In this document: positions 1-64,000 of the stretch, piece by piece
Layout of the letters: every line of letters begins with the position of its first letter
How positions within the stretch are numbered: position 1 is the first letter of the stretch
Source: an uncultured Pelagibacteraceae bacterium
Lineage (GTDB): Bacteria; Pseudomonadota; Alphaproteobacteria; Pelagibacterales; Pelagibacteraceae
NCBI GenBank assembly: GCA_902527215.1
Contig: CABZOF010000001.1
Coordinates: forward strand, 226,001-290,000
Direction: 5' to 3'
Length of the DNA stretch: 64,000 nucleotides
Made by a program: the position numbers and the translations under genes
Notes under the pieces: model-generated
The model's input: only the letters and a program-made list of their open reading frames with translations
The model's database searches: none
What the model was told of the DNA's origin: nothing

Positions 1-2
1 TA

Positions 3-392
3 ACTAGAAAACTTAATGCAGATGGCTGTCATTTAGGACAAAAAGATATGAATTTAAAAGATGCCTCTAAAATAATTGGAGATAAGATTATTGGTGTCAC
101 CTGTCATAACTCAATTAAACTTGCAAAAGATGCTGTTAAAGCAAAAGCAAGTTACTTGGCTTTTGGTGCTTTCAATACTACAAAAACTAAAAAGGTAAAA
201 TATATTGCAAATATTAAAATTTTAAGAAAAGTAAAAAAAATAACTAATACCCCTATAGTTGCTATTGGCGGTGTAAATTTTGATAATTATAAAAATCTTC
301 TATTGAACAATGCGAATTTTTTAGCTATTTCAGGCTACATTTGGAATAATAAAAAATATAAGCCTTTAGAAGCTATTGAAAGATTAAAATGA
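3..392 (+). CDS. thiE: Thiamine-phosphate synthase-like (ThiE/TenI family), 5' end outside the window
   Basis: Reading frame is open upstream of the listed ATG (TRKLNADGCHLGQKDM...), matching the ThiE DGxHLGQxD motif; AFGAFNTTKTK and VAIGGVN also fit. Confidence 0.75.
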   Translation, partial: TRKLNADGCHLGQKDMNLKDASKIIGDKIIGVTCHNSIKLAKDAVKAKASYLAFGAFNTTKTKKVKYIANIKILRKVKKITNTPIVAIGGVNFDNYKNLLLNNANFLAISGYIWNNKKYKPLEAIERLK

Positions 393-949
393 AAATTAAT
401 GCTGGTGAAATAAGAGTTGGAATGCTTCTCGAATATAGAAATGATTTATGGCAAGTTTTAAAAACTCAACACGTAAAACCTGGCAAAGGTGGTGCATTCG
501 CGCAAGTAGAGATGAAGAGTGTCAACAAAAATACAAAAATTAATGAAAGATTTAGATCAAGTGAAAACGTAGAAAAAGCCTCTTTAGAGGAAGTATCTTT
601 TAACTATCTTTACAATGACGAGAATAATTATTTCTTTATTAACATTAAATCATTCGAACAAATAGAAATCAAAAAAGAAATTATTGGAGAAAAAGGAAAA
701 TTATTAACTGAAAATCTTAAAGTTTCAATTAGTTTTCATAATGAAAATCCTGTCTCAGTTGAACTACCAAACCAAATAAAATGTAAAATTAATTCAACAG
801 ATGTTGCTCTAAAGGGACAAACAGTTTCATCATCTTATAAGCCTGCTACTCTAGACAATGGAATAAACATTCAGGTTCCACCTTTTATAGAAGAAGGTGA
901 CGAAGTGATAATTGATACTAGAAATTTAGAATACATTAAAAAAGTATAA
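389..949 (+). CDS. efp: Elongation factor P
   Basis: VKPGKGGAFAQVEMKSV near the N-terminus, three-domain length of 186 aa, C-terminal GDEVIIDTRNLEYIKKV. Confidence 0.95.
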   Translation: MKINAGEIRVGMLLEYRNDLWQVLKTQHVKPGKGGAFAQVEMKSVNKNTKINERFRSSENVEKASLEEVSFNYLYNDENNYFFINIKSFEQIEIKKEIIGEKGKLLTENLKVSISFHNENPVSVELPNQIKCKINSTDVALKGQTVSSSYKPATLDNGINIQVPPFIEEGDEVIIDTRNLEYIKKV

Positions 950-950
950 A

Positions 951-1691
951 ATGATCTCGATATCACCAAATCTTAATTTAATGATTAAAGCTGCAGAAAA
1001 AGTATCTAAATTAGTAATTCGTGATTTTGGAGAAGTAGAAAAATTACAAGTGTCAAAAAAAGGCCCTCGTGATTTTGTAACGAAAACTGATAAATATGTT
1101 GAGAAAATATTAATTGAAGAACTTAGTAAAACAAAAAAAAATTACTCATTTCTCTCAGAAGAAACTGGGTCAATCCTTAACAAGGATAAAGAGAATATTT
1201 GGATAATTGATCCAATTGATGGAACGACAAACTTTCTTCACGGAATTCCTCATTTCGCAATTTGTATTGCTCTTCAATCTAAAGAAGAAATAATAAGTGG
1301 TTTGATTTTTGATCCAATTAAGGATGAGTTATTCTTTGCTGAAAAAAATAAAGGTGCTTTTCTAAATAGTCATAGATTAAGAGTTTCAAATAAAAATTCC
1401 ATTGATGATTGTTTATTTGCTAGTAATCATGAAGGACTTAAATTTAGCAATTTAAATATGAGGTGTAGTGGATGTGCTGCATTAGATTTAGCTTATGTTG
1501 CATCAGGAAGAATTGATGGTTTTTTTCACAATAAGATTAATTTATGGGATGTGGCTGCTGGAACTTTATTAATTAAAGAGGCAGGAGGTACAGTTAATGA
1601 TATTAATCAATTTCAAACAAATGATATTAATATAAAAGCATCAAGTTCTTCAATAAACAGTCAAATGTTGGAAGCTTTAAAAGAATTTTAA
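951..1691 (+). CDS. suhB: Inositol monophosphatase family protein (SuhB-like)
   Basis: IIDPIDGTTNFLHGIPHFAI and LWDVAAGTLLIKEAGG motifs. Confidence 0.9.
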   Translation: MISISPNLNLMIKAAEKVSKLVIRDFGEVEKLQVSKKGPRDFVTKTDKYVEKILIEELSKTKKNYSFLSEETGSILNKDKENIWIIDPIDGTTNFLHGIPHFAICIALQSKEEIISGLIFDPIKDELFFAEKNKGAFLNSHRLRVSNKNSIDDCLFASNHEGLKFSNLNMRCSGCAALDLAYVASGRIDGFFHNKINLWDVAAGTLLIKEAGGTVNDINQFQTNDINIKASSSSINSQMLEALKEF

Positions 1692-1806
1692 TTAAAAAAA
1701 AATAAGATTTTTAGGATGAGACTAATTATAAAATTTTATAAAAAGTTGTATAATGTTGAAAAAGATGTTTTTTAATTATAACATTAATCAATTAATTTTT
1801 TATTAA

Positions 1807-2796
1807 ATGTCCTCAATGAGAAAAAGTCATATAAGAGATGAAATAAACCTGGTGGATGTATTAATCATTATAGGTAAAAACAAACTAAAAATTGTTTCAA
1901 TCATATTAGTTTTTGTGATTGCAACGTTTATATATGCCTTAAATAAACCTCATACAAAAATATTATACGAAATAACAACTGAAATTAGACCTGTTTCGAC
2001 TTTTGATGAATTTGAGTATGAAAGCTTCAATAGTTATCTTAAAAAATATTATTTAGTAAACCCAAATTTATATTTCATTGATATAAATGAAGCTGATAAA
2101 ACATATATATACTCTGGAATTAATGATTTATCTATTTACAATATAAATAAAATAATTCTTTTAAATTTATTCGTTGATAAAATAAATGAAAATTCATTTT
2201 TTATTAATGCTATAGAAAAATTTAAACTTATTAAAAGAGAGGATTACGAGACCGATGAGGAATTTGAGGATGCTGTTAAGCAATTAGCTTCAAAAATAAC
2301 ATTAACACGTATAAAAAATGATCAAGGTGAGTTTAATTGGAATATTAAATTTCTTACTAATAATAAAAATACTTGGAAAAAATTTTTAATTTTTGTTGAA
2401 CAAAGTGCAAATAGTGAAGTTAAAAAATATCTTATCGAAAAATTTAATCAATTTATCTTAAACGAAGAAAGATTAAATAATTATGAAATTGAAGATATAG
2501 ACCTCATAATCTCAAATACAGTAGATGAAGATGAATTGGACGAACTGAACAAAAAAAAAAATATATTGTTGAAGGATAGGAGATTACAAAGAATAAAGTA
2601 TTTATTTGAAAAAACACCTATTATTAAATCTGAAAAACTATATGCGGCAAAATTAATGATTGGATCATCTAATTATAAAATTTTAGGCGGAAAAATATAT
2701 GGAATGAAAGAAAGGCTTACAATTGCAATTGTGTTAGGTGGAATATTTGCAATACTTATAGTTTTAATCCAAAATTCTATCCGAATCCGTAAATAA
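1807..2796 (+). CDS. Wzz-like chain length determinant / polysaccharide co-polymerase family protein
   Basis: N-terminal DEINLVDVLIIIGKNK followed by a TM helix, long charged middle, C-terminal TM helix; typical Wzz layout. Confidence 0.65.
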   Translation: MSSMRKSHIRDEINLVDVLIIIGKNKLKIVSIILVFVIATFIYALNKPHTKILYEITTEIRPVSTFDEFEYESFNSYLKKYYLVNPNLYFIDINEADKTYIYSGINDLSIYNINKIILLNLFVDKINENSFFINAIEKFKLIKREDYETDEEFEDAVKQLASKITLTRIKNDQGEFNWNIKFLTNNKNTWKKFLIFVEQSANSEVKKYLIEKFNQFILNEERLNNYEIEDIDLIISNTVDEDELDELNKKKNILLKDRRLQRIKYLFEKTPIIKSEKLYAAKLMIGSSNYKILGGKIYGMKERLTIAIVLGGIFAILIVLIQNSIRIRK

Positions 2797-2949
2797 ATTT
2801 TTAATCAATTTAAATTAATTAATTGTTAAGATAATAAAAATAATTCAATTTAGTCAAAATTGATAATTTCTTTATTTTATTAGATAAATTGAGAAAAATA
2901 TATCAAACTTTTAATTGTTTTAGAAAATTCTTTTGTTATAAGTCACGCT

Positions 2950-3177
2950 ATGAAAAAAAATATTCATCCAAATTATCATAATATAAAAGTTGAAATGACT
3001 GATGGAACTCAGTTTGAGACTAAATCAACTTGGGGGGCTGAGGGAGATATATTAAAGCTAGAAATTGATCCTAAGTCACATTCAGCATGGACTGGGGGAA
3101 AACAAAAAATTCTTGATAAGGGAAGAATAAGTAAATTTAATAAAAAATTTCAAAACTTTAATGTAGAAAAAAAGTGA
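2950..3177 (+). CDS. rpmE: 50S ribosomal protein L31
   Basis: [27 protein letters not shown]...[28 protein letters not shown]. Confidence 0.93.
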
Positions 3178-3740
3178 TGAGTGATGCACCATTAATGCCA
3201 ATGGCTACAGCTGTGTGGCTGGTTGAAAATACGACATTGACTTTCAAGCAAATTGCTGATTTTTGCAAGTTGCATGAAATTGAGGTTCAAGGCATTGCTG
3301 ATGGAGAGGTAGGGAAAGGAATAGTTGGATACAATCCAATAATAGCCAATCAACTGACAAAAGAGGAAATTAACTTATCATCAAATGACCCTAATAGAGA
3401 ATTATCATTAAAAATAAATGATATAGAAATTAAAGATGGAGATAAAAAAATAAAAAAATATGTTCCATTATCTAAGCGACAAGATAAACCTGACTCAGTT
3501 TTATGGTTATTAAAACAGCATCCTAATTTAAAAGATTCTCAAATTGCTAAACTAGTAGGAATTACAAAAAACTCTGCCTCAGCAATAAGAAATAAAAGTT
3601 ATTGGAATTTTAATAATTTAAGTGCCAAGGATCCAGTTGCAATGGGACTATTTACACAAAAAGATTTAGTTGAGGCTTTAGAAAAAGCAGACAGAAGATT
3701 AAAAAGAGAAAAAAAAGAAAAAGAAAAATTAACACAATAA
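3174..3740 (+). CDS. DUF1013 family protein (TrcR-like cell cycle transcriptional regulator)
   Basis: [38 protein letters not shown] and [21 protein letters not shown] are typical of alphaproteobacterial DUF1013. Confidence 0.85.
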
Positions 3741-3803
3741 GTAAACTGCTAATGATTAAAATTAATAGACATGAAATTGTAAAAGTGTTATCTACTCACT
3801 TTT

Positions 3804-4010
3804 TTGGAGGTGGTTATTAAAATAGAAGTTAAAGATAATAATATTGAACAAGCTTTGAGAGTTTTAAAAAGAAAACTTCAGAGGGATGGATTTTTCAAAA
3901 TAATAAAATTGAAAAATACTTATGAAAAACCATCTGAAAAAAAAAAGAGAATTCTCCAAGAAAATATTAAAAGGGTTAAAAAATTAAATAAGCTTAAAAA
4001 CAGAATTTAA
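3804..4010 (+). CDS. rpsU: 30S ribosomal protein S21 (start codon uncertain)
   Basis: VEVKDNNIEQALRVLKRKLQRDGFF-type S21 core; ORF begins at TTG and the true start may be a nearby alternative. Confidence 0.85.
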   Translation: MEVVIKIEVKDNNIEQALRVLKRKLQRDGFFKIIKLKNTYEKPSEKKKRILQENIKRVKKLNKLKNRI

Positions 4011-4015
4011 AAAAC

Positions 4016-4092
4016 CGCGGGGTGGAGCAGCCTGGTAGCTCGCAAGGCTCATAACCTTGAGGTCGGCGGTTCAAATCCGTCCCCCGCAACCA
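4016..4092 (+). tRNA. tRNA-Met (initiator type), anticodon CAT
   Basis: cgcggggtggagcagcctggtagctcgcaaggctcataaccttgaggtcggcggttcaaatccgtcccccgcaacca: cloverleaf arms, C1 start, CAT anticodon, ggttcaaatcc T-loop, encoded CCA. Confidence 0.95.
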
Positions 4093-4206
4093 AAAAAATT
4101 AAATTATTTCTAATTTTTAAAAATTTTATAAAATTTTTTATACCAGAACATATTTTGACATTGATAAGAAAAGTTAGAAACCTATAAATAAAATTTAAGC
4201 AATAAT

Positions 4207-5385
4207 TTACTTTTGTAAATTAATTTTTCTTAATATCATTTCTAAAGAAATAGGAATAAGCGTTAATAAAGGTAATATTACTGGAAAACGGTATCGCCAA
4301 TCATAATCAATGAGTATGAATGAATGAAAAGCTGCCACGGAAAAAGAAAGTATTAATATAAAGAAAAATATTCTATCCTGAAATTTTATATTTCCTTTTA
4401 AAATTGACAAAATAAATACCGCTAATAATACTAAAATTGTTTGAATGACATTCATGATAATATGTATTAATGAAAAAGTTGATGCATAAGGATTGAAAAA
4501 ATTAATCAATCTTAAAAAGTATACATAAACTACATCAATGAAATTATTAGGTGGATTTACCCAAGTTTCAGGACGATCATGAATGATCATGCCATTTTTA
4601 ACATAGTTATATACAAAATCTTGATAAGCAACTTCATCAAAACTTTTACTGTTAATATTATATTCCATAAAGAAATACAGCAATCCAAAGAAAACAGGCG
4701 TAAAAAGAAATAACACAAACAAAAAAAATATAATCTTTTTGGAAGTTAAGGAAATTTGATATTTTAATACAATAATAAAAATACCTATTGCAAAGATTAC
4801 AGGTATTGAAGATGGCCTAGATGCTAACAATAAAAATATTATCAAAAACAGTTGCATATAGTTAATTTTATTTTTTACAATTGTTCTAATTATTAAATAA
4901 GTTGCAACAACTACAAGAAAGGCATAAGTCATATCAGAAAGTATAAATTTGGGCCAAGTTAAAAAATCAGCAGATATTAAAATTAACGATAGACTCAAAG
5001 ATATTAAGATTGGTCTTACCTTAACAAGTAAAAGACCTTTTGCAAATATTATTAAGGAGAAGAATACTAGTAAAATATTTAATAATAAGAAAGCAAATTG
5101 CCATTCATATCCAAAAATTACTTTACATATAGCCATTAAAAATACAGGTAGTGAGAATAAAAATAACGGTGGTCTATGATCATCTTTTTCTATTGAAAAA
5201 AATTCAAAAAAATTAAAATTATATTTAATTAGTTCGTCTGCCCATCTTGAAAATCTGTGAGAGTCACTAGACATTGAATAACCTAATCTAAGATGATAAT
5301 AGGCTATTAAAGTGGAACATATTAGAATTGAAATTAATAATAACTTATTTCCATATTTCCAATCGCTGGATAAGATATTTTTCAT
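4207..5385 (-). CDS. Polytopic membrane protein, GT-C/PMT-like glycosyltransferase candidate
   Basis: Many TM helices; SDSHRFSRWADEL...DDHRPPLFLF resembles the ArnT/PMT first-loop acidic and RPPL motif. Confidence 0.55.
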   Translation of the reverse strand: MKNILSSDWKYGNKLLLISILICSTLIAYYHLRLGYSMSSDSHRFSRWADELIKYNFNFFEFFSIEKDDHRPPLFLFSLPVFLMAICKVIFGYEWQFAFLLLNILLVFFSLIIFAKGLLLVKVRPILISLSLSLILISADFLTWPKFILSDMTYAFLVVVATYLIIRTIVKNKINYMQLFLIIFLLLASRPSSIPVIFAIGIFIIVLKYQISLTSKKIIFFLFVLFLFTPVFFGLLYFFMEYNINSKSFDEVAYQDFVYNYVKNGMIIHDRPETWVNPPNNFIDVVYVYFLRLINFFNPYASTFSLIHIIMNVIQTILVLLAVFILSILKGNIKFQDRIFFFILILSFSVAAFHSFILIDYDWRYRFPVILPLLTLIPISLEMILRKINLQK

Positions 5386-5411
5386 ATAAGTTTTATAATA
5401 TTTTTAATTTT

Positions 5412-6116
5412 TTAAATTTTAATAAAATATTTATACTTTAATATTGTGAGTAATGCTCTGATTGCATCATAAAACCTAATTTTTTTTCCCTCTTTAACAC
5501 TTCTTCCTTTGTATGATATAGGAACTTCTTCAATTTTCTCATTAAATAATGATATTTTTGTTGTAACCTCTGGACAAAATGCAAAGTCATTTTCTTGTAA
5601 TTTTAGTTTTTTAAAAATGGGATATTTTATTACTTTATAACAGGTATGTGCATCTGTTAAATTTTGATTATTAAAAAAATTTGAAATTATTGTTAATACA
5701 TGATTACCAAAAACTCTGTAATTAGACAAAAAAATATTTTTATATCTTTTTTTATTTAAAACTCTTGAACCATAAATAATGTTATATTTTTTTAACAACA
5801 TTATTTTTATTAATTTATTTAAATCTTTAGGATCATATTCTAAATCAGCATCTTGAATAGCAACAATGTTACCTTTTATAAATGGCAGAGCAGATTTAAT
5901 TGCAGCACCTTTACCTTGGTTTTTAGTATGAAAAACTATTTTATTTACATTTTTAATTTTTTTTAAAATATCTCTTGTCCCATCATAAGAAAAATCATCA
6001 ACAACAATAATTTGTTTATTAAAATAGATATTTTTATTTAATTTTTTTATTATTTTTTTTATATAATTTTTTTCATTAAAAACAGGAATAATAATTGAAA
6101 CCTTATTTTTTGACAT
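5412..6116 (-). CDS. Family 2 glycosyltransferase (DPM synthase-like)
   Basis: VSIIIPVFNEKNYIKKII...VVDDFSYDGTRDIL...NQGKGAAIKSALPFIKGNIVAIQDADLEYDP. Confidence 0.92.
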   Translation of the reverse strand: MSKNKVSIIIPVFNEKNYIKKIIKKLNKNIYFNKQIIVVDDFSYDGTRDILKKIKNVNKIVFHTKNQGKGAAIKSALPFIKGNIVAIQDADLEYDPKDLNKLIKIMLLKKYNIIYGSRVLNKKRYKNIFLSNYRVFGNHVLTIISNFFNNQNLTDAHTCYKVIKYPIFKKLKLQENDFAFCPEVTTKISLFNEKIEEVPISYKGRSVKEGKKIRFYDAIRALLTILKYKYFIKI

Positions 6117-6157
6117 TTCTATAAAGTTATAATCTATGAAAATTTTATTGAAAACTT

Positions 6158-6856
6158 TTAAATCTTAAATTTAGATTTTTTACTATCAATTACAAATGTT
6201 TTAACAGTTTCTATTGTTAACTTATCAAATGATTTTCCAAATTTTTGAATTTTTTCTATAATTGCAGGTGGAACTGTAATCAAATGACAGCCTAAACGTT
6301 TTGCTTGCAAGTAATTATATGGTTCTCTAACACTTGCCCATAAAATTTCTACATTTTTGAATTTTTTTGCTAATTTTATACTTTTTATAAATTCTGGAAC
6401 AGGATCTTTACCTGTATCTGATGCTCTTCCTGCAAATATTGATATTATTACTTTAGTTTTTTTATTTATTACTCTCAAAATTTTTTTTGTCTGATTTGCT
6501 GAATAAACCGCTGTAATGTTAAGTTTAATATTCTTACCATTTAACTCTTTTATAACTTTTCCAGTAAATTTACTTTTTGTATTAATTATAGGAACTTTTA
6601 CATATACATTCTTCCCCCAAGCATTAATTTTAAGTCCTTGTTCAATCATAGTCTTTTCTTCATCTGCAAATACTTCAAACGATACAGGTTTTTTTTTACA
6701 AATTTTGAGTATTTTTTTTGAATACAATTCGTAATCTTTAGCACCTGCTTTTCTCATCAAACTAGGATTGGTTGTAAATCCTTTTACAATTTTCTTTTTA
6801 TTGAATTTTTTTATTGAGTTTAAATCAGCAATATCACAAAAAATTTTGGTACTCAT
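6158..6856 (-). CDS. Transaldolase / fructose-6-phosphate aldolase family protein
   Basis: KIFCDIADLNSIKKF...VKGFTTNPSLMRKAG...NVYVKVPIINT...ISIFAGRASDTG. Confidence 0.9.
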   Translation of the reverse strand: MSTKIFCDIADLNSIKKFNKKKIVKGFTTNPSLMRKAGAKDYELYSKKILKICKKKPVSFEVFADEEKTMIEQGLKINAWGKNVYVKVPIINTKSKFTGKVIKELNGKNIKLNITAVYSANQTKKILRVINKKTKVIISIFAGRASDTGKDPVPEFIKSIKLAKKFKNVEILWASVREPYNYLQAKRLGCHLITVPPAIIEKIQKFGKSFDKLTIETVKTFVIDSKKSKFKI

Positions 6857-6861
6857 TTAAT

Positions 6862-8256
6862 CTATAGATTTTTTGTAATATCTTCAGTCATTTTTTTTGC
6901 ATCCGCAAATAACATTAAAGTATTTTCTTTATAAAATAAGTCATTGTCAATACCTGCATAACCAGGCGATAAACTTCTTTTTACAAATAAAACTGACTTA
7001 CATTTCTCAACATCCAATACTGGCATACCAAAAATTGGACTTTGAGGATCTGTTTTTGCTACTGGGTTTGTTACATCGTTTGCACCAATCACAAACGCAA
7101 CGTCAGCATTTGCAAAATCATTATTTATCTCCTCTAGTTCAAATACTTCATCATAAGGAACATTTGCTTCTGCTAGTAATACATTCATATGTCCAGGCAT
7201 TCTACCTGCAACTGGATGTATTGCGTATGATACTTTAATGTCGTTTTTTTTTAACTTATCAACCATTTCTCTTAAAGCATGTTGGGCCTGTGCTACAGCC
7301 ATTCCATAACCCGGAACTATAATTACTGAGGAGGCATTTTTCATTAAAAAAGCTGCATCATCAGCATTACCACTTTTTACTGGTCTTTGCTCCTTATTTT
7401 GTCTGCTATTTGATTGCTCTGTTGCACCAAATCCACCTAAAATAACATTAAAGAATGATCTATTCATCCCTTTACACATTATGTAAGAAAGGATTGCGCC
7501 TGATGAACCAACTAAAGCACCAGTAATTATTAGAGCAGTATTTTCTAGAGTAAAACCTATTCCTGCAGCTGCCCAGCCTGAATATGAATTAAGCATTGAA
7601 ATTACAACTGGCATATCTGCACCACCAATTGGAATAATAATAAGAAAACCAATTATAAAAGAAACTGCAATTAATATCCAAAATAAATTTGATGATTGGG
7701 TGGCGCACAAATAAAAAGTTAAAATTATAATTATAATTAAAATTAATGCATTTAAAATATGTTGACCTTTAAAAGTTATAGGAGCTCCTGACATTATTCC
7801 TTGGAGTTTTAAAAATGCTATAACTGAACCAGAGAAAGTTATTGCGCCCACTGCTGCACCTATTGACATTTCTATAAGGCTTGCAAGTTTAATATTTCCA
7901 GGTGTACCAAGGTTAAAAACCTCAGGATTTATAAAGGCTGAAATTGCAACAAACACAGCAGCTAAACCAACTAAACTGTGAAATCCAGCAACTAATTCTG
8001 GCATTGCAGTCATAGGTATTTTATATGCAATGAATGCGCCGATACTACCACCTATTACTAGAAAAATTAGTACATAAATAAATCCAGTTGTAAAATTACC
8101 CACAGAAAGAAATGTAACAACAACTGCAATAATCATTCCAATTATTCCAAAGAAATTTCCTTGTCTTGAGGTTTCTGGGGATGACAGTCCCCTTAAAGCT
8201 AGAATAAATAATACTCCTGAAATTAAATATAAAGTTGCTGAAAGGTTTGCAGACAT
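6862..8256 (-). CDS. pntB: NAD(P) transhydrogenase subunit beta
   Basis: Polytopic N-terminus plus dIII domain VIIVPGYGMAVAQAQHALREM...YAIHPVAGRMPGHMNVLLAEANVPYD. Confidence 0.96.
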   Translation of the reverse strand: MSANLSATLYLISGVLFILALRGLSSPETSRQGNFFGIIGMIIAVVVTFLSVGNFTTGFIYVLIFLVIGGSIGAFIAYKIPMTAMPELVAGFHSLVGLAAVFVAISAFINPEVFNLGTPGNIKLASLIEMSIGAAVGAITFSGSVIAFLKLQGIMSGAPITFKGQHILNALILIIIIILTFYLCATQSSNLFWILIAVSFIIGFLIIIPIGGADMPVVISMLNSYSGWAAAGIGFTLENTALIITGALVGSSGAILSYIMCKGMNRSFFNVILGGFGATEQSNSRQNKEQRPVKSGNADDAAFLMKNASSVIIVPGYGMAVAQAQHALREMVDKLKKNDIKVSYAIHPVAGRMPGHMNVLLAEANVPYDEVFELEEINNDFANADVAFVIGANDVTNPVAKTDPQSPIFGMPVLDVEKCKSVLFVKRSLSPGYAGIDNDLFYKENTLMLFADAKKMTEDITKNL

Positions 8257-8259
8257 TAG

Positions 8260-8568
8260 CTACTTATCCTTTTTCTTTTTCTTGTACATTGCCAACATTC
8301 TTTGAGTGACTAAAAATCCTCCAAAAATATTAACAGCAGCTAAAATAATTGCTAAAAATCCGTATATACTAGACGTAGAGAAAATATCTCCATCATTACC
8401 TGACAAAGCAGCAATAATTGCTCCAACTATTATTACAGAGGATATAGCATTGGTTACCGACATTAAAGGAGTATGAAGTGACGGTGTTACACTCCAAACA
8501 ACATAGTATCCTACAAATATTGTTAATATGAAAATACTTAGTCTAAATATAAAAGGATCAATTTCCAT
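8260..8568 (-). CDS. pntAB: NAD(P) transhydrogenase subunit alpha, part 2 (membrane segment)
   Basis: Small membrane protein with GYYVVWSVTPSLHTPLMSVTNAISSVIIVGA. Confidence 0.93.
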   Translation of the reverse strand: MEIDPFIFRLSIFILTIFVGYYVVWSVTPSLHTPLMSVTNAISSVIIVGAIIAALSGNDGDIFSTSSIYGFLAIILAAVNIFGGFLVTQRMLAMYKKKKKDK

Positions 8569-8572
8569 AATT

Positions 8573-9661
8573 TTACTTTATTAATGTTTTTTCAATAATT
8601 TCATCTTCTAAATTAATATTTATTTTATTATTTTCTTTATCATATAAATTAGAAATAAAATTAAATACATTTTTTGAGTATAAATTTGAGGCAGATACTG
8701 GTAATTTATTCAAAATATTTGTTTCACCTAAAATTTTTACCCCATTTTTTTCAACTATTTTGTCAGCCTCTGTAAATGCTGTGTTACCACCTTGAGTTGC
8801 TGCTAAATCATAAATGATCGAACCCTTTTGAAGATTTTTAAACATTTCCTCCTTGATTATTTTTGGTGCTTCTCTTCCAGGAATTAAAGCGGTACAAATA
8901 ATTATATCAATTTTTTTTAAAGTTTCAGAAAGTAGTTCTTCCTGTTTCTTTTTGAATTCTTCAGATGCCTCTTTTGCATAACCTCCATCAGTTTCTAGAT
9001 TTTCAGATCCATCTACGCTTAAAAATTTTCCTCCTAAACTTTCTACCTGTTCTTTTGAAGCCATTCTTACATCAGTTGCAAAAACAACCGCTCCCATTCT
9101 TTTTGCAGTCGCTATTGCTTGCAAACCAGCAACTCCTGCTCCAATAACTAACACTTTTGCGGCGGGTATAGTGCCGGCTGCTGTCATCATCATAGGAATT
9201 GCTCTTTCATAAATTTGAAAAGCCTCAATTACCGCTTTATATCCAGCTAAGTTTGCTTGAGAAGATAATATATCCATTGATTGTGCCCTAGTTATTCTTG
9301 GAAGCAATTCTAAAGAAAAACAATTAATTTTTTTCAATTTTAATTTTTTTAATTTTTGTTCGTTTGAAATAGCATTTAGTGATCCAATTAAAATTTGATT
9401 TTCTTTTAAAAAAGATTGCCTCTCTTCATCTAGAAGTCCTAATTGGACAATAATATCAGCTCTATTAATTATATCTTTTTCGTTTTCTAAAAAATCTACT
9501 CCTAAATTTTTATAATCTTCATCACTAAAACCTAAATGAAGTCCATAATTTTCTGGTAAAGATAATTTTAAACCTAAATTAATGTATTTTTTTGCTATCT
9601 CTGGCGTTATAGCTAGCCTTTTTTCAATTTCTTTGTTTTCTGAAATAGAGACTAAATTCAT
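8573..9661 (-). CDS. pntAA: NAD(P) transhydrogenase subunit alpha, part 1
   Basis: KEIEKRLAITPEIAKKY...ARAQSMDILSSQANLAGYKAV-type motif, AKVLVIGAGVAGLQAIATAKRMGAVVFATDVR. Confidence 0.95.
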   Translation of the reverse strand: MNLVSISENKEIEKRLAITPEIAKKYINLGLKLSLPENYGLHLGFSDEDYKNLGVDFLENEKDIINRADIIVQLGLLDEERQSFLKENQILIGSLNAISNEQKLKKLKLKKINCFSLELLPRITRAQSMDILSSQANLAGYKAVIEAFQIYERAIPMMMTAAGTIPAAKVLVIGAGVAGLQAIATAKRMGAVVFATDVRMASKEQVESLGGKFLSVDGSENLETDGGYAKEASEEFKKKQEELLSETLKKIDIIICTALIPGREAPKIIKEEMFKNLQKGSIIYDLAATQGGNTAFTEADKIVEKNGVKILGETNILNKLPVSASNLYSKNVFNFISNLYDKENNKININLEDEIIEKTLIK

Positions 9662-9677
9662 TAGAGATACAAAACAG

Positions 9678-9803
9678 TTATTTTTGTCTTGCTTTAAATT
9701 TTGGATTTATTTTATTGATGATATAAACTCTTCCCCTTCTTCTAACTAGTTTAGAGTTTAAATCTCTTTTTTTAATAGATTTTAATGAACTTTTAATTTT
9801 CAT
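9678..9803 (-). CDS. rpmJ: 50S ribosomal protein L36 (41 aa, absent from the supplied ORF track)
   Basis: Manual translation of the minus strand: [41 protein letters not shown], an alphaproteobacterial-type L36; overlaps the stop of the upstream epimerase. Confidence 0.9.
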
Positions 9804-10687
9804 AATTTGTTGCTTTTAATAATGGAACTTATGTAATCTTGCAATTGTAATTTTCCATATTTTTGAATTATTTTGTTATTATAAGATATTTTAGTTAAAG
9901 CTGAGGCAAATCGTTCACCTGGCCTTGGCCTTAAAAATACTATTTTACTTTCAAACATCTTTGCAACTTGAAGTATTGAATATGAATTTTTATTACTAAT
10001 ACTATAATATTTACATTTGCCAGCTTTAAAAGCTTCATAACAAACAGAAACAGTATCATAAATATGGGTAAACCTTCTTGTTTGGCTTCCTGGTTTAACA
10101 ACACTTAATGGTTTTTTATTTGAATATTGATATTCAAATATTCCAATTACTGTGGCCATATCCCCAGTTTTAATTTGCTTTGGACCATAAACGTTATAAA
10201 AAAAAATAACTTCAAATTTAAAATTAAACCATGTTTTTAAATTTTCTAATAATTCCAAATTTTTTGACTTAGTGAAAGCATAAGGTGAAAGGTTTTTGTC
10301 ATTTCCTTTATTTCCTAAGCTTGCAGAGGTTGCAGAATAAATAAGTTTAATATTATTATCTAAACAAAATTTAAAAACTGCATTTGTACCTATTGAATTT
10401 GATTGATAACATTCATCAAATTTTTTAAAGCTTTGAAAAATTCTAGCAAATTCACCAAAATGAAAGATTGAAACAATTTTTTTTTTATGTTTTTTTAAAA
10501 TTTTATTTATATATAAAGTATCACCTTCTATATAATTAACTCTTTTATTTTTTATGTGATTTTTTTTTGATCCCGAAGAATAATTATCTAGGCTTGTTAT
10601 ATTATATTTTGTTCTTTTTAAAAGGAGTTCTATAAGATTAGAACCAACAAATCCTGCACCCCCAGTTACTATTATGAGATTTTTCAT
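9800..10687 (-). CDS. NAD-dependent epimerase/dehydratase (nucleotide-sugar)
   Basis: [23 protein letters not shown] Rossmann start; [18 protein letters not shown]. Start set to the internal ATG at 10687 because the listed ORF extends into the 5S rRNA. Confidence 0.87.
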
Positions 10688-10696
10688 TTTAGATAA

Positions 10697-10812
10697 GCCT
10701 GGCAATGTCCTACTCTTCCATGTCTTAAGACAAAGTACCATCGGCGCTGAAAGGCTTGACTTCCGAGTTCGGAATGGGATCGGGTATTACACTTTCGCAA
10801 TAATCACCAGGC
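10697..10812 (-). rRNA. rrf: 5S ribosomal RNA
   Basis: Reverse complement shows gcctggtgattattgcgaaagtgtaatacccgatcccattccgaactcggaagtcaagcc...gtaggacattgccaggc with terminal helix complementarity; end coordinates approximate. Confidence 0.94.
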
Positions 10813-10873
10813 AGGATCTTTTACTTAAAATTGAATAAATAGTAAAGGATAAAAAATAATATTATGAATAATT

Positions 10874-12139
10874 TTAGGTCTTAATAAAGTTTCTACTCCA
10901 AATTAAAAAAGGTAAATTCAAAATCATTGCAATATTAAGCCAATTATTAAATACATTACCTGTTGGAACTATTGGCCAAAGATAGATTGCAATTCCAGAT
11001 AAAATACAAATTTCAAAATCTGTGAAATAATATTTGCCTCTGAATTTAAATATTAAATGCTTTATTACAAATGTACAAAAAAAAATTAGAGCAACAATTA
11101 GAAACATAAAACCAATAGTTCCAGTTTCACTCAATATTTGTATATATGTATTATGGGGATGAGATGCACAAGAAAGTTCGCTTTCTTTATAATTTTCATC
11201 ATTGCAAAAGTTTCTAAAGTTTTTAACGCCAACTCCTAGAACCTTATTGTCTAAGTACATCCGATATGCAGTTATATAATGATGAGTATGCTCTTTAGAA
11301 AAAATATATAATCCCTCTTTTTCTTTTTTGTTTTCGTCTAATAGATTCATTTGAGATAAAGTTGTATCAAAAACTCTTTCTTTTGCTGTTGGATTGATAA
11401 TACTTATAATTATAAGCAATAAGACACTAGAAAATAAAGTATAGAGTCTTAATTTAAACAATTTTTTAGAAAAGAGAATAACAAAGACAGCTGATAAATT
11501 TATGTAAAAAAAAGCTGATCGATCTCCACTAATAAAAATTAATGCTTCAGATAAAATAAAAATTATTATTAATAAATAAAACAATTTATTTTTTTTTTTA
11601 AATATAAATATAGATAATCCAAAAAATATTGGCCATAATCTACTAAGGTAACTACCTAAAATTTTTTCTTCCCCAAAAAAACTTGATATTCTTACTGAAC
11701 CTTTCCATCCTAAAATATTTTCTCCAACAAAATATTGGTAAAAACCGTCTAATACTAATGCTAAGAAACAAAAAAAGATGCAATAAAAAAAATATTTTAT
11801 AAATTTATGATCCTGATTTAATAGTGCAACTATAGCGATTACAAAAACACCATACCTAAAATAGAATAAAGAAATTTTTAAACTATCTAAATTAAAATTA
11901 TTAATTAAATTATTCAAAATTAAATAAAACCAAAAAAGTAAAAAAAAATAAAAATATTTTTTATGAAAGTAAGAAAAGTTTTTTTTTTTTAAACAATAGG
12001 TTAAAAATATTAAAGTTATAAATGAAATTGCAAAATCGCTTAGTAAGGGGCCTGTAATTAAGAAAAGAGGGATTAAAGAAAATAAAAAAATTGGTAAGCT
12101 ATAAAAAATAAATTTTTCAGTACTTGAATTAAAAATCAT
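10874..12139 (-). CDS. O-antigen ligase (WaaL)-like / O-antigen polymerase family membrane protein
   Basis: Polytopic protein with large periplasmic loop, GVGVKNFRNFC...SHPHNTYIQILSETGTIGFMFLI (Wzy_C-type HPHNxxLQxLxExG motif). Confidence 0.87.
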   Translation of the reverse strand: MIFNSSTEKFIFYSLPIFLFSLIPLFLITGPLLSDFAISFITLIFLTYCLKKKNFSYFHKKYFYFFLLFWFYLILNNLINNFNLDSLKISLFYFRYGVFVIAIVALLNQDHKFIKYFFYCIFFCFLALVLDGFYQYFVGENILGWKGSVRISSFFGEEKILGSYLSRLWPIFFGLSIFIFKKKNKLFYLLIIIFILSEALIFISGDRSAFFYINLSAVFVILFSKKLFKLRLYTLFSSVLLLIIISIINPTAKERVFDTTLSQMNLLDENKKEKEGLYIFSKEHTHHYITAYRMYLDNKVLGVGVKNFRNFCNDENYKESELSCASHPHNTYIQILSETGTIGFMFLIVALIFFCTFVIKHLIFKFRGKYYFTDFEICILSGIAIYLWPIVPTGNVFNNWLNIAMILNLPFLIWSRNFIKT

Positions 12140-12297
12140 TGAAAAAAATTTATAATAATTTGTAAATTAGACCTATCTTATATAATATTAAAACAATATT
12201 TGTATTAAAATCTAATATTTTTAATGTTTTAAATATTTAAGACTTTGTTGTAATCTATTTGTATTTGAGTACGGTCATAAGGAAATCATAACTATTA

Positions 12298-13326
12298 ATG
12301 AGCAACACAATAATAATCTATTGTTTAACAAATTTAATAATATTTTTTTTATGTAGTAAAATTTCTTATGAACTTAATTTAGTTGACCTACCTAATGAAA
12401 GAAAAATTCATTCTGAAGCTACAGCTTACACTGGTGGAGTAGCTATAAGCGTAATATTTTTAACTGCAATTATTACATTTGATACTTTTAATGAGAGTTT
12501 GAGTTTAATGCTATCCATAGCCTTTCTAATATCAATTGTAGGGTTAATTGATGACAAATATAATTTGAATATAGGTAGTAAGTTAAGTTTACAAATTTTA
12601 CCTATTTTTTACATAGTCATTTTTGAAAACTTCGGCTTAAAAGAACTTGGAGATTACGGTTACTTTAAACTAGATCTTGGAGCTTTTGCGATACCTTTTA
12701 CCTTCCTATCTGTCTTATTTTTAATCAATGCATTTAATTATTTTGATGGAATTGACGGCATGTTAGGTATTAATACAATTTCTGTATTAGCTATTTTGTA
12801 CTTTTTGGTTTCTAAGCATAACACACATTTTTTAGTTGTTGAGCAAAATATTCAATTTTTTTTGCTTGTTATCGCGATACCAATATTATTTTTTTTATTG
12901 TTTAATTTTTCTTTTTTAAATCTTCCTAAATTGTTTTTAGGAGATAGTGGAAGTTTATTGCTAGGGTTTGTAATATCCTTAATTCTAATATATTTTGCAA
13001 ATCAAAATTTCATTCACCCAATTTTACTTGCTTGGTCTGTTGTAATTTTTGTTTATGAATTTTTATCAATTAATTTAATAAGAATTAGAAATAAAGAAAA
13101 GCTTTTTAAAGCAGGTAGAGATCACTTACATCATATAATATATACAGAAACTAATTCATTAATTTTTACTAATTTTTTAGTATCTTCGATGAATATTTTT
13201 TTATTTACTATTGGATATTTGAGCTATTCTTTTGTAAGTCCAATAGTATCTTTTATTTTATTTATTATTTGTTTCATAATTTTTTTTGTTTTAAGAAATT
13301 TTTACAAGATTAAATATAAAATTTAA
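12298..13326 (+). CDS. Polyprenyl-phosphate sugar-1-phosphate transferase, WecA/MraY family (GT4)
   Basis: DLPNERKIHSEATAYTGGVAI, GLIDDKYNL, NAFNYFDGIDGMLG, LGDSGSLLLGF, GRDHLHH motifs. Confidence 0.92.
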   Translation: MSNTIIIYCLTNLIIFFLCSKISYELNLVDLPNERKIHSEATAYTGGVAISVIFLTAIITFDTFNESLSLMLSIAFLISIVGLIDDKYNLNIGSKLSLQILPIFYIVIFENFGLKELGDYGYFKLDLGAFAIPFTFLSVLFLINAFNYFDGIDGMLGINTISVLAILYFLVSKHNTHFLVVEQNIQFFLLVIAIPILFFLLFNFSFLNLPKLFLGDSGSLLLGFVISLILIYFANQNFIHPILLAWSVVIFVYEFLSINLIRIRNKEKLFKAGRDHLHHIIYTETNSLIFTNFLVSSMNIFLFTIGYLSYSFVSPIVSFILFIICFIIFFVLRNFYKIKYKI

Positions 13327-13356
13327 ATTAGGATAAATTAAGTCATAAAATTATAT

Positions 13357-14832
13357 TTACCCAAGATACATATGGTCGATAAGTTCTGAATTTGATTTGT
13401 ATGATTTAAGTAATTTTTCTAGTAACTTCTTTACCTCTAGTGCATTATTCTTGGAAATTAATTTTTCTAGATTTTTTAATTCTAATTCTAATTTACTAAA
13501 TGAAATAGATGGATCACTTATTTTTTGAATTTTCGGATGATTTGTTTTTTGTGGATTATCTCCAACTAGTAATTCTTCGTATAATTTTTCACCTGGCCGC
13601 AACCCGATAATTTTGATTTCAATATCTCCATTTAGGTTTGTGCTATCTTTAATTGCAAATCCCATAAGATTAATCATTTTATTAATTAGATCTAAAATTT
13701 TTATACTTTTGCCCATATCCAGAACAAATACCTCGGCATTTTTACCCATAGCTCCTGCCTGAATGACTAATTGGGCTGCCTCCGTAGTAGTCATAAAAAA
13801 ACGCGTTACATCTGTATGAGTTAAAGTAACTGGACCACCTTGTATAATTTGTTTTTTAAATTTTGGTATTACAGATCCAGACGATTCTAATACATTACCA
13901 AAACGAACTATTGAAAAATTAGTATTTATATTTTTTGTGTTATTATAAATACTCTGCATACATAACTCTGCAAGTCTTTTTGAGGCACCCATAATGTTGG
14001 TTGGTCTTACTGCTTTGTCGCTAGAAATTAATACAATATTTGAAACTTTTTTACTAACAGATGCATTAACTACTGACAAAGTACTAAAAACATTATTTTT
14101 GACTCCAGAACAAATATTTTCCTCAACCAATGGTACATGTTTATAAGCTGCACAATGATAAACAGTATTTACGTTAAATTTTTCAAAAATAATTTCTAAC
14201 TTTTCTTGGTCTTGAGCATCTGCAAGTAATGAAATTATCTTTAAATTTTTATCGTAATTTTTTAATTCCTCAAAAATTTTATAAAGTGCAAATTCATTTA
14301 ATTCTAAAAGAAGTAACTTTTTTGGATTTAATTTTATAATTTGACGACATAATTCAGAGCCTATCGAACCTCCTGCCCCAGTAACAAGAACAGATTTTTT
14401 ATTTATATTTTTATTCAATAATTCAATATCTGGCTCAACTTGCTCCCTATTCAATAAGTCATCAATATTTAAATCTTTAATATCTGACACTGTTACTCTG
14501 CCGTCAATAATTTGAGAAATACTTGGGAGTGTTTTCACTACTAGTTTATATTTATTTAATTGTTGGATAATTTGATTTCTTCTACTACGACCTAGAGATG
14601 GTATTGCAAGAACAACTAATACAATATCTTGATCATGAATTAACTTTCCTAAATTTGATGGTGAATAAATAATTTGACCAAACAGAGTTTGATTATGTAG
14701 TTTTTCATTATCGTCTAAAAAACCTATTATTTTAAATTCTGGATTTCCTTCTAGAGAAACAATTAACTGTCTACCAGCTTCACCTGCCCCATATATAATT
14801 ACGTTTTTTTTTTTTAATTTTTCAACTTTCAT
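13357..14832 (-). CDS. CapD/FlaA1/WbpM-like nucleoside-diphosphate-sugar 4,6-dehydratase lacking the usual N-terminal TM domain
   Basis: VIIYGAGEAGRQLIVSL then KSVLVTGAGGSIGSELCRQI, ISSDKAVRPTNIMGASKRLAE, GLRPGEKLYEELL; protein starts at the first Rossmann domain. Confidence 0.9.
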   Translation of the reverse strand: MKVEKLKKKNVIIYGAGEAGRQLIVSLEGNPEFKIIGFLDDNEKLHNQTLFGQIIYSPSNLGKLIHDQDIVLVVLAIPSLGRSRRNQIIQQLNKYKLVVKTLPSISQIIDGRVTVSDIKDLNIDDLLNREQVEPDIELLNKNINKKSVLVTGAGGSIGSELCRQIIKLNPKKLLLLELNEFALYKIFEELKNYDKNLKIISLLADAQDQEKLEIIFEKFNVNTVYHCAAYKHVPLVEENICSGVKNNVFSTLSVVNASVSKKVSNIVLISSDKAVRPTNIMGASKRLAELCMQSIYNNTKNINTNFSIVRFGNVLESSGSVIPKFKKQIIQGGPVTLTHTDVTRFFMTTTEAAQLVIQAGAMGKNAEVFVLDMGKSIKILDLINKMINLMGFAIKDSTNLNGDIEIKIIGLRPGEKLYEELLVGDNPQKTNHPKIQKISDPSISFSKLELELKNLEKLISKNNALEVKKLLEKLLKSYKSNSELIDHMYLG

Positions 14833-15956
14833 CTACTTGTATGCATATTAATAAATTTTAAAAATTTTCTTGATAGTAAGCTTTGTTCAAAATCTTGAAT
14901 GACTCTTTTCCTAGCCATTTTACCATAATCTTTTGTTAATTTTTTATTTTTGATTACATATAACATTTTATTTTTTATATCATCGATACTTTTAGATTTA
15001 TGAAAAAAACCTGTTTTATTCTCAACAATTGCATCATAAAGACCATATATCTTTGAACAAAGAGATGGAATTCCAGAAGATCCAGCTTCAATTACTACTG
15101 TTCCAAATCCCTCTCGATAACTGGGTAGACACAAAATATCAGCCATTGAGAACCAATCTTGAGGTTTTTTTGTATATTTAAAATTTAAAATTTTTTTATT
15201 ATTTTTAAAGTAATAAATTATTTTTTTGTCCTCAATTGTGCCGACAAAAATTAATAATACTTTTTTATTTTTCTCAATTTTTTTAAAAGCTTTTATAAGC
15301 TCTATAATTCCCTTTTCTTTATTAATTCTTCCTAAATATAAAAAAATAAATGAATCCTTTGGGATTAAATATTCATTTCGCATTTGATTTCTTTTTTTTT
15401 TGTTAAAAATAAACTTTTTAGTATCAACACCTCCGACTGAACCTTTATGTATTACAGTTGATTTATTAGATGAAATAACATTTTCCTTTATCAAAAAATT
15501 TCTTTGAGAAATGCTATCGACTAGAAGTGTATGTGAGAGGTAAAAAATAATTTTATCAATAAATTTGTAAAACTGTTTTGATAAACCTTTTTTTGTTGCC
15601 CATATTTGTCCTGTAAACCAGTGAATACGTTTTGGGACTCTTACAATAAATGATGCAACTGCAACTATTAGTCCTATTTTGGGGGTAAATGAAATTGAAA
15701 TATTTGGTCTTATTTTGATTAAAAAAAATAATGTAACAAAAAATGCTTTAATGTCATAAAATACATTTAAACCTCTTTTAAAATTTATATTATTTAGAGA
15801 TACCTCATTTGGAACAGATTTTTTTAAATTATGGGCTTTATTACAAAATATAAAGAGTTTGTATTTTTTATTTAATTTTTTTATATGATTTAACATAAAG
15901 TTACTAAAGAAATTAGACGTATTTGCAATCAAAAATATCTTTGAATTTTTATTCAT
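14829..15956 (-). CDS. GT4 family glycosyltransferase
   Basis: FLYLGRINKEKGIIELIKAFKKI, DILCLPSYREGFGTVVIEAGSSGIPSL. Confidence 0.9.
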   Translation of the reverse strand: MNKNSKIFLIANTSNFFSNFMLNHIKKLNKKYKLFIFCNKAHNLKKSVPNEVSLNNINFKRGLNVFYDIKAFFVTLFFLIKIRPNISISFTPKIGLIVAVASFIVRVPKRIHWFTGQIWATKKGLSKQFYKFIDKIIFYLSHTLLVDSISQRNFLIKENVISSNKSTVIHKGSVGGVDTKKFIFNKKKRNQMRNEYLIPKDSFIFLYLGRINKEKGIIELIKAFKKIEKNKKVLLIFVGTIEDKKIIYYFKNNKKILNFKYTKKPQDWFSMADILCLPSYREGFGTVVIEAGSSGIPSLCSKIYGLYDAIVENKTGFFHKSKSIDDIKNKMLYVIKNKKLTKDYGKMARKRVIQDFEQSLLSRKFLKFINMHTSR

Positions 15957-16903
15957 TTAAAAATTTTAAATTTTTTATACAGAGAATACTTTGCATTAAA
16001 ATTAAGTTCTTTTTTAATTTTTTTATTACTGTATGAAACTCTATTAGATATAACTAAGAATAAATTTACAACTTTTTTTGGAAGAGGAAAAAAAAATAAT
16101 AGAAATTTTAAAAAATTAACGGGTATATTAATTTTAAAAATTTTTTTGTTGTTATAATTCTGATAGCTTTGATAAAGCTCAGCTTGCTTACAATCATCAG
16201 AAACAATATATATTTTATTCTTTGATTTTTTCAGATTTAAAATTACCAAATTTATAACTTGGTTTATATCTTTCACATTTATAAAATTAAAAATAATATC
16301 TTTAGAGCACCTAATCCAAAAACCATATTTTAGTGAAATTATAATAAATTTTATTAAATTAGACTTTTCATTTTCACCAAATACATTTGAAATTCGAAGA
16401 ATAGTATATGAGAAATTTCTATTTAAATTTCTTTTAATAACATTTTGAATTAATGAATCCCCTTTTAACTTACTCTTAGAATAAAAATTATCTGTTTTCT
16501 TTGAGGTTTTCTCATTTATAATTTTACGTTCTCCTAAATAATTTCTACTATTGCCATAAACTGAAACACTACTTAAATGTATAAGTCTCACTTCGGAATT
16601 GTTAGAATTTAAATATCTGAGTAAATTTTTGAGGAAAATAACATTAATATCTTCCAGTTTTTTTTCATCGCTGTAAATTTTTCCAACACAATTTATGATA
16701 ATATTTGTTTTTTTTAGAAAAGATAAGCTTGATTTATTGAATGAGGCAAAATCCCATTTTATGTATTTTACTTTGGAATTTTTTAAGGGCTTATATCTTA
16801 TGCTTCTTGCCACACATATTATACTTAATGAATTATATTTAGCAAAATTTTTTAAAATACTGCTACCAATCAATCCGGTGTAACCAAGAATTACAATTTT
16901 CAT
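15953..16903 (-). CDS. NAD-dependent epimerase/dehydratase
   Basis: MKIVILGYTGLIGSSIL, LIHLSSVSVYGNSR, FYSKSKLKGD. Confidence 0.82.
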   Translation of the reverse strand: MKIVILGYTGLIGSSILKNFAKYNSLSIICVARSIRYKPLKNSKVKYIKWDFASFNKSSLSFLKKTNIIINCVGKIYSDEKKLEDINVIFLKNLLRYLNSNNSEVRLIHLSSVSVYGNSRNYLGERKIINEKTSKKTDNFYSKSKLKGDSLIQNVIKRNLNRNFSYTILRISNVFGENEKSNLIKFIIISLKYGFWIRCSKDIIFNFINVKDINQVINLVILNLKKSKNKIYIVSDDCKQAELYQSYQNYNNKKIFKINIPVNFLKFLLFFFPLPKKVVNLFLVISNRVSYSNKKIKKELNFNAKYSLYKKFKIFK

Positions 16904-16917
16904 TGTTATAAATAAAT

Positions 16918-18198
16918 TTATAATCTCAAGCTAAATTTATCTTTAGAAAATAAACTTTTTAAATCAAAAACTACATGTTTTTTTTTGCATAGATTTAAAA
17001 TTTTACTTTCCCCCATATCTCTGAATTTTTCATGAGCAACAGCAATTATAATACCATCATAAGTACATTGATTTAATCTTATAATAGGCTCAATATTATA
17101 AAGTTTTTTTATTTCTTTATTATTAGCCCAAGGATCATAAAGATCTAAATTACAATTATATTTTTTTAAAAATTTAATTACATTCTTTACACCTGAATTA
17201 CGGATATCAGCACAATTTTCCTTAAATGTAAGACCCATAATTAAAATTTTAGATTTACTAATTTGAATTTTTTTTTGTTTCATTTCTTTTATCATTGTTG
17301 AGGCAACATGGTTACCCATATTATCATTTATCTCTCTTCCTGCTAAAATAATATTAGGTGTGTATCCAGTACTCTTTGCCTTGTAAGTAAGATAATAAGG
17401 GTCAACACCAATACAGTGACCTCCTACCAGACCAGGTTTAAAATTTAAAAAATTCCATTTAGTTCCAGCTGCATCTAAAACAGCTTCTGTATCAATATTT
17501 AATTTATTAAAAATTATTGATAGCTCATTTATTAGAGCAATATTTAAATCACGTTGGGTATTTTCAATAACTTTTGCGGCTTCTGCAACTTTTATACTTG
17601 GTGCTTTATGTGTGCCAGCAATAATAATTTCGTTATAAATTTTATCCACTAAATCACTGACTTCATATGTCGAACCAGAAGTAATTTTTTTTATATTTGT
17701 TATTTTGTGCTGTTTATCTCCTGGATTTATCCTTTCTGGACTATATCCACAAAAAAAATCTTTATTAAATTTTAATTTAGAAAATTTTTCTAATATAGGT
17801 ACACACTCGTCCTCAATGCACCCTGGAAAAACTGTAGACTCATAAATAATTAAATCCTTTTTTTTTATTATTTTTCCTATCATTTTAGATGCAGCTAATA
17901 ATGGACTTAAATCTGGTTTTTTATTTTTATCAACTGGAGTTGGTACCGTTATAATAAAACAATTAGAAGATTTAAGGTCTTCTACTCTAGATGTAAAATT
18001 TAATTTTTTTGATGGTTTTAATTCTTTTTTGCTAAACTCTAAATTGATATCTTTACCTAAATTTAATTCTTTAACTCTTTTTTTATTAATATCAAAAGCA
18101 ACAATGTATTTTTTTTTTGCAAAAGCTAACGCAAGTGGTAAACCGACATAACCTAATCCAATAATTGCTATTTTAATTTTTTTTTTTGAACTAATCAT
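16918..18198 (-). CDS. UDP-sugar 6-dehydrogenase, TviB/WbpO/WbpA type
   Basis: [65 protein letters not shown]. Confidence 0.92.
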
Positions 18199-19217
18199 AT
18201 TTGATAATAATTTTTATACCATTTAACAAAATTAGAAATACCTTGGTCAATTGATGTTTTGGGTGTATAATTAAATTTACTGATTAGATTATGAACATTT
18301 GCATTAGTATCTGGTACATCTCCCGGTTGAAGTGGTAAAAAATCAATTTTTGCTTTTTTTCCTAAAGCTTTTTCTAAAGCATTTATATAATCCATAAGTT
18401 TTACAGGTTTATTATTACCTATGTTATATATTCTCCAGGGAGCTTTACTGGTTGCTGGATCTGGATGGTTTCCATTCCAGTCATTATTCGCAGTTGCTGG
18501 ATAATCTAGAGTATTTAATACACCTTCTACGATATCATCTATATAGGTAAAATCTCTTGTATGATTACCATGATTAAAGACATCAATAGATTTGTTATCT
18601 AAAATAGATTTGGTAAATTTAAATAAAGCCATGTCTGGTCTGCCCCAGGGCCCATACACTGTAAAAAATCTTAGACCAGTAGTTGGTATTTTATAAAGAT
18701 AACTGTAAGTGTGAGCCATCAATTCATTAGATTTTTTAGATGCTGCGTATAGAGATAATTGATGATTGGTACTATCATGCTCTGAAAATGGCATTTTAGT
18801 ATTAGCACCATACACGCTAGAAGTACTTGCATAAACTAAATGTTGAATTTTATACCTACGACAATTTTCCAAAATATGGGCAAATCCAACTATGTTGCTA
18901 TTTATGTAGGTCATTGGATTTTCTATGGAATAACGTACTCCAGCTTGTGCTGCTAAATTAACAACTTTATTAATTTTATGATCATTAAATATACTTCTCA
19001 AACTTTCTTGATCAGTAAGATCGACTTTGTAATGTTTATAATTTGAATATTTTGTCAATCTTTTAAGTCTTGCATCCTTAATTTTAGGATCATAGTAATT
19101 ATTATGATTATCCACTCCTAAAACAATATCACCTCTATCTAGAAGTTTCATACATAGGGCAGAACCAATAAAGCCAGCTGACCCAGTTACAATAATTTTA
19201 TTTTTTTTAATATTCAT
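18195..19217 (-). CDS. UDP-glucuronate 4-epimerase-like (CapI/LspL) NAD-dependent epimerase
   Basis: [76 protein letters not shown]. Confidence 0.9.
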
Positions 19218-19227
19218 TAAATTTTAT

Positions 19228-20340
19228 TTATTTAGCATTTTTCCATACCCTATTATAAGATTTTATCATATTACTAATATCAAAATTTTTTTTAATTCTT
19301 TGTCTTGCTTTATTACAGTTTTTACTCCAATTTTTAGTTCCTAGATCACTAATAGCTTTTTCAATTGCGCCTGCTAATTTAATTGAATTTTTAGGTGGAG
19401 TCACCCAACCAGTTTTTCCAACTATATAAGATGCATCTCCTACATTAGTAACAACACACGGGGTCTCTAATGCCATGGCTTCTGCAACAACATTGGGGAA
19501 ACCCTCAGCGCTGCTACTTAAAATATGAACATCTAAACCATTCATTACTTTTGAAATATTTTTCGTTGGACCTAATAATTTGACATAATTATTTAATTTA
19601 AGTTCTTTAATCTCATAAATTAACCTATGATTTTTATTTATATTAGTTCCGACAAGTACACATATAAAATCTATATTTTTCAGACGCATTAATGAAAGTG
19701 CATTGAGTAAATTTGAATGGTCTTTAAGTGGATCATACCTAGCAACATTTCCTATTAGAGGTACTCTTTTTTTAATTTTAATTGTTTTTTTAAATTGGTT
19801 TTTTTCAAATTTACTTACTTTTAATAAATTCAAGTCATATCCATTTGGTATGAATTTTAACTTTTTTTTATCATATCCTAAATCTTTATAAATTTTTTTA
19901 GCTTTCTTTGAGACTATGATAATTGATTTAGGTATTGAGTAGGATAATTTTGCGAGTAGCTTAATAATTAAAATTGTTGTTAATTTTGCTTTTCCTAGTT
20001 CAATTTTTGAATATCTTACATTCCAAACAATACTCTTAATATTTGCTAGTTTTGCAGCAATACTTCCTAAAAAATCAGCATGAACAAGCCAAGTTTGTAC
20101 AACATCAGGCTTTAAAAACTTAAGTATTTTTATTAAAAAAAAAAATTTATGAATAAAAAAAAAATTCATATTGAGACAATAAACATTAATGTTATTTTTT
20201 TTTAGTAATGAAAAATATTTGCCGCGGTCTTTAAGGGAGATAACAATATGTTTGTTTGTTTTATCATATTTACAAATTTTAAATAAAGTGTGTTCGGCAC
20301 CTCCATCTCCTAGTCCAGTAATTATATGTACAATTTTCAT
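19228..20340 (-). CDS. GT4 family glycosyltransferase
   Basis: MKIVHIITGLGDGGAEHTLFKI, VDVHILSSSAEGFPNVVAEAMALETPCVVTNVGD. Confidence 0.92.
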   Translation of the reverse strand: MKIVHIITGLGDGGAEHTLFKICKYDKTNKHIVISLKDRGKYFSLLKKNNINVYCLNMNFFFIHKFFFLIKILKFLKPDVVQTWLVHADFLGSIAAKLANIKSIVWNVRYSKIELGKAKLTTILIIKLLAKLSYSIPKSIIIVSKKAKKIYKDLGYDKKKLKFIPNGYDLNLLKVSKFEKNQFKKTIKIKKRVPLIGNVARYDPLKDHSNLLNALSLMRLKNIDFICVLVGTNINKNHRLIYEIKELKLNNYVKLLGPTKNISKVMNGLDVHILSSSAEGFPNVVAEAMALETPCVVTNVGDASYIVGKTGWVTPPKNSIKLAGAIEKAISDLGTKNWSKNCNKARQRIKKNFDISNMIKSYNRVWKNAK

Positions 20341-20354
20341 TAAGATAATTAATT

Positions 20355-21587
20355 TTATAAATTATTATATTTTTTTGTATTTTTTTTATTTACAATAGTG
20401 ATTGTGGGAATAAGTGGAGCGGCAAGTAATATTAGTCCAAAGACAAATTTTAATCTATGTCTTATCCCAGTTCCAAAATTACTAACTCCAACACCAAATA
20501 CAATAAAATAACAAACTAACATAAGAAAAATTGCTCTTAGAGCAGGATCTTTCCATATAATTTTAAAATTAAGTGCTATTAAAAAAACTAACGTCATGTA
20601 TAACAAACTATCTAGTAATCCGATTAAATGATCTAATTTTTTTATATCCCATGGAAATGGGCTGAAAAGAAAATATATAACTCTTAAGGGTATTTTGTAT
20701 ATCAATTCATATTTATATCCAACTTTTGTCCACTCAGGATAAGCAGCATCACCTTTTACCTTGAAATTTATTGTATCTTTTATAATATTTATATTAGTCG
20801 AATGATCTATATTCTTAATATACGGAATTTTTATTTTATTTAAAGAGAACATTCCTACGAGAGATAAAGAAATAAATATTATTATTAGATTTCTTAGATT
20901 CACTTTGCCATTCATTATAAGCTTAAATGAAGATTTAATACTTTCTAAAGAAATAACGAATAAAAAAATAGCAAGACCTATAATTGAGGCTCCATGAAAA
21001 AAGGTTGCTCCAATGAAGCCAAAAAATACAAAAAAGATAGACTTGATTTTGCTATCTTCTCTGAACCAACAAACAATACCATAAGTTGCTAATATTAATA
21101 AAAAGACAATATATGGTTCTCGCATTACTATAACTGAATATGATACTAGAGATGGAAATAAGGCTAAAGTCCAGCCAACTTTTGTTGCGGTCTCACTATC
21201 CCATACTTTTTTTGACAAGATCCAACCCAAATAAACAGACAAAATACCCAAAAGTATAGATAATGATTGTAGCATAAGAACGCTTCTACCAAATAAAGAG
21301 TAAGGAATTGCAAGCATTGTGCTTATGAAATATGTATCAGGACCATTATAATATTTGAATACGTTAATAAAACCATCTTGAGATCTATTCCAAGCTAATG
21401 CCTCAAAATTTTTTGCGTCCATATCAGCATCAGGTAAAAAAAATATATAATTATTTATTATCAAGAATAAGATACGTATAAAAAAAGCTACTAGAATTAT
21501 TCTGGAAATATCTGGATATCTCAATATTATTAATAATATTATAAGAAACACAAAACTTATTGTAATTATACCAATTAGATCAATCAT
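20355..21587 (-). CDS. Polytopic membrane protein, GT-C-like or polymerase-like candidate
   Basis: ~10 hydrophobic segments; PDADMDAKNFEALAW loop and MREPYIVFLLILATY. Confidence 0.5.
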   Translation of the reverse strand: MIDLIGIITISFVFLIILLIILRYPDISRIILVAFFIRILFLIINNYIFFLPDADMDAKNFEALAWNRSQDGFINVFKYYNGPDTYFISTMLAIPYSLFGRSVLMLQSLSILLGILSVYLGWILSKKVWDSETATKVGWTLALFPSLVSYSVIVMREPYIVFLLILATYGIVCWFREDSKIKSIFFVFFGFIGATFFHGASIIGLAIFLFVISLESIKSSFKLIMNGKVNLRNLIIIFISLSLVGMFSLNKIKIPYIKNIDHSTNINIIKDTINFKVKGDAAYPEWTKVGYKYELIYKIPLRVIYFLFSPFPWDIKKLDHLIGLLDSLLYMTLVFLIALNFKIIWKDPALRAIFLMLVCYFIVFGVGVSNFGTGIRHRLKFVFGLILLAAPLIPTITIVNKKNTKKYNNL

Positions 21588-21840
21588 AAATTTTATTCAA
21601 TTAATTCAATAAATTTTTTTAAAAAATTGATGCTTCTTAAATTAGATTAATATATTTTAAATTTTTCTATTTAGCATTTATAAAAAAATTTCAAACCACA
21701 CAATTTTTTCTGATATTTATAACCTTTAAATTAAATTAATCTATTATATTCTTTATGATGGTATTTTGTACTACTTATAATATTATCCTAACTTAAAAAT
21801 TAAAATTTACAAATTAAATATAAATCAGACTAAAATTACA

Positions 21841-23070
21841 ATGAATGTTAAAAAATATAATATTGAAATTTTCATATTAACTTCAATAACTTTTTTACTT
21901 TTTTACTCATCAGAACCAATAATGTATTCTGACTCAGTAAGGTATGTAGATGGAGACATAAGAAATCCACCTTTGTATTCATATTTAATAACTGTCATGG
22001 ATTTTACTTTTGGGTCATTGAATTCTATTATAATTTTGCAAACTTTACTTATTGCATTAAGTATAGTTCACTTTTTGAAGACAGTAACTGCTTGTTTTGA
22101 TTTAGATTTTTTGTCTAGAATTATCATTAGTTTATTTTTATTAATTCCATCTTTTGATTTTTATAATCACTTATTAACTGAACCTCTGGGTTATGCTTTT
22201 TCACTTTTATTAGTAAGTTTTGTTATAAAGTTAATCTATGAATTTAATAGACAAAATTTGGCGTGGATTACTGTTCTTGTAATTTTATTATTATTGTTAA
22301 GAAATCAATTTATATTTTTGTATCCTGTAATTTTGTTTTTATATATAGGAGTTTTCGTCATTTGTAGTTCAAAAAAAAAACTAACTATGCTTATAGTGAG
22401 TTTTTTATCTATTTTTATTATTCATAATTGCATTATGACTTTTTATAAACATGGTCATGAGTCGAAATTTAAAAATGAAATATTATCTATGTCGCAAGGG
22501 CCTTTTCGATTTATTTCTATTGATGCCATTTACATATCTACAATAGAAGACGTTCGGTTTTTTAAAAATAAAGACTTACAAAAAGCACTCACTAAAATTT
22601 TTGAAGAGATGAACAAGCAAGAAGCACTTTTTAAATATTATGATAATAGGGGCCATTTCGCATCAAGTTTTCGAAAAATTGACACATATACTGAAACTTT
22701 ACTAAGCGATTTTGCGATGAATGAAAATACTACAACTCAAGAGATCAGAAAAAAAATCTCTATGACATTAATAGAAAAAAATTTTTCAAAATACATAAAA
22801 TTAATTTTTAAAAAATTTTATGATTCAACTTGGTTATTTGTAATTGTTCCATTTTCTATATTGATAGCTGCTTTAATAAATTTTTTTAAAAGCAAATCTA
22901 ATTTTTCATTAACCGCTATATTTTTATCAATATTTACATTAACAAATCATTCTTTGGTCTATCTTTTTGGTCGAGTTCAGCCGAGATATTTAATATATAC
23001 AGATTTGATATTATTAGTCTTTATTTTTATATCATTTAGTATTTTTTTAAAAAAAAGTAACATAAAATAA
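21841..23070 (+). CDS. Polytopic membrane protein, GT-C-like candidate
   Basis: SDSVRYVDGDIRNPPLYSYLITVM loop after the first TM; multiple TMs; NHSLVYLFGRVQPRYLIY near the C-terminus. Confidence 0.5.
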   Translation: MNVKKYNIEIFILTSITFLLFYSSEPIMYSDSVRYVDGDIRNPPLYSYLITVMDFTFGSLNSIIILQTLLIALSIVHFLKTVTACFDLDFLSRIIISLFLLIPSFDFYNHLLTEPLGYAFSLLLVSFVIKLIYEFNRQNLAWITVLVILLLLLRNQFIFLYPVILFLYIGVFVICSSKKKLTMLIVSFLSIFIIHNCIMTFYKHGHESKFKNEILSMSQGPFRFISIDAIYISTIEDVRFFKNKDLQKALTKIFEEMNKQEALFKYYDNRGHFASSFRKIDTYTETLLSDFAMNENTTTQEIRKKISMTLIEKNFSKYIKLIFKKFYDSTWLFVIVPFSILIAALINFFKSKSNFSLTAIFLSIFTLTNHSLVYLFGRVQPRYLIYTDLILLVFIFISFSIFLKKSNIK

Positions 23071-23079
23071 TTATAAGAT

Positions 23080-23292
23080 ATGACTTTTATGATTTTAAAA
23101 ACTATTTTATTAGCAGGTTTACTTACTTTCATATTTACTATTAATGCTTACGCATATATAGACCCTGGAATAATTAGTGTTATCTTTCAAGCAATAATTG
23201 GCGCAATAGTTGCAGGAGGAATTGCAATAAAGATTTATTGGTATAAATTTAAAAATATTTTCAAAAAGAAAAAAGGAAATAAATCAGATTAA
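23080..23292 (+). CDS. Small membrane protein with YIDPG motif, associated with polysaccharide/phosphotransferase loci
   Basis: Signal-like N-terminus then AYAYIDPGIISVIFQAIIGAIVAGGIAIKIYWYKFKNIFKKKK. Confidence 0.65.
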   Translation: MTFMILKTILLAGLLTFIFTINAYAYIDPGIISVIFQAIIGAIVAGGIAIKIYWYKFKNIFKKKKGNKSD

Positions 23293-23358
23293 GAAACTAA
23301 TCTATATGATAAAGAAATATTTCTTTTTTTTATATTTTACTAAATATATTTAATTTAA

Positions 23359-24492
23359 ATGCTTAAAATGTTTAAAAATTTAATATTTGAAATTAAATCT
23401 TTTTTTTTTTCTATTAAAATGATTATAGAATTAAAAAAAATTAAGCCAAAATTTATTTTTTTTTCAGAAGAGAAATCTTATCAAAAATTTTCAAAACCAA
23501 TTATTGATGTACTTATAGATGAATATCCTAATAAAATTTATTATCTTAGTATTGATAAAAATGACAAAATCAGAAATGAAAGAGTTAGAAACTATTTTAT
23601 ACACTTTTTTTTGATTAATTTTATTTTTAATTATATTTATGCAGAAAATATATTTATGACTATTACAGATTTAGATAATCATTTAATTAAAAAAACTAAA
23701 AAAATTAATAAATATATTTATTATTTTCATTCGCCAAATAGTACAACGAAGAGTTACACAACTGAAGCATTTGATAACTACGATATAATATTATGCAATG
23801 GGGAATTTCAAATAAAGGAAATAAAGTTGAGAGAAAGACTGAAAAATTTAAACAAAAAAAAATTAATTCCAACGGGATATTTTTATCTAGATGCTCTTTC
23901 AGAAAAAATTAATCATAACAAAAATAATAATGAAATATTGATTGCTCCATCTTGGAATTATCAACATAAACATTTTATAAATGAAAATTTTTTAGAACTT
24001 TTAGATAGCCTATTGAGTAAAAATTTAAAAGTTATATTTAGACCTCATCCTGAACATTATAAAAGATCCAAAAGAATATTAGAAAAAATTAAACATAAAT
24101 TTATTAGTAAAAATTTTTTATTTGACGAAAAAATAGAAAATATAGACTCGATGGAGAAAGCAAAATGCTTAATTACTGACAGTTCTGGAATTGCAATTGA
24201 ATATATTTTAACTTTAAAAAGACCAGTTTTGTACCTAGATGAATTTGATAAAGTACATAACAAAGAATTTAGTGATTATAATGATCTAAAAACCATTGAC
24301 AGAACGATTAAAGAAAATTTCGGGTATTTAATAAAAAAACAAGATTTTGAACATATTGATATAATTATAAATAAAGCCTCTGAAGACTTTAAAAAAAAAT
24401 TATATAAGCTTGATCATTTTAAAAATAATACCTTTGCTAATTGTGGAAACACTAAAAGTTATTTTGCAAAGATTTCAAAAGAGATTCTCTAA
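23359..24492 (+). CDS. CDP-glycerol glycerophosphotransferase-like protein (TagB/TagF fold)
   Basis: EILIAPSWNYQHKHF, VIFRPHPEHYKRSKRILEKI, AKCLITDSSGIAIEYILTLKRPVLYLDE. Confidence 0.75.
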   Translation: MLKMFKNLIFEIKSFFFSIKMIIELKKIKPKFIFFSEEKSYQKFSKPIIDVLIDEYPNKIYYLSIDKNDKIRNERVRNYFIHFFLINFIFNYIYAENIFMTITDLDNHLIKKTKKINKYIYYFHSPNSTTKSYTTEAFDNYDIILCNGEFQIKEIKLRERLKNLNKKKLIPTGYFYLDALSEKINHNKNNNEILIAPSWNYQHKHFINENFLELLDSLLSKNLKVIFRPHPEHYKRSKRILEKIKHKFISKNFLFDEKIENIDSMEKAKCLITDSSGIAIEYILTLKRPVLYLDEFDKVHNKEFSDYNDLKTIDRTIKENFGYLIKKQDFEHIDIIINKASEDFKKKLYKLDHFKNNTFANCGNTKSYFAKISKEIL

Positions 24493-24520
24493 CTTAAAAA
24501 TAAATTTTAAAAAAATAAGT

Positions 24521-26263
24521 CTAATCAATATTAATTGTATAAGATCTTGTATCAAACATTGGTTTTCCATCGTCTTTTCCACCAACTATTACACCGTTTG
24601 ATACATTCACTCCACCTATATTAGTGTGAAAACGATCATAAAATTTCCTGCCTACTTTTAATTCATTAAATAATTTACTATTATCAGTTATATTAGACAA
24701 AATTGCAGGAAAAATATCTTGTATTATTTGTAATTCATTAACACCAGTATCGATATCATCTGGCCAATTGATAGCTAGTAAAGTTCCATACCTGTCTTGA
24801 ACATCATGTTTGTTTATTTTCTTAACATTAAATCCCCTTAAAACTGTACAGTTTTTTGTTAAATAAGGACCATGGTCGCCTAAAATAATAACTATTGATT
24901 TTGGATCATTTTGCTTAATAGTATTTATATCATTTTTCATTTCAATGTTAGCTTTTTTTAAATTTTTAAAAAATCTCTTTTTTTCGCTAGGTGAACATTT
25001 TCCGGAATTTTGAGAATGGCCTGGATAGCTATTATGAGTATAAAATAAAGTTGGGCTAGATTTTTTTGAAATTAAAAATTGATTTTTCATTTCTAAATAT
25101 TTTTCATAATTAAAATTGTTATCAAAGACATTAAATCTAAATTCTCCTTTATATATCGCCTGTGTTAACGTTTTGCCCCCTATTTTATTGATATTAGCTT
25201 TTGGGTAATAGTTGTCCCATATAATTGGATATGCGCCAAAAAAATAAGGAGAGATAAACAATGACTCAATTTTATAATTATTAGCTTTAAAGATTTTTAA
25301 ACCAAAGGCGTTACCTGATGTATAATATCTTTCATGATTTGAAATATTACCATTTATTTCAAACATTCTGGAAATTGAAGAAAGTGATGAAGCTCCATTA
25401 GAGTAAGCTCCATGATAAATAGTGAAATTATTTTTTTCTAAATACTTTAATTGTGAAGTATCATCGTAACCGTAATATTTAAGAGTCTCAAAATTTGGAT
25501 AAGACTCGTAAACCATAATATAAATATTTCTCTTATCATAAATTTTATTTTCTTCTTTTTTTAAAAATATTTCCAGTCTTTCTTGCGTTTCATCCTTAAC
25601 AAAATCTTTATCTGTAAATTTATATAAAATACTCCCTAAAGCTCCAGTAAGCATAAAAATAATGGCAAAAGTATATGCAATTGTTTTATTAAATAAATAA
25701 AATATATACATAATTAAAAATGACAACGTGAGATATATTCCTTGGGTAACAAACTGACTTTTAAAAAAATGACTATTTGGATTAGATGTTATTATTGGCA
25801 TAGTCAAAATTGTAAAACATATTGCAAGACCTGAAATAAATAAAATATTCAGAGAGCAAAAATAACTAAATATTGTGGGAAGAACAAAACATAAAATGAA
25901 TATAAATATTAAAGGAAACCCTAATAAATATAATAAACCCTGAAAGTTTATATAATCGTTGTTCAAAATAGCGTATCCAATTACAGGTGATAATGGTACA
26001 GAAATAAGATAAATATCTTCAACTTTAGAAAACTCAAATCTTTTTTTAAATTTAAAATCTCGGTTATTAATCAAAGATACTAAAAACGTAATACTCAATA
26101 ATATAAACACTATTCCTACTAACTTATAACTCCGTTCTAAAAAAAGATGTGTTGGCCCACTATTAAGTATGAATTTAAGAAAATATAAGCAGGATAAAAC
26201 AAATAATGCATTTATCGAAAAATCTAACAGTAATTTAGTAAAACCTTTTGAATTTATGTTCAT
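24521..26263 (-). CDS. Sulfatase/LTA synthase-like membrane alkaline phosphatase superfamily protein
   Basis: N-terminal TM helices, NIYIMVYESYPN, GAYSNGASSLSSISRMFEING, YTHNSYPGHSQ, IVIILGDHGPYL. Confidence 0.78.
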   Translation of the reverse strand: MNINSKGFTKLLLDFSINALFVLSCLYFLKFILNSGPTHLFLERSYKLVGIVFILLSITFLVSLINNRDFKFKKRFEFSKVEDIYLISVPLSPVIGYAILNNDYINFQGLLYLLGFPLIFIFILCFVLPTIFSYFCSLNILFISGLAICFTILTMPIITSNPNSHFFKSQFVTQGIYLTLSFLIMYIFYLFNKTIAYTFAIIFMLTGALGSILYKFTDKDFVKDETQERLEIFLKKEENKIYDKRNIYIMVYESYPNFETLKYYGYDDTSQLKYLEKNNFTIYHGAYSNGASSLSSISRMFEINGNISNHERYYTSGNAFGLKIFKANNYKIESLFISPYFFGAYPIIWDNYYPKANINKIGGKTLTQAIYKGEFRFNVFDNNFNYEKYLEMKNQFLISKKSSPTLFYTHNSYPGHSQNSGKCSPSEKKRFFKNLKKANIEMKNDINTIKQNDPKSIVIILGDHGPYLTKNCTVLRGFNVKKINKHDVQDRYGTLLAINWPDDIDTGVNELQIIQDIFPAILSNITDNSKLFNELKVGRKFYDRFHTNIGGVNVSNGVIVGGKDDGKPMFDTRSYTINID

Positions 26264-26427
26264 TGTAATTAATGTGCTTAATTTATTTATTTTTTTTTAA
26301 AAGTAAATTTTAATAATTCTCAAAAATAATTGAAAAAAAATTTATTTTTAATTTATGTTTATAGCTATTAATGAGATAATTTTCATCTTAGAATAGATTA
26401 AAAATATATTAAGTGATATAAAATTTT

Positions 26428-27318
26428 ATGAGCTCTAAAATAAGTCTAATTATTCCGGTATTTAACGAAGAAAATGAAATAAATAATTTTTTTGTAGAAT
26501 TAAAAAATTGTAATTTCGACTTAATTAATGAAATTATTTTTGTTGACGATTGCTCGACTGATGACTCTTATCAACTAATTGAAAAAAAAATTTTTGAATT
26601 AAAATCAGCTCTTATCAAAGTAAATTTTTTACTAGTCAAAAATTTAAAAAATAGGGGATACGGATACTCAATCAAAAAAGGAGTGAACATTTCAAACAAT
26701 GACTCAATTGCAATAATTGATTTAGATAGAACGTACAAAGTAGAAGATTTAAATAACATAGCTCACATGTTTGTAAATAATTATAATTTTGAATATGACT
26801 TAATATCAGGTCAAAGAGAAATAAATATAAATAATACTTCAAGATTAAAAATAATTGGTAAAACAATAATTAATATAATAGCAAACTTTTGCTTTAATGA
26901 AAAAATTAGAGATTATAACTCTGGATTAAGAATTTTTAATAAAGATAAATTTTTAAAACATAGTCATATAATGTCTGATAGATTTTCTTTAACTACTTCA
27001 ATGACAATTTCATTTTTAAATGAAAAATATGATATTAAATTCCATAAAATAAAATATGAGGAAAGAGTTGGTAAATCAAAATTAGGTTTTAGAGATTTTT
27101 TTAAATTTTTATACACAATTTTTTCCTTGTTATTCTATTACAAACCATTGAAAATAATTATACCATTAGTTTTACCCCTATTTTTTGCATTTATTTTTTT
27201 CTTAATTAAGGATATTTTCTCTAATAATTTGACAGACAAAACTGTGTTATTGTTTAATTTTAACTTTATGTTAATTATACTTCTTTTCATAATTGATAGG
27301 ATAAATAAAATTAAATAA
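26428..27318 (+). CDS. GT2 family glycosyltransferase with C-terminal TM segments
   Basis: ISLIIPVFNEENEINNF, IIFVDDCSTDDSYQL, NRGYGYSIKKGVNISNNDSIAIIDLDRTY. Confidence 0.9.
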   Translation: MSSKISLIIPVFNEENEINNFFVELKNCNFDLINEIIFVDDCSTDDSYQLIEKKIFELKSALIKVNFLLVKNLKNRGYGYSIKKGVNISNNDSIAIIDLDRTYKVEDLNNIAHMFVNNYNFEYDLISGQREININNTSRLKIIGKTIINIIANFCFNEKIRDYNSGLRIFNKDKFLKHSHIMSDRFSLTTSMTISFLNEKYDIKFHKIKYEERVGKSKLGFRDFFKFLYTIFSLLFYYKPLKIIIPLVLPLFFAFIFFLIKDIFSNNLTDKTVLLFNFNFMLIILLFIIDRINKIK

Positions 27319-27398
27319 GTATTTTGATATTATTTTAAAAAAATATTTATTTCTGTAAATTAATTTTATGATTTTTTTATAAAATAAAAGCGAAAATT

Positions 27399-28511
27399 TT
27401 ATAAATAGGCATAAATTACTTTTTCATAATTTTTACAAACATTTTCAATTTGATTATTTTTGATTGAAAATTTTAAATCTTTATAATTAAATTCATTAGA
27501 GAGTAACCTCAATAATTTTTTTTTAAGATCGTCAACACTATGCTGCTTTACCAAATAACCATTTATTCCATTTTTAATAATCTCTTTTGTTCCGCCTGGG
27601 CAATCAAAGGCTACAACAGGTGTATTCATGGCAATTGATTCAATTAAAACGTTTGGGTATCCCTCATAATGAGATGTTTGAATTGTAGCTCTTGCATATA
27701 AATAATAAGGAACAATATTTTTTTGAAAACCTTCGAAATCTACTTTACTTTGGATTTTACAATCAATTACTTTTTGCTTTAGTTTCTGTTCCATTGAGCC
27801 TTTACCAAGAATTTTTAATCTCAAATTAGGAAATGTGTCAGCTATACCTATAAAACCGTCTATTGCATAATCCAATGCTTTTACATTTTCAAGACGACCG
27901 ACACATAATAAATAATTTTTTTTTTCTACTTTGTTCAAATCATTATTATTTGCATAATTAATAATATGACTAGAAATTGGATTATAAATTACACTAGAGT
28001 TTTGACTTATCTTTGGGTAAATTGATATCAAATCTTCTTGCATAGCAAAAGATTGATTGATTACATAGTCTATTTTATTATAAAAAAATTTGATTAAAGG
28101 TCTTACAATATTTCTCTTCCAAAAATTTTGGGACTTTAATTGTTCAATTTTGATTGTCAGAATACTAATATTTCTAGAAATTATTTTTATTTTTAATTTA
28201 AAGAAAATACGTATCATCACAAGGATGATTGCTAATTCATGATTAAATACTAAAATTGTCTTTACATTATTTTTATAAATATACTTTAATAAAGGGATAC
28301 TAGTGTAGCGTGCATGTTTAACATTTAGTACAACCAAATTAATATTTTCTGACAATTGACTAAGGTATATCTCATTAATTAAATTGGAAACCACCAAATC
28401 AACTTTCCAGCCGTTGTTTGCTAACTTATTAGCAATAGTGACGCAAACACCCTCTGCACCTCCTCCACCTAATGAACTTATTAGTAATGTAATTTTATTA
28501 TTTGATTTCAT
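27399..28511 (-). CDS. GT4 family glycosyltransferase
   Basis: ITLLISSLGGGGAEGVCVTIANKL, LLCVGRLENVKALDYAIDGF, SHYEGYPNVLIESIAMNTPVVAFDCPGGTKEI. Confidence 0.93.
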   Translation of the reverse strand: MKSNNKITLLISSLGGGGAEGVCVTIANKLANNGWKVDLVVSNLINEIYLSQLSENINLVVLNVKHARYTSIPLLKYIYKNNVKTILVFNHELAIILVMIRIFFKLKIKIISRNISILTIKIEQLKSQNFWKRNIVRPLIKFFYNKIDYVINQSFAMQEDLISIYPKISQNSSVIYNPISSHIINYANNNDLNKVEKKNYLLCVGRLENVKALDYAIDGFIGIADTFPNLRLKILGKGSMEQKLKQKVIDCKIQSKVDFEGFQKNIVPYYLYARATIQTSHYEGYPNVLIESIAMNTPVVAFDCPGGTKEIIKNGINGYLVKQHSVDDLKKKLLRLLSNEFNYKDLKFSIKNNQIENVCKNYEKVIYAYL

Positions 28512-28552
28512 AATTTAATAATAATTATTAATGTAATTTTCTTATTAAATAT

Positions 28553-29365
28553 TTATACCATAAGCATTAGTTTTTTTAACTCTGAACCTCCATTAAGATC
28601 TTCTAAAAGCTCAAATTTACCATTTTTTTTTATAAAAAAACTGGCAGAATTTTTTTTTTTATTAATGGGAGTTCTATTGATTGAAATAATACAATTTTCT
28701 TTTGAAATTTTTTTAATGTTTAAAATTGCTTTTTTTAATTTTTCCTCTGAAAAATAAGAGTAATTTAAAAGATTTGAAATTCTTATTACATCAAAAAAAT
28801 TATAATATTTTTTTTTTATGTTAAAAATATCTTGTTCATAAAATTTACAATTATCCAATCTATTTAAATTTGGCATTAATAATTCTGATTTTATTGATTT
28901 TATATTAAACAAATTAAATAGGTTGACTAAAAATTTTTCAATTTTTTTAAACATTAAAAAATATCTATATCTTAAGCAGTGCTTTTTGTACTCAACCATT
29001 AAAAGTTCATTACTTGAATTAAACAAAAAAATTAAATTTTTAATTCTATAAATTTTTAAATATATTTGCTTATCGAATCCATAAATTTTTTTAATTTTTA
29101 GTTTTATTAAATCATCATATAATTCTAAAGTAGACTGACCAGATGAAATACCAAAATCACAAACTACGATTTTTTTTGTAAAGAATTTTTTTATATATTT
29201 TTTTAGTATTTGATTAACATCAAACATTCTATTATAAGCAGTTGTCATGAAAGTATTATCAACTCTTAATAAAGAATAAATTTTGAGTATTCTTTTTTTT
29301 TCAGTATTTTTTTTTGAAATAAAAAAACTATCTATATCTGTATAGAAGTAATTTAATTTTTTCAT
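28553..29365 (-). CDS. Putative class I SAM-dependent methyltransferase-like protein
   Basis: KKIVVCDFGISSGQSTLELYDDLIKL (motif I-like), FFDVIRISNLLNYSYFSEEKLKKAILNIKKI. Confidence 0.5.
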   Translation of the reverse strand: MKKLNYFYTDIDSFFISKKNTEKKRILKIYSLLRVDNTFMTTAYNRMFDVNQILKKYIKKFFTKKIVVCDFGISSGQSTLELYDDLIKLKIKKIYGFDKQIYLKIYRIKNLIFLFNSSNELLMVEYKKHCLRYRYFLMFKKIEKFLVNLFNLFNIKSIKSELLMPNLNRLDNCKFYEQDIFNIKKKYYNFFDVIRISNLLNYSYFSEEKLKKAILNIKKISKENCIISINRTPINKKKNSASFFIKKNGKFELLEDLNGGSELKKLMLMV

Positions 29366-29384
29366 TTTAACTAATATTCTAATT

Positions 29385-29620
29385 AGATTTAATTAAAAAA
29401 TAACAATCATCTTTGCCTTTCACATAGTCATATATTACTATATTTAATATGCCTAATATATATTCATCTAAAACTTTAAATATATCTTTTGCTTCTGTTT
29501 AAAAAAATTAACAACAATACTAACTGTTTTCCTTTTAAAATTAACATATTTTTTTAGTGTATTTGTATCATTTATTAAAGTTGGTGAGTAGATACATCAG
29601 AAATAATTATTTTTACATAT
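29385..29620 (-). pseudogene. Possible decayed gene remnant (no intact ORF)
   Basis: Minus-strand reading gives coding-like fragments in different frames: PTLINDTNTLKKYVNFKRKTVSIVVNFFKQKQKIYLKF then EAKDIFKVLDEYILGILNIVIYDYVKGKDDCYFLIKSN*. Confidence 0.3.
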
Positions 29621-30379
29621 CTAATTTAATTTAATCATAGATTGACAACCTAAAAGATTGAATGATTTATATTCAAACTCATCTTCATTAAAAATTTCTT
29701 TTAACGCTTTATACTCTCCACTTTCCCACCCCTCATAATTATATAGTTCATCAAAGAGTATCACGGCATTTTTCACTAAATAAGGTTTTAATTTTTCTAA
29801 TGTAAATTTTGTTGGGCTATAGGTATCCATATCTAAATGAACAAAATTTATTCTTGGATTATGTTTTTTTAAAAAAGTTTCTAAAGTATCTTCAACCCAG
29901 CCTACAATCGGTTCGACATTTGTATTTAATTTTGGAACTTTTTTATCTAAATTAAATGCACTCTTTGGATCTGCGGTACCCACCCAATCCTGTTTTAACC
30001 CCTCAAAACTATCAAAACAGTATAACTTTTTTACAAATTTAGAAAAATAATTAGTAGTCATTCCTTCAAAAACACCAAACTCTAAATAATAGTATTCTTC
30101 ATTTTTGTCATTTAACAAAGAGGTTTGGATGGCATGTTCTCTTATTTTCCACTTGTCATCAAATAGTAAGCTCTTTTTAAAATGTTTACTAAAATGAATT
30201 ATTATTTCATTTACCAAATTATCTTCAAGCTTTAATTGTAATTTTGATTTTAATTTTGATTGTAGTTTAAGCTCTAATTTTGATCTTAATTCAATTGGGA
30301 TTAAATAATATATAATTCTATATACCAAATAAATAACTCTTGATAATTTTATAAATATATTTTTTAAGATTGATTTCAT
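29621..30379 (-). CDS. TylF/MycF (macrocin O-methyltransferase)-like methyltransferase
   Basis: YYYLEFGVFEGMTTNYFSKF, LYCFDSFEGLKQDWVG, INFVHLDMDTYSPTKFTLEKLKPYL, VILFDELYNYEGW. Confidence 0.85.
   Translation of the reverse strand: MKSILKNIFIKLSRVIYLVYRIIYYLIPIELRSKLELKLQSKLKSKLQLKLEDNLVNEIIIHFSKHFKKSLLFDDKWKIREHAIQTSLLNDKNEEYYYLEFGVFEGMTTNYFSKFVKKLYCFDSFEGLKQDWVGTADPKSAFNLDKKVPKLNTNVEPIVGWVEDTLETFLKKHNPRINFVHLDMDTYSPTKFTLEKLKPYLVKNAVILFDELYNYEGWESGEYKALKEIFNEDEFEYKSFNLLGCQSMIKLN
30233..30296. repeat. Short imperfect tandem repeat within CDS, encoding SKLELKLQSKLKSKLQLKLE
   Basis: Repeated attttgatt/attttaatt units on the + strand (coding minus) giving a KL-every-4-residues pattern. Confidence 0.6.
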
Positions 30380-30472
30380 AATATTAAATATTTAAAAATT
30401 TAAATATATATTTTAAATTAATTACAATAAACTATATAAAATTAAATTATTTCACAAGGTTATTTAAATTTA

Positions 30473-31222
30473 ATGTCAAACAAATTATCAAATTTAGATT
30501 CAATTAGGTCAGAAATATTGAGTAAAGGTTATTATGTTTATAAAAACTTTGTATCTTCAGATGACTGTATTTTATTGAGAGAGGTTATTTCTAAAAAGAT
30601 TCATATAAGTCCAGAACATAGTACAAGAATTAATTCTAATGCAATATATGATTATTCTCATAAAAGATCACATGATGAAATATCTAGAACAACTAGATAT
30701 TACAGCTTTTATCATAATATTTCTAAGTGGACATATATTGAAAAAAAGATTTTAAATAAAGGTATTAATATTAGAAATCAAATCGAGTCAGCCTGGATTG
30801 ACAAAGATGAAGATTATAAAAAAGTTATATTATCTATTAATGATTATAATATTTTCACTAAATACAATGAATCAACTGGAATGCTTCCACCACATAGAGA
30901 TTGGCCCAATAAATTGAAATATCCTTTACTACAATTCAATTTAATTTTATCAGAAAAACAAAAAGATTTTAAAGCAGGAGAATTTATATTTGAAGATTAT
31001 AACAAAAAACAAATTAAAATTCATAAAGATTTAAAAATGAAAATGGGAGATGCTTTATTATTTGATAAATATTTATTACATAGTGTTGACTTAACACAAA
31101 AAGGTACTACTAATATTGGTAGATGGAGTGTACTAATTGGTGCTAGAGCACACAAAATTAGTTACTTTCAAGAAAAAAAAATCCTTTTTTCAGAAAAGAT
31201 TAAAAGTTTTATAAAATTCTGA
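30473..31222 (+). CDS. Phytanoyl-CoA dioxygenase (PhyH)-like Fe(II)/2OG oxygenase
   Basis: SKGYYVYKNFVSSDDCILLREVI, LPPHRDWPNK (HxD), LLHSVDLTQKGTTNIGRWSV. Confidence 0.7.
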   Translation: MSNKLSNLDSIRSEILSKGYYVYKNFVSSDDCILLREVISKKIHISPEHSTRINSNAIYDYSHKRSHDEISRTTRYYSFYHNISKWTYIEKKILNKGINIRNQIESAWIDKDEDYKKVILSINDYNIFTKYNESTGMLPPHRDWPNKLKYPLLQFNLILSEKQKDFKAGEFIFEDYNKKQIKIHKDLKMKMGDALLFDKYLLHSVDLTQKGTTNIGRWSVLIGARAHKISYFQEKKILFSEKIKSFIKF

Positions 31223-31250
31223 AAGACTAAAATATTACATAAAATTATAT

Positions 31251-32162
31251 TTAGTTAAAAAATATATTTTTAAGCAATGATAAAATAATCATTAAAGATG
31301 ACCTAAGTTTTAAATGAAAAGTCCCATTTCTTATTACATACATTAAATCTTTCTTAGCTTTTTTGTGATTATTATTTAAATAATTAAAGCTTCCTGAGAT
31401 ATATCTTAGTTTAATCTCTAAGTTTATTTTTTGTTGTTCATTAAATAAATGTATAAAATCTCTAACAACTAGTCTCTGTGGGATAGACATATTTTTTTTT
31501 TGAGTGTTAGCATCATGAAAGAGATAGTAGCCTAATTTTTTATTTACGTATAAAAATTGATCAGTTATCTGAGCAATTCTCAACCAAGTATCATAATCGT
31601 CTGCCCCAACTAACATTTTATTCTCATTAAGACCTCCTATTTTAGTGAGTATATTTTTTCGCACAATAACTGATGAATTACTGATTTGACTCCCCTTTGT
31701 AATGCCACCTATTAGTAAATCATTTAAGATAGGTTTTTTTAATTCACGACCTTTAATAATTTTTTTTTTAAAATAAGATTTTGATTTGCTAACATACTCG
31801 TGTGCGTGATGGACAAAATCAACATTTTTGTTAATTTTACTTAAACAGACTTCAAGTTTATCTTTAGTCCACCAATCATCTGAATCTAGGAATGCAATCC
31901 ATTCTCCTTTTGCTTGTCTGATACCCATATTTCTCGACTTAGCAATTATACCATTATTATGTATCTTTAAATATTTTATTCTTGGATCATTGTATTGTAT
32001 GATCACATTATCAGTATCATCAGTTGAATTATTATCAATAATTATAGCTTCCCAATTTTTATATGTCTGATTAACAACAGAGTTCAACGCTTTTCCAATA
32101 TATTTAGCGTGATTGTAGGTTGGTATAACTATCGATACAACTGGTATAATACTTTTGCTCAA
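31251..32162 (-). CDS. GT2 family glycosyltransferase
   Basis: VVSIVIPTYNHAKYIGKALNSVVNQTYKNWEAIIIDNNSTDDTD, EWIAFLDSDDWW. Confidence 0.95.
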   Translation of the reverse strand: MSKSIIPVVSIVIPTYNHAKYIGKALNSVVNQTYKNWEAIIIDNNSTDDTDNVIIQYNDPRIKYLKIHNNGIIAKSRNMGIRQAKGEWIAFLDSDDWWTKDKLEVCLSKINKNVDFVHHAHEYVSKSKSYFKKKIIKGRELKKPILNDLLIGGITKGSQISNSSVIVRKNILTKIGGLNENKMLVGADDYDTWLRIAQITDQFLYVNKKLGYYLFHDANTQKKNMSIPQRLVVRDFIHLFNEQQKINLEIKLRYISGSFNYLNNNHKKAKKDLMYVIRNGTFHLKLRSSLMIILSLLKNIFFN

Positions 32163-32244
32163 CTTTTATTACTTTTATTATTTATACAATTTAAATGTAA
32201 TTTTAAAGAATATACAATCTTAAAATAAAATATTATTTTAAACT

Positions 32245-33135
32245 TTATTTAAAATATTTATTTAAATTTTTCAAAATTTGATCAATTTCAAATAAAAAAA
32301 CTTTATTATTGGCAATAAATGTTAAATTTCTATTGCTGTTTATTTTAAAAAGATTTTTTTTATTAAATTTTTTTGTTACAATGTGTATTTTCAAATTTAT
32401 AACTAATTTACATCTTGTTTGAATTATTTGTGCAATATTCTTAAGTCTGAGATTTTTATAACTAATATTAAAGATTGAATTTTTAAAGAATTTTTTTTTA
32501 ATTACTGAATTAATCATATCAACGAATATTCGTGATGGTATATATGTTCTTTGAATAGAACCATTGTTAATGAAAATTCTTTTTTTTTTTAACGCAAGGA
32601 TACATAAATCATGAATTATATTATTTTTAATTTTTGTTATTTTTTCATATTTTTTAAATCCAAAAACATTTCCAATCCTTAAAATCGTAAACATGTTTTT
32701 ATAATTAATAAATTTTGTTTTGATTATTTTTTCTGACTCGAAGTGTGATTTTGAATACAAGTTTTTATAATTAATTTTTGAATTAATAGTAAGATTATTT
32801 TTTCCATAATCTTTATAAACTTGCATTGATGATATATAGATTAATTTAATATTATGTAATATACAAAGGTCACAGATAATTGAAGTTATTTGGTTTTTTT
32901 TTTCTATTAAATTTTTATTTCTTTTCAATTGATACTGGTTTGGTCCTGCAAAATGTAAGATAAAATCAACATCTTTCAAAATATTGGAATTTTTTTTTAA
33001 TGATGAATAATTGATATAGTTTATAGAGGTTTTTTTTCTTGAAAAAAAAATATATTTATTTTTTTTTATATTATTTTGACTTTTAATTAACGACGCTAAA
33101 TAACCTGTGCCCCCAAAAACACCAATTTTCGGCAT
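32245..33135 (-). CDS. NAD-dependent epimerase/reductase
   Basis: IGVFGGTGYLASLIKSQ, FILHFAGPNQYQ, LIYISSMQVYKDYG, LYSKSHFESEKII. Confidence 0.8.
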   Translation of the reverse strand: MPKIGVFGGTGYLASLIKSQNNIKKNKYIFFSRKKTSINYINYSSLKKNSNILKDVDFILHFAGPNQYQLKRNKNLIEKKNQITSIICDLCILHNIKLIYISSMQVYKDYGKNNLTINSKINYKNLYSKSHFESEKIIKTKFINYKNMFTILRIGNVFGFKKYEKITKIKNNIIHDLCILALKKKRIFINNGSIQRTYIPSRIFVDMINSVIKKKFFKNSIFNISYKNLRLKNIAQIIQTRCKLVINLKIHIVTKKFNKKNLFKINSNRNLTFIANNKVFLFEIDQILKNLNKYFK

Positions 33136-33830
33136 TATTTAAGCCAAGGTGATTTTTTATTTTTAATCATTTCCTCTAGTACCTTTTTATCCCTTAATGT
33201 ATCCATACAAAACCAAAAACCTCTATGTTTAAAAGCAGCCAAATTTTTTGTTTTGACAGCTTTTGACATTGGAGATCTTTCTAACATAACATTTTTGTCT
33301 CCAATAAATTTTAAAAATTCAGGCTCAACAACAAAAAACCCACCATTAATCCATCCTTTCTGTAACTGAGGTTTTTCTTCAAATTTTTTTACGATATTAT
33401 TATTGATCTCTAATTCACCGAAACGAGCTGGTGGATGTACAGCTGTCATAGTAATTTTTTTTTTATTTTTTTTATGAAATTTAAATAATTTATTTAGGTC
33501 AACGTTTGATAACCCATCACCATAAGTTAACATAAAAGTACTCTTTAACTCGTTTTTTAATTTTATTATTCTTTTACCCGTTAAGGATGAAATACCTGTA
33601 TTTATTACTCTAATTTTTACTAAATTATTTTTTTTTTTAAAATAATTTTTAATAACTGAATATTTGTATCCACCTGCTATTATAAAATCTTTAAAACCAT
33701 AACTTATATAATAATTTATAATATGTTCTAAAATTGGTTTTGATCCAATTCTAATCATTGGTTTTGGTATTGATTTTGTATACTCTGAAATTCTAGTACC
33801 TTTACCTCCAGCCAAAATTACACACTTCAT
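33135..33830 (-). CDS. rfbF: Glucose-1-phosphate cytidylyltransferase-like nucleotidyltransferase
   Basis: MKCVILAGGKGTRISEYTKSIPKPMIRIGSKPILEHIINYY, MLTYGDGLSNVDL, MTAVHPPARFGELEI, AAFKHRGFWFCMDTLRD. Confidence 0.92.
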   Translation of the reverse strand: MKCVILAGGKGTRISEYTKSIPKPMIRIGSKPILEHIINYYISYGFKDFIIAGGYKYSVIKNYFKKKNNLVKIRVINTGISSLTGKRIIKLKNELKSTFMLTYGDGLSNVDLNKLFKFHKKNKKKITMTAVHPPARFGELEINNNIVKKFEEKPQLQKGWINGGFFVVEPEFLKFIGDKNVMLERSPMSKAVKTKNLAAFKHRGFWFCMDTLRDKKVLEEMIKNKKSPWLK

Positions 33831-34249
33831 TCTATTAGTTCACTCCATTTATATACAATTTTATGTAAGTCAGTATTAGTCGCTTCATTTGGATCATGTT
33901 CGATATTAGATAAATTAAAAAGTATATTATTTTCCTTTATACCTCTAAAAGCCATCCATAATCCTGGTTTTACTGTAATTCTTTGATAATTATTTTGAGA
34001 TATTTTTATATTATAAAATTCTTTTGTATTTTCGTTATGAAAAACAATCTCTATTTCACCATTAATTACAATGAGATTAGAAATCATTTGTTTATGTTTT
34101 TTCCAACCTTTTATTTCTCTTTTTTTAATTAAAGAGAAATATACTTCACCAAATTCACTAAAACTGGAGTCGCTTTTTTTAATTGCTTTTAAAATTTCAC
34201 CTTTTGGATGGTGAATTTTTTCTAATGGTGTTAAAATTACTCCGTCCAT
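33827..34249 (-). CDS. dTDP-4-dehydrorhamnose 3,5-epimerase-like / cupin sugar epimerase
   Basis: DGVILTPLEKIHHPKGEILKAIKKSDSSFSEFGEVYFSLI...KGWKKHKQMISNLIVINGEIEIVF. Confidence 0.8.
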   Translation of the reverse strand: MDGVILTPLEKIHHPKGEILKAIKKSDSSFSEFGEVYFSLIKKREIKGWKKHKQMISNLIVINGEIEIVFHNENTKEFYNIKISQNNYQRITVKPGLWMAFRGIKENNILFNLSNIEHDPNEATNTDLHKIVYKWSELIE

Positions 34250-35337
34250 TTTAAACTTTTTGCTTTAGCTTTATTTTCATATTCTGTTATTTGATTTAAC
34301 GTTTTTTCAAGTATTTTTTTATTTTTCTTATAAAAGTCGAAATACCATTCACTTGTAAATTTGACAGTATCTTCATAATCTAAATTTGCTTTCCATTTTA
34401 AAAAGGAAAATGCTTTATCACAATTTAGCTTTAAAAGTTTAGCTTCATGAAAAATAGGATTATTGGTAATTCTGTAAGCTCTAAACTTATCTTCTACATT
34501 CCAGTATTTGCTAAGATCAACTATTAATTGCTCCACTGTAGGATTTTCTTTTGTATTTGGTCCAAAGTTGAATGCTTGTCCATTTAAATCATAATTTAAA
34601 GATAATTCTGAGGCTAAATGAAGATATCCACTCAAAGGTTCTAAAACATGCTGCCAAGGTCTTGTTGCATGGGGAGATCGTATCTCAGTAATTTTACCCT
34701 CACTCCAAGCTTTAATACAATCTACAACAACTCTATCATTTGCCCAGTCTCCTCCACCTATAACATTTCCAGCTCTAGCTACTGCTATTCTTAGATTATT
34801 ATTTTTAGATTTTATAAATGAGTGATAGAAAGATTTTATAATTAGTTCAGCTGCGCCTTTACTTCCGCTGTAAATATCCTTTCCTCCCAAAACATCATCT
34901 TCTTTATAACCACTTGCTTGTTCTATATTATCATAGGATTTATCACTAGTGATAATTATTGCAGTGCATTTATTATTTAGTTTTTTCATAGACTCTAAAA
35001 TATTTGCAGTACCCATAACATTTGATGATATAGTTTCGATAGGATCAGCGTAGGATTTCAAAACTAATGCCTGTGCTGCAAGATGAAAAATGAAATCAGG
35101 CTTCTCGTTAGAGATTATATCATTCATTTTTTTTAAATCTCTTATATCTTCTTTATAATATTTAATTTGATTTTCGAGTTTTAATTCCTCAAATATCGAT
35201 GGTTTTGTTGGTATATCCTTTGATATTCCAACAATGTTTGCCCCCAATTTTATCAACCAGATAGAAAGCCAGCTACCTTTAAATCCAGAATTTCCTGTAA
35301 TTAAAATTTTCTTTTTTTTATAAATCTCTTTAAACAT
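34237..35337 (-). CDS. rfbG: CDP-glucose 4,6-dehydratase
   Basis: KKILITGNSGFKGSWLSIWLIKLGANIVGIS, FHLAAQALVLKSYADPIET, ITSDKSYDN, RAGNVIGGGDWANDRVVVDCIKAW. Confidence 0.94.
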   Translation of the reverse strand: MFKEIYKKKKILITGNSGFKGSWLSIWLIKLGANIVGISKDIPTKPSIFEELKLENQIKYYKEDIRDLKKMNDIISNEKPDFIFHLAAQALVLKSYADPIETISSNVMGTANILESMKKLNNKCTAIIITSDKSYDNIEQASGYKEDDVLGGKDIYSGSKGAAELIIKSFYHSFIKSKNNNLRIAVARAGNVIGGGDWANDRVVVDCIKAWSEGKITEIRSPHATRPWQHVLEPLSGYLHLASELSLNYDLNGQAFNFGPNTKENPTVEQLIVDLSKYWNVEDKFRAYRITNNPIFHEAKLLKLNCDKAFSFLKWKANLDYEDTVKFTSEWYFDFYKKNKKILEKTLNQITEYENKAKAKSLKWTE

Positions 35338-35375
35338 TAATTATTTTATTAATTGAAGATAACAAAATATATCTA

Positions 35376-36125
35376 TCATATGATTTTAGAGATCGCATTA
35401 TCTAATTCCTGAACAACATTTTTTGAAAGCTTTAAAACTGGCAACTTTAAATGTTGTCCATTCCAAATATCTGTATGTGAATTAATAAAATTCAATGTAT
35501 TAATTGCTGGGCTATCTAATAAATATCTTGAAAGTAGTTTAGATTTATTAAGATATTGAATAGAATTCACAAAATGTTTCATTACATTTTTTTTAATTTT
35601 TTTATATCTTATAATTTCATAATAAATATTTTCCATTAAAGTCATAGTTACATCTAAACCTGTTGGGATATTCATGTTGTCACTAAACTGTTCCCAATCT
35701 ACAAATAAAACCTCATTTTTGTCGTTAAACATAACATTTCCTACTAGTGATAAATCGCCATGAAATGGTGCAAATTGATATCCTTTATATTTGTCCCAAA
35801 TTTGGATATAATGATTGATAGTCAGATCTAAATATTTTTCTATCATAAGATAATTTAAACTAGGATTAACGTTAAAAAAACTTCTATTAATTTCTATTTT
35901 AATCCTATGATAAGTTTTAATTTTTTTTTCCAAAGTGTATTCAATCTTATTTTTACTAACACTATTGTACCATTCTATACCTTCGCACTCAGACATGATT
36001 GATTTAATTCCTTTTTCCGATGTTGATGCTTTAATAATACTTTTAGTTTCTAACGTTTTATCATCTTTTAATAACATTAAAAAATTTTCAGATCCATGTC
36101 TGTGAACTCCTTTAATATATTTCAC
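35376..36125 (-). CDS. APH/choline kinase-like phosphotransferase family protein
   Basis: FAPFHGDLSLVGNVMFNDKNEVLFVDWEQF resembles the HGDxxxxN...DWE kinase catalytic motif. Confidence 0.65.
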   Translation of the reverse strand: MKYIKGVHRHGSENFLMLLKDDKTLETKSIIKASTSEKGIKSIMSECEGIEWYNSVSKNKIEYTLEKKIKTYHRIKIEINRSFFNVNPSLNYLMIEKYLDLTINHYIQIWDKYKGYQFAPFHGDLSLVGNVMFNDKNEVLFVDWEQFSDNMNIPTGLDVTMTLMENIYYEIIRYKKIKKNVMKHFVNSIQYLNKSKLLSRYLLDSPAINTLNFINSHTDIWNGQHLKLPVLKLSKNVVQELDNAISKII

Positions 36126-37210
36126 TTTTTTGCAACAACTATTATGGCTGGACTGAGATTTTTAAATTTCAAATATTTCATTAAAAAAACTTCGAGATAT
36201 TTAAATACAAGTTTTTGTTTCCAAGTAACTATGTTTTTATCCTTGTAAGCTATGTATTGACTTATGCCCTCATTAGAGTTGGGGAAAATAAGTGAAGGAA
36301 AATGATACATTGGAAAACAACAATAATCATCGATTTTTTTAAATCCAGCTTCTCTCAAGAGGTCTTTTAGTTCAGAAAAAGAGTAAATGTAAGTTCTGTA
36401 ATCCTTTTTTCTAAAAATTTTAGAAATAACGTTTGATATTGATCTTGGTAAAAAAGTTGTAAATTTGAGATTTACATGTGGATCTGGTCTTCCTAATAAA
36501 TAGGCATAGTTAAGTTTATTTTCAATTGCTAGAAAGAGTTGACCTCCTGTATTGAGACTGTCATAAACCTTTTTTAAAAATTCAACCTGCATATCTCTTG
36601 GATGTTTAAGTAATTTTTTTTTAATTGAACTTTTAGTTTTAGAAACCTTTTTTTCGTAATATTCACTAACAATTACTTCAGATTTTTCTGGAATCCATTC
36701 TAGAACTCCATTTACAATAGCATAATCTGCTATATCCTTAAATTTTACCTCTCTGATATCATCTTGAACCAAATGAATATTTTCTAACCCTTCTTCTATT
36801 GAGCGTGTTTTTAAAAAATTTAAAGAGTCGTAGGTTTGATCTACAGCAATTACTTGATGACCTCTCTTTGCCATACCAACAGAAAGTACACCCCACATTG
36901 AACCATAATCTATGCAAACTCCACCTTTTTTGTGATCTAGAAGTTCCAATCCTGCCTCTCTTTTTGAAGAAAATATCATTTCTTCAAATTTAGGAATAAA
37001 TGATTTTACAGCAGTTTTACAATCCTTAGTCTCTAATAATTTAGAAAACTCATTATTTTTATCTTTGGATAAATTTGACCAATAACCAGAATTTCCAGAT
37101 GAAAAAATTCCATTTTCAGACTTAGAATAAATTTTATTAAGATATTGTTTAATATAATTATTTTTTTTTTCCATTATTAATTTTTTTAATTTCGATGATA
37201 GCTCTTTCAT
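36122..37210 (-). CDS. Class I SAM-dependent methyltransferase (alternative start MEKKNN at about 37174)
   Basis: GVCIDYGSMWGVLSVGMAKRGHQVIAVDQTYDSL, ADYAIVNGVLEWIPE, LNTGGQLFLAIENKLNYAYLLGRPDPH. Confidence 0.82.
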   Translation of the reverse strand: MKELSSKLKKLIMEKKNNYIKQYLNKIYSKSENGIFSSGNSGYWSNLSKDKNNEFSKLLETKDCKTAVKSFIPKFEEMIFSSKREAGLELLDHKKGGVCIDYGSMWGVLSVGMAKRGHQVIAVDQTYDSLNFLKTRSIEEGLENIHLVQDDIREVKFKDIADYAIVNGVLEWIPEKSEVIVSEYYEKKVSKTKSSIKKKLLKHPRDMQVEFLKKVYDSLNTGGQLFLAIENKLNYAYLLGRPDPHVNLKFTTFLPRSISNVISKIFRKKDYRTYIYSFSELKDLLREAGFKKIDDYCCFPMYHFPSLIFPNSNEGISQYIAYKDKNIVTWKQKLVFKYLEVFLMKYLKFKNLSPAIIVVAKK

Positions 37211-38030
37211 CCCAGGCTGAATTTATACCACTGTAAGTCAATAAAAAAAAACGAAATAAATGTTTGATGTACCAAATTAAAAACAAATAAAATGAAAAGT
37301 TATAATTTAAGTAAATATCAATGATCATAGTAAATAAAATAAAATCTACTGTTCTAGCTCTATCATCCATAAACCCTTTAAAATAATACATCCATTTGGG
37401 ATATTTTATTTTATTATTTTTTTTGTTGTGTTTTCTATTAGATTTTTCATCTGCATTACCTATATTATGTTTTGTAAAAATATCTTTAATTTTATTTTTT
37501 CTCAATTCATCTAGAATTAAATTTTTTCCCAGCAGAATAGGTATTCCAAAGTATAAAAAAGGAATTGATACTATTAGATAAATTAAAACATCATAACCTG
37601 TTTGATTTAAAACAAAAAAACCCAATCCAACATTAAAACCAATGGAGTTTAAATGTGCTCCATAAGAATCTAAAATATGACCCTTTAAAGTTGTTTTATA
37701 TTTTATTCTAGCTAAATAACCATCACTCCAATCAAAAATACTTTTGTTGAAAAAAATAATAATTCCTGCAATATTGTAGTTTATATTTGGTATCGTAAGA
37801 AAAACACATCCAATAATACCACACAAACCATAGACAATCGTAACCATGTTTGGTGTAACACGAGATTTTAATAGAAAAAAAATAAGTATAACGCTACTAT
37901 ACATATAATATCTCGCTTTAAAATATGTGTATGGGTTTTTTTTTACGTCATTCAAGTATGGAAATCTTTTTAATTGGCGTTTAAAAATAAATTTTTTAAT
38001 ATCTTTTATCTTAAGAATTTTATAATTCAT
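37158..38030 (-). CDS. CDP-alcohol phosphatidyltransferase family protein
   Basis: DWSDGYLARIKYKTTLKGHILDSYGAH matches D(x2)DG(x2)AR(x8)G(x3)D but has Ala at the last Asp position. Confidence 0.75.
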   Translation of the reverse strand: MNYKILKIKDIKKFIFKRQLKRFPYLNDVKKNPYTYFKARYYMYSSVILIFFLLKSRVTPNMVTIVYGLCGIIGCVFLTIPNINYNIAGIIIFFNKSIFDWSDGYLARIKYKTTLKGHILDSYGAHLNSIGFNVGLGFFVLNQTGYDVLIYLIVSIPFLYFGIPILLGKNLILDELRKNKIKDIFTKHNIGNADEKSNRKHNKKNNKIKYPKWMYYFKGFMDDRARTVDFILFTMIIDIYLNYNFSFYLFLIWYIKHLFRFFLLTYSGINSAWDERAIIEIKKINNGKKK

Positions 38031-38177
38031 TAATCAGGTCTAATTACTATGAGTTATTATTTAAAGTAAATAAAATAAATTTTTATTTAGAGCAATATTT
38101 CTTTTATATTAGTCTATATTAGATTATTTTGTATTAAAAAATTTTCAATTTAGATTAATTATAATTATATATTGTAT

Positions 38178-39482
38178 ATGAAGAAAAATAAAAAAGTTTA
38201 TGTAGGTTTATCAGCTGATATCTTGCACAAAGGACACATAAATATTCTAAAAACTGCTAACTCCTATGGAGATGTCTATGTTGGGCTTTTAACAGATAAA
38301 GCGATAGCAAGTTACAAAAATATTCCTTATTTAAATTATGAAAAAAGAAAAATAGTTTTAGAAAATATAAAATATGTTAAAAAGGTAATTCCTCAAAGAA
38401 CCCTTGATTATGTAGAAAATCTAAATTTAATTAAACCAGATTTTGTTGTACATGGTGATGACTGGAAATCTGGGGTACAAAAAAAAACAAGAAAAAGAGT
38501 AATTCAAACATTAAAAATTTGGTCGGGTAAACTTATAGAACCAAAATATACAAAAAATATTTCATCCACCTCAATTAAAAAAGAATTGGAAAATATAATT
38601 GCTTCACCAGAAAATAGAGTCTCAAGACTCAAACGATTAATGAAATCAAAAAATATTGTAAGAATTTTAGAGTCTCATAATTCACTTACAGGATTAATAA
38701 TTGAAAATTTAAGTATTAAAGAAAATAAAAAAAAAATTGAATTCGATGGGATGTGGTCTTCAAGTTTAACTGACTCTGCAACTAAAGGAAAGCCAGACAA
38801 TTCATCAGTTGATTTTTCATCAAGAATAGCATCCCTTAATGAAATGATGGATGTGACCTCAAAACCATTAGTTTTTGATGCAGATAATGGAGGACAATTA
38901 GAGCATTTATCTTTTTTAGTTAGATCCTTAGAGAGGTCAGGTGCCTCAGCAATAATCATGGAGGACAAAGTGGGTCTTAAGAAAAATTCATTATTTAAAA
39001 ACCAAGCTGATGCTAAACAAGATAAACCTCACATATTTGCAAATAAAATAAAAAAAATATGTAATTCAAGACAGCAAAGTGATTTTATGGTTATAGCGAG
39101 AATTGAGAGTTTTATTTTAGGAAAAGGGTTGAATGATGCGCTTAAAAGAGCTGAAATTTATTCAAAAGCAGGTGCAGATGCGATTCTTATACATAGTAAA
39201 GAAAAAACCCCAGCAGAAATTTTTTTATTTGCAAAAAAATTTAGAAAAAGCAAAAATTTTATTCCTTTGGTTTCTGTTCCATCCACTTATTCTAAGGTTT
39301 ATGAAAATGATTTAATTAAAAATGGTTTCAAATTAGTAATTTATGCCAATCAATTGTTAAGAGCAGCATACCCGGCAATGCAAAATACAGCAAAAACAAT
39401 TTTAAAAAATAGAAGGGCTTTTGAAGCAGATAAAAAAATCATACCAATTAAGGAAATAATAAGTTTAATCAAAAATGATTAA
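38178..39482 (+). CDS. Fusion of N-terminal cytidylyltransferase domain with phosphoenolpyruvate mutase
   Basis: N-terminal [22 protein letters not shown] (nucleotidyltransferase HxGH-type) and C-terminal PEP mutase EDK(X5)NS motif [30 protein letters not shown] at 38178 preferred to the listed TTG at 38172. Confidence 0.92.
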
Positions 39483-40578
39483 CGTAAGTTCTTTAATAAA
39501 ATTATTAAATAAAAATAAAAGTGATTTTTTTACAGGAGTGCCTGACAGTGTTTTAAAGGAGTTGTCAGCGGCTTTACAAAATCAAAGTAAAAAAAAACAT
39601 ATTATTGCAACTAGTGAAGGTTCAGCTATTTCAATAGGTATTGGTCATTACTTATCAACAAAAAAAGTGCCTGTTATTTATATGCAAAACTCAGGTTTAT
39701 CTAATGCATTAAATCCTTTAATTTCCATAGCTCATAAAAAAGTCTATTCTATACCACTTATTTTAATAATTGGATGGAGAGGGTCTCCAAATATTAAAAA
39801 AGATGAACCTCAGCACAATGTAAAAGGTAAAATTACTGAAAAAATTTTAAAACTATTAAATATAAAATATACAATTATAAGATCAGTACCTGATTTAAAA
39901 AAATTTGAAAAGCAGATTAAGTTTGCAAAAAAAAATAATTCTATTGTAGCTTGTTTGATTGAACAGAAAACTTTAGAAAAAAGTAAAACAAAAAGTAAAA
40001 AAAAAGATTTTTATAATTTAAACAAAGAAATATTTTTAAAAACTTTAATAAATAGTTTGAAAAAAAATACAAAAATTATCTCTAGTACCGGTTATAACTC
40101 GAGAGAATTAATGTATATTAGAGAAAAATATAATATTAAAAATAGCAAAGATTTTTACATGGTTGGTGGTATGGGCCATACTTCATCTGTGGCACTAGGA
40201 TATTCATTATCAACAAAACATAAAACCATTTGTATAGATGGAGATGGCTCACTTTTAATGCATCTTGGATCAATTAAAACTTTAGGGACTTTTGCTAATG
40301 AAAATTTGAAATATATATTGATGAATAATAATGCTCATGATTCTGTGGGTGGCCAAAGAACATACGCAAATAAAATTAATTTTAATAAATTATCTAAAAG
40401 TCTTGGTTTTAAAAAGTTTCATATCATTTCAAATAAGAAAAATTTAAAAGAAAAAATTAATAAATTTCTTAGTGAGAGAAATATAAGTTTTTTAGAAGTA
40501 AAGGTAGCAAATAATAAAATAAATGAACTTCCAAGACCATCAAATTTAATTGAAATTAAAAATGAATTTATGAAATAA
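39475..40578 (+). CDS. Phosphonopyruvate decarboxylase (TPP-dependent)
   Basis: [87 protein letters not shown]. Confidence 0.93.
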
Positions 40579-41685
40579 ATGGTGAACTCGACTAAAGATA
40601 TAAAAAAATTTATAAATGATAAAGGTTTCAAAAAAATTTTTATCCTATGTGGAGAAAAATCTTTTATAATTTCTGGCGCTGAAGATATTTTTAAAAAAAT
40701 ACTAAAAAGTAAAGAAATTAAATTATTTTATAAAAAATCAAAGATACCAATTTTGGATGAATTAATTAATATTATTAAAAATATTAAAAATTTTAAACCA
40801 GATTTAATTTTAGCAATAGGGGGTGGTGCAGTAATAGATTATGCTAAAATAGCAAATGTTGTTGATGTAAGACCTGACCTAGCAAAACTAATTGTTAATT
40901 ACTCTTACCCTTTCAAAAAAAAATTTACCAAACTTGCAGTCATTCCTACAACGGCAGGTTCTGGGGCTGAAGTTACATCGAATGCTGTAATTTACGTAAA
41001 TGGTATTAAGCATTCTTTTGAAAATGAATTACTGATCCCTGATAATTTTTTTCTTATTCCAGAGTTTTTAATTTCAGCTCCTAATAGTATAAAAGCCCCA
41101 GCAGGTTTTGACGCTATTGCTCAAGCATTGGAATCTTTAGTTTCCAAAAAATCAAATGATATAAGCGTTGATTTTGCTATTAAATCTTTAAAAATTTCAA
41201 CTCAAAGTTTTATTTCATTTTTAGAGAGACCAGACATGAAAAATGCTACAGAAATGAGTATAGCTGCAAATCTTGCTGGTAAAGCAATAAACATATCTAA
41301 AACAACTGTCCCACATGCAGTGTCTTATCCATTTACTTCATTATTCAATATAAGCCACGGACATGCAGTTAGTTTATTTTTTGAAAAATTTTTCAAATTC
41401 AATTACGATAATTTAGAAAAATCTGAGACTAATTTTAATTTAAAAAAAAGATATGATCTAATATTTGATTTATTTGGTGTAAATAATATAGACAGTTTCT
41501 GTTCGAAAATAACTTTAATAAAAAAAAAATCTTTTCTTGAGGATAATTTATTGAAAATGAATATTAATGTTAACAATGACATTGATAAAATTGTAAAAGG
41601 TATAAATTTATTAAGATTAGGAAATAATCCTATAAATATAAATGAAAATAGTATTGTAAAATTAATTTTAAATAAAAATGATTGA
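40579..41685 (+). CDS. Iron-containing alcohol dehydrogenase, probable phosphonoacetaldehyde reductase
   Basis: ILAIGGGAVIDYAKI, VIPTTAGSGAEVTSNAVIY, GFDAIAQALES, PHAVSYPFTSLFNISHGHAVSL; position directly after phosphonopyruvate decarboxylase. Confidence 0.85.
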   Translation: MVNSTKDIKKFINDKGFKKIFILCGEKSFIISGAEDIFKKILKSKEIKLFYKKSKIPILDELINIIKNIKNFKPDLILAIGGGAVIDYAKIANVVDVRPDLAKLIVNYSYPFKKKFTKLAVIPTTAGSGAEVTSNAVIYVNGIKHSFENELLIPDNFFLIPEFLISAPNSIKAPAGFDAIAQALESLVSKKSNDISVDFAIKSLKISTQSFISFLERPDMKNATEMSIAANLAGKAINISKTTVPHAVSYPFTSLFNISHGHAVSLFFEKFFKFNYDNLEKSETNFNLKKRYDLIFDLFGVNNIDSFCSKITLIKKKSFLEDNLLKMNINVNNDIDKIVKGINLLRLGNNPININENSIVKLILNKND

Positions 41686-42581
41686 TAAAAATTTTTGTAT
41701 TCATATTAAAATTCCTGATATTTTTTATGCTTATGTATAATATCTATAGAAAAACTATTTTTAGCTTTTTACTTTTTTGCTTTGTTTCAACATTAATATT
41801 AAATGTGTTCAGCATTTACTATAGCCCATTAAATTATTATGATAACTTTTATAAGAATAATGTGATTACAAAAAGTGAAGGACTTGTTCCAGGTTATCAC
41901 ACAAGACTTCGTGACTTAGATCAACTTGAAATTTTAATCAATACCCAGCAGCAAAATTTCAATGTCGAAAAAACAACTTCAATAATTTATGAGTCTTTAA
42001 TTCATGGAGGAAGAGATATTTTGATTTTTGAAAATTGGTTTTTATGGTTATTATCTAATTTTTATAAACCTTTAAAAAAAACACAGAATGTTAAAAAAAT
42101 TGTGGCAAGCGGTATGGCAAATTGCAACGAGGCTAATGGTGTTTTAAATAAGATAGCTTCAATAAACAATGTGCCTGCGAGATTTATAAGTTTAGATGGT
42201 CATATAATCAGTGAACTTAAAATAAATAATAAATGGATTATGGTAGATGCAGATTTTGGAATAGTTTTTCCATTTGGATATGATAAAATTTTTGATGGTG
42301 ATATTTTTTATGTCAAAGAAACTCTTAAAAATTTATTAATTGAGCGCGGTTTTAGTTTAGATACAAAAAAGTTAGGCGAAAGAACTGTAAAAGAATATCA
42401 GAATCTTTTATTATCTACTGAAAACAATACTATTCATGAAATTGGTGCTGCAATTAGTCCTCGTCTTAAAATAGTAGAAATTTTTGGGGAAATAATGAAT
42501 TGGGGGTTGTCATTTTTGTTTGGTATTACACTGATAATATTTTCTAATAAGAAAAAAAAACTTTATAAAAACAAACACTAA
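41682..42581 (+). CDS. Membrane-anchored transglutaminase-like cysteine protein
   Basis: N-terminal TMs, VASGMANCNEANGVLNKIASINNVPARFISLDGHIISELKINNKWIMVDADFG (Cys/His/Asp arrangement), C-terminal TM; TTG start. Confidence 0.6.
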   Translation: MIKIFVFILKFLIFFMLMYNIYRKTIFSFLLFCFVSTLILNVFSIYYSPLNYYDNFYKNNVITKSEGLVPGYHTRLRDLDQLEILINTQQQNFNVEKTTSIIYESLIHGGRDILIFENWFLWLLSNFYKPLKKTQNVKKIVASGMANCNEANGVLNKIASINNVPARFISLDGHIISELKINNKWIMVDADFGIVFPFGYDKIFDGDIFYVKETLKNLLIERGFSLDTKKLGERTVKEYQNLLLSTENNTIHEIGAAISPRLKIVEIFGEIMNWGLSFLFGITLIIFSNKKKKLYKNKH

Positions 42582-44374
42582 TAATTATTATAATTTTTGA
42601 AAAAAGAGATTAAAGATTTAGTTGGATTTTTGGAGCTTTTTGCATATTTGTTAGAAAAAAAAACTTTAGCATCCTGAACTTTTTTTTGAGACCACCATTG
42701 ATCCACATTATCCCAAACCTCATTTACTTTTTTTGAAATTGATTTTGATGAAAAATATACTAATCCTGCATCAACTAATATCTGGTAATCGGACTTTACT
42801 GAATCACGTAAATGGTCAAAACCATTTTGCCAGAAAACCATTGTGGGAATATTTAGAGAAAGATTTTCTAAAAAACCTGTAGTGTCATAGCTATGTATTA
42901 CTAGCCTACTGTCGGCTATTAATTTTTCAAGTCTTGTTTTGCCATCATCTATTATAAGTGTTTTGTCAAAATCGTGCCATCTAGAAATTTCATTTAAGTT
43001 TATGTTAGCATTTGATGCGCTTAATCGAATTAGAAGATTTTTCTTAGGATCTTGAGATAACTCTCTTACAAAATTTTTCTGGTCTTCAAAATAATCAGTA
43101 AATTCATCATGAGTGTCCCAAGGCATCCTCCTTATAAATTGAGGTCTTTCGACAAGTAAAAGTTTACCTTTGTTGTTGTATTTGCTTTTTACTCCACTTG
43201 TTTTAAAAATATACATCGGAATATATTTTGATAATTTACTTTCCCAGCCCCATGTAAGAAATTTATCAGCAGTTTGCTCTTCTACTCTTGGAAAAAAATA
43301 CCTTCCAGTAAAATAATTATTTCCATGTTGGCCAACATAATATTTAGAACCATTTTCTGTTTTAATAGCTGTATATAACTTAAAGATTTCATCAGTACCA
43401 AAGTTATTACTGGTAAAAATAAATTTAGGTTTTTTTGGCCAAGGTTGTTTATTTACTATTTTCTTTAATTCTTCAAATCCTTCTAAATGACAGACTGGGA
43501 GCAATTCAAATAAAAGATTACGCAAAACATTTTCTAAATCATCTTCTGATTTTTTTAATAGTTTTTTAGTCAATCTTTTACGCAAAGATTGATTAGGTTT
43601 TGCATTGATATTAACTTCAATTTTTTTCCAAAATTGTGGTAATTGACCTAAGTTAATTTCTAACTTTGCTAATTGTTTTGAATTAATATAAGTATTTATT
43701 AGAAAAGCATCTTTATTCCTGACTAATTTCTCAGCTATTTTTTTATAACCTTGGTAAATATAATTTTTAATATTTTTCTTATTAACGTGTTTTTTATTTG
43801 TATCGTTAGTTTCTAAAACCTTATATGAATACACTTCATTATTATCATCAATAAAGTTAATGGGAATTTTATTATTATTTATTAAAGTTAAAATTCTACC
43901 AATTAATATATTATTCCATTTAGGATTATCAAAAAAGTAAGTAAAACCTGCTCTTAAATGAGGTATTGCTAGCGCAGAATAATTTGAATTATATACTGTA
44001 GTTCCTGAAATTTCCTCTAATTGCAAACATTGCTTTAAAGTATTAATTCGATTAAGTAACAATTGCAAGGTACTCCTAAGCCAGGTACCTACTATTATTT
44101 TCCAAAATCTATTTTTATGATTGGTCTGAAAATTTTCATTTAAAATTTTACAAATTTCTGGAAGTATTTTTTGCTCGAGATATTTTACCTTTAAATCATC
44201 TCTATCTTTAATATTTCTTTCTAAACCATAAGGTTTTGCAACAATAGCATCCATATTTTTCCAAATATGTTTCCTTTTATACAAACAACACCATTTTCCT
44301 AAAAAAATTACTGGACGATCAAACTTCCAGGTTATCTCATTTTCGGTTGTGATTAGAAATCTTTTTTTTTTCAA
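42578..44374 (-). CDS. LIC12162-family putative transferase
   Basis: FLITTENEITWKFDRPVIFLGKWCCLYKR, KYYVGQHGNNYFTGRY, SRLVIHSYDTTGFLENLSLNIPTMVFW. Confidence 0.75.
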   Translation of the reverse strand: MKKKRFLITTENEITWKFDRPVIFLGKWCCLYKRKHIWKNMDAIVAKPYGLERNIKDRDDLKVKYLEQKILPEICKILNENFQTNHKNRFWKIIVGTWLRSTLQLLLNRINTLKQCLQLEEISGTTVYNSNYSALAIPHLRAGFTYFFDNPKWNNILIGRILTLINNNKIPINFIDDNNEVYSYKVLETNDTNKKHVNKKNIKNYIYQGYKKIAEKLVRNKDAFLINTYINSKQLAKLEINLGQLPQFWKKIEVNINAKPNQSLRKRLTKKLLKKSEDDLENVLRNLLFELLPVCHLEGFEELKKIVNKQPWPKKPKFIFTSNNFGTDEIFKLYTAIKTENGSKYYVGQHGNNYFTGRYFFPRVEEQTADKFLTWGWESKLSKYIPMYIFKTSGVKSKYNNKGKLLLVERPQFIRRMPWDTHDEFTDYFEDQKNFVRELSQDPKKNLLIRLSASNANINLNEISRWHDFDKTLIIDDGKTRLEKLIADSRLVIHSYDTTGFLENLSLNIPTMVFWQNGFDHLRDSVKSDYQILVDAGLVYFSSKSISKKVNEVWDNVDQWWSQKKVQDAKVFFSNKYAKSSKNPTKSLISFFKNYNNY

Positions 44375-44456
44375 TTTTACACTTTCTCTAAAGTATTTAA
44401 ATTTACAGAATGAAATTAAAATATAATAATTTTCATTTAATATAGCACATTTATAT

Positions 44457-45161
44457 TTAAAATTTTTTTTCTAACTCTTTAAGTCTATAACTTATTATTT
44501 TTTTAGCACCTGTTTTAATATTGATGTTGAATTTATTTACTAGGCTTTTTATCATTCGAAAGTCATCTGATGTATCAATATCAAATTTTAATTTTGGATA
44601 AGCAAGATCTTTATCTGCTTTTAGAGAGTGTATTTTAAATTTTTTTTTATTTCTCCATATAAATAATGTTACATGTTCCCTACATTCTTTATTTGTAATT
44701 GATTTATCCAATCTTCTTAGTAAATCTAATGACAAAATTTCAGCTCCAAATCCATCAGCATATTTGCTATTGATTTTATTTTGGTGATTACAAACATAAT
44801 CAAAATTATTTTTAGAATAAAATGAAATTAATAAATCAATTTGTTGAGGGTCAATAAATGGGTTATCTGCACAAATTCTGATTATATTAGCTTTTTTTAT
44901 TTTACTCACCGAGTCGACAAACCTGCCAAGAACATCCTGTTCCTTCCCAGCGAAAAAATTTATTTTTAATTTTCTAGATATTTTTCTAAAGATTTGATCT
45001 TTTTGGTTCTTACTAGTTGCTAATATAATCATATCAACAAATTGTGATTTTTTTAATCTTCTTATAACCCACTCAATAACTGGATAATTTCCGACTTTTT
45101 TCATCATTTTTCCAGGCAATCTATGTGATCCCATCCTTGATTGAATTATTGCAATATTCAT
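44457..45161 (-). CDS. Cytidylyltransferase, SpsF/acylneuraminate-type
   Basis: NIAIIQSRMGSHRLPGKMMKKVGNYPVIEWVIRRL, IIRICADNPFIDPQQIDLLI, YPKLKFDIDTSDDFRMIKSL. Confidence 0.87.
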   Translation of the reverse strand: MNIAIIQSRMGSHRLPGKMMKKVGNYPVIEWVIRRLKKSQFVDMIILATSKNQKDQIFRKISRKLKINFFAGKEQDVLGRFVDSVSKIKKANIIRICADNPFIDPQQIDLLISFYSKNNFDYVCNHQNKINSKYADGFGAEILSLDLLRRLDKSITNKECREHVTLFIWRNKKKFKIHSLKADKDLAYPKLKFDIDTSDDFRMIKSLVNKFNINIKTGAKKIISYRLKELEKKF

Positions 45162-45182
45162 TTTTTGATATGATTTATTTTT

Positions 45183-46244
45183 TTACTTAATATCACTTTT
45201 AGTAATAATATGGTCTTCAATTAAATTTTTTGTAGCTTTTTTACCAACTACAAACCTTATTTTTTCAGGTTCCAAACCTATACCTGGTCTTTTGCATATT
45301 AAATCACTTAATTTGATTAATTTATTTTTTTTTATAAATTTTTTTGCAACTATACTTCTTCTTGCAGATCTTCTAGATTTTTTTTCAGATTTTAAAACAT
45401 TTTTTTCTTTATTACCTATTATTTTCCTTAATTCTTTAATCTTATGAGTCATTTTTTTTAAATCTTTAAAGTCCATAGAATGATAATGATCATTTCCATT
45501 TTTTTTTTTATCAATTGTAAAATGTTTTTCAATAACTCTAGCTCCAAGCAAAAATGCAGTTGTTATATTTCGCATATCTTTCGATGGCAATGTATGATCT
45601 GAGTATCCAATAACATGATTAGGAAAATTTCTTTCCAAAGAGCTAATCATATTTAAGTTAGCTTCACTGTCATTAGTAGGGTAATTTAATATACAGTGTA
45701 ATATGACAATTTTTGTACATTTATTTTTTTTTAAATAATCTAATGCTTTTTTAATCTCTTTTAAGGTTGAAGCACCTGTTGAGAGGAGAATAGGTTTTTT
45801 TTTTGAAGCAACTTTTTTTAAAAGAGGAAAATTTGTAATATCTGAGGAAGAAATCTTATAAAATTTCACTAAATCATCAAGCATGTCAACTGCTTCAATA
45901 TCAAATGGTGTTGAAATAAACTCAATTTTTAATTTTTTACAATAATCAGATAGTTTTTTATAGTGGTATCTTTCAAACAAGTCATATTTTTTAAATAATT
46001 CAAGTTGACTTTTGGTTTTCTCTTTTTTTGTATCCCAATAGCTCTTAGCAAATTTACTGGTTATTAAATGAGCTTTATAGGTTTGGAATTTTGCTGCATC
46101 TGCTCCACCTTTCTTGGCAAGATAAATTAGTTTTTTAGCCATCGATAGTGAACATTCGTGATTTACTCCTATTTCTGCAATTATATAGGGTGGTGTTTTT
46201 TTGCTAACTATTTTTTTACCAAGTTTAATTTTGTTAATTTTCAT
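45183..46244 (-). CDS. NeuB-family sugar-acid synthase with C-terminal SAF domain
   Basis: PPYIIAEIGVNHECSLSMAKKLI, DAAKFQTYKAHLI, ILLSTGASTLKEIKKAL, VIGYSDHTL, C-terminal RRSIVAKKFIKKNKLIKLSDLICKRPGIGLEP. Confidence 0.93.
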   Translation of the reverse strand: MKINKIKLGKKIVSKKTPPYIIAEIGVNHECSLSMAKKLIYLAKKGGADAAKFQTYKAHLITSKFAKSYWDTKKEKTKSQLELFKKYDLFERYHYKKLSDYCKKLKIEFISTPFDIEAVDMLDDLVKFYKISSSDITNFPLLKKVASKKKPILLSTGASTLKEIKKALDYLKKNKCTKIVILHCILNYPTNDSEANLNMISSLERNFPNHVIGYSDHTLPSKDMRNITTAFLLGARVIEKHFTIDKKKNGNDHYHSMDFKDLKKMTHKIKELRKIIGNKEKNVLKSEKKSRRSARRSIVAKKFIKKNKLIKLSDLICKRPGIGLEPEKIRFVVGKKATKNLIEDHIITKSDIK

Positions 46245-46854
46245 TTTGATTTGTCATATTGTCAGTATGTCTTCTATATCTATATAGTGGTATAGCTAGT
46301 CTTTTAATTGAATATTTTTTCTCAAATCTTTCTCTTAATTCTTTTTCTTCATTTATAAGATATTTTTCATTATAAAAACCAATATTTTTTATATGATTAA
46401 TTTCAAAGATAATACCACAGCCAATTGGTTGTTCATCACAATTAACTTGTCCAAGAACTTTTTCTCTATTATCAACTAAATAGTAATCACAAGCCACAGC
46501 AGAATATTTACTGTTTAGATCAATCATCAGATACAGTGTTAATAAAAAATGTCTATTTACATAATCGTCTGAGTCCACTCTAACAACATATTTACCTCTG
46601 CTGGCTTTGATTCCAAGATTTAGAGATGCAGGTAAACCTATATTCTTTTCGTTTTTAATAATTTTTATTTCTTCTTTAAATGTATCTTTAAAGAATTCTA
46701 AAATTTGTTGTGATTTATCTTTACTACCGTCATTAATAACTATCAACTCATAGTCTTTCCTATCAATACTTTGATTTAGTAAAGATCTTAAACATCTGGC
46801 TATATATTTCTCTCTATTAAACACAGGTATAATTACTGAAATCTTTACACTCAC
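46234..46854 (-). CDS. GT2 family glycosyltransferase
   Basis: KISVIIPVFNREKYIARCLRSLLNQSIDRKDYELIVINDGSKDKSQQIL, YVVRVDSDDYVN. Confidence 0.93.
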   Translation of the reverse strand: MSVKISVIIPVFNREKYIARCLRSLLNQSIDRKDYELIVINDGSKDKSQQILEFFKDTFKEEIKIIKNEKNIGLPASLNLGIKASRGKYVVRVDSDDYVNRHFLLTLYLMIDLNSKYSAVACDYYLVDNREKVLGQVNCDEQPIGCGIIFEINHIKNIGFYNEKYLINEEKELRERFEKKYSIKRLAIPLYRYRRHTDNMTNQNEN

Positions 46855-47999
46855 AGTATTTCTTTAATGGTTTGTTCAATTGCTTGTGGATATTTCTTGT
46901 CCATATTATAAAAAATTTGTAATGACACAAATCTATCTAAGTAATTTTGAGATTTTTTAAAAAAATTATTTTTCTTCAAATTTAATTCTTTCATATGACT
47001 CCACTTTCCAGCGAAGTGCCACGTTAAAGCTTCAGGTAAAATTTTTGTAGAATAACCTTTTTTAAAAAGTCTTTGTCTAAATTTATGTGCTAATTTTTTG
47101 TTTTTAAATGAAAAAATTAGAGACTCTGGTGCATCCCTACAATTTTTAGGAGTTGTTCTTAATTCTATTTCATTAAATTTCTTAATTTTATTTATAATTA
47201 AATCTTTATTCTTTCTGTGCTTTTTATAAATATTATCAAATTTTTTCAGTTGAGATATTCCTACAGCTCCTTGTAATTCTGTCATTCTAAAATTAAATCC
47301 ACTTGAGCTTCTCGTATCTTCCCAGCGAGGAACTTTTGGATTATTTTCATGACCATGATCATGCCAAGCTTTTGCTTTTAAATAATACTTTTTATTGCTA
47401 AATAAAAGCATGCCACCTTCTCCAGTTGTAATTGTTTTAGCAAAGTCAAAACTAAAGGTTCCAATTTCCCCTAATGTTCCAAGAAAATTATTGTTATATT
47501 TCCCACCGATTCCCCAGGCTGTATCTTCGATTAAATAAATTTTTTTTTTTTTACAAATATTTCTTATTTTAGATACGTAACCTGGAGAACCTAACATGTG
47601 GACTAGAATTACTGCTTTGGTATTTTTTGTGATTTTTTTTTGAAGATCATAAGGGCACATGTTAAGTGTATGATCAATTTCAGAACAAACTGGTTTTGCT
47701 CCAGACTCAATTATTGCCTCAACCGTTGCCACAAAAGTAAAAGATTGAGTTATTACTTCATCATTTCTACTTATTCCTATAGCTGCAAGAGCTACCCTCA
47801 AAGCGGCAGTGCCTGAACTTACAGCTAAAGCATATTTGGATTTAAATTTTTTGGCAAATTTTTTTTCAAATTCATTTACTTGGAATGATTTACCTCTTAA
47901 TTTATCAAAGCCACTTCGAAAAAGAACACCTTTTCCAACTGTAAAAATTTTTTTAATTTGGTTTAATTCTTTTTGATTAATTGTTTCAAATCCAGGCAT
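46851..47999 (-). CDS. DegT/DnrJ/EryC1 family PLP-dependent sugar aminotransferase
   Basis: YALAVSSGTAALRVALAAIGISRNDEVITQSFTFVATVEAIIESGAKPV, IEDTAWGIGG, GTFSFDFAKTITTGEGGMLLF. Confidence 0.93.
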   Translation of the reverse strand: MPGFETINQKELNQIKKIFTVGKGVLFRSGFDKLRGKSFQVNEFEKKFAKKFKSKYALAVSSGTAALRVALAAIGISRNDEVITQSFTFVATVEAIIESGAKPVCSEIDHTLNMCPYDLQKKITKNTKAVILVHMLGSPGYVSKIRNICKKKKIYLIEDTAWGIGGKYNNNFLGTLGEIGTFSFDFAKTITTGEGGMLLFSNKKYYLKAKAWHDHGHENNPKVPRWEDTRSSSGFNFRMTELQGAVGISQLKKFDNIYKKHRKNKDLIINKIKKFNEIELRTTPKNCRDAPESLIFSFKNKKLAHKFRQRLFKKGYSTKILPEALTWHFAGKWSHMKELNLKKNNFFKKSQNYLDRFVSLQIFYNMDKKYPQAIEQTIKEIL

Positions 48000-48111
48000 T
48001 ATAGAAATGTTATTTGTTTCAACTCATATATCATCATAACCAATATTCAAGTATACTCTTGATTGTTAAAAATTAATTAATATCTATAGTAAACTAATAA
48101 AACATATAATA

Positions 48112-48852
48112 ATGAAAAAAAAAATATATTATTTCCAAAAAAATGGCTTTGTAATATTAAGGAATATTATCAAAAAAAAACAATTGGAAATCTTATTCAA
48201 TGAAGTTGAGATTATTAAAAAAAAAGCTATAAAAACTAAAAATAAAAGATATTTTCATTTTACATCTAATAATAAAATTAATACGATTCATAATATTCAA
48301 AAGTTTTATAAATCAAAGATACTTACAGAGTTATCAAAAAATCACAGCATTCAAAAATTTTTAAAAATTATACTTTCAAAAAATATACATATTCGAAATC
48401 TTGAATTTTTTCTAAAACCAAAGAAAACTGGTATGGCTAGTCCATTACATCAAGATAATTATTTTTGGAATATAATAGACAGTAAGGCAGTAAATGTTTG
48501 GATAGCTCTTAGTAATGCAAACAAGCGCAATGGTGGCGTTTTTTATTTAAAAGAAAGTCATAAAAAAGGCATAATTAATCATGTCCCTTCATTTATGAAG
48601 GGGACTTCTCAAAAAATTCCTGAACATAAAATAAAAAAAAATAATTTTAAAAAATTCTTTCCAAATTTAAAACAAGGCGATTGCGTGATTCATCACTGTG
48701 AAGTTATTCATGGAAGTGAGAGAAATTTATCAAATTTTGATAGAATAGGAATAGCTATAAGTTTTAAAAATAAATCATCGAAAATAAATTTACTTAATAA
48801 AAAAATTTATGAAAGAAAGGTAAAGGAAAATTTAAATAAGTTATACTCTTAA
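48112..48852 (+). CDS. Phytanoyl-CoA dioxygenase family protein
   Basis: FQKNGFVILRNIIKKKQLEILFNEVE, SPLHQDNYFWNI (HxD), LKQGDCVIHHCEVIHGSERNLS. Confidence 0.88.
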   Translation: MKKKIYYFQKNGFVILRNIIKKKQLEILFNEVEIIKKKAIKTKNKRYFHFTSNNKINTIHNIQKFYKSKILTELSKNHSIQKFLKIILSKNIHIRNLEFFLKPKKTGMASPLHQDNYFWNIIDSKAVNVWIALSNANKRNGGVFYLKESHKKGIINHVPSFMKGTSQKIPEHKIKKNNFKKFFPNLKQGDCVIHHCEVIHGSERNLSNFDRIGIAISFKNKSSKINLLNKKIYERKVKENLNKLYS

Positions 48853-48908
48853 TTAATTTTTTAACTTAAAAATAAATAATTTAATTTAAATTGAAATTTA
48901 TTATTTAA

Positions 48909-49895
48909 TTATTTTAAGATATCTATCAAAGAATTCTGCAGGTTAAAATTAGCCTTCCAGTTTAATTCCTTAAATGCTTTTTTGGGGTCACAGTAAGAAA
49001 CTGCAACATCACCAGGTCGTCTTTTGGTATATTTGTAGGGGATAGATATTTTATTTTGTTTTTCAAAAGCTTTAATTACTTCTAAAACACTTGAACCTTT
49101 TCCAGTTCCAAAATTATAAATATTTAATCCTTTTTTAAGTTTGTTATTCTTTAATAAAGCAAGATGTCCATCTGCTAAATCAGTTACATGGATATAATCT
49201 CGAATACAAGTTCCGTCTTTAGTCTTGTAATTTTTACCAAATACTTTTAGGTACGGTAATTTTTTTTGAGCAACTTTAATAATATAAGGAATAAGGTTAT
49301 TAGGAACACCATTAGAATTTTCTTTTAAAAGACCTGATTCATGACTGCTTATAGGATTAAAATATCTTGCGATGCTTATACTCCATCTGCTATCATTTTT
49401 TGCTAAATCCATTAAAATTCGTTCGATAATGTACTTAGTATTACCATATGGATTTTGAGTTTTTCCAATTTTTGAATTTTCCTTTAAAGGAAGAGGTTGT
49501 GAGTCATTATAAACAGTAGCTGAGGAACTAAAAATAATCTTAAATATTTTTTGGTCCTTCATACACTCTAATAAAGATAAAGTTGATCCAATATTATTAT
49601 CAAAATATGATATTGGTTTTTCAATACTTTTCTCAACTGATTTGAAACCAGCACAATGAATTACAATTTCACAAGAATGTTTTTTAAAAATTGATCTCAA
49701 TTTTTTTTTATCTCTTAAATCTACATTATAAAATTTAACTCGTTTGCCCGAAATAATTTGTAGTTTTTTTATTACTGATTTGTGACTACTAGAGAAATTA
49801 TCAAGAATGATAGGTGAATAACCACTTTTAATTAAAGATATAACACAATGTGTACCAATGTATCCAGCTCCACCTGATATAAAAATATTCTTCAC
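48909..49895 (-). CDS. galE: UDP-glucose 4-epimerase
   Basis: KNIFISGGAGYIGTHCVISLIKSGYSPIILDNFSSSHKS, CAGFKSVEKSIEKPISYFDNN, CIRDYIHVTDLADGH. Confidence 0.94.
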   Translation of the reverse strand: MKNIFISGGAGYIGTHCVISLIKSGYSPIILDNFSSSHKSVIKKLQIISGKRVKFYNVDLRDKKKLRSIFKKHSCEIVIHCAGFKSVEKSIEKPISYFDNNIGSTLSLLECMKDQKIFKIIFSSSATVYNDSQPLPLKENSKIGKTQNPYGNTKYIIERILMDLAKNDSRWSISIARYFNPISSHESGLLKENSNGVPNNLIPYIIKVAQKKLPYLKVFGKNYKTKDGTCIRDYIHVTDLADGHLALLKNNKLKKGLNIYNFGTGKGSSVLEVIKAFEKQNKISIPYKYTKRRPGDVAVSYCDPKKAFKELNWKANFNLQNSLIDILK

Positions 49896-50075
49896 TTATA
49901 ATTTTTCCAAAGTTTTGTTTGATTTTTATTTCATTTAATTATTCATATATTAAAGACATCATAAATATTCTAATTTAACATACAAATAATTCCGTTTTTT
50001 GTGAAATTAAATATAAAAATGTAAGAGAATTTTGAATAAATGTTATTTTATTAATCTTAATATTACTTAACATTT

Positions 50076-51839
50076 TTACTTTTCGTTAATTAATTCCTCA
50101 AATTTACCCTGATTTACAAGCTGTCCTTTCTGAATTTTAAAAATATTGTCACAATTTTTCAATGTAGTTAAACGATGGGCAATTAATATAATAGTAATAT
50201 CTTTTCTAAGTTTATTTACTGCTTCCATTACTACTTGCTCCGTTTGATTATCTAATGCACTAGTAGCCTCATCAAGAATTAATACCTGTGGATCATGGTA
50301 TAATGCACGAGCAATTCCAATTCTTTGTCGTTGACCACCAGATAATCTTACACCGTTCTCACCAATTATAGTGTCATATCCTTTAGTCAATTCATTGGTT
50401 ACAAAATTATGTAAATTTGCGATTTTAGAGGCTTTTTCTACAGCTTCTGAATTAATATTTTTAGGGTCTACCCCAAACGCAATATTTGCAGCAACACTTT
50501 GATCGGCTAAAAAAATATTTTGGGGCACATAACCTATATTGCGTTGCCAATTTTTCAAATTTTGACTATTAATAATTTTGTTATCAATCTCTAAAGTACC
50601 TGTTTGAGGCTCAAGCAATCCAATAATGATATCTATAATTGTTGTTTTGCCACTCCCAGTAACTCCCATCATACCAACTGTGCTTTTTGCATTAATAATT
50701 AAACTAATATTTTTTAATGTTGATTTTGAATTATTAGGGTAGTTATAATTTATATTTTTTAACTCAATTCTTTTATTAAATTTCAAAGTACCATCTGTTT
50801 CTTTTGAGCTATATGGTTTAAGATTTTTTATATCGTTATATAACCTATCAAGTGATGCACTGGTAAAAGTTATTTGGGTAAAAGATGCATAAATTTGTTG
50901 TATGGCAGGAAACAATCGATAACCAGCAAATACATAAAGGCTCAGAATTGGAATTGCCTCATTAAAACCACCTCTCTGTGCAATTAAATAAAGCATGACT
51001 AATAAAATGCCACCAAAAGCTATTCCCTCAAGAATAAACCTTGGTAGTTGTCGTATAATTGATGCAGAGGCTTGTTTTTGAGCAAAAATAAAAGCAGGAT
51101 GAGAAAAACGATTTATATAAACTTTTTCTAATCCACCGAGTTTTACTTCTTTAGCCGCAGTGAATGCTTCATTTATTGCTAAAAAGCGTAATTCATTATT
51201 TTTCAATCTATCATTTCCAATTTTTTTTAAATATCTACGAGCAAAAATAAAAATGATTCCATAGCAAGAACCGATAGATACACCAACTATCAAAGCAAGT
51301 TTTGGATCAGCTAAAAATAATAAAGTTACAAGTGTTATTGTAACCATGCTACTGGCTATTAAGTGTAGTAATGGGTTTATACCAGATCCAATAATTTCAC
51401 TTGTTTCTGATAAAATAGTTTTTCCTATATCGGCACTATGCCGGCTTAAAAACCAACTATAAGGCTGGCGCAGATAACCTTCCAATAAACGTTTACCAAT
51501 ACTGTACTGACGCATTTGAACAAATCTAGTTTGGAAGTATGTAGTAAATGCCTTGAAAGAAAGTGAAAAAACTAACAACATAAACACAACAAAACCTAGT
51601 GCTAAAAGAAATTCTTGATTGTTCTCTACTCCAAAAACTTTTGATACCTTGAACATTGAATTTAAAATTAGGTTTGTTTCAGTTATATTGGGGTTTGTGA
51701 CAACGGCCATAAATGGGAGTATGGACATTACTCCAATCATTTCTAGAATAGCCATCATCAAAATCATAAAAAGCAATAAAGCGGCACTTTTACGCTCCTG
51801 AGGCGTAAGTAAGTATAAGAATTTTTTAAAATTTTGCAT
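50076..51839 (-). CDS. ABC transporter, fused permease and ATP-binding protein (MsbA/PglK-like)
   Basis: Six-TM N-terminus, Walker A GVTGSGKTTI, signature VRLSGGQRQRIGIARALYHDPQVLILDEATSALD. Confidence 0.93.
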   Translation of the reverse strand: MQNFKKFLYLLTPQERKSAALLLFMILMMAILEMIGVMSILPFMAVVTNPNITETNLILNSMFKVSKVFGVENNQEFLLALGFVVFMLLVFSLSFKAFTTYFQTRFVQMRQYSIGKRLLEGYLRQPYSWFLSRHSADIGKTILSETSEIIGSGINPLLHLIASSMVTITLVTLLFLADPKLALIVGVSIGSCYGIIFIFARRYLKKIGNDRLKNNELRFLAINEAFTAAKEVKLGGLEKVYINRFSHPAFIFAQKQASASIIRQLPRFILEGIAFGGILLVMLYLIAQRGGFNEAIPILSLYVFAGYRLFPAIQQIYASFTQITFTSASLDRLYNDIKNLKPYSSKETDGTLKFNKRIELKNINYNYPNNSKSTLKNISLIINAKSTVGMMGVTGSGKTTIIDIIIGLLEPQTGTLEIDNKIINSQNLKNWQRNIGYVPQNIFLADQSVAANIAFGVDPKNINSEAVEKASKIANLHNFVTNELTKGYDTIIGENGVRLSGGQRQRIGIARALYHDPQVLILDEATSALDNQTEQVVMEAVNKLRKDITIILIAHRLTTLKNCDNIFKIQKGQLVNQGKFEELINEK

Positions 51840-51916
51840 TATCTTTAATATAGTCTTTTTAATAATTAAAAAATATTTAATAATTGTTTAAAAGATAATT
51901 CATTAAAATGCTTTAT

Positions 51917-53011
51917 TTATTTATAACTGTTTAAAATATCACTTATTACTTTTCTTAGTATAGTATTATTTTTATTAATAATTACTTGATCTTTAATTAT
52001 CTTATAATATTTTTTTTTCCAATTATTTTCTGAGCAATTGTAAACATTTTCAAGAACTCTTTCTACTTCATTATAAATTAATTTTTTTGAACAAAAAAAA
52101 TTATAGTTTTTTTTAAATGGTGCTGGCCAACCAAATAACTTATTTTTATTAAGTGCAAAAATAGCAACTTTTTTTTTTCTTGAAACCGCCTCATAACCCA
52201 AGGTTGAGTCTGAAAAAATTATATTTTCAAACTCATCCAAAATATTGTGACTACTTTTTCTAATAGTACGACTGAGAAAATTATAATTAGATTTTAAAAT
52301 TTTTTTATAGTAGTTAATTTCGTCATTTTTCTCATTAGGGTTACTTGCTTTCAAAAGAATATTTAATTTTCTTTTTTTATTAAAAAAATATAGGTCTATT
52401 AAATTAAGAGATTTTAAAATTGAATTTCTGTATGCATATCCTTTTTTATAATGAGAGATATATAAAAATGAATTTTTAAATTTAGTTTTTTTTATTTTTA
52501 CCATATTATTTTTATAATTTCCTAAAATATGATATTTTGATTCAATGATATTCTGATATTTTTTTATGTAATATTTATTAAATACAAATAAATGATCACA
52601 CTTAAGTATTTTAGATCTGATATATTTTTTATTTTTAAACATAGAAGTGTAAGGTAGCCTAATACCATTCTGTATAGATATAAGATGTGTATTTTTTAAA
52701 TAATTTTTTAAATTGTAAAAAGCTAAATCATTGTCAATTAAAGTAATTAGTATTTTTGCTGAAGTAAATTTTATATAATTTACTATGTAAGTTTTAAATG
52801 TAAAATCGAAATTAATTATTTGTTTTATGAAAATCCAAAAATAAATTTTTCGATTTCGTGTTGGTAAAATATTGAAGTCCTTTTTAATAATTTTTTTTAA
52901 ACTTAAAGTATTCAATTCATCATATTGCACTATTTCTTTTTGGATTGGGAGATCAAAGCAAATTTTAGTATAATAGAGAAATTTAGTAATATTTATTAGC
53001 TTTTGTAACAT
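51917..53011 (-). CDS. Putative surface carbohydrate biosynthesis protein
   Basis: ILITLIDNDLAFYNLKNYLKNTHLISIQNGIRLPYT, CDHLFVFNKYYIKKY, FENIIFSDSTLGYEAVSRKKKVAIF; glycosyltransferase-like pattern. Confidence 0.55.
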   Translation of the reverse strand: MLQKLINITKFLYYTKICFDLPIQKEIVQYDELNTLSLKKIIKKDFNILPTRNRKIYFWIFIKQIINFDFTFKTYIVNYIKFTSAKILITLIDNDLAFYNLKNYLKNTHLISIQNGIRLPYTSMFKNKKYIRSKILKCDHLFVFNKYYIKKYQNIIESKYHILGNYKNNMVKIKKTKFKNSFLYISHYKKGYAYRNSILKSLNLIDLYFFNKKRKLNILLKASNPNEKNDEINYYKKILKSNYNFLSRTIRKSSHNILDEFENIIFSDSTLGYEAVSRKKKVAIFALNKNKLFGWPAPFKKNYNFFCSKKLIYNEVERVLENVYNCSENNWKKKYYKIIKDQVIINKNNTILRKVISDILNSYK

Positions 53012-53074
53012 TTCTTAAATGAAAAAATATTTTTATTATTAAAGACTTTATATTTAAAAAAATTAAAATTAACC

Positions 53075-53839
53075 CTAAATAATAGTTTTTCCACCATCAA
53101 CTAAAATATTTTGACCTGTTATGTATGTAGCATCGTCACTTGCTAAAAAAAATAATAAACCAAACATATCCTTGGGATTACCAAGTCTAGCCATTGGGGT
53201 TACATTTTCAATTTCTCCCAAAAGTTTTAAACTTTGTTTATTTTTAACAGGGCCTGGGGATACCATATTTACTCTAACATTTTTTTCCCCATACAATGAT
53301 GAAAAATATTTTGTTAAACCTACCATTCCATGTTTTATTACGGCATAAGTAACAGGTTTTATATAATTATTGTAGGAAGACTTATATAATTTTTGATTAG
53401 GTGCAATTACTGACAGATCAGACCCGATGTTAATAATTGAACCTTTCTTTTTTTTTACCATTTGCTCACCAAAAAATTTAATCATAAAAAAAGATCCTTT
53501 TAAACTTACATTAAATTCTCTATCCCACATCTCACCATTTGGGAATTTTTGAGGATCTTTTTTAACGAACGGTATAGCATCTATTGCAGCATTATTAATT
53601 AATACATTTACAAAATAAGATTTGTTAATTAAGTTAAATAAACTTTCAACTTCATTATGTATTGATATATCACAATAGAATGTAAATAAGTTTTTTAATT
53701 TCATAGCATCGATTTTTTTTAAATTAGTTTTATTATTGTCAACACATAATACTATGAATTTTTTTTTTAAAAAAAATTCACAATATTTTCTTCCTAGAAA
53801 CCCAGCACCACCCGTAATTAAACATACTTTTTTTCTCAT
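53075..53839 (-). CDS. Short-chain dehydrogenase/reductase
   Basis: KVCLITGGAGFLGRKYCEFFL, LINNAAIDAIPF, GSIINIGSDLS, YAVIKHGMVGLTKYFS. Confidence 0.9.
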   Translation of the reverse strand: MRKKVCLITGGAGFLGRKYCEFFLKKKFIVLCVDNNKTNLKKIDAMKLKNLFTFYCDISIHNEVESLFNLINKSYFVNVLINNAAIDAIPFVKKDPQKFPNGEMWDREFNVSLKGSFFMIKFFGEQMVKKKKGSIINIGSDLSVIAPNQKLYKSSYNNYIKPVTYAVIKHGMVGLTKYFSSLYGEKNVRVNMVSPGPVKNKQSLKLLGEIENVTPMARLGNPKDMFGLLFFLASDDATYITGQNILVDGGKTII

Positions 53840-53879
53840 ATATGACTCTTTAAATAATAGTAACTTAAGAATTTAATTT

Positions 53880-54695
53880 CTACAATTTTTTAATTACATT
53901 CATTATGTGATCTTTGTTTTCACACATAGTTTTAATTGGCTCATCACCTCTATTTGTCTCAAAAGTGTACTTACCTTTGTAATTAATTATTTTTAAAGCT
54001 TTAAAAATAGTTTCAAAATTTACTGCTCCATTTCCTAAAATAACATTTTGTTTATTCCAATTTTTATCTTTAAGATGAATATGACAAATATATTTTCTTA
54101 AGTTTAGAATTTCTGAATATTGAAAATTTTTTTTTTTTAATCTATTTCCAGTATCGTAGACTATATAAAAATTTTTTTTATTTACTAGTTTTGCAAGCTT
54201 TTTAATTAAATTTGACTTTAAGTTAGTTTCAATAGCAAGTTTAATTTTTTTTTTATATAATTTATCTGAAATTATACGAATAATTTCTACAAATTTATTT
54301 AAATTATTTTTATTTACCTTACTTTTTTCAAATAAAGCTAGAACGTAAATTTTAACACTTAATACTGACAGATTTTTTACGATCTTATCATAATATTTTT
54401 CTAAACTTTTATAAGTAACAATGTTCGTACTAATAAAATAATCGTCACAAAAACTATAATTTAATAAATTGTTTTTTTTAGCTAGCTTATTAATTTTGCT
54501 TAACATCCTATCATTCCATATTGGATTTTTTTTATTAAATTTCCTCTCTCCAATATATTCTATGAACTGAAATTTATTTTTTTTTGCAAAATGGAATTCT
54601 TTTTGCCAATTTTTTTTTGGAAAATATTGCAATATTTTTTTTGAAGGAGTTTTTGTCATTCTACCTTGAATAAATCCTAGGTCTATTTTTTTCAT
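53880..54695 (-). CDS. TIM-barrel sugar phosphate isomerase/epimerase family protein
   Basis: IDLGFIQGRMTKTP, KKIKLAIETNLKS, FYIVYDTGNRLKK, ICHIHLKDKNW, GNGAVNFETIFKALKIINYKGKYTFETNRGD. Confidence 0.75.
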   Translation of the reverse strand: MKKIDLGFIQGRMTKTPSKKILQYFPKKNWQKEFHFAKKNKFQFIEYIGERKFNKKNPIWNDRMLSKINKLAKKNNLLNYSFCDDYFISTNIVTYKSLEKYYDKIVKNLSVLSVKIYVLALFEKSKVNKNNLNKFVEIIRIISDKLYKKKIKLAIETNLKSNLIKKLAKLVNKKNFYIVYDTGNRLKKKNFQYSEILNLRKYICHIHLKDKNWNKQNVILGNGAVNFETIFKALKIINYKGKYTFETNRGDEPIKTMCENKDHIMNVIKKL

Positions 54696-54726
54696 ATGAA
54701 TTTTTAGTATAAATCTCTTTCTTAAA

Positions 54727-55317
54727 TTAATTTTTTTTTTGTAAAATTAAATCCTCAACTTTTTCCAAAATAAAGTGTCCAAGGAAAATATGACACTCCT
54801 GAATCCTAGCTGTTATACTTGATGGAACTATAATTTTGATATCACATAGTTTTTTGCAATTACCACCGCCAGATCCTAAAAATCCAATAGTCTTAACGCC
54901 CCTTTTTTTTGCTTCTCTTAATACTTTAATTATATTTTTTGAATTGCCGGAAGTGGAAATAACAAGCAGAATATCATTTTTTTTATGTAAAGCTCTAAAT
55001 GTTCTTAAAAAAATTTCTGTGAAATCATAATCATTTCCACATGCCGTAATTGTTGATGTATCTTGCGCGAGTGAAATGGCTGGTAAAGGATTTCTATTTA
55101 CTTTTGGTCTAAGCCTAATAAGTAATTCTGCCGCTAAGTGCTGGGCATCTGCTGCTGATCCACCATTTCCACATATAAGAATTTTTGATTTTTTTTTTAA
55201 AGAGTTAGAAATTAATCTAATTGCCTTTTTTATTTGGTCAGTCTCTTTGATAAGTAATTTATGAACAGAAATATTTTCTTCTAATTTTTTTTTTAATTGA
55301 GTTTTTATTTGATCCAT
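54727..55317 (-). CDS. gmhA: Phosphoheptose isomerase-like SIS-domain protein
   Basis: KSKILICGNGGSAADAQHLAAELLIR, AISLAQDTSTITACGNDYDFTEIF, VISTSGNSKNIIKVL, IQECHIFLGHFILEKVE. Confidence 0.88.
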   Translation of the reverse strand: MDQIKTQLKKKLEENISVHKLLIKETDQIKKAIRLISNSLKKKSKILICGNGGSAADAQHLAAELLIRLRPKVNRNPLPAISLAQDTSTITACGNDYDFTEIFLRTFRALHKKNDILLVISTSGNSKNIIKVLREAKKRGVKTIGFLGSGGGNCKKLCDIKIIVPSSITARIQECHIFLGHFILEKVEDLILQKKN

Positions 55318-56163
55318 TTATTTTAAATTTAAATGCGCTCTAAGCTTTTTAGCTATTAATACTTCCTCTTTCAAAATCTCACCTGTTTTTGCAGTACCAA
55401 TGGACTTTATCATTTTATTTATAGTTGAAATAAGTTCTACCATACCTCTTTTCTCGATAGATGCAGATTGGTCTGATCCATACATGCTTCTATCTAAAGT
55501 GATATGTCTTTCTAAAGAACTGATACCAAACATCGACGCTGCATAAGAAACTGCAAGTCCACTTTCATGACCACTATAACCAACATTACAATTGTATTTT
55601 TTTTTCAAGTCATTAATTGTTTCTAAATTTGCATCCTCTACCTTCATAGGATATGTGGAAACACAATGCATTAATTCATAGCTACATTTAGCCTCTTCAA
55701 AAATTTTAACAGCTTTGTCTATATTATCAATTGTGGACATACCTGTAGAAATAAAAGTATGTTTTTTCCTTTTTGCTACTTCCATCAAAAAATCTTGATC
55801 TACTATCATAGCAGATGCGATTTTATGATATTTGAGGTTAAATTTATCTAAAAATCTAAGACTATTTAAATCCCAAGCGGAAGCAAACCATTCAATTTTT
55901 TTTAATTTACAATAATCATCTATTATTTGGTATTGATCAAAGGAAAATTCCAACCCTTCTTTTTGTTCTCTAGTAGTATTACCCCAAGGACTTTCCCTTG
56001 GGGTATCTAATATTTTTTTTGAATATACTAAATCAATATCTCTTTTTTGAAATTTTACAGAATCAAAACCTGCCATTTTTGCGTTATCAATTAAATTTTT
56101 TGTTATATTTAAATCACCGTTATGATTAATTCCTATCTCTGCAATAAAAAAAATTTTGTTCAT
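55318..56163 (-). CDS. NeuB-family synthase without SAF domain (281 aa)
   Basis: FFIAEIGINHNGDLNITKNLIDNAKMAGFDSVKFQKRDI, HTFISTGMSTIDNID, NVGYSGHESGLAVSYAA, LERHITLDRSMYGSDQSASIE; ends immediately after the barrel. Confidence 0.9.
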   Translation of the reverse strand: MNKIFFIAEIGINHNGDLNITKNLIDNAKMAGFDSVKFQKRDIDLVYSKKILDTPRESPWGNTTREQKEGLEFSFDQYQIIDDYCKLKKIEWFASAWDLNSLRFLDKFNLKYHKIASAMIVDQDFLMEVAKRKKHTFISTGMSTIDNIDKAVKIFEEAKCSYELMHCVSTYPMKVEDANLETINDLKKKYNCNVGYSGHESGLAVSYAASMFGISSLERHITLDRSMYGSDQSASIEKRGMVELISTINKMIKSIGTAKTGEILKEEVLIAKKLRAHLNLK

Positions 56164-56218
56164 AATATTAGGTATTTTTGCTTATTGATTTTTATAATAT
56201 AACTTTAAAAATTTATTG

Positions 56219-56926
56219 TCACTTTATAATCCTTTTAATAAAAACTTCTTCAGTATATCCGTTAAGATTTAGAAAAGCCAAGTTAATAATTAAATCTGCC
56301 ACTTTTTTAGGATCTAAAAAATTTTTAGGACTTTGATTTTTCAATTTCTTACCCATTTTGGTCTTCATACTACCCATGCTTATGAGATAATTGATTATAT
56401 TTTTTTTAATTGTCTCTTTGTTCATAGACTTTACAGCTCCAACCAAAGCATGTTTTGACGAACAATAATATACAGTATTCTTAAAACCTTCGTAAGAAGA
56501 AGATGATCCTATATGAAAAATTTTTAACAATTCACCGTTTCTATTAAATTTAATTAAGTTGCTATTAATTTTAATACTAGAAAATAAATTTATTTGAAAA
56601 GTTAACATTAATTGATCTATATTTAATTTGTTTAAACTATCATATCCGAAATAACCGACACAGTTAAAAACTATATTTATTTGTTTTGTAATTTTTTTTA
56701 AATTTTTAAAAAATTTTTTATCACTTTCATTATCTGTAAAATCACATATCTCAAAAAATTTAATTTTTTTTTTTTGAGCTAAATTTAATTTATTTAATAG
56801 ATTAGTTTTTGATTTAGTATTTTTTGCTGACAGATAAAAGTTTGCATTTTGTTTTAGAAGTTTAATTAATATTTCCTTACCCAGACCACTGTTTGCACCA
56901 AATATTAAGATATTTTTTTTTTTCAT
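56219..56926 (-). CDS. Short-chain dehydrogenase/reductase
   Basis: NILIFGANSGLGKEILIKLLKQ, IVFNCVGYFG, YYCSSKHALVGAVKSMNKE. Confidence 0.88.
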   Translation of the reverse strand: MKKKNILIFGANSGLGKEILIKLLKQNANFYLSAKNTKSKTNLLNKLNLAQKKKIKFFEICDFTDNESDKKFFKNLKKITKQINIVFNCVGYFGYDSLNKLNIDQLMLTFQINLFSSIKINSNLIKFNRNGELLKIFHIGSSSSYEGFKNTVYYCSSKHALVGAVKSMNKETIKKNIINYLISMGSMKTKMGKKLKNQSPKNFLDPKKVADLIINLAFLNLNGYTEEVFIKRIIK

Positions 56927-57651
56927 TTATTTATTTTGTTAAATTTATTTAAGAATATTAATTTTGCTTTTTTAAGATCTTTTTCATTATCAATATCTAT
57001 ATAATAATCTGATGTATTTTTAGGTATAAAAGCTAATATTTTTTTTCCTGTCATACTATTTTTTAAAATAGTTTTTCTTGTTCTAAGAATATCAATATAT
57101 CCAGAATGATTATAAACTTTAGGTAAATATTGTCTTCCCATAGAATGCAATTCTTTTCTTGATTTAATTAGTGGTAAAGCTTTTTTATTATTTATTTTCC
57201 ACATTTTATATGGTGTTTCTGTAACATAGGTTAATGATCTTAAAGATGAATAGCTTTTATTTTTTAAAAATAAATTTTTAGCCATTAATAAATTTTTTTT
57301 TTTCCTAAATGGACTAGTAATTCTAAGATGATAAATTATTTCTGGAATCTTAATATATTTGTCTTTCCACCAATTTAAAAAGTGCTTAAAGCATTGTAAA
57401 TCACTTGACTTATTTCCAGATATATTTTTTGGTCTCAAAAAAGGCACCTCTGCTCCATATTTCTCTGCAATTTTTTTAATTTTGATTGAGTCTGTTGAAA
57501 CAATTATTCTATCGGGATTGAGCAGTTTTGCACTTTTAATTGTATAATATATTAATTCTTTATTATTTATTTTTTTTATATTTTTATTTTTAATTCCTTT
57601 TGATCCTGACCTCGCTGGTATCAAAGCAATTTTAAGAAGATTATTTTTCAC
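56923..57651 (-). CDS. Acylneuraminate cytidylyltransferase (NeuA)-like
   Basis: KIALIPARSGSKGIKNKNIKKINNKELIYYTIKSAK, IIVSTDSIKIKKIAEKYGAEVPFLRP, YIDIDNEKDLKKAKLIF. Confidence 0.92.
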   Translation of the reverse strand: MKNNLLKIALIPARSGSKGIKNKNIKKINNKELIYYTIKSAKLLNPDRIIVSTDSIKIKKIAEKYGAEVPFLRPKNISGNKSSDLQCFKHFLNWWKDKYIKIPEIIYHLRITSPFRKKKNLLMAKNLFLKNKSYSSLRSLTYVTETPYKMWKINNKKALPLIKSRKELHSMGRQYLPKVYNHSGYIDILRTRKTILKNSMTGKKILAFIPKNTSDYYIDIDNEKDLKKAKLIFLNKFNKINK

Positions 57652-59104
57652 GTGCCAATCTTACAAAATTATTTTTGTAATATTCTAGTTTTTCTAAGGA
57701 TACAAGAGAATGTTTGCTTAAGGATCTTATTTGAGGATCTAAATTTTTTTCATACTCATTAAAATATTTTTTACTAATAGATTTTTTTTGTTCATCAGTT
57801 CCTAAATAAGGGGTATAAAATGCAACTGTAATATTGTTTGGTTTAAGGAACTTGTTAAATTCAATTGTATCTAAAATTGATTTTTCATCCTGGTCAGGTA
57901 AACCAATAATATTATAAGCAGATGAATTAATTTTATTTTTCCTTAAAAGTTTAAAGGCATTGATTATCTTATCCTGATCCACAAATCTATTAAGTTTTGA
58001 GGATCTGAAATCTTCTCCACTTAACTCTAGACCCATCCCGACTCCATCAACTCCTAAATCTTTCAGTAAAGTGATTGTTTTTTCATTAATACCCTCTGGT
58101 CTAGTCTCAATATATAGTTTCAATCCTAATGGTTTTTCTTTAATAAAGCTTGCTAATTCTAAAAGTACTTTTCTATTTAAGGTTAAAAAATTTGTATCTT
58201 GACAACGAACTAATTGAATACCAAAATCTCTTTTATAACTGCTTAATTCTTGATAAATTTTTTTTGCACTTTTGCTTCTTAAATAAGAGTTTGCACCTTT
58301 TATTGCACCCGAGGGTGTCGTTTCATTAAAGTCATAATATCTTTGAATAACAGTTTCTACACAATAAGAGCAAGAATATAAGCAGCCCCTCGACATTTCA
58401 TAATCAATAGCTCTTAAAACTTCTCCATTATAAGCTCTGAAAAATATTTGATCATCAAATAGGCTGTAATCGTAATTTGGTAAATCGTCTAATGTTTTAT
58501 ATATATTTTGTTTTTTGGTGGTCTCAAGTTTTTCATTATTAAAAAAAGATATACCATTTATTTTTTTTAATTCGTCATTCAAAATTTTTTTATTTTTCTG
58601 AACTTCAGAATATTTTTCTGCTATTTCTTTCAAAATTAATTCACTTTCACCTCTAATAAAAATATCTATTAATGGGTATTTTTTAGATATGGTCTCTACA
58701 TCTGCTGTAACTTGTAATCCACCTGAAATTAAAAGTGAATTTCCTTTAAGTTTATTTACTAATTCATACCCGTATTGAAAATTTACATATTCTCCCTCTC
58801 CATGAATATGAGAACTTAATGCTGACCAAAATATTATATCTGGTTTGAATTCTCGAATTTTTTTCTTTAATTCATCAAAAATATTCAAATTGTTATATTT
58901 TATATATTCATCATATTTTGAAGGCTTGTATTGATTATTTTTTGTGTTGTATCCTATCTCGTTATCATGCCATTCGTTGTAAAAAGTCGCATCAAATAAT
59001 TCTACTTGATGCCCATTTTTTTTTAAGACTGCTGAGTGAGATGCTATCCAAATTGGAGTAATTCCTCTCCCCCATTTACTAGGATTTATAAATAGTACAT
59101 TCAT
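57641..59104 (-). CDS. B12-binding-domain radical SAM protein
   Basis: MNVLFINPSKWGRGITPIWIAS, MSRGCLYSCSYCVETVIQRYY (CxxxCxxC), RPEGINEKTITLLKDLGVDGVGMGLE. Confidence 0.92.
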   Translation of the reverse strand: MNVLFINPSKWGRGITPIWIASHSAVLKKNGHQVELFDATFYNEWHDNEIGYNTKNNQYKPSKYDEYIKYNNLNIFDELKKKIREFKPDIIFWSALSSHIHGEGEYVNFQYGYELVNKLKGNSLLISGGLQVTADVETISKKYPLIDIFIRGESELILKEIAEKYSEVQKNKKILNDELKKINGISFFNNEKLETTKKQNIYKTLDDLPNYDYSLFDDQIFFRAYNGEVLRAIDYEMSRGCLYSCSYCVETVIQRYYDFNETTPSGAIKGANSYLRSKSAKKIYQELSSYKRDFGIQLVRCQDTNFLTLNRKVLLELASFIKEKPLGLKLYIETRPEGINEKTITLLKDLGVDGVGMGLELSGEDFRSSKLNRFVDQDKIINAFKLLRKNKINSSAYNIIGLPDQDEKSILDTIEFNKFLKPNNITVAFYTPYLGTDEQKKSISKKYFNEYEKNLDPQIRSLSKHSLVSLEKLEYYKNNFVRLAREK

Positions 59105-59131
59105 AAAACATTATATATATTAGAGATAATA

Positions 59132-59719
59132 ATGTTTGCAATAATAGATTTGGAGTTTACGTCTTGGAAAGGATCTTTAGAGAGAAACTGGAAGCTTGAA
59201 TGGGAAAAAAGAGAAATAATACAAATAGGTTCGGTCAAATTTAATTCTTTTAATGGAAATTTAAAATTTAAAAATATTTATATCAAACCAAAATTTAACA
59301 AAAACTTATCTTTTTATATTCAAAGTCTGACGAAAATAAGTCAGAGTACTATTAATGAACATGGCAAAGATTTTAAATTTGCTATACAGGATATGAATTT
59401 ATTTTTTAAAGATGTAAAATATATTTTTTGTAATGGATTTGATAAAGAGGTTTTTATTGAAAATTTTGAAATGCATAATTTGAAAAAAAAAAAATTTTTA
59501 TCAAATATTTATAATATACGACCCTATTTATCTAAAAAGTTAAAAATTGACGAAAAAGAAATAATTTCTTCAGAACTTAATAATTTTTTTAATTTTGAAA
59601 ATATTTCAATAAAGCATAACGCCTTAAATGACTCACTCAATATTTTTAAGTGTCTGAAATTACTTAAATCAAAAAATAAACTTAATTATCACGAAATAAT
59701 TTCTAGTATAATTAAATAA
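59132..59719 (+). CDS. DEDDh-type 3'-5' exonuclease-like protein
   Basis: FAIIDLEFTSW (ExoI-type DxE), REIIQIGSVKFN, ISIKHNALNDSLNIFKCLKLL (HxAxxD). Confidence 0.75.
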   Translation: MFAIIDLEFTSWKGSLERNWKLEWEKREIIQIGSVKFNSFNGNLKFKNIYIKPKFNKNLSFYIQSLTKISQSTINEHGKDFKFAIQDMNLFFKDVKYIFCNGFDKEVFIENFEMHNLKKKKFLSNIYNIRPYLSKKLKIDEKEIISSELNNFFNFENISIKHNALNDSLNIFKCLKLLKSKNKLNYHEIISSIIK

Positions 59720-59934
59720 TTATAATTTAGTTAAACTATTTTTTTTATTATATTTTATAACTTCTAAATAAAAATTTTTACTAGTACACTGGTATCTATT
59801 TTAGCTACCAGAAATATTGAGATGCAAAACAAAGCAAATAATAAGATGGGTTAATATCTTTAATATAATATTTTTATAAGAATTATTTTACTACTTTATT
59901 ATAAAGAAGTATGTTTTATTTAATAAAAAAATAA

Positions 59935-61224
59935 ATGATCATAGGTAAAGAAATATATAAATTGGCAAAAAAGCTTTGGCCTTTAAATAGAAGCTTGACG
60001 GGATACGGTTTAAGAGAAACTTTAAAAGAAATATCCTACTTTTTACCAAGTCTAAAAATAAAATCGATACCTTCAGGAAAAAAAGTTTTTGATTGGACAG
60101 TTCCTAAAGAGTGGTGTGTAACCGAGGCTTATATAATTACTCCTAGTGGAAAAAAAATTTGCGATTTTTCTAAAAATAATTTACACTTAGTTGGATATAG
60201 CCTACCTTTTAAGGGTAAGTTGACATTAAGTGAACTTAAAAAAAATCTATACACTCTTCCTAGCCAACCAAACGCCATTCCATATGTAACTAGCTATTAT
60301 GAAGCAAGATGGGGATTTTGTATTTCTAAAATTGAGCTAGATACTCTTGAAGAAGGTGAGTATGAAATTGTAATTGACTCTAAGTTAATTAATGGTGAGT
60401 TAAATTATGGTGAGTTGATTGTGCCTGGAAAATCAAAAAAAGAAATTTTTTTAAGTACTTATGTTTGCCACCCATCTATGGCTAACAATGAGTTATCTGG
60501 TCCATCAGTTTTAACATATTTAGCAAAATGGATACAAAATTTAAATAAAAGAGAATTTACATACAGGATTATTTTTATTCCAGAGACCATTGGGTCAATA
60601 GCTTATTTAAGTATAAATCATAAAGAAATGAGGAAAAATATTATTGCTGGCTTTAACGTAACATGTGTTGGAGATGATAGAGCTTATTCTTTTATACCAT
60701 CTCGTAATGGAAAAACTATAACTGATGAAATAGCGAAACATGTACTAAAGTGGATTGATCCAAATTTTTTAAAATATACATGGTTTGATCGTGGTAGTGA
60801 TGAGAGACAATATTGTTCACCAGGAATTGATTTGCCAATTGCATCAATTTGTAGAACAAAATACGGTGAATATCCTGAATATCATACATCTTTAGACAAT
60901 TTAAAAGATGTCGTAACACCTAAGGGGTTGGATGGAGGTTATTGGGCTTTAAGAAAAGCTTTAGAACTTTTAGAAAAAAATAAAAAATATAAGGTAACAG
61001 TTCTAGGAGAACCCCAAATGAGTAAACGAGGACTTTATCCATCTATTTCAAAAAAAGAAAATCAGAGTTCGATAAATCTGATGATGAACTTCATTAGTTT
61101 ATGTGACGGAAAATCTTCACTACTTGAAATTGCAAATGAGTTAAATATTCCGGCGTGGGATTTATATGAAATAGTAGATAAACTTAAGGAAGAAAAACTC
61201 TTGACTACAAAATATAAATCCTAA
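59935..61224 (+). CDS. DUF4910 / aminopeptidase-like domain protein
   Basis: LWPLNRSLTGYGLRETL, VPKEWCVTEAYIITPSGKKI, FLSTYVCHPSMANNELSGPSVL, WFDRGSDERQYCSPGIDLPIASICRTKYGEYPEYHTSLDNL. Confidence 0.88.
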   Translation: MIIGKEIYKLAKKLWPLNRSLTGYGLRETLKEISYFLPSLKIKSIPSGKKVFDWTVPKEWCVTEAYIITPSGKKICDFSKNNLHLVGYSLPFKGKLTLSELKKNLYTLPSQPNAIPYVTSYYEARWGFCISKIELDTLEEGEYEIVIDSKLINGELNYGELIVPGKSKKEIFLSTYVCHPSMANNELSGPSVLTYLAKWIQNLNKREFTYRIIFIPETIGSIAYLSINHKEMRKNIIAGFNVTCVGDDRAYSFIPSRNGKTITDEIAKHVLKWIDPNFLKYTWFDRGSDERQYCSPGIDLPIASICRTKYGEYPEYHTSLDNLKDVVTPKGLDGGYWALRKALELLEKNKKYKVTVLGEPQMSKRGLYPSISKKENQSSINLMMNFISLCDGKSSLLEIANELNIPAWDLYEIVDKLKEEKLLTTKYKS

Positions 61225-61266
61225 AGGATGGTTAATTAATCTATAAAATATATAATAAATCTTTAA

Positions 61267-62070
61267 ATGGACTCAAATAAATTGAAAATTGAAATTAAAA
61301 GATCAGTTTCAAAACTTAATTTAAAACAAGGTTCTACAATATACGTTGCAGGGAATCTCTATAACTTTGGTATAGATAAAACCGACATAAACTATTTTTG
61401 CAAATTTTTTTTGTATTATTTAAAAAAAAAAATAGGGATACAAGGTAATATTACAGTACCCACTGCAACTTTAAATTTTACAAATTCAAATAAGATTTAT
61501 AATCCAAAAAAAACTAAATCATATTTAATGGGTATTTTTTCAGAATATGTAAGAAATCAGAAAAATAGTTTTAGATCAGATCATCCTTTGTGGTCTTTTT
61601 CTGGAATAGGAAAAAATATAAAAAAAGTTTTAGGAAAGACATCTTATTCTGCATATGGGGATAAGTCTGTTTTTGAAAACCTATTAAGTTTCAACTCATA
61701 TTTTATTAGTTTGGGTGAACCAAATACTTCCATTGGTATGTTGCATTATGTAGAGCATCTAGTAGGGGTTCCCTATCGATATAATAAGGAGTTTTTTGTA
61801 AGAGTTAAAAAGAATAACAAGATAAAAAAAAAGTATTGCCTCTTAGGAGTAAGGTTTAGATCAAAGTATATAGTTTCAAATAATAATTCAAAGATTATAA
61901 GTAAATTAAAGAAAATGAATACTTTTAAAAAAGTTAAGTTTAAAAAAGGCTATATATACATTTGCAAATATAAAACTATAGTCACAAATTTAAAAAAAAT
62001 TATTTCAAAAAAACCGACAATTTGGATGAAAAATGATAAAATACTTCAAAAAAATTATTTTAAATATTAA
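61267..62070 (+). CDS. AAC(3) family N-acetyltransferase-like protein
   Basis: ITVPTATLNFTNSNKIYNPKKTKSYLMGIFSEYVRNQKNSFRSDHPLWSFSGIGKN, TSIGMLHYVEHLVGVPYRY. Confidence 0.85.
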   Translation: MDSNKLKIEIKRSVSKLNLKQGSTIYVAGNLYNFGIDKTDINYFCKFFLYYLKKKIGIQGNITVPTATLNFTNSNKIYNPKKTKSYLMGIFSEYVRNQKNSFRSDHPLWSFSGIGKNIKKVLGKTSYSAYGDKSVFENLLSFNSYFISLGEPNTSIGMLHYVEHLVGVPYRYNKEFFVRVKKNNKIKKKYCLLGVRFRSKYIVSNNNSKIISKLKKMNTFKKVKFKKGYIYICKYKTIVTNLKKIISKKPTIWMKNDKILQKNYFKY

Positions 62071-62106
62071 TAAGAGAAAATGAATATTATAAAGATTTGA
62101 TAATTT

Positions 62107-62343
62107 GTGATTATAAAAAAAAAATTAAAATTCCATATAAATAAAAAGACAAAAAAAAAATTTACTTACGAATCAGACTTAGTAAGGCAAGAAATTATTG
62201 ATTCATTTGGTTTAATTGAACTAGTTAATTTTATTGAAAAAGATTTAAAATACAAGTGTCCGATTGATAAAATTAGTATTACAAATTTTAATACGATAAA
62301 TAATATTACAAAGTTTGTGATGAGATATAATAAAAAAAGATAG
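62107..62343 (+). CDS. Acyl carrier protein-like
   Basis: 78 aa, DSFGLIELVNFIEKDLKYKCPIDKISITNFNTINNITKFV; Ser in a DSF motif as phosphopantetheine site; GTG start. Confidence 0.7.
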   Translation: MIIKKKLKFHINKKTKKKFTYESDLVRQEIIDSFGLIELVNFIEKDLKYKCPIDKISITNFNTINNITKFVMRYNKKR

Positions 62344-62413
62344 TTTTTTTTAATTATGACAATAGATATATCAATTTAAATACTCTTAGAGTGTTTAGAA
62401 AAGAAATCTTTTT

Positions 62414-63790
62414 TTAAAACTTATATTGCTTTATTTTAACTTTATTAATTTTTTTATTTTTTAATAAAGGTAATTTTTTATACCATAGAAACTTTTTTGG
62501 TATTTGAATTTTTTCTAGTTTTTTTTCCAATTTTTTTATTAATTTGTTTGTGTCAATTTTTTTTTTACTTTCATATGCCGCTACTGGAGCTAATCCATAT
62601 TGTTCAAAGTTATAAGGATAGACAAAAACATTTTTAATTTCGTGATTTTTCAAAATTTCTTTTTTTATCAGCTCTGGAAAAACTTTTATGCCAGAAGATT
62701 TGAATACCTCATTTTTTCTACCAACAAGTTGTAACTTGCTCCCGTCTTTTTTTATTAAATCATTTGTAAAAAAAACACCTTTATTCAAAACATTTTTTTG
62801 CAATATTTTTCCATAATATCCCTTAAATGAATATAAAGATCTAATCCCTAATTCGTAAATATTTTGAGATATTTTTCTTAGAAATTTCTTTTGATAGTTT
62901 AAATTTTTACCAAGTGTGTAAGGAGATTTTGTTTTTTTTAAATTGTTAAAAAAAACTCTACCACCTAATTCTGTTACACCGTATATATTAAAAAGTTCAA
63001 ATTTATTTTTATAACGTCCTAAATATTTATTTATATTTTCAAAATTTAGAAAATCACCAGAAGATACAACCTTTTCAAGTTTTTTTGGAATTTTCTTAAA
63101 ATCAAGTATCCATTGAACTTGTATCGGGGCACCACCAAAATAATTGATTTCAAATTTTTTTATTATTTCATTTAAATTTTTTGGAAATACCAGCCTTTCA
63201 TAAGAAACAAAGTTAATTTCATTTATAATGCAAGTAAAGAAATGACATATAGCACTGTTGAAATAATAGGGAATAGCAATCAAGAAATTTTTATTTTTTT
63301 GGTAATTAAGTTTCTTAATTATATGATTTGAATTCATTATAATTGAGTCAAAATTTAATAATATCATTTTTGACTCACCAGTAGAACCTGAAGTAGAAGA
63401 TATATAGTCTACCTTTTCAAATATTTTATTATTTTTTTTATTTCTGTTATAAATTAATCGAAAATTTTCATTATCAAAAATAATTATATAATCATAGAAC
63501 TTTATAATTTTTTTGAAGTTATCTTTTCCATTTTCAATAGGTATAATTGTATAATTATTTAGAAATGAAATTATAAAATTTGACCAAAAATTTAAACCTG
63601 AACCATTTTTGATAACTGATAAAACTTTTTTCTTTTTTATTTTGGCAATTTCTTTATTTCTGTTGAACTCAATTAATCTTTTTTTTATATCTTTAGATCT
63701 TAATATTTCATTTGTATCTGATAAATAAAATTTATTGTTTTTAAAAAGATTATTATTGATTTTATTTTGTAGTTTTTTCTTTAAACACAT
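62414..63790 (-). CDS. AMP-dependent acyl-CoA synthetase/ligase-like protein
   Basis: VDYISSTSGSTGESKMILL (P-loop-like A3 motif), LFNIYGVTELGGRV, GRKNEVFKSSGIKVFPELIKKEIL. Confidence 0.87.
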   Translation of the reverse strand: MCLKKKLQNKINNNLFKNNKFYLSDTNEILRSKDIKKRLIEFNRNKEIAKIKKKKVLSVIKNGSGLNFWSNFIISFLNNYTIIPIENGKDNFKKIIKFYDYIIIFDNENFRLIYNRNKKNNKIFEKVDYISSTSGSTGESKMILLNFDSIIMNSNHIIKKLNYQKNKNFLIAIPYYFNSAICHFFTCIINEINFVSYERLVFPKNLNEIIKKFEINYFGGAPIQVQWILDFKKIPKKLEKVVSSGDFLNFENINKYLGRYKNKFELFNIYGVTELGGRVFFNNLKKTKSPYTLGKNLNYQKKFLRKISQNIYELGIRSLYSFKGYYGKILQKNVLNKGVFFTNDLIKKDGSKLQLVGRKNEVFKSSGIKVFPELIKKEILKNHEIKNVFVYPYNFEQYGLAPVAAYESKKKIDTNKLIKKLEKKLEKIQIPKKFLWYKKLPLLKNKKINKVKIKQYKF

Positions 63791-63854
63791 ATTTTGACAG
63801 ATATTTAGACCTAAATATATCCTATATCTGAGTAATAAATTTTTTTCAGTGCAT

Positions 63855-64000
63855 AAATCAAGCCAATTGAGCTATTAGTACTGGTCAGCTGCACGCATTA
63901 CTGCGCTTCCACACCCAGCCTATCAACGTGGTAGTCTACCACGGCTCTATAGGAAGAACTAGTTTTGAGGTGAGTTTCCCGCTTAGATGCTTTCAGCAGT
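63855..64000 (-). rRNA. rrl: 23S ribosomal RNA, 3' end only (continues beyond the window)
   Basis: Reverse complement reads actgctgaaagcatctaagcgggaaactcacctcaaaac...gctgaccagtactaatagctcaattggcttgattt, the conserved 23S 3' terminus; exact end approximate. Confidence 0.93.

Follow-up and report, generated by a model that had tools for sequence, protein, structure and literature searches.

A divergent phosphonate locus in a Pelagibacteraceae genome encodes a CDP-alcohol phosphotransferase-fold protein lacking the fourth signature aspartate: a probable surface-phosphonate transfer and tailoring module

We analyzed a 64,000-nucleotide stretch of DNA from an uncultured Pelagibacteraceae bacterium (contig CABZOF010000001.1, positions 226,001 to 290,000; hereafter, "the window"), in which two sets of genes diverge from a very AT-rich intergenic region of 147 bp (38031..38177). 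On the minus strand, at 38030-35376, lies a trio that encodes a CDP-alcohol phosphotransferase-fold membrane protein (CDP-AP; 37158..38030), a class I SAM-dependent methyltransferase (MT; 36122..37210), and an APH/choline-kinase-like phosphotransferase (35376..36125). The initial annotation had placed these three reading frames opposite a phosphonate operon, with overlapping ends and a gap of about 147 bp, and all of this is borne out: the operon starts with an ATG at 38178, MT and the APH-like gene overlap by 4 bp, and CDP-AP and MT overlap by 53 bp when the first ATG of MT is used. The latter overlap shrinks to about 20 bp if MT starts where its homologue in the SAR11 cell AG-435-B08 does; the first ATG probably precedes the real start by some 11 codons. 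A promoter scan of the 147-bp gap returned no sigma-70-like consensus and nothing above shuffled sequences.

The plus-strand operon begins with a fusion of a cytidylyltransferase (CyTase) domain and a PEP mutase (PepM) (38178..39482, plus strand), continues with a phosphonopyruvate decarboxylase (PPD; 39475..40578, plus; TIGR03297, 370 bits against a cut-off of 312.5), and proceeds to an Fe-dependent alcohol dehydrogenase (Fe-ADH; 40579..41685, plus; PF00465/PF25137), a putative phosphonoacetaldehyde reductase. The PepM part scores 369 bits against TIGR02320 (cut-off 319.55), the fusion carries the motif HKGH and a ten-residue stretch of the PepM pattern EDKxxxxxNS, and both the PepM and the PPD expected of the 2-hydroxyethylphosphonate (HEP) branch are present. 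The CyTase domain (PF01467, E=2.7e-14) finds its best PDB match (E=5.6e-51) in chain 5x3d, an entry named phosphoenolpyruvate phosphomutase that we take to be the cytidylyltransferase domain of Fom1. The fosfomycin enzyme Fom1 makes CMP-2-hydroxyethylphosphonate (PMC6697681). It is the Fe-ADH, and not an aminoethylphosphonate (AEP) transaminase, that comes after PPD, and no AEP transaminase homologue was found in the compared loci of the window and of AG-435-B08 (L067). Membership of the dehydrogenase in the Fe-ADH family is certain, and its score against the phosphonate-specific model TIGR03405 is 118 bits, below the cut-off of 423.7. The predicted product of the operon is CMP-2-hydroxyethylphosphonate (CMP-HEP), with HEP as the likely phosphonate. 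The gene after Fe-ADH (41682-42581) has a weak transglutaminase-core match (E=0.065) and a likely membrane anchor in its product, and was not found in the other loci compared.

Among the trio, MT is a class I SAM methyltransferase by its match to PF13847 (34.2 bits, cut-off 27, E=2.4e-8). The APH-like protein of the window has no Pfam match and is tentatively assigned through its homologues, one of which, in a genome of another class of Pseudomonadota (G419), matches PF01636 weakly (E=0.006, below cut-off), and through the kinase residues K31, E45, H121-G-D123, N129, and D142, which are invariant in all four APH-like homologues. A PDB search with the APH-like profile gave no match, and an AF2 model built from two sequences reached a pLDDT of 39; a single-sequence match to the repeat protein Tako8 was discarded as a repeat-propeller artefact.

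The assignment of the CDP-AP draws on profile, fold, and tree. The protein matches PF01066 with 39.5 bits (cut-off 22, E=9.9e-10), its AF2 model has a pLDDT of 76, and the top 28 Foldseek matches are all CDP-APs (probability 0.87-1.00). The canonical signature of these enzymes is D1xxD2G1xxAR...G2xxxD3xxxD4, with D4 as the catalytic base; the window protein reads D100-x2-D103-G-x2-A-R-x8-G-H-x-L-D121-x3-A125 and carries DDRARTVD near its C-terminus. D1 to D3 and the glycines are thus in place, but the presumed catalytic base is replaced by Ala125, so we do not class the protein as a canonical CDP-AP.

The protein belongs to a nine-member clade (support 97/93) in which D4 is Ala, Ser, or Gly in every member, D1, D2, D3, G1, A, and G2 are retained, and most members share a C-terminal DDRARSxD motif (DGGSRYTD in L060). 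D4 is kept in the housekeeping CDP-APs of the window genome, in Pcs-like copies, and in the CDP-APs of AEP loci from Mycetohabitans, Burkholderia, and Roseomonas. Two CDP-APs of pepM-carrying genomes that fall outside the clade lack it as well (Gly in L055, His in L065). Purifying selection acts on the CDP-AP, with dN/dS of 0.10-0.23 among close CDP-AP pairs and between the window and L067. Judging from these sequences, either another residue would act as the base or the acceptor would already be ionised. In a SUP05 locus (L072, 8216-12448), a D4-less CDP-AP has a B12-binding radical SAM protein on one side and a Rieske/beta-lactamase-fold protein on the other.

The minus-strand run extends beyond the trio, which the initial annotation did not note. 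Only 38 bp separate the APH-like gene from a CDP-glucose 4,6-dehydratase (34237..35337, minus; TIGR02622, 457 bits, over cut-off), followed by a cupin resembling sugar 3,5-epimerases (33827..34249, minus; homologues in the L067 and G113 loci, no NCBIfam match at E<=1e-10), a glucose-1-phosphate cytidylyltransferase-like gene (33135..33830, minus; TIGR02623, 256 bits, below the cut-off of 300), an epimerase-like gene, and a GT2 glycosyltransferase. The downstream neighbour of the phosphonate operon is a LIC12162-family transferase (42578..44374, minus; TIGR04331, 342 bits), a family also found in L067, L115, and L116. As a whole, the locus is set in a surface-glycan island that contains nonulosonate genes along with this LIC12162-family transferase.

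We examined the recurrence of the gene set in 297 SAR11 genomes of the same order, 25 of which carry the fusion, and that of the CDP-AP in 84,980 species genomes. Relatives of the CDP-AP occur in 6 of the 297 SAR11 genomes, five of which carry the fusion, whereas single-sequence searches for MT and the APH-like protein in the same 297 returned the window's own genome only (1/297). The species-wide CDP-AP scan recovered the whole six-gene divergent arrangement, in identical order, in AG-435-B08 (identities to the window of 58% for CDP-AP, 71% for MT, and 56% for APH), which brings the number of SAR11 genomes in which the full trio was seen to two. In two further SAR11 genomes a CDP-AP relative lies 2 bp after the fusion (L070) or immediately downstream of PPD (L061 and L071). 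One of these loci, L061 (G209:C13, 9605-13101), carries an AEP-transaminase-like gene, a separate CyTase, and LicD on the fusion strand, with PPD, CDP-AP, and CDP-glucose genes opposite, and is possibly a SAR11 locus with two separate outlets for phosphonate. Given the AEP transaminase, CyTase, and LicD on that strand, the CDP-AP of G209 may not be the phosphonate transferase there.

When an MT profile was run against 190 Pseudomonadota, two further genomes, both of one genus outside SAR11, gave full-length matches, and in both the MT sits beside an APH-like gene and a CDP-AP. In G419 (L116), homologues of all parts are gathered in about 10 kb but arranged differently, APH-MT (minus), CDP-AP (plus), FeADH-CyTase-PPD-PepM (minus), with LIC12162 and glucose-1-phosphate cytidylyltransferase genes adjoining and nonulosonate genes further off; in G479 the order APH-MT...CDP-AP is the same up to the contig end. 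The 4-bp MT/APH overlap is retained in L115 and L116. As the gene order differs and the MT identity between the window and G419/G479 is only 37-38%, shared function is the simplest reading of this recurrence. Viral contigs searched for CDP-AP, MT, and APH, and plasmid and phage collections searched for CDP-AP and MT, yielded no homologues.

A D4-less CDP-AP is present in 4 of 25 fusion genomes versus 0 of 272 others in the SAR11 sample (Fisher p=4e-5), and an accessory (third) PF01066 gene in 9 of 25 fusion genomes versus 7 of 85 without the fusion (p=0.0017); both tests assume independent genomes, an assumption that related genomes violate. All seven accessory genes of fusion-less genomes belong to a single Pcs-like family whose D4 motif is intact, and the idea that SAR11 genomes carry accessory CDP-APs in general was dropped on that ground. 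Two D4-less proteins were seen without an accompanying pepM: the genome of the SUP05 clade member has no TIGR02320 (PEP mutase) match, and in G427 the gene is on a 9.5-kb contig without a pepM homologue on that contig.

The initial annotation had read the six genes as one functional unit and proposed a co-occurrence analysis, to be judged by whether the trio occurs mainly away from pepM and whether pepM clusters of close relatives lack it. On the former count, pepM accompanies each trio whose contig extends far enough. On the latter the proposed refutation applies to the letter, as 24 of the 25 SAR11 fusion genomes lack the MT and APH-like genes, and pepM therefore does not predict the trio. 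The reading thus finds partial support: the set is one that recurs as six genes in L067 and G419 but whose MT and kinase are rare among SAR11 carriers of the fusion.

We favor the reading, with a probability of roughly 60%, that the locus is a module that transfers HEP to a surface glycan or lipid and tailors the product. PepM, PPD, and Fe-ADH would make HEP, the CyTase domain would activate it to CMP-HEP, and the CDP-AP-fold protein would pass HEP from CMP-HEP to a membrane acceptor on the cytoplasmic side (candidates are a lipid, a lipid phosphate, and a sugar linked to a lipid), releasing CMP. The target of MT and the APH-like kinase would be the phosphonate or, with equal likelihood, the sugar or alcohol acceptor, and the adjoining operon would supply CDP-6-deoxyhexose and glycosyltransferases for the surface glycan. 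Because the trio recurs with phosphonate genes in a distant family, it probably attaches and decorates the phosphonate at the cell surface. The idea of one functional unit gains from the adjacency of CDP-AP relatives to the fusion or PPD in several loci. As to the suggestion that a CDP-activated phosphonate alcohol is a natural substrate of the CDP-AP, the enzyme, having lost D4, is not an ordinary member of its family, and transfer from CMP-phosphonate is for this reason a deduction. The accompanying claim that MT methylates the phosphonate turns out to be a guess: with a CDP-deoxysugar operon adjoining, MT could equally well act on a sugar. Methyltransferases of differing families stand beside pepM-linked CDP-APs (class I in the window, TylF-type in L070, a second class I in G419), as do 2-oxoglutarate oxygenases (PhyH in L070, AspH-type in L055), and this recurrence suggests frequent modification of either the group that is transferred or its acceptor.

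The trio could instead belong to the CDP-6-deoxyhexose operon, in which case the donor for the CDP-AP would derive from a CDP-sugar or be another CDP compound, or the protein would act on a lipid, MT and the kinase would modify the sugar, and closeness to pepM would reflect a shared glycan island. The genes for CDP-glucose 4,6-dehydratase, cupin, and glucose-1-phosphate cytidylyltransferase do follow the trio on the same strand, in L067 likewise directly after it; G209 has PPD, CDP-AP, CDP-glucose dehydratase, and glucose-1-phosphate cytidylyltransferase in one run; the dehydratase is present in all four SAR11 genomes of the sample with a D4-less CDP-AP; and the TylF-type enzyme beside a related CDP-AP (L070) is of a sugar methyltransferase type. 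However, the dehydratase is common in SAR11 (96 of 297 genomes), and 92 of those 96 have no D4-less CDP-AP, so the CDP-glucose genes were dropped as an explanation of the CDP-AP. Every main-clade D4-less CDP-AP in the SAR11 sample is in a genome with the pepM fusion, and in L116 the trio is still with pepM while no strong homologue of the dehydratase was seen. We regard this account as rather unlikely. Mere chance neighbourhood in a hypervariable surface-polysaccharide island, with a trio unrelated to phosphonate, would fit the fast turnover of such islands in SAR11 and the finding of the full trio in only two SAR11 genomes, but the set is re-assembled in another order in another class, with the 4-bp MT/APH overlap kept in both, and the recurrence in G419 and G479 makes coincidence very improbable. 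That recurrence would count for less if the entire island had been transferred recently, but with an MT identity of only 37-38% such an event is disfavoured.

A different objection concerns the CDP-AP itself, which might be catalytically dead or serve as, e.g., a membrane anchor or binding partner, leaving transfer to the LIC12162-family protein or a glycosyltransferase. In a studied PIP synthase D4 is near-essential, with D4 to Asn nearly abolishing activity (PMC4634129), and D4 is lost in all nine clade members. The retention of D1, D2, D3, G1, A, and G2, the conservation of DDRARSxD in most members, and purifying selection speak against a dead protein, and kept metal ligands are unexpected in a pure pseudo-enzyme; we therefore think this explanation improbable. 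A more speculative extension of the favored transfer-and-tailoring reading, which we hold to be doubtful, is that the D4-less proteins form a branch of CDP-APs with a distinct catalysis, specialised for CMP-phosphonates and relying on an ionised acceptor or on a new base supplied by DDRARSxD. The ionised acceptor might be, e.g., a polyprenyl or sugar phosphate, perhaps produced by the neighbouring kinase, which would give a phosphate-phosphonate anhydride carrier.

Activation of phosphonates with CTP is widespread, and in the Pnt pathway a Ppm-fused nucleotidyltransferase (PntC) likewise makes a CMP conjugate before transfer to the cell surface; that pathway points to LicD-like phosphotransferases or glycosyltransferases, whereas the candidate here is a D4-less CDP-AP (PMC6697681). 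Fom1 has the same domain order as the window fusion, but its context differs, as the window neighbours include no recognised fosfomycin tailoring genes and the locus lies in a surface-glycan island. The CDP-APs of known structure (AF2299 4o6m/4o6n, PIP synthases, CEPT1) share the fold and the D1-D3, G, A, R, and G residues; the window protein differs in having Ala at D4 (Ser or Gly in relatives) and the extra conserved C-terminal DDRARSxD. Closer in logic are the AEP-lipid loci of the order pepM-ppd-AEPT-cytidylyltransferase-CDP-alcohol phosphatidyltransferase, drawn before in Nostoc and Burkholderia (PMC5987646). These, together with AEP loci on plasmids of Mycetohabitans, Roseomonas, and Burkholderia, likewise place a CDP-AP in one locus with the genes for C-P bond formation and CTP activation, and their CDP-APs share Gly-His at the G2 position with the D4-less group. 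They differ in using an AEP transaminase and in having CDP-APs that keep D4 and form a separate clade, and the notion that the SAR11 proteins are simply AEP-lipid CDP-APs was abandoned on account of the separate clades. Three plasmid records (L128, L130, L131) carry AEP-type clusters with CDP-APs in Mycetohabitans, Roseomonas, and Agrobacterium; in the first two, the CDP-APs have Gly-His at G2 in common with the SAR11 clade.

The pepM clusters of SAR11 and Prochlorococcus have been described in glycan islands, and so match the window in organism group and setting; the main text of that report makes no mention of a CDP-alcohol transferase (PMC8931226). The remark that no description of this exact combination was known stands in part: in the main texts of the open literature we found no HEP-type locus with a D4-less CDP-AP, MT, and APH-like gene, but the donor/CDP-AP logic was already known from AEP loci. 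What is new is a CDP-AP from a supported nine-member clade, all without D4, within a HEP-type locus.

SAR11 bacteria are among the most abundant on Earth and a major producer of phosphonates, and we know of no described step that fixes phosphonate to SAR11 cell material. Surveys attribute much of the organic phosphorus in the sea to HEP and methylphosphonate esters on polysaccharide (PMC9381506). The locus offers a concrete candidate for the fixing step in the HEP branch, and its CDP-AP a natural test of whether such an enzyme works without its presumed catalytic base.

Several further variants were seen around the fusion. Seven SAR11 genomes (L040, L049, L050, L051, L054, L058, L062) have an APS-kinase-like P-loop kinase of about 175 aa near it, and in L043, L044, L045, and L047 a second, stand-alone cytidylyltransferase of about 147 aa, like a duplicated CyTase domain, lies directly beside it. 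L055 (G223:C1, 11774-14288) has a divergent trio by its fusion-PPD pair, made up of an aspartyl beta-hydroxylase-like gene, a 266-aa gene that has no Pfam match, and the CDP-AP with Gly at D4, which falls outside the main clade. Finally, two short faecal records labelled "Bacteriophage sp." (MT837901.1 and MT836947.1), possibly bacterial DNA, encode nearly full-length CyTase-PepM fusions that are 46-49% identical.

Follow-up and report, generated by a model that had tools for sequence, protein, structure and literature searches.

A cytidylyltransferase-PEP mutase fusion operon in a SAR11 hypervariable region and its predicted route to 2-hydroxyethylphosphonate on surface glycans

Few marine cells are as abundant as SAR11 bacteria, and esters of 2-hydroxyethylphosphonate (HEP) occur in marine high-molecular-weight organic phosphorus. 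A gene cluster in the genome of an uncultured member of the Pelagibacteraceae raises the question of which phosphonate such a cell might make and where it might be placed. According to passages of Acker et al. 2022 (PMC8931226), the phosphoenolpyruvate (PEP) mutase gene pepM occurs in about 18% of SAR11 cells and SAR11 could, by the authors' estimate, supply most of the phosphonate of the sunlit ocean. The same passages propose a scheme that leads via phosphonopyruvate decarboxylase (Ppd) and a dehydrogenase to HEP, together with a surface role for SAR11 phosphonate, and describe phosphonate production as unconfirmed in SAR11. We analysed a stretch of 64,000 nucleotides, here called the window, that carries a pepM operon; its features are listed in Table 1.

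Table 1. Positions of the features discussed in the text, with the basis of each assignment.
Feature	Position	Strand	Basis
5S rRNA, one edge of HVR2	10697-10811	-	Rfam RF00001, 91 bits
TagF/TarL-like transferase of GT-B fold, candidate for transfer from CMP-HEP to an acceptor	23359-24492	+	A1 profile, PDB, Foldseek
Membrane protein, 580 aa	24521-26263	-	homologue (49% identity) next to the TagF-like gene of L131/G266
CDP-alcohol phosphotransferase homologue, transcribed away from the operon	37158-38030	-	PF01066, 39.5 bits (> 22)
Bifunctional enzyme of Fom1 type, with cytidylyltransferase at the N terminus (HKGH, ISST) and PEP mutase at the C terminus (EDK-x5-NS)	38178-39482	+	TIGR02320, PF01467, PDB 5x3d and 1m1b, motifs conserved in 76 fusions
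Phosphonopyruvate decarboxylase (Ppd, TPP-dependent)	39475-40578	+	TIGR03297, 370.3 bits (> 312.5); TPP-binding GDG motif conserved
Iron-type alcohol dehydrogenase, putative phosphonoacetaldehyde reductase	40579-41685	+	PF00465/PF25137; below TIGR03405 cut-off; alignment
Fourth gene: membrane protein with weak transglutaminase-like core	41682-42581	+	4-nt overlap with ADH gene; PF01841, E 0.065
LIC12162-family transferase	42578-44374	leftward run, converging on the operon	TIGR04331, 342 bits (> 225)
23S rRNA (3' end), opposite edge of HVR2	63854-64000	-	Rfam RF02541, 115.5 bits

Four plus strand genes in the ORF list of the window, each overlapping or abutting the next, make up the operon. The first encodes a cytidylyltransferase-PEP mutase fusion, which more probably starts at the ATG at 38178; counted from a TTG, the ORF would span 38172-39482. 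It overlaps ppd by 8 nt, and the gene for an iron-type alcohol dehydrogenase (Fe-ADH) abuts the end of ppd directly, so that the tightly packed run of three genes described in the first-pass annotation is borne out by the ORFs. Among the 300 genomes searched in the genus, the fourth gene is full length in this one only, and it is not conserved in other cassettes; its protein model (pLDDT 42) was of too low confidence to use.

Both domains of the fusion are recognized by their family models. The mutase domain scored 369.1 bits against the PEP mutase model TIGR02320 (cut-off 319.55) and far under the cut-offs for phosphonopyruvate hydrolase (TIGR02321, 152 vs 374 bits) and methylisocitrate lyase (prpB, 80 vs 354 bits), and its closest PDB relative is PEP mutase 1m1b (E 8e-47). 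The profile scores thus set it apart from isocitrate lyase-type enzymes, as does the EDK-x5-NS motif, which distinguishes PEP mutase from these relatives and had been named as its hallmark from the sequence. This motif occupies residues 264-273 of the fusion, and its EDK and NS positions are invariant in an alignment of 76 fusions from many phyla. The N-terminal part scored 53.9 bits against PF01467 (cut-off 21), and its best PDB match is the cytidylyltransferase domain of Fom1 (5x3d, E 5e-51, 132 residues). It carries the nucleotidyltransferase motifs HKGH (residues 19-22) and ISST (residues 130-133), and the 76 fusions show no or almost no variation at HxGH, VHGDDW, the mutase EDK/NS and further active-site positions. 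The assembly encodes three PF01467 proteins including the fused domain, which is the sole match to the fusion query. The second gene likewise retains the identity first given to it, that of a TPP-dependent phosphonopyruvate decarboxylase (Table 1).

The assignment of the third gene is less direct. Its product scored above the cut-offs of PF00465 and PF25137 and well below that of the phosphonate Fe-ADH PsrA model (TIGR03405, 118 vs 423.7 bits), and we infer phosphonoacetaldehyde as its substrate from gene context because of this low score. The usual metal site of Fe-ADHs consists of Asp-His-His-His; here, the alignment places Gln182 at the second ligand, while Asp178, His246 and His260 are retained. 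Both features would fit an enzyme acting on another aldehyde, in which case the cassette would give a different phosphonate. We regard this as very improbable, since 44 of 48 loci have the dehydrogenase together with adjacent Ppd and fused PepM, since Gln is the commoner form among cassette ADHs (55 of 67, from many phyla, with His in the remaining 12), and since the operon is devoid of any other carbonyl-producing enzyme. The route from PepM, Ppd and a reductase to HEP, as originally proposed, is therefore backed by family cut-offs and motifs in its first two steps and by context in the third.

Taken in order, PEP mutase would convert PEP to phosphonopyruvate, Ppd would decarboxylate this to phosphonoacetaldehyde, and the Fe-ADH would reduce the aldehyde to HEP. 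The fused Fom1-type cytidylyltransferase is then predicted to form CMP-HEP from CTP and HEP. Judged from the sequence, it is quite likely that the operon makes HEP and activates it as CMP-HEP. That the fused nucleotidyltransferase implies CMP activation of the phosphonate thus stands as a prediction, now backed by the PF01467 score, the 5x3d match, the HxGH and ISST motifs and the conserved context. The HEP might also be processed further, for example by MpnS.

As to whether the cell would be a producer rather than only a consumer of phosphonate, PhnJ of the C-P lyase was not found in the 92.7% complete assembly, and the control search was positive in E. coli. This agrees with the producer reading as far as the C-P lyase route is concerned. 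In passages of PMC8931226, the SAR11 strain HTCC7217 counts by its genotype as producer and consumer alike. No aminotransferase for 2-aminoethylphosphonate (AEP) scored above cut-off in this assembly.

Relatives of the fusion in Pelagibacteraceae single-cell genomes and MAGs are up to 85% identical, and 29 of 300 Pelagibacter genomes, many of them incomplete, encode the fusion (E 1e-80). The gene context was compared in 48 loci that extend 3.5 kb or more to each side and come from the 80 top matches of this fusion; counts from them stand for this fusion type and not for all PepM. These loci span SAR11, Bacteroidetes, Gammaproteobacteria, Aminicenantes, Actinobacteria and candidate phyla; Ppd was detected in 44 of the 48, as was Fe-ADH. 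Some SAR11 loci hold further genes: a PhyH-type dioxygenase gene, which might serve in phosphonate modification, adjoins or lies inside the PepM-Ppd-FeADH run in five (L034, L046, L063, L115, L117), and an APS-kinase-like gene is close to the cassette in five (L040, L046, L063, L116, L125).

A different gene content was found in nine SAR11 loci (L126-L134, from genomes G249, G236, G237, G064, G019, G266, G003, G255 and G199). These encode the fusion together with a class V aminotransferase and a stand-alone cytidylyltransferase, and eight of them Ppd. The best NCBIfam matches of the aminotransferase are AEP aminotransferases (PhnW-AepZ), with scores well below cut-off. The Fe-ADH is missing from seven of the nine loci; this is the swap expected if aminotransferase and dehydrogenase both act on phosphonoacetaldehyde. 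The other two (L133 and L134) additionally carry an Fe-ADH beside a second stand-alone cytidylyltransferase. The simplest reading of these gene contents is that SAR11 cassettes fall into two types, one for HEP, to which that of the window belongs, and one for AEP, and that two genomes contain both. In a tree of cytidylyltransferase domains, the stand-alone copies next to the aminotransferase form a starred clade, with weak support for the deep forks. The fused cytidylyltransferase has an altered HxGH or ISST in five loci with intact mutase motif (L126, L122, L124, L125, L050). Decay of the fused domain where a stand-alone copy exists did not emerge as a clean pattern, as it is clearly degenerate only in L126, and in L122 and L124 HxGH varies with no stand-alone copy within the stretch examined.

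The surroundings of the operon bear on the fate of the activated phosphonate. The hypervariable region HVR2 of SAR11 is described in passages of PMC2217521 as an island for surface properties between the 5S and 23S rRNA genes. Since 5S and 23S rRNA genes bracket this part of the window as in that definition, the cassette lies inside HVR2, in agreement with the location in a surface-glycan island that was first suggested for it. Positions 10697-64000 comprise essentially the whole region, about 53 kb from the 5S rRNA to the 23S rRNA end. Neighbours of the cassette within HVR2 include a CDP-glucose pathway (TIGR02622, 457 bits), NeuB-type genes and glycosyltransferases. To call the three genes a complete core was too generous, as none of them encodes an enzyme that would attach the activated phosphonate to an acceptor.

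A candidate for this step is encoded 14 kb upstream of the operon. In several phyla, fused PepM has members of one protein family as neighbours; we built a profile (A1) from this family, and its search against this genome returned one gene, that of the TagF/TarL-like protein (E 6.3e-97). The protein is 57% identical to the one encoded immediately upstream of pepM in locus L031. By profile comparison, the A1 family is related with 99.5% probability to a second family (A2), which clearly belongs to the PF04464 group, one member scoring 185.8 bits against that model. A further profile of A1 plus the window protein (A4) matched TarL (E 2e-23) and TagF (E 1e-20) in the PDB, and the top Foldseek hits of the AlphaFold model (pLDDT 89.5) were TagF (E 2e-13). 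In Pfam, neither this protein nor any other in the genome reached the PF04464 gathering score; this null result is misleading because the divergent TagF-like family does not match that model. Of the family, all 17 members have His230 and Asp274, and 15 have His124. The window protein resembles the teichoic acid polymerases TagF and TarL in its fold and in conserved positions of His and Asp, and differs from them in being only about 14% identical, in lacking the extra N-terminal part of TagF, and in its expected donor, which would be CMP-HEP instead of CDP-glycerol or CDP-ribitol.

TagF-like genes adjoin fused PepM in SAR11 and in other phyla. Family and fusion occur together in seven of 300 Pelagibacter genomes where 2.1 would be expected (Fisher p 0.0023, uncorrected for relatedness); with this genome left out, p is 0.0079, likewise uncorrected. 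Fifteen of the 22 genomes with a TagF-like gene, many of them incomplete, show no fusion, and for this reason the family is probably not specific for phosphonate and serves other donors too. Next to the TagF-like gene lies that of the 580 aa membrane protein, which had no Pfam match at E 0.001 and, judged by eye, possibly has a C-terminal domain of the sulfatase or phosphoglycerol-transferase type. It was found in two of 300 genus genomes (this one and G266), each time adjacent to the TagF-like gene, and both genomes encode pepM. We tentatively consider the TagF-like protein as the candidate that moves HEP from CMP-HEP to a surface acceptor, at somewhat less than even odds.

Two other transferase genes lie closer to the operon. 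The CDP-alcohol phosphotransferase homologue, 141 bp from the fusion ORF, belongs to a family that uses CDP-alcohols and is the third such gene in the genome, the two others lying elsewhere; it could use CMP-HEP to place HEP on a lipid alcohol and so yield a phosphonolipid. However, its motif (D-WS-DG-YL-AR...G-HIL-D-SYG-A) has Ala in place of the fourth of the four aspartates, and the gene is absent from 299 other genus genomes, 28 of which encode the fusion. It also overlaps a methyltransferase gene in a leftward run that extends into the CDP-glucose pathway. Given the missing aspartate and its absence from the 299 genomes we demoted it as main transferase, and the lipid route appears quite unlikely. 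The LIC12162-family transferase has a homologue that directly adjoins ppd in L128, and its convergence on the operon and clear family score make it another candidate for attaching HEP. However, it is part of a leftward run of CMP-sugar and NeuB-type genes, which make a nonulosonate-type sugar its more natural substrate, and such genes are found in few pepM loci; a role in HEP transfer is thus highly doubtful.

Comparison with known systems places these observations in context. The closest is Fom1 of the Streptomyces fosfomycin pathway, with the same order of two domains, a closely matching cytidylyltransferase and the same expected substrates. According to passages of Rice et al. 2019 (PMC6697681), the cytidylyltransferase domain of Fom1 makes CMP-HEP from CTP and HEP, and PF01467-PepM fusions account for 23.6% of PepM proteins. 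Fom1 itself uses CMP-HEP as a transient intermediate (cited in PMC6697681), and HEP is the substrate of MpnS in the passages of PMC8931226, so that the operon might instead lead, by MpnS or Fom-like reactions, to a soluble phosphonate or to methylphosphonate, with CMP-HEP occurring only transiently. This appears unlikely: the cassette is part of a surface-glycan island that also encodes a TagF-like protein, which sets it apart from Fom1 and its small-molecule antibiotic, the neighbours of the cassette that were examined are sugar-nucleotide and transferase genes, and TagF-like transferases recur next to the cassette. The phosphonoglycan or phosphonolipid suggested by the first-pass annotation is therefore retained in part: the presence of a TagF/TarL-like transferase gene in this island speaks more for a surface acceptor than for a soluble product, the nature of the acceptor is a prediction, and the lipid route is the weaker one.

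The Pnt pathways, as described in the same passages of PMC6697681, likewise tailor the surface with a phosphonate activated by a cytidylyltransferase, which is often fused to PepM; PntC differs in belonging to PF12804 (LicC-like) and acting on AEP, whereas the window domain is of PF01467 with HEP as expected substrate. The SAR11 and Prochlorococcus pepM cassettes in the passages of PMC8931226 share with the window the organism group, the marker motif and the route via Ppd and a dehydrogenase to HEP; the main text, as far as these passages represent it, makes no mention of a cytidylyltransferase fusion or a CMP-HEP transferase. Both pepM in SAR11 and Fom1-type fusions are thus already published, and the window is a well-preserved example. 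The link to a TagF-like transferase and the division into HEP and AEP cassettes do not appear in the passages of PMC8931226 and PMC6697681, an absence that counts for little.

In the reading that we favour, HEP would be transferred from CMP-HEP, most likely by the TagF/TarL-like protein, to a lipid-linked or surface glycan that the surrounding HVR2 genes produce. Such HEP-specific surface tailoring, while other SAR11 genomes have an AEP cassette with aminotransferase and a stand-alone cytidylyltransferase of its own, has in our estimate a probability of roughly one in three. If true, it would name an enzyme source for the HEP esters of marine high-molecular-weight organic phosphorus. The window offers an intact cassette for which the expected product can be stated (HEP and CMP-HEP) and a named candidate for the transfer step, as well as a contrast of HEP-type and AEP-type cassettes within one genus. 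Which phosphonate SAR11 makes, and where it is placed, thereby becomes a matter of a short list of enzymes that can be assayed.
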